In this document: piece by piece, positions 1 through 34,946 of the stretch | Layout: each line of letters begins with the position of its first letter | How positions within the stretch are numbered: the first letter of the stretch is position 1 | Virus record (IMG/VR): IMGVR_UViG_3300030106_006936 | Span: 1 to 34,946 of that record | Source of the DNA: a virus | Strand: one strand, 5' to 3' | Length of the DNA stretch: 34,946 bases | Notes under the pieces: model-generated | What the model saw: only the letters and a program-made list of their open reading frames with translations | The model's database searches: none | Told to the model about the DNA's origin: nothing | Program-made: the position numbers and the translations under genes

Positions 1-3000
1 AAGCGAAGAGAAGGGTTGTCTATCTTTGGAAGAATGAGGTCTCCGGGTATAGACACGTACTTGGTTCCACGAAGAGCGCCTCTCCAAACAGTAGTATCCA
101 CAGTATTATTCTCACTATCCACAAGCGTTGGAGTAGCAGTATTCGCATTCGTCCCTCTATATTTCGTGCGAATCACAAGAACAGTTTCTGGAAGATACCC
201 CACAGAACGGATGTCGTCTTGAATGTTCTCTGCGTATTGTGCAACTGTGTATGAAGCGAAACTGCCATCTGCACTGAATTCATCCTCACGAGTTTTTCCT
301 TGAATACCATAGTCGGGTACAGTCTCTGCAACAAAAAGTCTGGAGAGTGGGGGGATACCTGTTTTTCTATTAGGCCCAATAACACGAATAGCGTCTTTCG
401 CCACACCCCATTCACCAAATGTCTTCCCATCAGCAGCATACATTGAGGAGCAATCGAAAGACGTTGCTTGTACAGAAGTCGTACTTGGGTCCTCCATATT
501 GATAGCGAACTCTACCACCTTAGCCAATATCTCATCAGTAAGAAGACACGTCCAATTGATTCTTGGGTTGAAAACTACATCATCCTGTGTTGTATAATCA
601 GATGCTGAGGAAACTGCTGCTACCCCATAAAGAAAATGGTCCCCTGCCCTGTCGTTATGCGTTCTATGCGTATATGAGAATACAGAGCCTTGATGCCCAC
701 CTCCTTGTGTGGCTATCTGAACAAGGCCAGAATCGGGCAAACCAAGATAGCCAAGCATATCTGAATGGCTGGATAGTGTGCTTCCTGTATCAAAAGGGGT
801 TTTGAGAACAAACTCCAATGTTTTAGCAGAAGTGACGTGAGTAACTTGCGCTGCCACTCCAACATCAGGACTGGGATATGTGGTCCATGTATTCCCTACC
901 CATTTCTTCTTGGTTGCATATGATGCGGTTGTTGGTGTATTCGCATTAAGGCGGCCACTCACATCCCCTTCTCCCCACATATGGCGACCTATCGTGAAGC
1001 CACCTTGTGCTACATCTCTGTCATCGAAATACACCACAATCTCTTCATCTAATGTTGAAGGTAACACAGTGCTGTCTTCTGCAATGTTGTCCCCATATCT
1101 ACGATATACGAAACGAATCGTATGGCTTTCGCCTCTATGGTCTACAAAGCGAACTCCATAGAGATTATTTCTACCAAAAGTCTCCTCATCGACATCGGCA
1201 GTAGGTACGTGGGAAGAATATTCTGTTTCAACAATTGCTTGTTGTGGACTATACACATTCTGCATTTCTGTCTTCATACCCTTTCCAAAGCCCCATTTAC
1301 CAGCAAAAGGAGAGAAGCCCGGCACACCAGAAGATGTAAGACCGCCGAAATTGATACGTGCGGTAGCGGTAGTACCCACACGTAGACCATCTACAACTTT
1401 GTTAACGCCTCCCGCTGACTCATACGATTCTTCATACAATGTATTTTGATAAGCCCCAGTAGACAAACTCTGAGAAGAACCAGATAAGGTAGAGGCATAT
1501 TCATTATTATTGGATAGAGCGGTCTCTGCTGACTCATCTGCGATGTATTCTTTGAGTGTAGTGATAGGAGCGAAGGGGCGCCCGTGCCTATTGATAGGCA
1601 TAGGGGCGGGATGCATATTCTCTGTGGTTCTTTCATCTGGGAAGCACCAGAAATTACGGAAACGACCACCATGGCCAACAAGGAATTGTGGGCGATAAGG
1701 GGCTTGGCCTCGCTCATTATCCATCCATACTGCGAAATGCCGACCTGATGCGCCGGGAACTGTAGAATGAACAACAATTGTGAACCCTTCATTCCCATCT
1801 GAATCCTCGACAACACGCCCTATATGGGCTCTTAGATACCCCATATGGGTACCCCTACCATCACTAACCATACTTTGGTCATCGGACCACCAAGGAGCAG
1901 GGTCATGAGTAGAGGCCATAGGAGCGAAATCTGCTGCATTATGCACCGCAGTAGGGTCTTTGTTACTGTCCATCGAATCCGTTCTGACACCTACTCTTGC
2001 AAGGTCAAGACGGTCAGTCTCTCCGGGATAACTATCTGCGGGGCGGCGTAGATGAGTACGCCCTTGTTTAGCGCCACCTTGGTTGATTTGTCGAATAATT
2101 TCCTTTGCTGCTGCTTCTATATCTGTTACTCCTTCTCTGAGCGCTACCTCGCCTAAATCGATGGACATTCTTCGAGTGAACTCCATATCTTTCCATTGTG
2201 GAAGATGCTGAAGACGAGTATCACGATGCCCACTCAAATCAACAGCAGTAGCCCGAATTCCCTTGAGGCATAGGAATGCAGGGATAACACGAGTACCATC
2301 AGGAGTATCGAAGAAAGTATTCCCGTCCCTGAATTCGGTGTCTGTAGTGAGTATGCCTTGTCTGTGTTTCTCCCAAGCAGTAGCAGAATCCACACTCTCT
2401 TCTGCTGTCCTTCTGCTTGAAGCAGTGGATATGGAACCATCGATAGCAATATCTTGCCCGTGATGCTTGTTTGCAAGCATATTTCCAGCAGCAGAATGGG
2501 CATATGCTGATTCTACGAAGAGGGATTTGTTAGTGTGAACCAGATGTTTATCTTCTGAAGGGAACCCTGCTGCTACGTCTAATCGGTCTGAATCATCTGC
2601 TAAAGCACCAGAGGTGGCAGCAGGGGTGCGAGTACCTATATGTGGTACCTCAGCAGATGTTTGAACCTGCATCCACATATCTTGGAAAGCGATGAACTCT
2701 TTGTCACCTTCAACATCATAGAGTAATATGCGTGCGTGCTCTTCTGTGAACTGATATGGGTCAGAGAAAGCGATGATAGGAGCAGTCCCAGAACGGCCAA
2801 TCTCAGCCCAGTTCAATTCAATCGTTTTATTCACGTGTTGAATGAAGTTAGCAGCAGTCTCAATACAAGTATCCCCTATCAAGAAATTCTCTATAGGGAT
2901 GGAATCACGAGGACGGGTAGCGAAATCACCCATGCCCCCATTGAAATGTTTACTCACTTTACTCTCATCAAGCACACCTCTACTCTTACAGAACAGGCCT

Positions 3001-6000
3001 TCAACAGCATGGGGGTTAGTGAAATGCATATTCATCCATATTGTATCCCCGTGGCGCAATCCACCGGGCGCATATGGGTTCAACCATTTTCTATTGAGAG
3101 CAACATCATCTCTTACCAAAGGATATACGTTGCCAGCAACATGATAAAAGCGCTCAACAATTATCTCTGTACCAGCAGTAGGTGCAAACCCACTTGCAAT
3201 ATCAGTAAGAGCGAGTGTGTTACCCGAAAGCACACTATATGTGGCTGTTTTCTTTCCTGCACTGGCATCTATGTATGATATCTCAAATTTATACCCTGAG
3301 TGAATATTACACGCTTCTCCTGTGGGCAATTCAGATGCGTCTTCAAGAATTAGATTTGGGGTTGTACCCGAGAAATTAGTGTGCACAATTGCTCTTGCAC
3401 GCTTAGAAGATATCCTTGGAAGATGAGGGTTAGTTCGTGGGCCTGCTCTGAACTCTACAGCACTTACATATTGCCCAAGGCCATAGTCAACGTTCCCCCC
3501 TTGGGTCTGGACATTCGCTCGGTCATAATGATATGAAGAACGGAATTCAGCACCAGTGCTGTTCCATTCCCCATCACTGATTCTCTCTATCTGCGTAGAA
3601 GGGGAGCCGGGTACAATTTGTACCTGTACCCCCGTGATAGCCTCACTAAGGAAATTATCCGAAATAGCCCAACTATCAGTACTTGGGATTGTTAGTTTGT
3701 TATTACTTGTGTCCACTGTAGCATAGATGAACCATTCTCCAGATGGTAATACTGCTCGATGATGGCGTACTGCCCCATTGATGGAGTTTATCGTAGTGGC
3801 ACTTGCATCTTGGTCAGGGAAGATGGATGCGTCTTGTACATATAACTCATAAGTGCTTGAACCAGTATCTTCGAATGGGCGAGTGATAGTTGTACCAATG
3901 TGTTCTACTCCAAGTTCACGTGAGAGAGTGAACGCTGAATCAGCCACACGGTCATTAGGTGATACAGAATCAGGGCGTCTGCCAACTGGGTTTGGGTTCC
4001 AAGTATGTGCTGTGTAAGTAGCATCTAAGTGGAGTTTCATCGAATTGTCAGGACCAACAAAAAGTGATTTGCTGGGGTCACCAAATACTTGGTCAGGGAA
4101 GATTGGAATCTCAACAAGAGCGCGTGTTGACGCATATTGTGTGCCTAACTGGTAATCATGTGTGACAGATGAGCCTTGTTGAAACAGCCTATCATTGACA
4201 GTCGTTCCATCAGGACATATGCTTTCATCTCCAAATTCACCATCTACATGAATAACAGTGCCTGCAACAACAGATTCGGCAGTTAGCCAAGCAGCAAATG
4301 TAGCAGAAGCGCCACCATCAGCAAGGAGGAATTTTGCATCTTTCAGTGCATCAGTATTAGAGAAAGTGAAAGTAGTCCCTGTTTTCGATTCATAATACGC
4401 ACTTGCTCCACTATCCAGATAGATTCGGCCTTTCTTTGGGAATCCATATGTCCCCCAACTGGCAAGGTCGCTCGATGTGTTGTTCAATGGTTGAGTAACA
4501 AGAGTTGTAGATGAAGTAGACGTAGTCAACGAGGAGGAATCACGACGAAGATTACCACCTAATCGGGCGAATGGTGAAGGGTCCCAAGTTGGCTTGGTAT
4601 TAGTTGCACCTTGTCCGGGGCCACCAAGCGTCATTGCTACTACTGGGGCTCCGGGCATGATTTCCTTCACAATATTCGAATCAGGAGAGCCCTTCCCAAC
4701 AATATCAGTATCAGAGCGGCTTACTAAATCTCCTTCAAGGCCACGTGCTATAACACGTGCAGTCAAAGCAGTTTCACTGATTTGCTCTTCAACAGAAAGA
4801 ACTCTACCCCTACTGAGAAGATAATGAACGATTAATTGGTGATTATCAACATCAGTGAATTTACCACGTATGCCTGAAAGGATTGCAGTTCTGTATCTCT
4901 GAGTAGGCTGAACCAGAAGTTTGTATCTCCCATCAGAAACCATATTATCAATAATATCGAATGATTCAAACATCCCTGCTGCTTGTGTTGTCGAAGGTAT
5001 GTCAAAAACACCAGTCCCAGTTTCAGATTTAAGTGGGGACAATTCTATGCTTGTATCAAGGTCACCAACAGACAACGTAGTAACATTCTCGTTCGTTTCA
5101 CTGGCAATAACACCACGATGGAACACAGAAGAGGGAGAGGAGTTGGAAGTGAAATGTTCTACGATGTGCTGAGGTGGGCTCTGTGGGGCGTCTCCGCTTC
5201 CAGATGGGACATAATTCAAGGGTGAAAGTGAATCATCGAGGATATCTTCAACATCTCGACCCTCTCTATCATCTCCTATAGTAGAGTGGTCATCTAAGAG
5301 TGGGCCTAACCCTTTATCTTCAAGCGATATTGTAAGGACTCCTCCCGGCGCTATGATGAACGTGTCTTTAGCAGCATCCGCTAAATCACTATGAATCACA
5401 TCAAGAACAGTTGTTGTCCCCGATACAACGTAGGTGGGGTCGGGCTCCATCTTCTCAATGAGAAGGAGGGGGCCAGTCAAATCAGAACGAACAATATCTC
5501 CTGATGCGAAAGAGAGACCAGAAGAGACTGTAAATGTAGTATCCGAAGCAACTGTGTAAGAAGTACTGGTCCCAGAGTTATCTGTTAATGTCCCAGTAGC
5601 AGCAAACCCCTTAGTAGAATTCACAGTAAGTGTTGTACCAGAATAACCTGACGCCCTTGTAGACGCTTGATATTTTATGCTCTCCCCAGTAAGGTCAACA
5701 GCATTGTAATGCAGATGGACATATGGAGCAAGGTCGTGTGTTGCTAATGTGGGGACTTTGAGAATAGCAATACGACTTTCAGAAACTGGTGTTAGATGTT
5801 TATTGTATATTGAATCCCCTGTACTGACATCCCCCGATTCTACAATTGGTGCTCGTAAAAGGAACGGACGGAAATCTAACTCCGTATCTGAAGAATTGGT
5901 CTTTGTCCCAGAGCCACCTATGGCTATAGGAGCACGTTGTGTATTATCTAATCCAGCCATTCCATTTTCTACCAAGGTGAAAGCCATACCTGTATTATGA

Positions 6001-7637
6001 GCACCGTGTATATTCACAGGGGTAGTTGTTTTGAATAGAGAGACCTCCGAATTCACAGGTATGTGTGAAGAAACGTTCTGGAAAGTAGCGTCATAATCCA
6101 CTTCTATATTAGATACCAGAACATCTGTAGAGCGCTCAAATCTCTCATCTCTTCCGGGTGGTAATTGGCGTAAGAAATCGTGCCCTTGGACATTATTCAA
6201 GCCATGTCGCCCACTATGCCCTATTTGGAACGTGTCGCTCAAAGCGGATGGCCAATTAATAGCGAATGGGTTGTCAGTGTCCAGAGTTTGTGTCGCCATT
6301 CTACTACTATAGAACATGCCATGATTACCATGTACAGACTCATCAATCAAAACCTGACCTACACGGTCAATGAATTGGGAACCTCTATGTGTTGCCTGAA
6401 CCGGAGCACCAGTACCACCATCAATGAGTATATCAGAAAAAATGAGGACGAAATAACCATCATCACCATTTGTTCTATCGTGTAGCGCTCCTCTTCGAGT
6501 ACCATTATCATAATCGATATGGATGCTTTCTACCCCGATAACACCCGAACTACCATTGATAGATGTAACACGGAGCCTTTCTGGTGGTTTTTGATTGGGC
6601 TTCTTTGTACCAAGATGAAGAGCGCCCGGATTCATGAGGATGTTCAATGGGGTGTGAGGGATATAATCAGTTGAGAAACTACCACCACTATGGCTTGCCA
6701 CATCATAACTACCCATACTGTATGGTGAATCTGTTAAGGTGATAGTAGGGTTAGAAGAGTCGTACTCCTTTCCTGTAATTCTTTCAATAAGTGCTTGGGC
6801 CTTAGTTAAAGCATCAGAGCCACTCAACGTCATGGTCTTTGTGCTTCCATCACTATGAGCAGTGAATGATGCTACCTCATATATTTCAGATGACACGTCT
6901 GTTGGTTCTTCAAAGCGATATAGACCGAAATGTTGGTTTCTAAGAGTCATAGGTTCAGGGTATGCTTTATGGTCACCATCATGCGAAAAAGAGATTGATT
7001 CAATTGAACCCCTATATTCACCGCCCTTTCCACCAAGATAAATCGGCTCTGTAGTATCTTCGAAACGGAATTCTGTACTGATTGGTAATTTCTTTACCAA
7101 ACGCCCATTAATACTCAAAGAGAGCGAGCCCATTTGGGCACTCGCATGTATATGATATAGGGGGCGAGAATTGATATTGAGAGATGTAGCATCATCAGAT
7201 GAAGATATGAATCGATTGTATGAATTGAAAGCAGTATCTGTGTGTTCAGGATATGTGTGGCCTACATATCGTGTTTCATCCGAATTAAGTTGGGCAGTAT
7301 CAATTGTATAGACAACTGGCCCTGAATTGGTTTTCCCAAACACCGTGAATATTGCTGGTCCGGGGGTATCTACAGACCCCATTTCTAATTTGAACCTACC
7401 CTCTTGTGAAGCGATGATACCTCCACAATCAGGGATAACAAAGGCATCTATACCTAAATTGGCAGGTGGTGAAAGAGGGGATTTACGAGAAGAAGGAAAG
7501 TTTGTATTGATAGTACCCGATGAGGAAGAGCCATCTTTATCGGGAACCCCTTCTCGATGAAAACCAGAATATGGTATAATGATGGAATCTGAAACCCCAT
7601 CAAAGAGAAAGGCATGAGTGTTCTGACCTAATAACAT
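1..7637 (-). CDS. Giant tail fibre / host-recognition protein, N-terminal LamG-like domain (3' end beyond window)
   Basis: One minus-strand frame opens at ATG 7637. I followed it at many points to base 1 and saw no stop, giving at least 2545 residues with the C-terminus outside the window. The start is supported by a GGTGGTGAAAGG ribosome-binding stretch directly upstream, overlapping the TAG of the preceding gene. Residues about 8-225 look like a LamG/concanavalin-type beta sandwich: FDGVSDSIIIP near residue 12, then SLSINGRLV near 171, and YLGGKGGEYRGSIESI at 200-215. The rest is beta-rich, with many Gly, Ser, Thr and Asp residues and motifs such as TTLTVNSTKGF around residue 665. Its position last in the tail block, after the tape measure and two tip-type proteins, fits a receptor-binding central fibre or tip protein. 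No enzyme motif was recognised. The gene is certain; the exact function is inferred. Confidence 0.8.
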   Translation of the reverse strand, partial: MLLGQNTHAFLFDGVSDSIIIPYSGFHREGVPDKDGSSSSGTINTNFPSSRKSPLSPPANLGIDAFVIPDCGGIIASQEGRFKLEMGSVDTPGPAIFTVFGKTNSGPVVYTIDTAQLNSDETRYVGHTYPEHTDTAFNSYNRFISSSDDATSLNINSRPLYHIHASAQMGSLSLSINGRLVKKLPISTEFRFEDTTEPIYLGGKGGEYRGSIESISFSHDGDHKAYPEPMTLRNQHFGLYRFEEPTDVSSEIYEVASFTAHSDGSTKTMTLSGSDALTKAQALIERITGKEYDSSNPTITLTDSPYSMGSYDVASHSGGSFSTDYIPHTPLNILMNPGALHLGTKKPNQKPPERLRVTSINGSSGVIGVESIHIDYDNGTRRGALHDRTNGDDGYFVLIFSDILIDGGTGAPVQATHRGSQFIDRVGQVLIDESVHGNHGMFYSSRMATQTLDTDNPFAINWPSALSDTFQIGHSGRHGLNNVQGHDFLRQLPPGRDERFERSTDVLVSNIEVDYDATFQNVSSHIPVNSEVSLFKTTTPVNIHGAHNTGMAFTLVENGMAGLDNTQRAPIAIGGSGTKTNSSDTELDFRPFLLRAPIVESGDVSTGDSIYNKHLTPVSESRIAILKVPTLATHDLAPYVHLHYNAVDLTGESIKYQASTRASGYSGTTLTVNSTKGFAATGTLTDNSGTSTSYTVASDTTFTVSSGLSFASGDIVRSDLTGPLLLIEKMEPDPTYVVSGTTTVLDVIHSDLADAAKDTFIIAPGGVLTISLEDKGLGPLLDDHSTIGDDREGRDVEDILDDSLSPLNYVPSGSGDAPQSPPQHIVEHFTSNSSPSSVFHRGVIASETNENVTTLSVGDLDTSIELSPLKSETGTGVFDIPSTTQAAGMFESFDIIDNMVSDGRYKLLVQPTQRYRTAILSGIRGKFTDVDNHQLIVHYLLSRGRVLSVEEQISETALTARVIARGLEGDLVSRSDTDIVGKGSPDSNIVKEIMPGAPVVAMTLGGPGQGATNTKPTWDPSPFARLGGNLRRDSSSLTTSTSSTTLVTQPLNNTSSDLASWGTYGFPKKGRIYLDSGASAYYESKTGTTFTFSNTDALKDAKFLLADGGASATFAAWLTAESVVAGTVIHVDGEFGDESICPDGTTVNDRLFQQGSSVTHDYQLGTQYASTRALVEIPIFPDQVFGDPSKSLFVGPDNSMKLHLDATYTAHTWNPNPVGRRPDSVSPNDRVADSAFTLSRELGVEHIGTTITRPFEDTGSSTYELYVQDASIFPDQDASATTINSINGAVRHHRAVLPSGEWFIYATVDTSNNKLTIPSTDSWAISDNFLSEAITGVQVQIVPGSPSTQIERISDGEWNSTGAEFRSSYHYDRANVQTQGGNVDYGLGQYVSAVEFRAGPRTNPHLPRISSKRARAIVHTNFSGTTPNLILEDASELPTGEACNIHSGYKFEISYIDASAGKKTATYSVLSGNTLALTDIASGFAPTAGTEIIVERFYHVAGNVYPLVRDDVALNRKWLNPYAPGGLRHGDTIWMNMHFTNPHAVEGLFCKSRGVLDESKVSKHFNGGMGDFATRPRDSIPIENFLIGDTCIETAANFIQHVNKTIELNWAEIGRSGTAPIIAFSDPYQFTEEHARILLYDVEGDKEFIAFQDMWMQVQTSAEVPHIGTRTPAATSGALADDSDRLDVAAGFPSEDKHLVHTNKSLFVESAYAHSAAGNMLANKHHGQDIAIDGSISTASSRRTAEESVDSATAWEKHRQGILTTDTEFRDGNTFFDTPDGTRVIPAFLCLKGIRATAVDLSGHRDTRLQHLPQWKDMEFTRRMSIDLGEVALREGVTDIEAAAKEIIRQINQGGAKQGRTHLRRPADSYPGETDRLDLARVGVRTDSMDSNKDPTAVHNAADFAPMASTHDPAPWWSDDQSMVSDGRGTHMGYLRAHIGRVVEDSDGNEGFTIVVHSTVPGASGRHFAVWMDNERGQAPYRPQFLVGHGGRFRNFWCFPDERTTENMHPAPMPINRHGRPFAPITTLKEYIADESAETALSNNNEYASTLSGSSQSLSTGAYQNTLYEESYESAGGVNKVVDGLRVGTTATARINFGGLTSSGVPGFSPFAGKWGFGKGMKTEMQNVYSPQQAIVETEYSSHVPTADVDEETFGRNNLYGVRFVDHRGESHTIRFVYRRYGDNIAEDSTVLPSTLDEEIVVYFDDRDVAQGGFTIGRHMWGEGDVSGRLNANTPTTASYATKKKWVGNTWTTYPSPDVGVAAQVTHVTSAKTLEFVLKTPFDTGSTLSSHSDMLGYLGLPDSGLVQIATQGGGHQGSVFSYTHRTHNDRAGDHFLYGVAAVSSASDYTTQDDVVFNPRINWTCLLTDEILAKVVEFAINMEDPSTTSVQATSFDCSSMYAADGKTFGEWGVAKDAIRVIGPNRKTGIPPLSRLFVAETVPDYGIQGKTREDEFSADGSFASYTVAQYAENIQDDIRSVGYLPETVLVIRTKYRGTNANTATPTLVDSENNTVDTTVWRGALRGTKYVSIPGDLILPKIDNPSLR

Positions 7638-7648
7638 CCTTTCACCAC

Positions 7649-8941
7649 CTACATTATAGCATCCACCGGAAGACACGAAATCTTCCCCCTATACAAATTA
7701 TCACCAGCATCATATGTAAAATCAAAAGCGTCAATTTGGACTTCTATCCCTGCCTTTCCTTGCCCGTTTCCTTCTGAGTTAAATGGTGCAGTAGCGAGTG
7801 TGATATTCCCTTCAGAGCCTTTATGGGCGGATAGGGTCCTTCCATTTGTCAAAAAGAAGTTTCGTAACACTCTGCCTTGATTGGTACCGGAAGCAATAAT
7901 AGATTCATATGGTATTTGTAATCCCACAATATAATCATCGTTAGTTTTCATCACATCAAATCTATTACCAAACCTTTCTCCCCACCATTCTACATCTTCA
8001 GATATATTCTCTCTGCTATCTTTACCAACTTTGTCATTTGAATTAGAAACAATACCCAATATATTCTGTACCTTTTCCGCTGCAGAAAAGGCGAATCCCG
8101 CTTGTGTTACTATAGGATTGTATCCGCCACCAAATGGGGTATGGTACGGGATGGTTGTCCCCCCCGACAGTATAATATCAGGATAGGCGGCGTTCAACCC
8201 CAATCCCGATTGTACAGAAGTCACAGTCACACCAGCATTAGAAGTACCTGTAACATATCCATCCCTAATTGAAGCACTGAACGCATCGGACAATTTCTGG
8301 TTACTACCACCATCCACCATTGCGATTCCAAGGGCAGGGGCAGAAGTTGTGAACGCTGCTTGGAACGCTGCTGCTACATTAGCAAATGTGGCAAGGTTAT
8401 GCGATACTGTTATTCTTTTAACAGAAGTAATACCTGTTAATGGTGTCGTGCTATTATCTACGGTCCCACTGATAGATGGTGAAGAAAGGGCTGGGTCGTG
8501 AGATAGTCTAACAATTACTAATCCATCAGCCCCAGTCAATTTGCCTACTTTCCGGTCATGTGAAGTGAAAAGAAATTTCATATCATCATAGTACGGATGG
8601 AGAAACTCTCCTTCTGAAGGAAGAACGGGGCCGAACTGGTCACCGGGCTGTGCTATAAATTCTGAAAGGTATCTCATTGTATCAAATGTGACAAACATAC
8701 TTGGTTTGCCCCCACTATCACTCGCAGGTACAAGGGCAGAAGGGTCATCATCAATGAATACCACATCTATAATGATAGACAATCTTGATTGGTTCATATC
8801 AGTACCAACCCTCAATCCCTGTGTGAACAGCACATTCATTGCTCCTACTTCTCTATTAACACCAATAGTAAACGATTCAGCATCGAGATGAATGAGACTA
8901 CCATCTCTTTTTGCTAACCGAATAGGAACAAGCCTCCCCAT
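7649..8941 (-). CDS. Tail-tip/distal-tail-type protein, copy B of a tandem paralogous pair
   Basis: This 430-residue protein is clearly homologous to its upstream neighbour. Both begin with VPIRL, followed by FT-x-GV-x-REVG, LRVG-x-DMN and an IIDxxFxDD stretch. Both share a central KVQ(D/N)(L/I)LG segment. Both end with an xDDYxVGxQIPY block, RNFFLTNG, and a FDxTYxAxxxxYxGK beta stretch. The start ATG overlaps the upstream stop by one base (TAATG), which suggests translational coupling, with a GGAGAAG site about eight bases before it. Location between the tape measure and the giant fibre is where distal tail and hub proteins sit in long-tailed viruses, so a tail-tip baseplate role is likely. 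I do not recognise a named family. The Gly-rich hydrophobic insert of copy A is absent here. Confidence 0.7.
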   Translation of the reverse strand: MGRLVPIRLAKRDGSLIHLDAESFTIGVNREVGAMNVLFTQGLRVGTDMNQSRLSIIIDVVFIDDDPSALVPASDSGGKPSMFVTFDTMRYLSEFIAQPGDQFGPVLPSEGEFLHPYYDDMKFLFTSHDRKVGKLTGADGLVIVRLSHDPALSSPSISGTVDNSTTPLTGITSVKRITVSHNLATFANVAAAFQAAFTTSAPALGIAMVDGGSNQKLSDAFSASIRDGYVTGTSNAGVTVTSVQSGLGLNAAYPDIILSGGTTIPYHTPFGGGYNPIVTQAGFAFSAAEKVQNILGIVSNSNDKVGKDSRENISEDVEWWGERFGNRFDVMKTNDDYIVGLQIPYESIIASGTNQGRVLRNFFLTNGRTLSAHKGSEGNITLATAPFNSEGNGQGKAGIEVQIDAFDFTYDAGDNLYRGKISCLPVDAIM

Positions 8942-10341
8942 TACAACAACTTCTCCAGTGGTAAGAACTTCAATTTCCCTTCATAGATACTTTCACTCGC
9001 ATTATATGTCACATCAAAATCGGCTAATACACCTTCAATACCACATTTTTCTACCCCTGAAGCATTTGGTTGAAAGTCATTTGTCGCATCATATGTATTC
9101 ACTAACGCCCCCTTTCTCAAAGGATGGATGCTACCATTGGTCAAGAAGAAATTTCTAACAGGATTTGGTATAGAGGGTGTGCTGTGCAATAATGACGAAT
9201 AGGGTATCTGTATTCCTACTACATAATCGTCATCAAATTGTGGTTGGGGCATTATACATTGCTCTTCGTTCAATCCAAACACTGAAGTAAATATGCTATA
9301 CCATAATCCTCCAGTACCATAACCACCACTACTACCTTGGCTTCCTTGTCCCCCAAAGATACCGCCACCAAACAGATTTGTTACCAGCCCAGCAAAAAAA
9401 CCCCCACTGTAAGAATTATTCACAAGGCCTAACAAATCTTGTACTTTATCCCCAGCAGATTTATTTCCCTGAAAACTTGAATTCCTTTCCTGCCCACCAT
9501 TGAAGGAAATAGTCTCAGGGCGATATGTATTGAGTTCTGTGAAATTGAACTCCATACCATTTATTGCGGACCCTCCTTGTTTAGATGTAATCCTGACTCC
9601 AGTTTGGTTAACACCTCCTATCTGAGCGGCCTCGAATGCATCAAACGGTATGTCGTTCCCGTCTCCCCCATTAACCAGAATATCGCCCGAATAATCTATC
9701 CCGCCTGATTCATTACTAACCCCAGAATCAAAGACAGCAACAATCGCCTCTGTTATGTTCGCCCAATTCGGCACTCCATTAACCTGAGTCATATCATGTG
9801 ATACTCGAAATGAAGCAGGTTGTTTCGCATATTTCTGTACAAATGGTGTAGTTAATGATAGAGTATGGTTTATTTCAATAACAATAATTCCATTCGTCCC
9901 AGTGAGTAAACCAGCCTTTCTATCTTGAGTCTGTATTTGAAACTGGATGTTTTTAGAGGTGGGGTCGTTTACGTCTGTATGGAAATATAATTCAGCATCA
10001 ATACCGGGTACTTTTTCTCCTGTTAAATTACCATTATCGTCAACCACATATCCATTATCAAAGTGAATAGCACCTGCTGCTTTACGTGCTTCTACAACAT
10101 CTGGTAGTGATGTGAAAGATTGAGCAGTGGCATATTCCGTGTCATCAGTGAAAAGTAAGTCGATGATAAGACTGTGTTGCGGGACATTCATATCCACTCC
10201 TACTCGAAGCGCATTGCCTCCTAACCAAGAGTTAGACCCCACTTCTCTTGTAACACCCATAGTGAAAGTTGTAGCATAAAGAGGGATTAGGCCCCCATTT
10301 TTCTGGACGAGGCGAATAGGAACGCCAGATACAACTACCAT
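8941..10341 (-). CDS. Tail-tip/distal-tail-type protein, copy A, with Gly-rich hydrophobic insert
   Basis: This 466-residue protein is the first of the two tandem paralogues. Its start ATG overlaps the tape-measure stop by one base (TGATG). It shares the N-terminal, central and C-terminal blocks of copy B: VPIRLVQKNGGLIPL at residues 7-21, LRVGVDMN at 45-52, RNFFLTNG near 395. It differs by an insert at residues about 311-357 that is rich in Gly, Phe, Leu, Val and Ile and almost free of charge (for example GGFFAGLVTNLFGGGIFGG). Such a segment could be membrane-active, or it could simply be a flexible packing element. Position directly after the tape measure favours a distal-tail or hub protein. 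No lysin or peptidase motif is visible. Confidence 0.7.
   Translation of the reverse strand: MVVVSGVPIRLVQKNGGLIPLYATTFTMGVTREVGSNSWLGGNALRVGVDMNVPQHSLIIDLLFTDDTEYATAQSFTSLPDVVEARKAAGAIHFDNGYVVDDNGNLTGEKVPGIDAELYFHTDVNDPTSKNIQFQIQTQDRKAGLLTGTNGIIVIEINHTLSLTTPFVQKYAKQPASFRVSHDMTQVNGVPNWANITEAIVAVFDSGVSNESGGIDYSGDILVNGGDGNDIPFDAFEAAQIGGVNQTGVRITSKQGGSAINGMEFNFTELNTYRPETISFNGGQERNSSFQGNKSAGDKVQDLLGLVNNSYSGGFFAGLVTNLFGGGIFGGQGSQGSSGGYGTGGLWYSIFTSVFGLNEEQCIMPQPQFDDDYVVGIQIPYSSLLHSTPSIPNPVRNFFLTNGSIHPLRKGALVNTYDATNDFQPNASGVEKCGIEGVLADFDVTYNASESIYEGKLKFLPLEKLL
9271..9411 (-). other. Gly-rich hydrophobic insert in tail protein copy A
   Basis: This segment encodes residues about 311-357 of the 466-residue tail protein. 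It contains GGFFAGLVTNLFGGGIFGG, a Gly/Ser linker, and LWYSIFTSVFGL. It is missing from the adjacent paralogue, whose flanking blocks align on both sides. The composition recalls fusion peptides; that comparison is an inference from composition only. Confidence 0.5.
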
Positions 10342-11708
10342 CAGAGCCTACCTCTCATGGACGCCCCTCCAAGATTTCTTCTCAATTCATCTTGGATTAT
10401 TCTGCTTATCTCTCTTGCCGATTCTCTTGAAGACCCTCCTCCAAGATTGAATGTGTTATTGAAGACCATCCCGCTTCCGCCAGCCATAGATACAGGAATC
10501 GATTTTCCATCAGGAAGAGGTACTACTGCTTCTGTACCGTGAAGTGTCGCAGGGAACCCACTTTTAGGCCCTGAAAATATACCACCATCATGAGCCGGAT
10601 TGACCTGTAAACCCTCCCCTGCTACCCCTCCTACCGTCTTTCCAAATTTCAATAAAGCACTAAATGCGCCCCAAAACATCTCTCCAAGACCTGATTCGCC
10701 TCCACCACCTGCCCCAGCGTTAGCCATATCGAATGTGTGGTTAACATTCATTTTGGTATCATTTAAATCGCTAATCCAGCCGGGTATCCCTTCATAATCC
10801 CCTTCACCCTTCAACATATCACGAAGTTCCTTCAGATTTTCAGCCTTCTCAAGTTCAGTCTCAATCAAATCAATTTGATGTTTGGTTGTCTTATAGAGAA
10901 GGATGTATTCTGAGCGCCCATTCATCAGATGCATGAATTCGTTCAGTTCAGTTCCACGTTCAGCGTTAACGAGGAGATTGTTCTGTTCCCCCATCTTGAA
11001 ATCAGCCGCTTCGAAGTCACCCGTCATCAAGAGCAAATCTTCGAATCTCTTCAGTTCGTCTGGTGTTTCAAATCCTGATATATCGAGATAACCATCAAGG
11101 CCTTCAGTCACAGTTTTGCCTTCTATAAGGTCATAGAAACTCTGTAAAGATTCGTCCACTGGGAAATTATAGGTAAGATATCCGTCTAAATTCTCACTTT
11201 GGAATTCCCCTTCAAGTCCTATCATTCTCTGGAATTTCTCCAATTCTGCGTCTGTTTCGAATGTATAGGTCAGCATATCATCCATAGGAATGAGGTCTGT
11301 CTGACCCGTCATCATATCCATTAATGCTATGAGTTCTGCATTGAGGTCAATATTCAGTCCGTCAGCAGCGGCTTGCAACTCAGCCATTTTTTCAGGGGTA
11401 ATATCACCTAAAGTCAAATCAGCAAATTGTTCTCCTAACGCAGAAAAGTCGAAATCTACTGCCAATGAGTCTTCTAAAAGTTTAGCGGCATCTGCCCCAA
11501 GGTCGTCAAATTGTTTGTTGATATTATCTATGGATTGTTGTGGTATAAGCATCCCACTGAATGCTCCTGACATCTTTCCTGAAGTTGCCATATTATTTGC
11601 TACAGCGCCAGATGATTTCTCTAAGAATTTCATCTCAGCGTTAGTTACCTTCAACATATTGTTGAGGCCCCTTACTTTGGTGTTTATGCCTTCAAAATTC
11701 TCTACCAT
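10341..11708 (-). CDS. Tape measure protein (short, repeat-containing)
   Basis: A 455-residue protein if started at ATG 11708, which overlaps the upstream stop as TAATG and has a GGAGG site ten bases before it. A GTG two codons upstream is the alternative. The C-terminal part has the hallmark seen at the end of many tape-measure proteins: a Gly-rich run, a hydrophobic patch (FWGAFSALLKFG), then DGGIFSGPKSGFPATLHGTE followed by AVVPLPDGKSIPV. Residues about 125-330 hold roughly six repeats of 31-36 residues, each with an ELxxFxxL helix and a short GYL-type strand. The tape measure sets tail length; at about 1.5 angstrom per residue this would give a tail near 70 nm (inference). Its position after two chaperone-like genes and before the tip proteins supports the call. 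Confidence 0.75.
   Translation of the reverse strand: MVENFEGINTKVRGLNNMLKVTNAEMKFLEKSSGAVANNMATSGKMSGAFSGMLIPQQSIDNINKQFDDLGADAAKLLEDSLAVDFDFSALGEQFADLTLGDITPEKMAELQAAADGLNIDLNAELIALMDMMTGQTDLIPMDDMLTYTFETDAELEKFQRMIGLEGEFQSENLDGYLTYNFPVDESLQSFYDLIEGKTVTEGLDGYLDISGFETPDELKRFEDLLLMTGDFEAADFKMGEQNNLLVNAERGTELNEFMHLMNGRSEYILLYKTTKHQIDLIETELEKAENLKELRDMLKGEGDYEGIPGWISDLNDTKMNVNHTFDMANAGAGGGGESGLGEMFWGAFSALLKFGKTVGGVAGEGLQVNPAHDGGIFSGPKSGFPATLHGTEAVVPLPDGKSIPVSMAGGSGMVFNNTFNLGGGSSRESAREISRIIQDELRRNLGGASMRGRL
10719..11336 (-). repeat. Protein-level repeats in the tape measure gene (about six units)
   Basis: The encoded protein repeats a unit of about 31-36 residues. Recognisable unit starts are AELIALMDMM, AELEKFQRMI, ESLQSFYDLI, ELKRFEDLLL, TELNEFMHLM and NLKELRDMLK. 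Most units continue with a G(D/E)(F/Y)- or GYL-type segment. The repeats are divergent and seen at protein level; I did not detect a matching DNA tandem repeat. Confidence 0.6.
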
Positions 11709-11944
11709 TACCACATCCCCTCCATTAAGTGCTGGGAATAATCCACATTAATGGATTCACCGGATGCTTTGGCATCTCGGGCTTTTTCGGCACGAATCTC
11801 ATCCATGGAGATTGCCCATGAAGCGTGCATGACCACGTCATCATAATCCATCTCCATCACGTCCGTCATTGTACACCCGAAATGCTTTGCTACTCTGTAT
11901 GCCACTCCCTGTATGCTTAATTGATAATCATCTGGCTCCTTCAT
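11708..11944 (-). CDS. Tail assembly chaperone-like protein 2 (gpGT-position)
   Basis: A 78-residue protein beginning MKEPDDYQLSIQGVAYRV. Its ATG overlaps the stop of the upstream chaperone-like gene by four bases (ATGA), and its TAA overlaps the tape-measure ATG. Small predicted helical proteins in pairs just before the tape measure are usually tail assembly chaperones (the G and GT pair of lambda). The short helical segment AKHFGCTMTDVMEMDYDDVVMH resembles the region used by such proteins in many siphoviruses. Its frame stays open for about 120 bases upstream inside the preceding gene, in the register a -1 frameshift would need, but no canonical slippery heptamer was found. Function is inferred mainly from position. 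Confidence 0.55.
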   Translation of the reverse strand: MKEPDDYQLSIQGVAYRVAKHFGCTMTDVMEMDYDDVVMHASWAISMDEIRAEKARDAKASGESINVDYSQHLMEGMW

Positions 11945-12315
11945 TGTGGTGTTTCGGAGGAAGTCTCTGACCCGCTTCCCTCGGGCCTCGTAAAATCCCC
12001 TTGGGCTAACTGAATCATCTCCATTGGAGACATCATCTTCTCTACGATTCCCTTTCCTATTTCATAAGGGAGATTGAGTATATCCCCCCTTTCCATCTCA
12101 GGCTCTGTACGAATGACCCATTCTGTGAGAATATGTTCGTTATATGCTGGTACATCGAAAGAAACGCCATCTTCACCTTGTAACATAAGTACCTTCAAGG
12201 CTCGCTGCACGTCTACGAAATTGGGTCTTTTTAGCCAGACCTTCAGCAAATTGTCCTCTACTGGGACTTCAATTTCAATTTCCCGACTCTTCTTCAATTC
12301 CTCTATCCACGACAT
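11941..12315 (-). CDS. Tail assembly chaperone-like protein 1 (gpG-position)
   Basis: A protein of about 124 residues starting MSWIEELKKSREIEIEVPVE; an in-frame GTG three codons earlier (12324) is an alternative start, directly preceded by a TAA. It begins inside the end of the SAP-domain gene and ends in a four-base overlap with the next gene. The layout of a short N-terminal beta stretch, a helical body (VDVQRALKVLM, IGKGIVEKMMSPMEM) and a loose Glu/Ser/Thr-rich tail matches tail assembly chaperones placed between the tail tube and the tape measure. No name-level homology was recognised. Confidence 0.55.
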   Translation of the reverse strand: MSWIEELKKSREIEIEVPVEDNLLKVWLKRPNFVDVQRALKVLMLQGEDGVSFDVPAYNEHILTEWVIRTEPEMERGDILNLPYEIGKGIVEKMMSPMEMIQLAQGDFTRPEGSGSETSSETPQ

Positions 12316-12772
12316 CGTTCTCACTTACTGTTTCTTCTTCGGGGGTGACCGATTCCTCGGTGGCCTCCGTTTCCTCCGAAGGGGGAGCCTCCTCGACTGC
12401 CTCTTCTTCGGAATTGTCATCAGCACGAAGTCGTTCTATGAGTTCGAGTTTCGTGCCACTTGATTTGAGTTCACGCTCGATACATAGCGCTTTGAGTTGG
12501 GGGACTGTCAGTGAAGGGTAATTGTCTTCTTCGACTACTTCCTCAGTAGCCTCTTCAACAGTTTCCTCTACAGGTGCTTCCTCTACCTCTTCTTCAACAG
12601 GTGTTTCTTCTTCAACAGGTGTAGTGTTATTCTCTACAGGAAAGGGGTCCTCACTTATCTTAGAAGCAAGAGGGTCGAAAACCTCTGGTTCTGGCTCTTC
12701 TACTACTTCTATTGGGAGAGAAGAGTTGTATGTATTCGCTGTACTTGGGTTTAGGCTGATTCTTCGTGACAT
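12275..12772 (-). CDS. Acidic SAP-domain protein
   Basis: This 165-residue protein is extremely acidic, with Glu/Val/Pro-rich runs such as TPVEEEVEEAPVEETVEEAT. Residues about 87-117 form a recognisable SAP-type helix-extension-helix: LTVPQLKALCIERELKSSG then KLELIERLRAD. SAP domains usually bind nucleic acid; in some phages they occur in structural or small accessory proteins. It starts with a good ribosome-binding site (GAGGTGAT) that overlaps the tail-tube stop region. It ends about 40 bases inside the next gene. Placement between tail tube and tail chaperones is unusual for a DNA-binding domain. It could be a minor tail or assembly protein. Confidence 0.7.
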   Translation of the reverse strand: MSRRISLNPSTANTYNSSLPIEVVEEPEPEVFDPLASKISEDPFPVENNTTPVEEETPVEEEVEEAPVEETVEEATEEVVEEDNYPSLTVPQLKALCIERELKSSGTKLELIERLRADDNSEEEAVEEAPPSEETEATEESVTPEEETVSENDVVDRGIEEESGN

Positions 12773-12775
12773 CTT

Positions 12776-12783
12776 ATCACCTC
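12776..12783 (-). promoter_or_regulatory. Ribosome-binding site GAGGTGAT
   Basis: On the minus strand the sequence GAGGTGATAAG runs straight into the ATG at 12772. It is a near-complete complement to the universal 3' end of 16S rRNA and overlaps the stop of the tail-tube gene. Confidence 0.7.
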
Positions 12784-14893
12784 AAGAATGCCCCAGCGTA
12801 TCTGTCGCTACTACTCGCATCGTCTTCGGTAGAATGTTGAGTGTGGCTCTAACAGCCCCCTTATCTTCTGGGATTGGGATTGGGGCTTCTGAGAGCATGA
12901 AATCCTCAAGCCAGATGGTCATCTGTTCTCGTGTACCTGTTGCGCCTTGTTTAAGGAATGATAATCGGATACTGTCGTCTTTGTCACTGAATGATTTAGC
13001 AGACCGAAGTTCGTGAAGGAAGATGGGGTCATCAAGTATAACTTCCATTGAAAGGCTGTAGTCCGTTTTTCCTTCTACCACATCAGATGGGCTATGCTTA
13101 CCACCGAATGGTATTGCGTCTTTTACAAGGGTGTCAGCAGTGAGTCCAGAATCTTGAGGATTGCCGCCAATCGTGTATATCTGAGTAGTGTTGTTATTCC
13201 CAGTAAGAGTGAACGAAGTAGCACGTGCGATTGAGCGCCCACCAAGAGTCAGTGTACCGTCATAGAAGAAGAATGGTTTCTGGGTTCCAGATTCAATTCC
13301 TGCCTCTTTCCTTGCTGCAGGGGTGTTAGCAGTGTTCTCAAACATTCGATGAGCAATGAAACGGTCACCTATAGCGTCACCAACTTCGTCCCCAGAATCA
13401 AGACGACCAGTATCAGTGTATTCCATCTGCGAATCGAAATTGACCTGTAACCGTGCTGCTGCATCTGTATCTGCTGTGAATGTGAAAGATGTGACTTTAC
13501 ACCCCTTGAAGATACGAGTGAGTTGTTTAGTATCATTGGTTGAACCGGGTGCCGCTTCATCTTGTTCAGCATTTGAGGTTCCGTATGAGCCAAGGTCTCT
13601 GTTCCTGATGGATGTCTCCAGAGCGAAAGAAGGGACTGTAGAACGACTGTAAATCAAACGAGTGACTGGGTTCTGTAGGCTCCCAGCAGTTGTACCAGTA
13701 GTAATGAGGTTAGGGCTTTGCTCGCTGTCATCAGAATTGAATTGGAAGAACGTGACAAGTACTGTTTCAGTAGTGGCTTCATGAGCGAAATTGAACGGGT
13801 CATCCACATATATTCGACCAGCAGCGTTGATACCAACAATACGGCGAATCTCGTATCTACGTGTTGCTTCTACCGGGCTGATATGAGGGGCGTCTGAGCC
13901 ACTTCCAAAGATGTTGAGAGCAGCCGGTTTTCCACTGGCCAACTCTACTTCTCTGTGTTGGACAACAGGTAGAAGGTAATTATTGGCTGTGCCTGAATCA
14001 ACTGTAACTTGAGCATCATTCACAACGACATAATCTCCGACGGCTACAAGAGTTCCTTCCGCTGTATGGCGAACATTCTCCATAGCAGACCCACCACCCC
14101 ACCCGGTTGCTGTTATTTGGAGCCAATTCTGACCGGGGGCTATATCAGCATCAAGATACATAGGGGTCTGAGGGTCGGTTCCACCGGCAATCTTGAATGG
14201 GTTAGCCGCAGCAGACGCCTTTGCTACTTCTGTACCAAGACAATAGTAGAACCAACGAGCATTGTGGAGATTCACCTCAAAGGAGCCGCCAGTATGTGTG
14301 TATCTTCCGGGTGCTTGGACTGCTACATCTCTACCAAGACCCACTACCTGATATCGCTTGATATCGACTTTCGTCTCAGGTAGAGTGATATTAGAGACTA
14401 AACCAACGAACTGGTCTGTAAGAACACTTTCAGCCGTTACAGCAGAAGAGGTATGATATGTGAAATTCGATATATCTGGAGAAGGAACACCAAGTGGTCC
14501 AATCATGATTGCATCACCGGCTGCTGCTGCAACTGCTGAACTTAACCCACTGTGAGTTAGTCGAGGGGCGATTTCTATCTCGTCTTCATTGTTAGCAACG
14601 ACAGTGAACACTGCTCCTGTTGATAAATCGTCGCTGCTGTACGTACTTGCGCTCTTGATACGAACTTTGGCGCCGACCAACAGGTTCTTTGGATACATGA
14701 GGTTTTGACTTGAGTCAACCAATAGATTATCGCTCCCGTGTGAAGCAGTGAATTTAATTGTAGCAGTATCATGTGATGCGTCATTCTCTATAGTAAAACG
14801 CAAAGAGCGTGGAACATCATATTCAAAATATAGCCCACTCTCGTGACCAAACGAAATCTCTGCTAAATCACCACGATATATTGTTGACGGCAT
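12782..14893 (-). CDS. Major tail (tube) protein, unusually long
   Basis: A 703-residue beta-rich protein. Segments such as TRIFKGCKVTSFTFTADTDA, PFFFYDGTLTLGG and ATSFTLTGNNNTTQIYTIGG resemble tail-tube proteins of long-tailed phages, where a beta sandwich polymerises around the tape measure. Typical tube proteins are 150-400 residues, so this one carries extra domains; the middle part (about residues 230-420) has long Gly/Ala/Asp-rich beta stretches. The start ATG has a GAGGAAT site about eight bases upstream. The gene sits after the tail-terminator candidate and before the chaperone-like genes, the usual tube location. Tube versus sheath cannot be fully settled from sequence, but no separate tube or sheath gene is visible nearby. 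Confidence 0.65.
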   Translation of the reverse strand: MPSTIYRGDLAEISFGHESGLYFEYDVPRSLRFTIENDASHDTATIKFTASHGSDNLLVDSSQNLMYPKNLLVGAKVRIKSASTYSSDDLSTGAVFTVVANNEDEIEIAPRLTHSGLSSAVAAAAGDAIMIGPLGVPSPDISNFTYHTSSAVTAESVLTDQFVGLVSNITLPETKVDIKRYQVVGLGRDVAVQAPGRYTHTGGSFEVNLHNARWFYYCLGTEVAKASAAANPFKIAGGTDPQTPMYLDADIAPGQNWLQITATGWGGGSAMENVRHTAEGTLVAVGDYVVVNDAQVTVDSGTANNYLLPVVQHREVELASGKPAALNIFGSGSDAPHISPVEATRRYEIRRIVGINAAGRIYVDDPFNFAHEATTETVLVTFFQFNSDDSEQSPNLITTGTTAGSLQNPVTRLIYSRSTVPSFALETSIRNRDLGSYGTSNAEQDEAAPGSTNDTKQLTRIFKGCKVTSFTFTADTDAAARLQVNFDSQMEYTDTGRLDSGDEVGDAIGDRFIAHRMFENTANTPAARKEAGIESGTQKPFFFYDGTLTLGGRSIARATSFTLTGNNNTTQIYTIGGNPQDSGLTADTLVKDAIPFGGKHSPSDVVEGKTDYSLSMEVILDDPIFLHELRSAKSFSDKDDSIRLSFLKQGATGTREQMTIWLEDFMLSEAPIPIPEDKGAVRATLNILPKTMRVVATDTLGHS

Positions 14894-14907
14894 GTTTATT
14901 CCTCAGT

Positions 14908-15348
14908 TCAAGCGATGGCCTCTGCTAAAGTCACGACCTCTACTTGAAAGGTCATACGGTGCATTCTTTTGGTTCTATCGGATAAATCTGTCCGAGTTTT
15001 AAACAAAAGACGGTCATAATTTGTCGCATCGCCCTTTCTTTTCAGGTGAATGACTCGTCGGAGTTCATCTTCTATCTTCTCTAATCGACTGCGGCCACGA
15101 GAGGTGCGACAATCTATGGTCAGGTTCACACGTGTGTTCACGAAATCATAGAAGAGTTCAGGTGCCTCTTCGTTGTGTGCGGTCTCATAGAGAAGAACGT
15201 AATCGCTGCGGGAAAGGTCGATACGCTTTCCACGCTCTGGGTCAACTGTTGTGATATCTGTAACGACAGGTTTGATGTTATCTGTATTCGCCCGAGTCCA
15301 GTTATCATCAAGGATTGAGACAACAAGGGGGATTGCTTCTGTAGCCAT
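14908..15348 (-). CDS. Tail terminator / tail completion-like protein
   Basis: A 146-residue protein starting MATEAIPLVVSILDDNW. A GGAGG site lies seven bases before the ATG, overlapping the end of the upstream gene. The alternating strand and helix pattern (LFYDFVNTRVNLTIDCRTS, then KIEDELRRVIHLKRK, then MTFQVEVVTLAEA) resembles the compact terminator fold found immediately before the tail tube gene. The role, capping the tail and joining it to the neck, is inferred from size, pattern and position. Confidence 0.55.
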   Translation of the reverse strand: MATEAIPLVVSILDDNWTRANTDNIKPVVTDITTVDPERGKRIDLSRSDYVLLYETAHNEEAPELFYDFVNTRVNLTIDCRTSRGRSRLEKIEDELRRVIHLKRKGDATNYDRLLFKTRTDLSDRTKRMHRMTFQVEVVTLAEAIA

Positions 15349-15349
15349 T

Positions 15350-15616
15350 TCAGTCCTCCATCAGGTCTCTCATATATTGTGATGCTGATTGCATCTGGCG
15401 TTCTATGGCCTTCTCGACAGCCTGTACTTGTTGCTCGCCCGGAGGCATCCCACTTTGTATGTTGACCCAGCCGTCTTCTCCACGCTTATAGCCCGCAGCC
15501 TCCCATTCTATGCGTTCAAACTTATGATATACTTCAGGTGGATGTGACTTTCTGTAGTGTTGCACAGCAGGTTGTAAAGCCGCTTTGATATCTTTAGAAA
15601 GGTAAGATTTCTTCAC
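15350..15616 (-). CDS. Small neck-region protein of unknown function
   Basis: An 88-residue protein starting at GTG 15616 in a four-base GTGA overlap with the stop of the adaptor gene. It is rich in Lys, Glu, Gln and Tyr, with a helical C-terminal half (QQVQAVEKAIERQMQSASQY). No family was recognised. Between the adaptor and the terminator one usually finds a head-closure or minor neck protein, which is the most likely role. Confidence 0.5.
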   Translation of the reverse strand: MKKSYLSKDIKAALQPAVQHYRKSHPPEVYHKFERIEWEAAGYKRGEDGWVNIQSGMPPGEQQVQAVEKAIERQMQSASQYMRDLMED

Positions 15617-17184
15617 TCGAACACCACTACTTCTGTGTACCTACCCAGAGTACGTGCCACGTCTTCATCGAAGATACGAATCTTATTCTCCAAACTAACA
15701 TTGCTGGTTCCTTCTGGGATGAGGACTGAACGGTCGTCAGAGAGTAGAAGGTCAACTGCGACCAGTTTTGTACAAGCGTCTTCAATCGCTCTCTCAAGAT
15801 ATCGCTCACCATAGATGTACGCTACCTTGACTGCATTCCACTCGAAGAAGGGATAAGAATTGTTGAAGTAAACAATACCTGATTCAGCATCAAGCCACCA
15901 ATCTCGAAGGCGAGCGTGGTCTCCTATAGCCGAACCGCCTTGGAAATCAATCGAAAATTTATGTTGGGTGATACTGGTCCCTGAAGTGTTCAAAGTCGTC
16001 AAAGGTGTGCCACTGACATTAGCGCACCCAGTAAACGTAGTATCTGTAGTACCTGTATAACTCAATACTTCATTCCCTACTTGGAGTACACCTTTCTCAA
16101 CAAAGCCACTGGTACTGGCAACATTCACTGTTGTACTGGATACAGACGTGCTGGTTGTAGTGGCTGTTGATGTCTGAGATAAAGATATGTTAGTAGTATC
16201 GCTTGTTGCGATTGTGCAAGTCTCCCCAGCCGCCCCATCTCTCATAGATGTGACCTTTAACTTCCCTCCACCATAGTCGGCGTTCGCTGAAGCAAGGAAC
16301 TCATTATCAACAGCAACGTTAGAAGTAGAGCCTTCAAGGGTGAATGTGGGTGAGAATTCGACCGCTGTCTTCCCCACTCTATCTTCTCTGTTGATGAGGT
16401 CAGCAAGGTTCTGGGCAGCAGTAATGTTATCAAAATCTGCACGCCAGTTTGTAGTACCAGTGCCAACAGTCAATGTCCCTACAGAACCATTTCCGGGAGC
16501 GAGATAGACGCTGTCCCCACTCAATTCGCTATAATCTGAAATTTGTATACGTGCTTCTGCAGCACCGATTTCACGATAGTCATCTCCTTGCCACAATTCA
16601 AGGCGAAGAATCTGTTGTATGTTACGGAATAAAAGTGGGGTAGTCCCTACATAATCTGTGTAATATCGGCGTCTATAGGGCTTGTAAGTATCGAAATTGA
16701 GATATTCTGCAGATACCAGATAAGGCCTCCATGCGCTCTTGGTGATATTATCTATCTTATCTTGCATACGTAGAATGATATTCTCTACTTTGCTCTTAGT
16801 TATTCCACGGGTTCTACCATTGGTGAATGATGCAGTATTCTGCACATATGTATTGTCAGCGCTTTGATAATCTGATGTAGAGAAAGAGCCCGTGAAATAA
16901 AGGGCTACTCCATTAGACCCTCCTTCTGCGATGGATGTGATTGTCTTTTCAATCCCTAATGCTTGAGCATCACTGTAAATGAGAATGGTATCGCCTACAG
17001 CGAAACCAATGCTACGGTAGTCCGAACCAGTAACATAGACTCTATCAGACTCTGAATCAGCACTGACTGCTACTGCTTCTTGTGGGCCTATATCAAGAAG
17101 GTCCGCTACTTTTTGCGCTGTAGTATAAACTATCTCAGATGGGTAAAGAGGTCTTACCTCTGGTTCTCCGGGACTGAATACCAT
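15613..17184 (-). CDS. Head-tail adaptor (connector) protein with beta-rich insert
   Basis: A protein of about 523 residues; ATG 17184 is preferred, with GTG 17190 two codons upstream as an alternative. The C-terminal segment, VKVAYIYGERYLERAIEDAC followed by TKLVAVDLLLSDDRS, and the N-terminal TAQKVADLLDIGPQ helix look like the helical adaptor that binds under the portal. The helical parts are separated by a long beta-rich insertion. That insertion carries a module with TTVNVASTSGFVEKGVLQVG and YTGTTDTTFTGC, similar to a segment in the giant fibre gene. Typical adaptors are 100-200 residues, so the insert makes this one unusually large and could protrude as a neck decoration. Confidence 0.6.
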   Translation of the reverse strand: MVFSPGEPEVRPLYPSEIVYTTAQKVADLLDIGPQEAVAVSADSESDRVYVTGSDYRSIGFAVGDTILIYSDAQALGIEKTITSIAEGGSNGVALYFTGSFSTSDYQSADNTYVQNTASFTNGRTRGITKSKVENIILRMQDKIDNITKSAWRPYLVSAEYLNFDTYKPYRRRYYTDYVGTTPLLFRNIQQILRLELWQGDDYREIGAAEARIQISDYSELSGDSVYLAPGNGSVGTLTVGTGTTNWRADFDNITAAQNLADLINREDRVGKTAVEFSPTFTLEGSTSNVAVDNEFLASANADYGGGKLKVTSMRDGAAGETCTIATSDTTNISLSQTSTATTTSTSVSSTTVNVASTSGFVEKGVLQVGNEVLSYTGTTDTTFTGCANVSGTPLTTLNTSGTSITQHKFSIDFQGGSAIGDHARLRDWWLDAESGIVYFNNSYPFFEWNAVKVAYIYGERYLERAIEDACTKLVAVDLLLSDDRSVLIPEGTSNVSLENKIRIFDEDVARTLGRYTEVVVFE

Positions 17185-17196
17185 TGGCACGCATAC

Positions 17197-17487
17197 TCAC
17201 AACCTGTTCTTGTCGTCCCTGTCTCCAAGGTTGAAGTTCATAGGCTTGTTGCAAGAAGAGCAATTTTCTACCCAACAGAAATGCAAAAGTCCACAGTTCT
17301 GACAACGTGTGCCTGAACCTATATTCAAGATATCACGCACACGAGCGTTACGTAGACGTTGTTTCTGAGTTATACCCTCTAATGGGTTCTCTTTCTTGGT
17401 AACATTACCTTCGCCAACAGAAGAGGCGATTTTTGTTCCTTGTTTGGATAATCGTTCTATATCCTTGAGTTCTAAGGTGTCGACCAT
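17197..17487 (-). CDS. Small Zn-finger-like protein
   Basis: A 96-residue basic protein with a cysteine cluster: RCQNCGLLHFCWVENCSSC, giving Cys 62, 65, 71, 76 and 79. The CxxC pairs suggest one zinc ribbon with a spare cysteine. The N-terminal half is charged and probably helical. The sequence just before ATG 17487 contains GTGATG, a plausible ribosome-binding site. It lies between virion genes and is followed closely by the adaptor gene, so it may be a neck component or an assembly factor. Function is not known. Confidence 0.6.
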   Translation of the reverse strand: MVDTLELKDIERLSKQGTKIASSVGEGNVTKKENPLEGITQKQRLRNARVRDILNIGSGTRCQNCGLLHFCWVENCSSCNKPMNFNLGDRDDKNRL

Positions 17488-17493
17488 ACATCA

Positions 17494-17985
17494 TCACGCA
17501 AAACTGACTGTAACAATAATCTCTCCACGAGAAGTTGTGACATTGGTATCGGTCACTGAACTGCTTGCTCCAGCCAAAATATCGATGACTCTACCATTCA
17601 ACATTGGTGAGAATGTATCTGAATAAAGTTTAGCGTGCTCTGGGAGGGTAAGCGAAGCCTTTTCTTGGAGTGTGAAAGACTCAGGGTCAGAACCTACATT
17701 CGTCGCAGTCACCCATCCAATGAAAGTGAATCCGGGTTTAGTAAGGCTGATTTCGTCATTACGAACATATAGACGAGAAGCGCTGTTCATCTTAGCATTT
17801 GGATTCAAGATGAGATTAGCGTTAGCAGTTGTAAAATCAGTTTGAGCGTCTGCTGCATCTTCTGTGACGATTGTCTCTGTACCAGAGTTATCAATAGCAA
17901 CAGCAGTTTTCACAGACAAACCAGTCCAATAAGGACCATTGGCGTGAAATCTGAAGACTTGGGTATTGATTGCGGGAAGCGCCAT
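17494..17985 (-). CDS. Beta-rich virion protein of unknown function
   Basis: A 163-residue protein starting MALPAINTQVFRFHANG. It is beta-rich, with few charges and many Thr, Ser, Asn and Val residues, and ends GEIIVTVSFA. A GGGGGTTGATG stretch precedes the ATG. Genes of this size and composition in the decoration-to-neck interval are commonly capsid decoration or head-completion proteins. No family match could be named. Confidence 0.5.
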   Translation of the reverse strand: MALPAINTQVFRFHANGPYWTGLSVKTAVAIDNSGTETIVTEDAADAQTDFTTANANLILNPNAKMNSASRLYVRNDEISLTKPGFTFIGWVTATNVGSDPESFTLQEKASLTLPEHAKLYSDTFSPMLNGRVIDILAGASSSVTDTNVTTSRGEIIVTVSFA

Positions 17986-18001
17986 GGGACATCAACCCCC
18001 A

Positions 18002-18535
18002 TCAGCGCTTGCCGAGTATCCACCATTGTCCGTCTTGGGTGTGAGCAGTGCTGGCTGCTCCAAGGTTTCCATTGCCGAAGACGACATATTTGTTGGTCGT
18101 GTCAACGCTCACTGAAAGTGACCCGTCATTGAGAGTTACTGCACTCTGGTCTGGACCGAGTTTGAATAAGTTAGCGTTGTTAGCGATAGCCACCAAGACA
18201 CCAGCACCAATAGTAAGTCCAGTTGCGCTTGCGATTGCCGTGATGACCCCCACTCTCTGACCTGAAGTGTTGTAGATTGTCTCTCCAACATTGAAGTGGA
18301 GCCTGACATCTACAGTGTCGACAACCATTGCCGTATCACCGACTGCCATATCATCCCCATCATTGAGTTTGATTCCAGTATCGTAAATACTGGTGACATG
18401 GCCGCCAGCAGCGAGCACTGAAGAGATGTGACCATCATACGACACATCGGTGCCACCATCTGTAAAAGTCCCTGTTAACATGTAAAGGTCGCCCATTACA
18501 TGCGTTCGTGCGTCAACTGTATTTCCTGCTGCCAT
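18002..18535 (-). CDS. Probable capsid decoration protein
   Basis: A 177-residue protein, Gly/Ala/Thr/Val-rich and probably all beta, beginning MAAGNTVDARTHVMGDLYML. The stretch LHFNVGETIYNTSGQRVG followed by VITAIASATG resembles repeated beta hairpins found in phage head decoration or fibre-like surface proteins. A GGAGTGAT ribosome-binding site precedes the ATG. It is two genes downstream of the major capsid protein's first neighbour. Assignment is by composition and position only. Confidence 0.5.
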   Translation of the reverse strand: MAAGNTVDARTHVMGDLYMLTGTFTDGGTDVSYDGHISSVLAAGGHVTSIYDTGIKLNDGDDMAVGDTAMVVDTVDVRLHFNVGETIYNTSGQRVGVITAIASATGLTIGAGVLVAIANNANLFKLGPDQSAVTLNDGSLSVSVDTTNKYVVFGNGNLGAASTAHTQDGQWWILGKR

Positions 18536-18541
18536 AATTTA

Positions 18542-18907
18542 TCACTCCGTCTCGTCTTCCTCAGAAGACTCTTCTTTTTCAAGATGTTGCTTCACAAGGT
18601 AAAGGAGTTTGATTTTCGTATTGTATCCCTTTGGGATGTCCACATTGTTATCATTGAGCCAATTCTTGATGTCATTACGGTTCCATTCTGAATCAGGGGT
18701 ACCGTTGTTTCCTTCATCTACTGTTTCTACGACTGGGTCAGAAGTGAAATGACCCTCAATTCTCCAATGTGGACCCGTGAAATGGACCGAATGCTCTTCT
18801 ATCCACTCAGGAGAGAACTCTTGTGGCCTGTTCCTGATGAAATCATCATGGCGAGCCACTGAGTTCCTCTGCCGAGCGTTAGGCCCTACATAGGTTATCG
18901 TTGGCAT
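18542..18907 (-). CDS. Small protein with HeH/SAP-like C-terminal helix pair
   Basis: A 121-residue protein. The C-terminal half, DIKNWLNDNNVDIPKGYNTK then IKLLYLVKQHLEK, looks like a helix-extension-helix (HeH/LEM/SAP-type) fold. It ends in an acidic tail, ESSEEDETE. Proteins of this kind occur just after the major capsid gene in many phages, where the HeH motif is often annotated as a Rho-N-like or SAP-like domain. A GAGGTGG site lies close before the ATG. Role unknown; DNA or protein contact at the head vertex is possible. Confidence 0.55.
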   Translation of the reverse strand: MPTITYVGPNARQRNSVARHDDFIRNRPQEFSPEWIEEHSVHFTGPHWRIEGHFTSDPVVETVDEGNNGTPDSEWNRNDIKNWLNDNNVDIPKGYNTKIKLLYLVKQHLEKEESSEEDETE

Positions 18908-18916
18908 TCAGCCACC

Positions 18917-19327
18917 TCAAGTAATAATCAACCAGAGTTCCATTGCAGTGAGGTCATCCGTGGTGCCGTCAGCGGTTGCTTCCATGTCAAAGGTCAGAAC
19001 CAAATCGCTTGTGTGTACAATTGCTACGTTTGCAGTTGCGTCAGCACGTTGTGCTATGAATGATAGAATCTTTGTGCACTGTCCACTCAATGTCAGTGTT
19101 GCGCCCTCTGTTACATCTGCAGCCAGAGTGATACTCACTAAGCGTGGCTGCCTTTTGTTTGTTCCATCAGTTTGGCGAGCGGCGAAGGAGGTCAATGCTC
19201 CCGGATAAGCCGTCAACCAATCCGTGTCGTCTTGGTCTACTCCTGCCCACAAGGGCAAGTCGATGTTCATAGTCGGTGTACCTGCACTTGCAGTGTAGGT
19301 TATTCCTCTGTGCGTTATTGCTGCCAT
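18917..19327 (-). CDS. Probable capsid decoration/stabilisation protein
   Basis: A 136-residue, probably all-beta protein starting MAAITHRGITYTASAGTP and ending LTAMELWLIIT. It is the first gene downstream of the major capsid gene, a frequent location for head decoration proteins. A GGAG site precedes ATG 19327. The sequence has regular strand patterns (PRLVSITLAADVTEGATLTL) and no catalytic motif. No family was recognised. Confidence 0.5.
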   Translation of the reverse strand: MAAITHRGITYTASAGTPTMNIDLPLWAGVDQDDTDWLTAYPGALTSFAARQTDGTNKRQPRLVSITLAADVTEGATLTLSGQCTKILSFIAQRADATANVAIVHTSDLVLTFDMEATADGTTDDLTAMELWLIIT

Positions 19328-19359
19328 ATTTCTTCATCTCCTTTTTTCTTTTTAGTTCC

Positions 19360-20505
19360 TCAACTCAAATCCCGTATCGAGCCCTGAGCACCAAAGAAGG
19401 TGGTCCAGAGTTCGCCCATTGTTCGGTACAGTCCTTCCTGACCGAGGCGGTTGACACCGAATGGGTCACCAGTCTCGATACCAGACTCATAATACTGGGT
19501 GGGGATTGCTGTGCTGAAGTACATGTAATCAGTGTCGAAGTAGTAGATTCGACTGATACCAGATGATGCTTGTGTAACGTCCTTGGATGGAATGATTGGG
19601 ACACCGTTGTAGGTGGCCACTACGAATCCAGCCTCGATACCGGGAACGCCCTTTACACCGTTGAAGGTTGGGACGATTCGGCGCTCTTCCATGAACCTCT
19701 GTTGGCTCTGTAGAAGTTGCTGAACTCTCATCAGAGTGTCATACCCAGTTAGGATGACCTTTGGGTTTCCACCACGCTTCCAGATTTGCTGGAAGAGGTT
19801 GTCCAGTAGGGTGAGGCTCAGAGACCTGTTAGTTCCCTTGGTGGTTGAGACATCAACTTCTGCGCTGTGGAAGTCGGAACCACCATCACGAGTGATTGAG
19901 TACATGTCGTGGTCCGTGGTTGCGCTGACGTGGGTTGTCCCAGTTGTCATGTTGTCTGGGTCAGACGTGACACGGTCAAGAGACTCGAAGTCGTTTGCAG
20001 CAGGGGTGTCAAGGTCCTGCGTAAGCATTCGGTTGACGTGGTCTGCGTGGTGCTTGCCCATTTCTTCCTTCAGGACAGCACGAATGTCTCCAAGGCCGTC
20101 ATCTTTCTGGCCGAGGAAGATAGCAACTTCTGACATGTCGAAGGTGTGAGCCACTGTCTTTGGCTTGGCTGCAACATGTAGGAAGGTTGGCTTGGTCGTG
20201 TCTGGAAGGGTTGAGTTCTCAGCAACTCCGCCACCAACTGTGAAAGATGGCTTGTCAGTGATGATTCTCCAACCACTTCGGTCCCATGGCTTCTTCGGCA
20301 GGATGCTGAAGGCGTTGAATTCTTGGTTCAGTTGACTCCATACCTTGCGACCATAGATTGCTTGGTAGGTACCAGCGCTCGTACTGAGCATTGGGGCGTC
20401 GGCTTTCAGCAACTCGCTACCGGAGTATGTGTACCCCATTGAGTTGCCTGCGCCGTAGTAGTATCTTTCCATATCTGTAACTGTGCGGATGTAATCTCTT
20501 GCCAT
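19360..20505 (-). CDS. HK97-type major capsid protein
   Basis: A 381-residue protein immediately downstream of the protease-scaffold gene. Strong capsid features include an early helical region, a long helix near residues 135-160 (IRAVLKEEMGKHHADHVNRM), a central FxxIWKRGGNPKVILTGYDT segment, and a C-terminal region with YNGVPIIPSKDV and a YYFDTDYMYFS pattern typical of HK97-fold P and A domains. It begins at ATG 20505 with AAGGAGG eight bases upstream. The sequence is more GC-rich than the outlying genes, as is common for highly expressed capsid genes. No fused scaffold is present, consistent with a separate scaffold in the protease gene. Confidence 0.85.
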   Translation of the reverse strand: MARDYIRTVTDMERYYYGAGNSMGYTYSGSELLKADAPMLSTSAGTYQAIYGRKVWSQLNQEFNAFSILPKKPWDRSGWRIITDKPSFTVGGGVAENSTLPDTTKPTFLHVAAKPKTVAHTFDMSEVAIFLGQKDDGLGDIRAVLKEEMGKHHADHVNRMLTQDLDTPAANDFESLDRVTSDPDNMTTGTTHVSATTDHDMYSITRDGGSDFHSAEVDVSTTKGTNRSLSLTLLDNLFQQIWKRGGNPKVILTGYDTLMRVQQLLQSQQRFMEERRIVPTFNGVKGVPGIEAGFVVATYNGVPIIPSKDVTQASSGISRIYYFDTDYMYFSTAIPTQYYESGIETGDPFGVNRLGQEGLYRTMGELWTTFFGAQGSIRDLS

Positions 20506-20513
20506 TCTTCATT

Positions 20514-20520
20514 CCTCCTT
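20514..20520 (-). promoter_or_regulatory. Strong ribosome-binding site AAGGAGG of the major capsid gene
   Basis: AAGGAGG lies eight bases before the capsid ATG on the minus strand and overlaps the TAA of the protease gene. It is among the best Shine-Dalgarno matches in the window, as expected for the most abundant virion protein. Confidence 0.75.
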
Positions 20521-21884
20521 TAGTTTCCCCTCACTGCTTTTCCAGCAAGCCTGTGGACATCGTCCCACGACATGTTGGCGAGTTCCGTTGTTTCGGGAAC
20601 TTCTACACTGGGAATTTCTGCTTTGTTGATGGACACTCCACCAGAGGCGGTCAATCGGTCAATGCGTTCTGCAAGCCCGGTGACTGCCTTCTCGATGTGA
20701 GCGATTGGTGCTCGTGCATCGAAGGCGTCTGCTTCTGCCTTTTGTACTTCAGCAGAGATTTCGCCATCGAATCGATGTTGGAATTGCTCACCGAGGTAAG
20801 CCTTGTATTGCTGCTCAAGAGCAGCGGCCTTGAAGACTTCGTAAGCGGATTCGAGGTCGCTGGAAGAGACACTCGCTGGGTTGACGAATCCCTTTAGAGT
20901 TGAGTCCTTTCCTTTTCCGCCTGCACCGAATTCGGCTTTGCGGGATGAGGGCTTTCCTTCGCTCTGCTGACGACCCTTTGCTTGGCCGCCGAAGCGCTCT
21001 GCTCCGTCACCGATTTCTTTTGGTGAGGAACCGAGGTTAGCCTTGTTGACATCGAAGTGGTCTCGGGCAGCGCCTACATCCACACCGGATGACTTGGCTA
21101 CTCCCTCAAGATAGTTGAGGTATTCCTCAGAGACGACATCGGAGAGTTCGCTCTTCTCAAAATCTGAGTAAGCCATTTTCTCCTCATCCTCTTCTTCATC
21201 ATTTTCATCCTCATCTCCCTCTTCCTTTACTGGGGGCTTCTTCTTGTCTGCCATAAAGTCAGGCATCTCGCCCTTTTCCATGGCTTCAAGCCGTCCATCA
21301 AGTCGAGCAAGTACGTTCGACAGTTCGTTCATTGCATTAGGTTCGTCAGTCATTTTTTCTACGTCCTCTTTTAGAATTCGAAAAGTTGCCTCTGGGTTGA
21401 TGCCTTTCTCACATATTGTGACTTCGTGGAGTTCGAGATTAGAAATCTCGTTGTATGTTCCACGCTCAGGGTCAGACTTCTGCATTCGCTTGAATGCCTG
21501 ACCACCGATGCTAAAGCCCCGTAGGTTACCTTTCCGAATCTCATTGGCGACTTCTCTCGCCTTTTCTATATCATCTCGTAGTCGTACAACTACGAAAAGT
21601 CCTGAATCATCGACTTCTGACTTCCAAACATTGCCAGTCGAGTCGACATATGAAGGGATAACTTCCCCAACCTGAATATTACTATGTGAGAGTTGTACAT
21701 TTCTAAAGGGGGACTCCATGAAGGAGTTGAATGCCCCATTCAATGCGTTCTTCGTGATGAGGTCTCCCTGCTTGTCTACCAGTTCAACACTGGCATAACC
21801 TGCTAAAACGAGGTCTTGGCTGCCTTTTAGGACCTGCAAATCTCCGGTGGGGAGGATTCGCTGGGGTGCTAAAGCGATTGCCAT
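20520..21884 (-). CDS. Prohead protease fused to scaffold-like region
   Basis: A 454-residue protein. Residues 1-150 resemble HK97-type (S78-like) prohead proteases: GYASVELVDKQGDLIT near 29-44, a likely catalytic His67 in QLSHSNIQ, and Ser125 in RGFSIGG. The remainder is scaffold-like: an acidic run near residues 215-235 (EEGDEDENDEEEDEEK), a Gly/Lys/Ser-rich linker, a helical stretch (LESAYEVFKAAALEQQYKAY) and a C-terminal motif MSWDDVHRLAGKAV. Such fusions supply both scaffold and maturation protease; the protease then digests the scaffold. The closing motif recurs in the small gene at 28673-29038. No strong Shine-Dalgarno is visible before ATG 21884, which lies 28 bases after the upstream stop. 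Confidence 0.8.
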   Translation of the reverse strand: MAIALAPQRILPTGDLQVLKGSQDLVLAGYASVELVDKQGDLITKNALNGAFNSFMESPFRNVQLSHSNIQVGEVIPSYVDSTGNVWKSEVDDSGLFVVVRLRDDIEKAREVANEIRKGNLRGFSIGGQAFKRMQKSDPERGTYNEISNLELHEVTICEKGINPEATFRILKEDVEKMTDEPNAMNELSNVLARLDGRLEAMEKGEMPDFMADKKKPPVKEEGDEDENDEEEDEEKMAYSDFEKSELSDVVSEEYLNYLEGVAKSSGVDVGAARDHFDVNKANLGSSPKEIGDGAERFGGQAKGRQQSEGKPSSRKAEFGAGGKGKDSTLKGFVNPASVSSSDLESAYEVFKAAALEQQYKAYLGEQFQHRFDGEISAEVQKAEADAFDARAPIAHIEKAVTGLAERIDRLTASGGVSINKAEIPSVEVPETTELANMSWDDVHRLAGKAVRGN

Positions 21885-21912
21885 CGGACTTCATGACTTA
21901 TTGCAATGGTAC

Positions 21913-24900
21913 TTAAAGAGATATGTTTGCACTTTCTTCGTCATAATCGATAGAAACACCATCGTCTGACATGTAAAATCCATCTTTCTTCTTCTTTTCT
22001 TCACGTAATTTACCAGTTTCTCTGGGAAAATCGAAATCTGGTAAAGTGGCTTCGTGCTCAAGTTTTGTTGGCCCTCTGGGGCTGGAGATGGGCGTGGCAT
22101 AATCTATACCAAGACCTCTTGGACCCGGATAACCCCCGCTACCAACAACACCAGCAACATTTGTTTTCAACAATAAATCCATGATACGTGCAGCGGTCGT
22201 TGCTGCCTTTATCTGAAGGTGCTCAGGGAGGTTTGGCGCCTTTCTTTCAGGCTTCTCTATAATTTCCTCTCCGTCTGCTACTTTCCGTTTATGTTTAGGA
22301 ATCAAGGGCTTGCCATCTCCTGCTGAGGGATATACCTCTTCTTTTTCCTGTAATTCTTCATCACGATATGTTTCAGATAATGTAATGATATATTCTTCTT
22401 TGAGTAAATCTTCCTCCTCCGTTGTGATAGATATGATATGCCCATCGTCCAACCCATAGATTGCTTCTCCAATATCATTGAAAACAATATGCAAAGAGTC
22501 TTCTGATTTACGAACAGATGCTTTTGGTTTAGCCTTGATTCTTCTACTTAGATTCTGTAAAGTCTCTGTGCTCGTGATACCAGAACCAATACCATGAGAG
22601 ACGATTCGTCCTCCACGAACAATGAACTTAGGTCTCCCATCTGTCTTTTTCTCAATGACTCGTGTTACATTAACAGCAACAACATCTCCGGGTTCATACT
22701 CATCATTAGCCCTGAAGACAGAGCCGACATCCATGTAGGCTTGGCCCTCTCTCATAACAACCACATCTTCAACCCCGTCTGTTTGAACAAGCGGCCCCAC
22801 TCCCAATCTATATCCTGACCCCTTCTTATCAAGAACAATGAAATTGAGATAATGAGAGGGGTCAAGGAGTACCCACTTAGGGTGTCTACGATTACCCCTT
22901 GGATACACTGTTAATGAATCTCTGAGAAGAACTGGTGTGTCAGTTCGTATATTCTCTACAAGTTCTGTTAATTCGTCTTCGTTGCCTTCACGAAGATTAT
23001 CTGGTGACGGTGTCTCTATATTCTCAGTGCTGGTGAAAAGAGAACGTAGGAGTTTAAGTCGCTCATGTGAGCGCATATCCATTACATTGCTTCCCTGAAA
23101 TCCAACAAGGTCCACAACATGGTATCTCTCTCCATTATAGATAGTGTCAACCATGAAAGATTTCTCACAAATCTTTTTGAAATCTTCTTTGATTTCATCT
23201 TCTAAATGATAAGCGTCTCCATCTTCATCGTAAGCATTCACTTTGTCATCTTCTTTGCTTACCATCAGATGTATACCATCTGGCCATCTTTGTACAACCC
23301 ATTCACCACTGAATCCTTTGAGATGTCTCAAATCATCAAGTGTGAAAATCTGGTGCATAGGTAATACTGGGGGTACCCAAGAATCCTCTTTTCTCATATC
23401 AACAGGATATCCGCCAGTGTTTCTTATGTCATGGAATGTGGACTGTAAAGGTGAGACAGACATAACCTGCGCTCTCATGTTAGGGTCTTGAATATGGTCT
23501 TCGAACATTGATTGTGTGATGTTATTCGGTGTTTGAACAAATGCGTTCTGTTGTAAAGTTTGCATCCCCATAATGCTTCCAGTCATTGGGTCAATAACAC
23601 CGCCTATGTTTCTTGGATAGATTGCTCCATTTTCTCGCTTGAAACCAGCAGAGTTAGCAATGGAAGAAGCGACATTAGAGGAATTTGGGTGAACTGGCTC
23701 GATAGGGTGCATACCCCATTCATACCTTTTCTCGCCCTCTAAATCGAAATCAGGCTGACCTTGATATGTTTGTTCGCCCCCTCTTTCTATATTGGGGTTG
23801 CTCAATAACACCGTATGCATCGCTTGATGAGCACGCAGAAGTTTTTGGTGGACATGGGTGTTATATGTTGGGACTCCCAATTGTGCGGTCATAGCCTCAT
23901 GTCTACGTTTCTTCAACCCCTTATCTCTTGGTATCTCTGGTGGATGAAGGATTTTCATTCCTTCTGATTTCCATTCACGCTCTCTTTCTGGGGCGCCCCA
24001 AGCAGTCATCCTGCCCAACCTGCCGGGATTAGAATGGATTGATTGGAACATAGTATTAGCATGCTCCATTTGTTCAATCATACTTGGGTTGTGGCGACGA
24101 TGTTTTTTGCCTTGCCCATGTGTATTATGTGCATTCAGCATGAGATTACCAACAAGGTCCCCATCTGTTATTGGCAGGCCATATGTTTCAGCAAATTGTT
24201 CAGCGTCTAATTTGTCATAGTCACCTTCTCCAATCTTACCTGTACTGAAACCATGAAGTAAATTGGGCAAAGAGCCAGCGAACATAGCATTCCTGTGCTC
24301 TCCATGAGGTATTTTGTCTCGTATATTCTGGAATATCTCTTTCATCATATCTATTTCATGAGTCCCTTTACCCCTACCTGCAACTGCTTCTAAACCCGCC
24401 CAATTAATCCCTAATGCGTTTGCCATCTCTTCATCATTCATATCTGATGTGACTCTTCCCTTATCCTCTTGTGAACGATGATATGCCCACTCATCAACAA
24501 GTTTCTTCAAATCTCCATAGAAATCAACGTACTCTCCCTCATCCTTTGTTTCTAAGTGGTCTCGCCTTGTTGTAGCGAGCCTTTCGAATTCTGGGTCGAT
24601 GGTCTTGGCTTTACCATGAGTAGTATGTTGCTCACTACCATTAACGTGAAGGAAAGTATTTGCTAATTCCATGATATGGTGAAGATTTCCTCGTGTCACT
24701 TCAGGTTGGTTAGGCACAATGACAGGAATGCCCTGCTCCTCGTACTGTTGAATGATTCTTTTTGCTACATCATGTATCGCATCAGAATCTGTTTCTATAC
24801 GCTGATGTGCCTTATCGTGTATGTCTTGTGAAATTTTATGATGCCTCTGTTCTTCCACCTCTTCTTCAGGGTAATCTGGATTCAAGTATGCCTCAGCACT

Positions 24901-27900
24901 AACCATATCACGATGGCGGATTGCATCAAGATGTTCATCCATGGTCCGGTGGAATGGGCTTCGCAGACTTGAAGTATATTTCACCTCATTATCATTAGGT
25001 GTAGCATAGAAAGGTAGGTGATGTGGCCTATGATAACCAAGTTTAGTGGCTGTCATGAAATGATTAGAATTAGAAATAAGGGAGTGTTGAGAGTGCCCAT
25101 ATTCCGAGCCCGGAAAACTTCTTGCTTGTGATGCTAATGTTTTCTTACCCATATCTAATTCTGTTTCAGTTTCCTTATCAGTTTCTTCTAACCTATTGAA
25201 TTCTCTATCTGTATGAGCATTAGGATTAGAGCCCCACCAATGTAGTATACCATCCATGAGTCTTTCATTTTCTCCACTTCTTCTCTGTTCCTTTTTATCT
25301 TCATGGAGTTTAGGGCTCAAAGTTGCATAACGAGCGCTGAAATTGTTCTTTGTAAAAAATGGTTTATCCTTTTCCTGCCCTCTTTCGGGATGGTCTTTGC
25401 GCCTGACATCATAACGACTCAAATCCCAGAGGGGGTCTTTCAGTGTTACACCCCTTCGCACAGGCCCTCTTTCAAAGAAGAGTCCTCGTCGTCGCAATAT
25501 TCTATCTAAGTCGACATCTGCTATTTGTTTACCAGATGCTGCCATCGCTGCTTCTCTCTTTTCTCGCTCTCTTTTCGCTGCAGCGCTTTCTTCTTGGGCC
25601 GCAGGACCACCCTGTATTGCTCGCTCCTGTATTCTCTTGAGAGATTCCAATTCATCTGATGTTAGTAATTTAACACCTGCAGGATGAACAGTAGGAAAAT
25701 GGATATCGTTGTGTGACATCCTCCACAATAGTGGGTCATCTGGATGTCTTACAGGGTCAGTAGATAGCATGAAAGAGTGCGTACCATGCTCATCCTCTGC
25801 GTGTGCATAACGGTCATGCATCATTTCTTTTGCGTGTTTCAAATCAAGATTAGCGCCACCAGCCATCGCAAATGGGGTGTGCCAGAATGTAGCAGCAGTA
25901 GAAAGCACACCAGAATCATCAGATTCAGGCATGAAATTGAATGAAGATGATATTCCCTTTCTCGCACCTCTTTGTCCTGTCAAAGCGTGCACTCTGTTCC
26001 TTCGGGCACGAGAGGGCCCTGAGCGACTTATCGAACGTTTAGCAGCCTCTTCCATGATGGATTGAAAATTATCTGGAGAAATTATGCTCGTATTGGTTTT
26101 CGGGCCATAATCAGGGTGCTCATGGATATTTTCTGAAAACCCTAATTCCATACCAAGTGCGTCTTTCTTTTTCATATTGACATGCGCTAAACGAGCAAAT
26201 GTCTCTGTATCAAGTAAACCTCTCTGAGTTTCGCTGCCGGGCTGAGACAGAACATCTCGCCCTGTATGTTTACCATCAGCATCTTTTTCTTTAATCAATT
26301 GAGGGATGTCGACTTCATCTATCCCCCTCTTAGTCGCTATGTATTCCTTTCCTCCGACCATGTTAGAATAATATGCATTCAATAAAGGCCCAAGAACCCC
26401 TTCTTCTTTTGCTACTTGATAGAGAATAGATGGGTCGATGTCATTCATATTCCCTCGGCCTTCATATTCACCACCTTCATCTTCTGGTGTGAAAGAAGGA
26501 ACTGAGCCCGGAAGTTGAGATTGGCGCTCAATCCAATCCCACTCTCCTTCTTTACGGGCGAGTTTATTTCTCTGTATCAGCGCATTTGACATATGGGGGA
26601 CAGGGTGCTCTGGGTTATTCCCACCATACATAGCAAGATGAGCCATTATTTCTGCTCTCTGTTCTGGAGACCTCCATTCAAGACCATAGAAATAAGCATT
26701 GTATCCAAGGCCAGTTGGAATCTCAATGTCCTTTGTTATTGTGTGTTTCTTTCTCAAAGCCTCTTCTGCGTCTTCCAGATACGCTTCTCTTCCCTTTTCG
26801 GTTAACCTCGAGGCGTATTCATCATATGCTGTATTATATGCTTCTTCGTCAAGTGTTTCGACAGGGATTTTCATTGACCCGTCCTTATCCTGCCACTCTT
26901 TCTGCCTCTGGTCAAGATGGGCTTTACGTTGTTCTTTGCTGCTCATATCTTCTATGCTATCTCTATTATCACCTTGCCAGCGTTTGAAATCTTCTTCGTA
27001 TTCTTCATGCATTGAAGAGGGCTTACCAGTATTGATTTTAGCATCTAAAGGAATGAGATATTTGTATAATTTATCATCTTCTGAAGATTGAGCGAATAAG
27101 TCGGAATGGATATTCTGTCTATCGAATGCTTGATGGAAGGCAGCATGGCGTTGTGCTTGAGTTTGTCCTTTCTCGTCTGGTTCTACATGTCGACGAAGCA
27201 TAGTAGACCATACTGGTATTCCTTCTGCTTCGCCTTTACGTAAAGGATGGAGATTCTCATCAAAAATGTGGGATGAATGGGGCTTTTCACCATCTGGGTG
27301 TTCGATGGCAGACCCATTATGGTGAAACCAATCAGACGCTAACAAAGCACCCGCCAGCATTCTTTGTCCTTCATCCTCCATGTCAGGAAGGTGTTCTCCA
27401 AACACACTGTTAATTCGCCCGGCGTTTGATGAAGAGTCGAAAAACTCTCTATTATGATAAATTATTTTGCCGATATCTTTCATATCCTCAGTGAAGATAT
27501 TACCTTGTACAGATTCCCCCGTCTTTTGGTCTATTTTCTTCTCACTCATTCTTTTAGGAAGGACTCTTCTACGCTGCATAAGAGGCCGTAGTATAGGGTT
27601 TCCTTCATCATCCAGAACTTGGTTTCCGTCCTTATCTTTTACACCTACCATGCGCTTTGAGGGTTTGAATACAAATTTCCCACGTGGGCCTTTTCGCTTT
27701 GGCTCCTCGATAGTTTCCTGTTGAGCGCCCCTTCCTTCTCTTTTCTCCCTCTCCTCTTGCCTTCTATCCAAAACATCTTGAGCAACGAGGTCAAAGATTC
27801 TCTGACGCTCATTCATATCTTTACAGATTCTATCAGCATGCTCAAGAAGGGCTATCTCTTCATACGAATATGTCTTAACGACATTCTGTCTATCAAGATT

Positions 27901-28017
27901 CAATTTAGAGAGATACAGATTTGCTGCTGCATCTTCAAGGTCGATTCTATCAAGGGTGGATTTGTAGAAATCTATGAGGTGTCTATGATAGACATCAATT
28001 CCAGATTCTATACCCAT
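21913..28017 (-). CDS. Giant 2034-residue protein with C-terminal degenerate ligase-like domain
   Basis: A single uninterrupted frame starting at ATG 28017, with GAGGGGATG about eight bases upstream. It lies between the portal block and the protease gene, where head-morphogenesis or internal head proteins usually sit. The first 1500 residues are highly charged, His-rich and mostly probably helical, with no recognised domain. Residues about 1560-1806 look like an ATP-dependent DNA ligase core with lost catalytic lysines (see separate entry). The C-terminal 200 residues are charged, include one helical stretch (IKAATTAARIMDLLLKTN) and end VSIDYDEESANISL. It takes up about 17% of the window. Likely a large head-internal or vertex protein; an ejected protein is another possibility. 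Confidence 0.75.
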   Translation of the reverse strand: MGIESGIDVYHRHLIDFYKSTLDRIDLEDAAANLYLSKLNLDRQNVVKTYSYEEIALLEHADRICKDMNERQRIFDLVAQDVLDRRQEEREKREGRGAQQETIEEPKRKGPRGKFVFKPSKRMVGVKDKDGNQVLDDEGNPILRPLMQRRRVLPKRMSEKKIDQKTGESVQGNIFTEDMKDIGKIIYHNREFFDSSSNAGRINSVFGEHLPDMEDEGQRMLAGALLASDWFHHNGSAIEHPDGEKPHSSHIFDENLHPLRKGEAEGIPVWSTMLRRHVEPDEKGQTQAQRHAAFHQAFDRQNIHSDLFAQSSEDDKLYKYLIPLDAKINTGKPSSMHEEYEEDFKRWQGDNRDSIEDMSSKEQRKAHLDQRQKEWQDKDGSMKIPVETLDEEAYNTAYDEYASRLTEKGREAYLEDAEEALRKKHTITKDIEIPTGLGYNAYFYGLEWRSPEQRAEIMAHLAMYGGNNPEHPVPHMSNALIQRNKLARKEGEWDWIERQSQLPGSVPSFTPEDEGGEYEGRGNMNDIDPSILYQVAKEEGVLGPLLNAYYSNMVGGKEYIATKRGIDEVDIPQLIKEKDADGKHTGRDVLSQPGSETQRGLLDTETFARLAHVNMKKKDALGMELGFSENIHEHPDYGPKTNTSIISPDNFQSIMEEAAKRSISRSGPSRARRNRVHALTGQRGARKGISSSFNFMPESDDSGVLSTAATFWHTPFAMAGGANLDLKHAKEMMHDRYAHAEDEHGTHSFMLSTDPVRHPDDPLLWRMSHNDIHFPTVHPAGVKLLTSDELESLKRIQERAIQGGPAAQEESAAAKREREKREAAMAASGKQIADVDLDRILRRRGLFFERGPVRRGVTLKDPLWDLSRYDVRRKDHPERGQEKDKPFFTKNNFSARYATLSPKLHEDKKEQRRSGENERLMDGILHWWGSNPNAHTDREFNRLEETDKETETELDMGKKTLASQARSFPGSEYGHSQHSLISNSNHFMTATKLGYHRPHHLPFYATPNDNEVKYTSSLRSPFHRTMDEHLDAIRHRDMVSAEAYLNPDYPEEEVEEQRHHKISQDIHDKAHQRIETDSDAIHDVAKRIIQQYEEQGIPVIVPNQPEVTRGNLHHIMELANTFLHVNGSEQHTTHGKAKTIDPEFERLATTRRDHLETKDEGEYVDFYGDLKKLVDEWAYHRSQEDKGRVTSDMNDEEMANALGINWAGLEAVAGRGKGTHEIDMMKEIFQNIRDKIPHGEHRNAMFAGSLPNLLHGFSTGKIGEGDYDKLDAEQFAETYGLPITDGDLVGNLMLNAHNTHGQGKKHRRHNPSMIEQMEHANTMFQSIHSNPGRLGRMTAWGAPEREREWKSEGMKILHPPEIPRDKGLKKRRHEAMTAQLGVPTYNTHVHQKLLRAHQAMHTVLLSNPNIERGGEQTYQGQPDFDLEGEKRYEWGMHPIEPVHPNSSNVASSIANSAGFKRENGAIYPRNIGGVIDPMTGSIMGMQTLQQNAFVQTPNNITQSMFEDHIQDPNMRAQVMSVSPLQSTFHDIRNTGGYPVDMRKEDSWVPPVLPMHQIFTLDDLRHLKGFSGEWVVQRWPDGIHLMVSKEDDKVNAYDEDGDAYHLEDEIKEDFKKICEKSFMVDTIYNGERYHVVDLVGFQGSNVMDMRSHERLKLLRSLFTSTENIETPSPDNLREGNEDELTELVENIRTDTPVLLRDSLTVYPRGNRRHPKWVLLDPSHYLNFIVLDKKGSGYRLGVGPLVQTDGVEDVVVMREGQAYMDVGSVFRANDEYEPGDVVAVNVTRVIEKKTDGRPKFIVRGGRIVSHGIGSGITSTETLQNLSRRIKAKPKASVRKSEDSLHIVFNDIGEAIYGLDDGHIISITTEEEDLLKEEYIITLSETYRDEELQEKEEVYPSAGDGKPLIPKHKRKVADGEEIIEKPERKAPNLPEHLQIKAATTAARIMDLLLKTNVAGVVGSGGYPGPRGLGIDYATPISSPRGPTKLEHEATLPDFDFPRETGKLREEKKKKDGFYMSDDGVSIDYDEESANISL
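22600..23340 (-). other. Degenerate nucleotidyltransferase + OB-fold (DNA ligase-like) region
   Basis: In the encoded protein, VVQRWPDGIHLMV (W1578, D1580, G1581) fits ligase motif I (KxDGxR) with Trp in the place of the nucleotidyl-accepting Lys and His for the Arg. YNGERY (1627-1632) fits motif III (DGE). YHVVDLVGFQGSNVM then ERLKLLRSLF fits motif IIIa. TPVLLRDSLTVYPRGNRR fits motif IV without its Glu. PKWVLLD fits motif V without its lysines. Residues 1722-1806 have the strand pattern of the ligase OB fold. The match is by eye. Confidence 0.55.
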
Positions 28018-28031
28018 TCAACTTCATCCCC

Positions 28032-28676
28032 TCAGAATAAGGATTCGCCTACTCGCTTGAGGATATCTCCTTTGTTTAGTGCCGTGGGGACACCTTTGTC
28101 TCCACTATCATTGACATGTGAATCTAATGTCGATTGACTCGTAGGATAATGTTGGTTATGATTATCGAGTGCTTTGGAACTTTCTGGCTTTGGCTCAGAG
28201 CGCTTTACATCCTCAGATTCGATACCATAATTGTTAGTCCAATAATGTGCTGTTTGGGTTTGCCCACCAGTTTCAGTCACGAAATGTGAGGGGCCTATTT
28301 TGGAACCCTCTTTCTGGTTATAATCAGGAGCGAATTCTTTCTTTACTTCTTTTTCCTCACATATTTCGCAACCTTCGCATTCGTCTGCTTTACACATACC
28401 AGCCTTGCATACTTCGCAGCCTTCGCATTCGTCTGCTTTACACATGCCCTTGGAAGCCTTTTCCTTATCTTTGCCCATATCTTTGGGCTGAGGGCCTCCT
28501 ACAGCAATAACGAGCGCCATCTTGCCCTTTGCTTTCTTATCCATATCATCTGCTTTCTTGAGTATTTGGTCGACATCGGTTCCCCAATTTGTGTAATACG
28601 GCTTCATATTTTCTAAACTCCTTGTAACGTGTTTAATAACATACCATGCATTATCTAAAGCGTCCCTATCCATCAT
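28032..28676 (-). CDS. Cys-rich repeat protein of unknown function
   Basis: A 214-residue protein starting in a four-base ATGA overlap with the upstream stop. An N-terminal predicted helical region (residues 1-60) is followed by a 16-residue tandem repeat with Cys at 79, 84, 87, 90 and again at 95, 100, 103, 106 (C-x4-C-x2-C-x2-C twice, in an acidic and Lys-containing context). The C-terminal half is polar and ends LNKGDILKRVGESLF. The cysteine arrangement could bind zinc or an iron-sulfur cluster, or form disulfides. It is transcribed directly before the giant ligase-like gene and after two other small head-block genes. No family was recognised. Confidence 0.6.
   Translation of the reverse strand: MMDRDALDNAWYVIKHVTRSLENMKPYYTNWGTDVDQILKKADDMDKKAKGKMALVIAVGGPQPKDMGKDKEKASKGMCKADECEGCEVCKAGMCKADECEGCEICEEKEVKKEFAPDYNQKEGSKIGPSHFVTETGGQTQTAHYWTNNYGIESEDVKRSEPKPESSKALDNHNQHYPTSQSTLDSHVNDSGDKGVPTALNKGDILKRVGESLF
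28353..28448 (-). repeat. 48-bp tandem repeat, two copies, encoding the Cys-rich units
   Basis: Two adjacent 48-base units encode the two 16-residue Cys-rich repeats (GMCKADECEGCEVCKA and GMCKADECEGCEICEE). The units are nearly identical in DNA, with blocks such as cttcgcattcgtctgcttta shared, which indicates a recent in-frame duplication. Confidence 0.75.
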
Positions 28677-29038
28677 ACCATCTCGGTCTGATTACCGAGC
28701 ACGCCTGCTGATTTAGCAGTATCAGCCAAAGAATGGATGTCTTCCCATGTCATGGCGTGAAACTCTTCATTTGTAGATGGCACAGTGTCCATCTCCATTT
28801 CTTTGAGTACTTGCCCGGAATCTCCCCTAAATGTGTCTGGAAGTATATCTGTTGGATGTGGTGTCCTCGATGATGTAAATCCTGCTTTCCTCAAAATCAA
28901 ATCGGGGTTAGAGATGATACCCTTGAGCACTTGGTTCTCATGACGAAGTGCGTCAATGTCTGTGTCCATCTTTTCCATTTTGGTGATGAGAGCCGACATC
29001 AGTTGGTCGACCAAAGGGACATCGTCGTTATCACTCAT
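28673..29038 (-). CDS. Scaffold-like coiled-coil protein sharing the protease C-terminal motif
   Basis: A protein of about 121 residues if started at ATG 29038, which overlaps the upstream stop as ATGA; a GTG at 29050 is an alternative. An N-terminal likely coiled coil (LMSALITKMEKMDTDIDALR) is followed by a polar middle. Near the end is AMTWEDIHSLADTAKSAG, matching NMSWDDVHRLAGKAV at the end of the protease-scaffold protein. A coiled coil plus this motif fits a second scaffold or an internal head protein recruited in the same way. It ends in an ATGA overlap with the next gene. Confidence 0.6.
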   Translation of the reverse strand: MSDNDDVPLVDQLMSALITKMEKMDTDIDALRHENQVLKGIISNPDLILRKAGFTSSRTPHPTDILPDTFRGDSGQVLKEMEMDTVPSTNEEFHAMTWEDIHSLADTAKSAGVLGNQTEMV

Positions 29039-29385
29039 GCTCCTCGCCACATTGTTCGTACACCCTTATGCATGCGAGGCCCGTTACGTGCTGACATGAT
29101 TGTTCCGGGCAATTGGTTCTCTCGGTCTACTCCGGTTGTGTAAGTCTCTTGCTTGAATTGCCAAACAGGTGTCCCGCCAGCAAACACATCATTGATGCCA
29201 AGTGGCTTGTCGGATTTCTGGACAAGGGCATCTAAATCAGAAGAAAGATAATCAGCGAATTTTTGGATTTCCATCAATGTATTCCTCGCTGTATTTGGGT
29301 CCCCATCATCTATCGCTTTCTGAAAAGCATCAACAGTTGTGCGGAGTTTACGGGCCATAGGGTCCATCTTTGCGATATCGCTCAT
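29035..29385 (-). CDS. Small protein after the portal gene, unknown function
   Basis: A protein of about 116 residues, started at ATG 29385 (GTG 29388 is an alternative) with GGGGTG six bases upstream. The N-terminal two-thirds are probably helical (MARKLRTTVDAFQKAIDDGD, MEIQKFADYLSSDLDALVQK). The C-terminus is basic and ends VRTMWRGA, resembling the portal's ARRFRGA ending. It begins about 40 bases after the portal stop and overlaps the following gene by four bases. It may be a portal-associated or internal head protein; nothing more specific can be said. Confidence 0.55.
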   Translation of the reverse strand: MSDIAKMDPMARKLRTTVDAFQKAIDDGDPNTARNTLMEIQKFADYLSSDLDALVQKSDKPLGINDVFAGGTPVWQFKQETYTTGVDRENQLPGTIMSARNGPRMHKGVRTMWRGA

Positions 29386-29425
29386 CACAGCACCCCAAGC
29401 ATATCATACAATTGAATGTTTCCTA

Positions 29426-31180
29426 TTAAGCGCCCCGAAATCTTCGAGCATTCTCCATTGAATTGGATGTTCTTTCACCACGTGTAAGTGGGGGACCTCT
29501 CTGTTGTACATTTGATATGGGTGACCCCGAACCTTGGGACCCTCTTCGCTGAGGAGCAGCGGGCCCACGTGGGTTACGAATACCTTGGCCTTCTCCTCCC
29601 GGTTGACTTCCCATAGGTAATCCTCCACCCATGGCTCCCATTGGCATTCCTCCCATTGGCATTCCTCCACCGGGGGGCATTCCGCCCATTGGCATCCCAC
29701 CCATTGGCATTCCTCCCGGCATACCTCCCGGCATACCTCCTCCCATCGGTTGCTCGCCCTCTACGGGTTTGCGGAAGAAGAATTTGAGGTCGTGCTCTGC
29801 ATCTTCCTTAAGTTCAGGCATGAAACCAATCATCATCATCCTCTGTGCAACGTTAACTGCCATCTCATCTCTTCGTAATCGAGTGACTTCATCTTCTTCC
29901 TCATTCGGATAAAGAGTCAATACCCAATCTGTGATATCCATCTCCTTGAGGAGGCGGGGGAAGAGTTTCTTTGAGTATACTTTATGCCCGAATTCTACAG
30001 CACGATTTGTTACGAGAATCTGTAACCCCTCATTGGAAAGGCCCCCAGATTTACCCGTATCATTCATGAAGACAGGTGAGACGCCATAGAAAGATGCGAT
30101 ACGGGTTCGTATTTCATCTCGTACAGATATGTACTGCATCTCTTCAAGAGTATCCATGAACCGCACAAAATTCACTCCCCCTCTTCCTGAGTTAGACTCT
30201 ATACCAACTTTTGGAATGTAATGAGGGTCTCTTTCCATCTTTTCATCGACACCCTTCCAGAAAGATTTCATTGATTCAAGATTATCAGTTGTGATAGAGA
30301 TTATCCCTTTCGGGAATCTGCGTTTAGAATAAGCAGTATACAGATAGTTATCCATGGCAGTAAGCGTCATTGCTTGTCGCCAGAGAGATTGAACTGGTGG
30401 GCGACCATAAAGTCGGGATGGTTGATATTTCGAAATATGGATTACTTCTCCTTCAATGTAATACTGCGTTTTTCCTTGACCTGCAGTATTCACATAATGG
30501 ACATCTTCTAATTCCCTATCACACAATTGGCAGGTATCGATGCCACTGTTGAAAGACTCTACATTTTCACGGTGTTCTGGGCATATACGATATCTCCCAC
30601 CACGAACTCCTCTTTTGTCAGCAACGATACGCATGAAGATTGGGTCACCACGAATCATTTCACGTACTCTTTGGAATGCTATCTTTTTGTCATCAAGTGG
30701 GTCATAATAGTAGTCTTTGACCAGAATCAGAAATGCGTCGTCTACTACATTCAAATCCCTTTCAACTTCACGAAGGATGTCATTGAAACTCTGTTCCATA
30801 GAATTGTCTTGTTCGAGTAACCATCGTGCATAGATAAGTTGGTCTGGGTCAGGGCTTCTGACCTCCCCATCACAAAGAGTACATATTTCTACATCGTGTT
30901 GGAATTCGTGATTACAATCTTTACATTTCTTGAAGAATTTCTTCTCGAAATAATGACCACGGCGAAACATCTCTTGTGCTAAAGTGGTTATGACAGTTCG
31001 AAGAATAAGATTCTCATCAGTAACAGCGTAAAGAGCGGGGAGGGTTATACCCTGTAGAATAACTGGTTCTTGGATACCACTGGAGTAAAGTGGCATTGTT
31101 GGTTCAGGAGTAGATGCTCGCCTGAATGGTGAAGTTAATGCTCCAATCGCACGTCGAACGAACCCCTTTTCTTTAGCCAT
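29426..31180 (-). CDS. Portal protein with two Cys-rich (zinc-ribbon-like) inserts
   Basis: A 584-residue protein with portal features: ITTLAQEMFRRG near residues 64-74, YQPSRLYGRPPVQSLW at 252-267, and the ASFYGVSPVFMNDTGKSGGL region near 362-381, which resembles the conserved core of phage portals. Two inserts carry metal-binding-like cysteines: C86-x2-C89-x10-C100-x2-C103 and C200-x2-H203-x13-C217-x2-C220. The C-terminal 100 residues are low-complexity with about ten GGMP/PMGG units and a basic end. A GGAGGAAGG site precedes ATG 31180. The start overlaps the end of the LAGLIDADG gene by eight bases. The portal forms the DNA entry ring at one vertex. Confidence 0.8.
   Translation of the reverse strand: MAKEKGFVRRAIGALTSPFRRASTPEPTMPLYSSGIQEPVILQGITLPALYAVTDENLILRTVITTLAQEMFRRGHYFEKKFFKKCKDCNHEFQHDVEICTLCDGEVRSPDPDQLIYARWLLEQDNSMEQSFNDILREVERDLNVVDDAFLILVKDYYYDPLDDKKIAFQRVREMIRGDPIFMRIVADKRGVRGGRYRICPEHRENVESFNSGIDTCQLCDRELEDVHYVNTAGQGKTQYYIEGEVIHISKYQPSRLYGRPPVQSLWRQAMTLTAMDNYLYTAYSKRRFPKGIISITTDNLESMKSFWKGVDEKMERDPHYIPKVGIESNSGRGGVNFVRFMDTLEEMQYISVRDEIRTRIASFYGVSPVFMNDTGKSGGLSNEGLQILVTNRAVEFGHKVYSKKLFPRLLKEMDITDWVLTLYPNEEEDEVTRLRRDEMAVNVAQRMMMIGFMPELKEDAEHDLKFFFRKPVEGEQPMGGGMPGGMPGGMPMGGMPMGGMPPGGGMPMGGMPMGAMGGGLPMGSQPGGEGQGIRNPRGPAAPQRRGSQGSGSPISNVQQRGPPLTRGERTSNSMENARRFRGA
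29609..29746 (-). repeat. Met-Gly-Pro low-complexity repeats at the portal C-terminus
   Basis: The DNA consists of repeated units such as cccattggcattcctcc, encoding roughly ten GGMP or PMGG units at residues about 479-524. It is protein-coding low complexity, not a CRISPR or regulatory array. Confidence 0.75.
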
Positions 31181-32393
31181 GTAATCCTTCCTCCAGTTTT
31201 GCTACCTTTTCGGCAGTTATCCCCCATTCTGCCAGAAGGGTCTCCCCTTTAGCAGTATCTTCCCAATTCTTGTATTGAATCAGTCTTTGTAATTCTTGCT
31301 TTCTCACATCGTCCCCAGCATCCAAATATTCCAACATCGCTTTTGCTTGGGCCTTTTTCATCCTAAGATGAGGCATAACTCCTGTCAATAATTTCTTGAG
31401 GTCATCTTTAGAATAAAATTGTAGTCGATGCTGGCTTCTCTGACCATTTTTGTATATCTTCTGGTCCAATTGTAATTTCCCAATCTCAATTGATTTATAC
31501 ATCTCTTCGCAATGTAACTTACCTCTATCACCAGTGGCAACAATGCCTGCTCTTGGCTCTCCTCTACCAGTGATAGCAAGATAGCCATCAGCATCCAAGA
31601 AGCCAGCAGTATATGCCCACACATCTTTAATCACAAGGCCGAAGGGACCGAAATGTGTCCAAGTCGAGCGACCTGAGCCTTTGATGATATCAAAATCGTC
31701 TCCGTGCATTTTGAAAAGCATTGATAGAGACTTAGTTGTAACACCCCTTGTATCCACATCAGAATCATACAAACGCTCGTTGATATCCCTGATAGTAAGA
31801 GACCCATTATCTCTGAGGATATCCACTGATTTATTCAGTATCTGTGTTTCTTGTTTGGTAAGAGAACCTTCGGGGGAAAGCGCCCTCTTCCAAATACTGC
31901 GTGCATCTCTTCTATTCTCAATTGATTCTAACCACACCTGTTTATCTATCTCGTCCCAAGTATATTCAAGATTGCTTAACCGATGCAAATCTTCGTGAGC
32001 CTTTTCGAATTTGAGAATTGCACGATGTAGAGTTTCTTTCCGATTCTCCCCTTGTTTACGTAATGATTTCAATGTGCTTTCTGTTAACCCGAGCCTTCGT
32101 GCAGTGGTATGATGGCCATCCAACCAAGGAAACATATCTAACGAAGATTGAATCTCATGTTCTTTGATAACCAAAATGGATTTGATGACACTATCTATTT
32201 CCTCTTTCAATTCCTTCTTTTTTCTGCGTGCTTTTCGTAATTTTCTTACAACCTCATTAGCGCGTGAGCCCACATAGAGTTCAAACCAACCATCTCCATT
32301 AGCACCAAAAGGTGTAAGGGGTTCACGTTTAGTGATAGTTTCCCCCACAGAAGGGGACGCAATAACTCCTATTTTCGAGCCTACCCAACTCAT
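31173..32393 (-). CDS. HTH plus LAGLIDADG endonuclease-like protein between terminase and portal
   Basis: A 406-residue protein if started at ATG 32393, which overlaps the terminase stop as ATGA; a GTG at 32405 is an alternative. An N-terminal likely helix-turn-helix (HTTARRLGLTESTLKSLRKQ) is followed by a charged helical stretch, then a winged-helix-like segment near residues 190-245. A single LAGLIDADG motif, TAGFLDADGYL, sits at about 262-272, with a following fold resembling LAGLIDADG homing endonucleases (QHRLQFYSKDDLKKLL). One motif suggests a homodimer. No intron or intein is visible in the flanking genes. It may be a homing endonuclease, or a nuclease co-opted for packaging. Confidence 0.7.
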   Translation of the reverse strand: MSWVGSKIGVIASPSVGETITKREPLTPFGANGDGWFELYVGSRANEVVRKLRKARRKKKELKEEIDSVIKSILVIKEHEIQSSLDMFPWLDGHHTTARRLGLTESTLKSLRKQGENRKETLHRAILKFEKAHEDLHRLSNLEYTWDEIDKQVWLESIENRRDARSIWKRALSPEGSLTKQETQILNKSVDILRDNGSLTIRDINERLYDSDVDTRGVTTKSLSMLFKMHGDDFDIIKGSGRSTWTHFGPFGLVIKDVWAYTAGFLDADGYLAITGRGEPRAGIVATGDRGKLHCEEMYKSIEIGKLQLDQKIYKNGQRSQHRLQFYSKDDLKKLLTGVMPHLRMKKAQAKAMLEYLDAGDDVRKQELQRLIQYKNWEDTAKGETLLAEWGITAEKVAKLEEGLHG

Positions 32394-33874
32394 GCTATAA
32401 ACCACGGACTTTGTTGTGTGGACGATGATGACGCCCCGCTGAGGAATTCATCGAAACCGGGCAGAACGTCATCCAATAAGACGACAGAGCCTCTGAATTC
32501 TTTTGTGCCCCAATTCGCAAGAGCAAGTCCCATCGCTAAATCGTCATGAGAGCCCACCGAGCGAAGTTTCCCTCTTCTACTCATACCAAACCGATTGAGT
32601 TCAGTTTCAAGTTTCATTGTGAATTTCTTTGACCTTTCGTCTCCCCAAGGCGTGCGAATCTTGCCTTGTTCGAACGCCATGAGTAAAGACATGAACATAG
32701 ACTCCTTCTTTGTTCTGGTCGTCATGAATGTTTTAATGGGTAAATCATCAACAAATCGAAGTTCTGTTTCGAACATTCTTTGAAAATTGTTACCCTCAAG
32801 TTCAATGAGGTCAGGATGGAATCTATTATTCAACATGATAATCTGTCTTTTCTGTTCATCGCTATTGAGTCCTTTTTCATGAACGCAATTGATAATCTGT
32901 TTTGTGCCATCTGCAATCTGGCGCATTACAAGCATGACAGTGTAATCTGCGTTCTTATCTGATGCAATAGCAGGGTCCCAACCAATGAAATGATGACCAA
33001 ATATCCCACTCTGCTCACCGTTCTCGTCATATTCATATTCTGCTCTATCGAGAAGAACAAGATTCTCATCCCTTGCTGATTCAAGGATACCATGTGGGAA
33101 CATACTTGCTACATCATGAATGGGCTCACACAGATATTCACGAGCGAATTGAATAGCGGGCATCGATAAGCGTCTTTGTTCAAGGGCGCCAATATCCCAT
33201 CGTTCTGGCCATAGCGGTTCACCATCAGTGATTGCTGGATATGTCTGTACAAGGAAAGTGTCCCTTGTTTCTAATTCGGCATACAGGTCATTGTAACTGA
33301 ATGGTGTTCCCACCATCATTAATCGTGCAGAGTGATGCAGAACAGGAAGAAGAACACCATAGAACCAATCAGACGCACGCTTGAGTTCACTTCCAGTAGT
33401 ACCCCATAGAATATCGTCACACACAACTACGTCAGGGTGGAAACCACGAGTTGCTCCACCAACCGATTTACCCATGATTCTGCTACCATTGGCTAAATCA
33501 AAGTAAGATTTGGACCATGGGCGCCCTTCTGGTATAAGTTTCTTGAGCATAGGAGTGGATTTGATACTGTTACGAATGAAACGCATGTGTTCGAGCGTCT
33601 GTTCAAGAGAGTGGCTGAAAATCATAATGGAAATCTTAGGCTTGACAATAGAGAGCCACAGGGCGTAAGACATGAAAAGAGTCGATTTACCGTGGTCACG
33701 ACTGGCTTTCACACAATAGTAGCGATTTTTCTCTAACCCTTCGACCCATTGTTCGTGATGTGTACTATAATGAAACCCAAGAATAGTTTCAAAGAAGAAG
33801 CGGAAAGATTTGCGAGACATCTCCCAGTCCATTTCATGGACTAATTGACGAAGAGCGTCTTCGTCCATGTTCAC
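32390..33874 (-). CDS. terL: Terminase large subunit
   Basis: A 494-residue protein; GTG 33874 overlaps the upstream stop by four bases, with ATG 33868 as an alternative. The ATPase domain has a Walker A at about 57-65 (ASRDHGKST), a Walker B with D153-D154 in PDVVVCDDIL, and a coupling motif MMVGTPFSYND at 186-196. The nuclease domain has the expected acidic triad: Asp300 in FIGWDPA, Glu360 in LIELEGNN and Asp444/445 in GSHDDLA. It cuts and translocates DNA through the portal. No conventional small terminase was recognised nearby. Length is typical for the family. Confidence 0.92.
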   Translation of the reverse strand: MNMDEDALRQLVHEMDWEMSRKSFRFFFETILGFHYSTHHEQWVEGLEKNRYYCVKASRDHGKSTLFMSYALWLSIVKPKISIMIFSHSLEQTLEHMRFIRNSIKSTPMLKKLIPEGRPWSKSYFDLANGSRIMGKSVGGATRGFHPDVVVCDDILWGTTGSELKRASDWFYGVLLPVLHHSARLMMVGTPFSYNDLYAELETRDTFLVQTYPAITDGEPLWPERWDIGALEQRRLSMPAIQFAREYLCEPIHDVASMFPHGILESARDENLVLLDRAEYEYDENGEQSGIFGHHFIGWDPAIASDKNADYTVMLVMRQIADGTKQIINCVHEKGLNSDEQKRQIIMLNNRFHPDLIELEGNNFQRMFETELRFVDDLPIKTFMTTRTKKESMFMSLLMAFEQGKIRTPWGDERSKKFTMKLETELNRFGMSRRGKLRSVGSHDDLAMGLALANWGTKEFRGSVVLLDDVLPGFDEFLSGASSSSTQQSPWFIA

Positions 33875-34812
33875 TGCCCCGTTTCTACAGTATCTCTTCT
33901 TGATGGGTCGTGGGGGTCTGTACCCGTGTGGGACCCAACTGGTAGAGGCCGTTGCTGTTGCAGTTGTTGCTGTTGTTGCAGTTGCAGTAGGAAGTTCACC
34001 GCTGCATTAAGAGAGTGTGGTTGTCCGTCCGGCCCCCCTTGTTGAATATAATTATAGAAATCAGATTGGGGTATCGGCCCCGAGTGCCCTGCGGGGAGAT
34101 TTATAGAAGACAGAAATGCTTCTGTTTGTTTAGGGCCTGCATCCAGTAGTTGTTGGGCCAATTGTTGCTGTTCTATAATGGGCTGTCTTTGTGCTTCCAT
34201 CTGTGCCGTTTCTTTCCTTTGATATGGATATACTACTGGCATTCCTTGGGCTAATTTTGTAGACTTTTCCCACGCTTCTTGTTCCAATTTTCTTTGAAAT
34301 TCTTCTATTTTTTCTTGTTCATCTGGATGTTGTTGACTTCTTATATCGGCTATACCTTGCTCAAGTTTTTGTTGATACGGAAAACTCTCTAATATGTTTT
34401 GATACCCTTCTTGTGCGACTCTCGGCATCTTAGCATAGTGAGCCCGCATTGCTTCTGGCTCTCTTCTTCCTCGAAACCCACTTTCTAATTTATCAGCCTG
34501 TCTTCCAAAAGCACCACTTATCCCTCTTCCAACAGCGGTCCCTGCACCAATACTACTCAATGCTGTTTGTCCTAATCCCCGACCTGTTTGTTGTCCGCCA
34601 CTCAGAGCCTCAAGCGCTGTATAGGCCCCACCAAGTGCCCCTAATCCCGTTCCAACAGCACCAAGAGCCCTTGCCGCTCTACCATATCTCTTGGGGTATG
34701 CACCTCCTCTCTTCCCACCAGCCCCAAGACTCTGTTGAAGGGACAATTTACCAGACCCGTAATCAAAAACAGGGGTGACCTGCTTTCGAATCACACCGAT
34801 AGCCAGACTCAT
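33871..34812 (-). CDS. Gly/Ala-rich and Gln-rich protein upstream of the terminase
   Basis: A 313-residue protein. Residues about 46-103 are Gly/Ala-rich with Arg and no strong charge cluster (LGAVGTGLGALGGAYTALEA, then GRGISGAFGRQ), resembling flexible membrane-active or DNA-associated regions. The middle is a Gln/Glu/Lys-rich helix (PDEQEKIEEFQRKLEQEAWE). A poly-Gln run lies at 277-287. The start ATG 34812 overlaps the upstream stop by four bases and follows a GAGGAAGGAGG ribosome-binding stretch. Its place before terL suggests a packaging or internal virion protein, possibly ejected with the DNA. It is not a recognisable small terminase. Function unknown. Confidence 0.6.
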   Translation of the reverse strand: MSLAIGVIRKQVTPVFDYGSGKLSLQQSLGAGGKRGGAYPKRYGRAARALGAVGTGLGALGGAYTALEALSGGQQTGRGLGQTALSSIGAGTAVGRGISGAFGRQADKLESGFRGRREPEAMRAHYAKMPRVAQEGYQNILESFPYQQKLEQGIADIRSQQHPDEQEKIEEFQRKLEQEAWEKSTKLAQGMPVVYPYQRKETAQMEAQRQPIIEQQQLAQQLLDAGPKQTEAFLSSINLPAGHSGPIPQSDFYNYIQQGGPDGQPHSLNAAVNFLLQLQQQQQLQQQRPLPVGSHTGTDPHDPSRRDTVETGQ

Positions 34813-34946
34813 CGCCTCCTTCCTCGTAGAAACTGTAAGAACCCTCTTCTTGGTGCTTGTGGTACTACCCTGTAACCCGTGTGAGGGAAGACTCTCTCAT
34901 AGAAACCACCAGTCGGGTCACCAGCATATGTGGGCCTGTTCGCTTG
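34809..34946 (-). CDS. 3' end of an unknown gene (5' part beyond window)
   Basis: Reading inward from the right edge, one frame stays open for 45 codons and stops at a TGA that overlaps the next gene's ATG as ATGA. The visible part includes GFYERVFPHTGYRVVPQAPR and ends in a very basic tail, FLRGRRR. The short overlap matches the style of the other gene junctions, which supports this frame. No family can be named from 45 residues. Confidence 0.6.
   Translation of the reverse strand, partial: QANRPTYAGDPTGGFYERVFPHTGYRVVPQAPRRGFLQFLRGRRR

Follow-up and report, generated by a model that had tools for sequence, protein, structure and literature searches.

A predicted DNA-ligase core lacking its catalytic residues is conserved in a giant head-module protein of magroviruses

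A giant protein encoded in the head operon of magroviruses carries, near its C-terminus, a domain which sequence profiles and a predicted structure identify as genuinely homologous to the core of ATP-dependent DNA ligases (adenylation plus OB domain). Across the family, this domain has lost the residues on which ligase catalysis depends and, judged from its sequence, it is very probably incapable of working as a DNA ligase. Most likely, it is a pseudo-ligase that has been kept as a binding module and not for sealing DNA. To our knowledge, no conserved pseudo-ligase has been described before as part of a head-module protein.

Magroviruses are tailed viruses whose hosts are marine Poseidoniales archaea, and they reportedly rank among the ocean's most abundant viruses. 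The DNA analyzed here (the window) is a 34,946-nt stretch that corresponds to a single virus record, IMGVR_UViG_3300030106_006936. Its major capsid protein (MCP) is 75-84% identical to those of at least 80 IMG/VR contigs, with lengths up to 118 kb, and about 34% identical to those of Druskaviridae haloviruses. Since these similarities fit the published relationship between magroviruses and Druskaviridae (PMC8651126), we infer that the window is a magrovirus fragment. Terminase, portal, S78 protease and MCP are all encoded on the minus strand, and the head module is laid out as follows:

19360..20505, minus strand: major capsid protein (phrog_24667, 2.5e-57)
20520..21884, minus strand: S78 prohead protease (Pfam Peptidase_S78, 1.4e-11), directly downstream of the giant gene
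21913..28017, minus strand: open reading frame of the giant head-module protein, 2034 aa, with the predicted pseudo-ligase domain near its C-terminus
29426..31180, minus strand: portal protein (phrog_18178, 7e-60)
32390..33874, minus strand: terminase large subunit (phrog_38, 1.6e-63)

An earlier note on this DNA had placed the giant gene between the portal and protease genes and outside the replication module. That placement holds, except that three small genes (28032-28676, 28673-29050 and 29035-29388) separate the portal gene from the giant gene.

Some of the neighboring genes have features of their own. The 214-aa protein encoded at 28032-28676 (minus strand) contains repeated Cys clusters (CKADECEGCEVC) and has a match in just 43 of the 114 relatives. 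A common peptide, M[ST]W[DE][DE][VI]Hx[LM]A, ends both the S78 protease and the 125-aa protein encoded upstream of the giant gene at 28673-29050 (minus strand), as it does for both genes in relatives L034 and L146; this peptide is a candidate for a tail that targets prohead-destined proteins to the capsid or scaffold. Between terminase and portal, a 410-aa protein (31173-32405, minus strand) has a homing-endonuclease-like C-terminal part (phrog_5046, 1.1e-7).

Neither the window domain by itself nor the entire giant protein gave useful matches when used directly as a query against viral contigs, phages and solved structures. Because the giant protein evolves fast, its relatives were instead collected through contigs carrying the MCP gene. 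A second IMG/VR scan gave 387 relatives, of which 80 were kept. Homologues of about 1800-2400 aa are encoded by 99 distinct full-length magrovirus open reading frames. In nearly all relatives found through the MCP, a giant gene occupies the same position, with similarity mainly toward the C-terminus of its product. The protease gene follows the giant gene in all 114 full-length loci, at a median gap of about 60 bases, the MCP gene follows in 111 of the 114, and the portal gene lies upstream in 95, some loci stopping short of the portal. Across these loci, the giant gene keeps a fixed place in the head operon, with the portal on one side and the protease on the other. No homologue of the domain was found in cellular genomes at the sensitivity used, in the phage collection, or in the head blocks of haloviruses and methanogen viruses.

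The earlier note had read residues 1560-1806 of the giant protein, which correspond exactly to window positions 22600-23340, as ligase-like, with the motifs in order and followed by an OB fold, and had proposed profile and structure searches of this region. Taken alone, the window domain gave weak Pfam matches to SPN1_m3Gcap_bd (0.0026), DNA_ligase_A_M (0.04) and mRNA_cap_enzyme (0.056), all of them nucleotidyltransferase-fold families, and matched NCBIfam models of ATP-dependent ligases at 2.6e-4. When 48 aligned relatives were examined, DNA_ligase_A_M was matched in 30 of them (best 2.2e-8) and one NCBIfam ATP-dependent ligase model in 46, the best value over all ligase models being 6.4e-8. 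A profile of the family searched against PDB sequences found archaeal DNA ligases (2.9e-4). The AF2 model of the domain (pLDDT 84.9, pTM 0.80) has an adenylation fold followed by an OB fold and, when it was compared with the PDB by Foldseek, the best 50 listed matches were all DNA ligases, headed by 4eq5 (E 1.6e-13, probability 1.00). Most of the named matches in a viral structure library were DNA ligases or mRNA capping enzymes. An identity as capping enzyme or RNA ligase was discarded, as DNA ligases make up the top structural matches and the majority of the sequence matches. An hhalign comparison with five haloviral ligases gave little signal (probability 12, E 0.0026), which the small size of the template family probably explains. 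The profiles and the model thus agree with the first reading, and neither of the outcomes it had named as adverse, an unrelated fold or a lack of profile matches to ligase or capping-enzyme families, was observed.

The best sequence and structure matches to the domain are archaeal ATP-dependent DNA ligases of Thermococcus and Pyrococcus (4eq5, 2cfm, 9dfa), with which it shares the motif order I, III, IIIa, IV, V and the adenylation-then-OB fold. In contrast to these enzymes, the domain is embedded in a 2034-aa head-module protein, no ligase DNA-binding domain was recognized ahead of it or elsewhere in the giant protein, and the motif I Lys, the motif III and IV Glu and the first motif V Lys are missing. 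The following parts were located in the window:

22600..23370, minus strand: predicted pseudo-ligase domain, residues ~1550-1806, a degenerate adenylation (nucleotidyltransferase) domain plus OB fold (profile matches, AF2 model, Foldseek)
22861..22938, minus strand: degenerate motifs IV and V, residues 1694-1719 (TPVLLRDSLTVYPRGNRRHPKWVLLD; alignment to Thermococcus ligases and homologue counts)
23104..23148, minus strand: motif III in degenerate form, D1624-T-I with Ile in place of Glu, and motif IIIa, which retains D1636 (alignment of homologues)
23275..23289, minus strand: degenerate motif I, RWPDG, residues 1577-1581, with Trp1578 at the position of the nucleotide-accepting Lys

The extent of the degeneracy was counted in 112 distinct sequences, 106 of which cover motif I. 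Lys occupies the motif I position in none of these 106 homologues, where Trp (79), Tyr (16), Ile (6), Met (3) or Ser (2) is found, so that the Trp for Lys exchange first noticed in RWPDG is one form of a general loss. All 106 have a hydrophobic residue in place of the motif III Glu (Ile 85, Val 17, Met 3, Leu 1). Motif IV shows no conservation of Glu-Gly (Thr1694 and Pro1695 in the window virus), and 108 of 109 sequences have Arg instead of its Lys (Arg1699 in the window virus). The first motif V Lys is Leu, Val, Ile or Met in all homologues (Leu1717 in the window virus) and the second is mixed (Arg 57, Thr 20, Ser 19, Asp 8). The motif IV Glu and motif V Lys were thus correctly described in the earlier note as lost. 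In known members of the superfamily, the motif III and IV Glu and the motif V Lys bind metal and phosphate, the motif III Glu being a metal-binding residue. None of the motif I Lys, the motif III Glu, the motif IV Glu-Gly...Lys and the motif V KxK is conserved as such in the family. On this sequence evidence, the domain is unable to make lysyl-AMP, the intermediate of the mechanism established for the superfamily, and the loss of catalytic residues is fixed across the whole family and not peculiar to the window virus.

Other positions of the domain have been retained. The motif I Gly is kept in 105 of 106 sequences, the motif IIIa Asp (D1636) in 106 of 106 and the motif V Trp (Trp1715) in 109 of 109; most of the sequence YxxGExRHPKW around motif V is retained, RHPKW being invariant; and H1555, R1556, D1562, R1653 and R1658, which lie outside the catalytic set, are strongly conserved. 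Among 57 non-redundant giants, 66 of the 100 conserved columns (a single residue shared by 80% or more of the sequences) fall within residues 1551-1850, and a second cluster of 15 of the 100 falls within residues 1951-2000. In the domain, pairwise identity has a median of 0.42, versus 0.15 in residues 1-1540. By these sequence measures, no other large block of the giant protein is as well conserved as the ligase-like domain. Since it is the most conserved large part and yet appears to lack catalysis, it has presumably been selected for something else.

A further region of the giant protein stands out:

22015..22170, minus strand: conserved C-terminal tail, residues ~1950-2001 (GPRGLGIDYATPISSPRGPT...LPDFD), median pairwise identity 0.535

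Per residue, this tail is more conserved than the ligase-like domain, and it has no family match.

A nucleotidyltransferase fold without catalysis has a parallel in the m3G cap-binding domain of Snurportin-1, a eukaryotic nuclear import factor in which such a fold is retained for binding. Its Pfam family (PF21974) is matched by 24 of the 48 aligned family members, with a best value of 3.6e-6. Unlike Snurportin-1, the magrovirus domain shows nothing that points to cap binding, and DNA ligases are structurally closer to it.

We propose that, early in magrovirus history, a head-module protein captured the core (adenylation plus OB domains) of an ATP-dependent DNA ligase of the archaeal/eukaryotic type, and that this core would then have lost the residues needed for AMP uptake and would afterwards have been retained as a binding module. 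The giant protein, we infer, is assembled into the prohead, where the dead core would serve as a clamp-like holder of duplex DNA, most plausibly of an end or a nick, at a time that may coincide with packaging or fall just after ejection. To this proposal as a whole we give an even chance of being right. The adenylation and OB domains of ligases jointly grip duplex DNA. A DNA-holding module is favored because the retained part is this DNA-gripping pair and because a dead ligase can occupy DNA ends, as has been described for catalytically dead yeast Dnl4, which still acts in this way (PMC3694833). Several points count against it: the corresponding slot of the related haloviruses lacks a ligase-like domain, a subgroup of relatives has a shifted Lys (see below), and no magrovirus virion proteome was found in our search. 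The mean net charge of the domain is also negative (-6.8; OB part +2.8, adenylation part -4.1), so that a DNA-binding surface is not obvious from the sequence.

This negative charge speaks for a role in protein interaction or architecture, which we nevertheless consider unlikely. The fold would then be a rigid block that binds, for example, the portal, the protease, the capsid protein or the C-terminal tail of the giant itself, with no contact to nucleic acid. The head-operon location fits such a role, as does the conservation of RHPKW and of the five strongly conserved residues outside the catalytic set. The retention of the motif I Gly, the motif IIIa Asp and the motif V Trp speaks against it, since these belong to the nucleotide side of a ligase and would be needless in a mere scaffold.

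The slot between portal and protease is also occupied by large proteins (1200-1300 aa) in Druskaviridae, namely HVTV-1 gp115 and HCTV-1 gp109. These carry a Zeta-toxin kinase domain, with an ADP-ribosyltransferase domain in addition in HVTV-1, and have no ligase-like domain. Proteins encoded in this slot therefore tend to be large and to have enzyme-like domains, which by analogy is consistent with packaging of the magrovirus giant. The slot would also suit a polyvalent-type giant that enters the new cell together with the genome, where its dead core would compete with the host ligase, clamp or repair machinery or divert it; multidomain effectors encoded among head genes form a known class (PMC5512222). 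We regard an ejected effector of this kind as unlikely. Scans of 24 full magrovirus giants with Pfam and PHROGs revealed no MuF, effector or toxin domain, nor any other convincing domain beyond a few weak isolated matches, and the halovirus and magrovirus giants show no clear sequence relation.

A second ligase-like protein, of about 460 aa, was detected beside the RFC small subunit in the replication module of other magroviruses, and it is present in all five examined records longer than 90 kb. Its predicted model, of moderate confidence (pTM 0.49), matches 2cfm (Foldseek E 5.1e-16), and a profile-profile comparison links it to the domain of the giant (E 1.7e-5, probability 79). The two have the same ligase fold, as modeled, and a missing motif I Lys in common: the 12 aligned sequences of the second protein have no Lys at that position and, aligned by eye, read IVxGPR or similar instead of KxDGxR. 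They differ in that the second protein is more divergent, belongs to the replication module, and has a helical N-terminal domain like the DNA-binding domain of ligases. Since this protein also lacks the motif I Lys, magroviruses may, on sequence and model evidence, encode two pseudo-ligases and no active ligase. We think it quite improbable that these viruses encode no working ligase and use two conserved pseudo-ligases, one in the replication module and another packaged in the head, to hold or shield DNA ends or programmed nicks, thereby timing the action of host ligase.

The domain could still be an enzyme if an unusual nucleophile had taken over, or if it catalyzed a different reaction. Many relatives read SKWYDGKR, with Trp at the Lys position and the rest of KxDGxR intact. 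Because Lys is found one residue ahead of the motif I position in 46 relatives, mostly in this form, a shifted nucleophile is possible in the SKWYDGKR subgroup. An active nucleotidyltransferase is nevertheless very improbable: the window virus has Arg1577 at that place, and the losses in motifs III, IV and V extend to the whole family.

In the 2017 genomes, as cited in PMC7318539, the gene next to the prohead protease of group A magrovirus contig_156409 is called 'ATP-dependent DNA ligase'. Given the same gene order beside the protease, it is almost certainly the orthologue of the giant gene. A ligase is also listed in the Magrovirales replisome (PMC10768690, PMC12999244), and ICTV profiles and a diversity study count an ATP-dependent DNA ligase among the magrovirus replication genes. 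These annotations speak for a replicative ligase of the virus, which is nevertheless scarcely credible for a head-operon gene apart from the replication genes, with catalytic residues missing in all relatives and no recognized ligase DNA-binding domain. As the catalytic residues are absent in every relative examined, the name given in print, which implies a functional DNA ligase, is very probably mistaken. The literature searched, the 2017 primary description lying outside its scope, contained no remark on the missing residues that we could find. The novelty that the earlier note had seen in the fold is thus reduced by a ligase name already in print; what is new is that the annotated magrovirus ligase very probably cannot work as one.

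PF01068 was matched in 26 of 33 magrovirus records, each time at the giant protein, and additionally once, weakly, at the second ligase-like protein. In five near-complete magrovirus records, PF01653 and PF09414 (NAD-dependent and RNA ligase), a haloviral ligase profile and the pattern KxDGxR...W.K.K gave no match. By these searches, an active ligase is likely to be absent from magroviruses, short of proven because records may be incomplete and divergent ligases may be missed.

At least for the protease-adjacent gene, the picture of magroviruses as having their own ligase and a near-complete replisome therefore rests on a domain that is unable to use the known ligase mechanism. As this domain would not work as a ligase, dependence of magroviruses on host ligase is predicted. 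What had been a routine annotation becomes a testable example in which the head module of a tailed virus would have taken over the fold of a repair enzyme.
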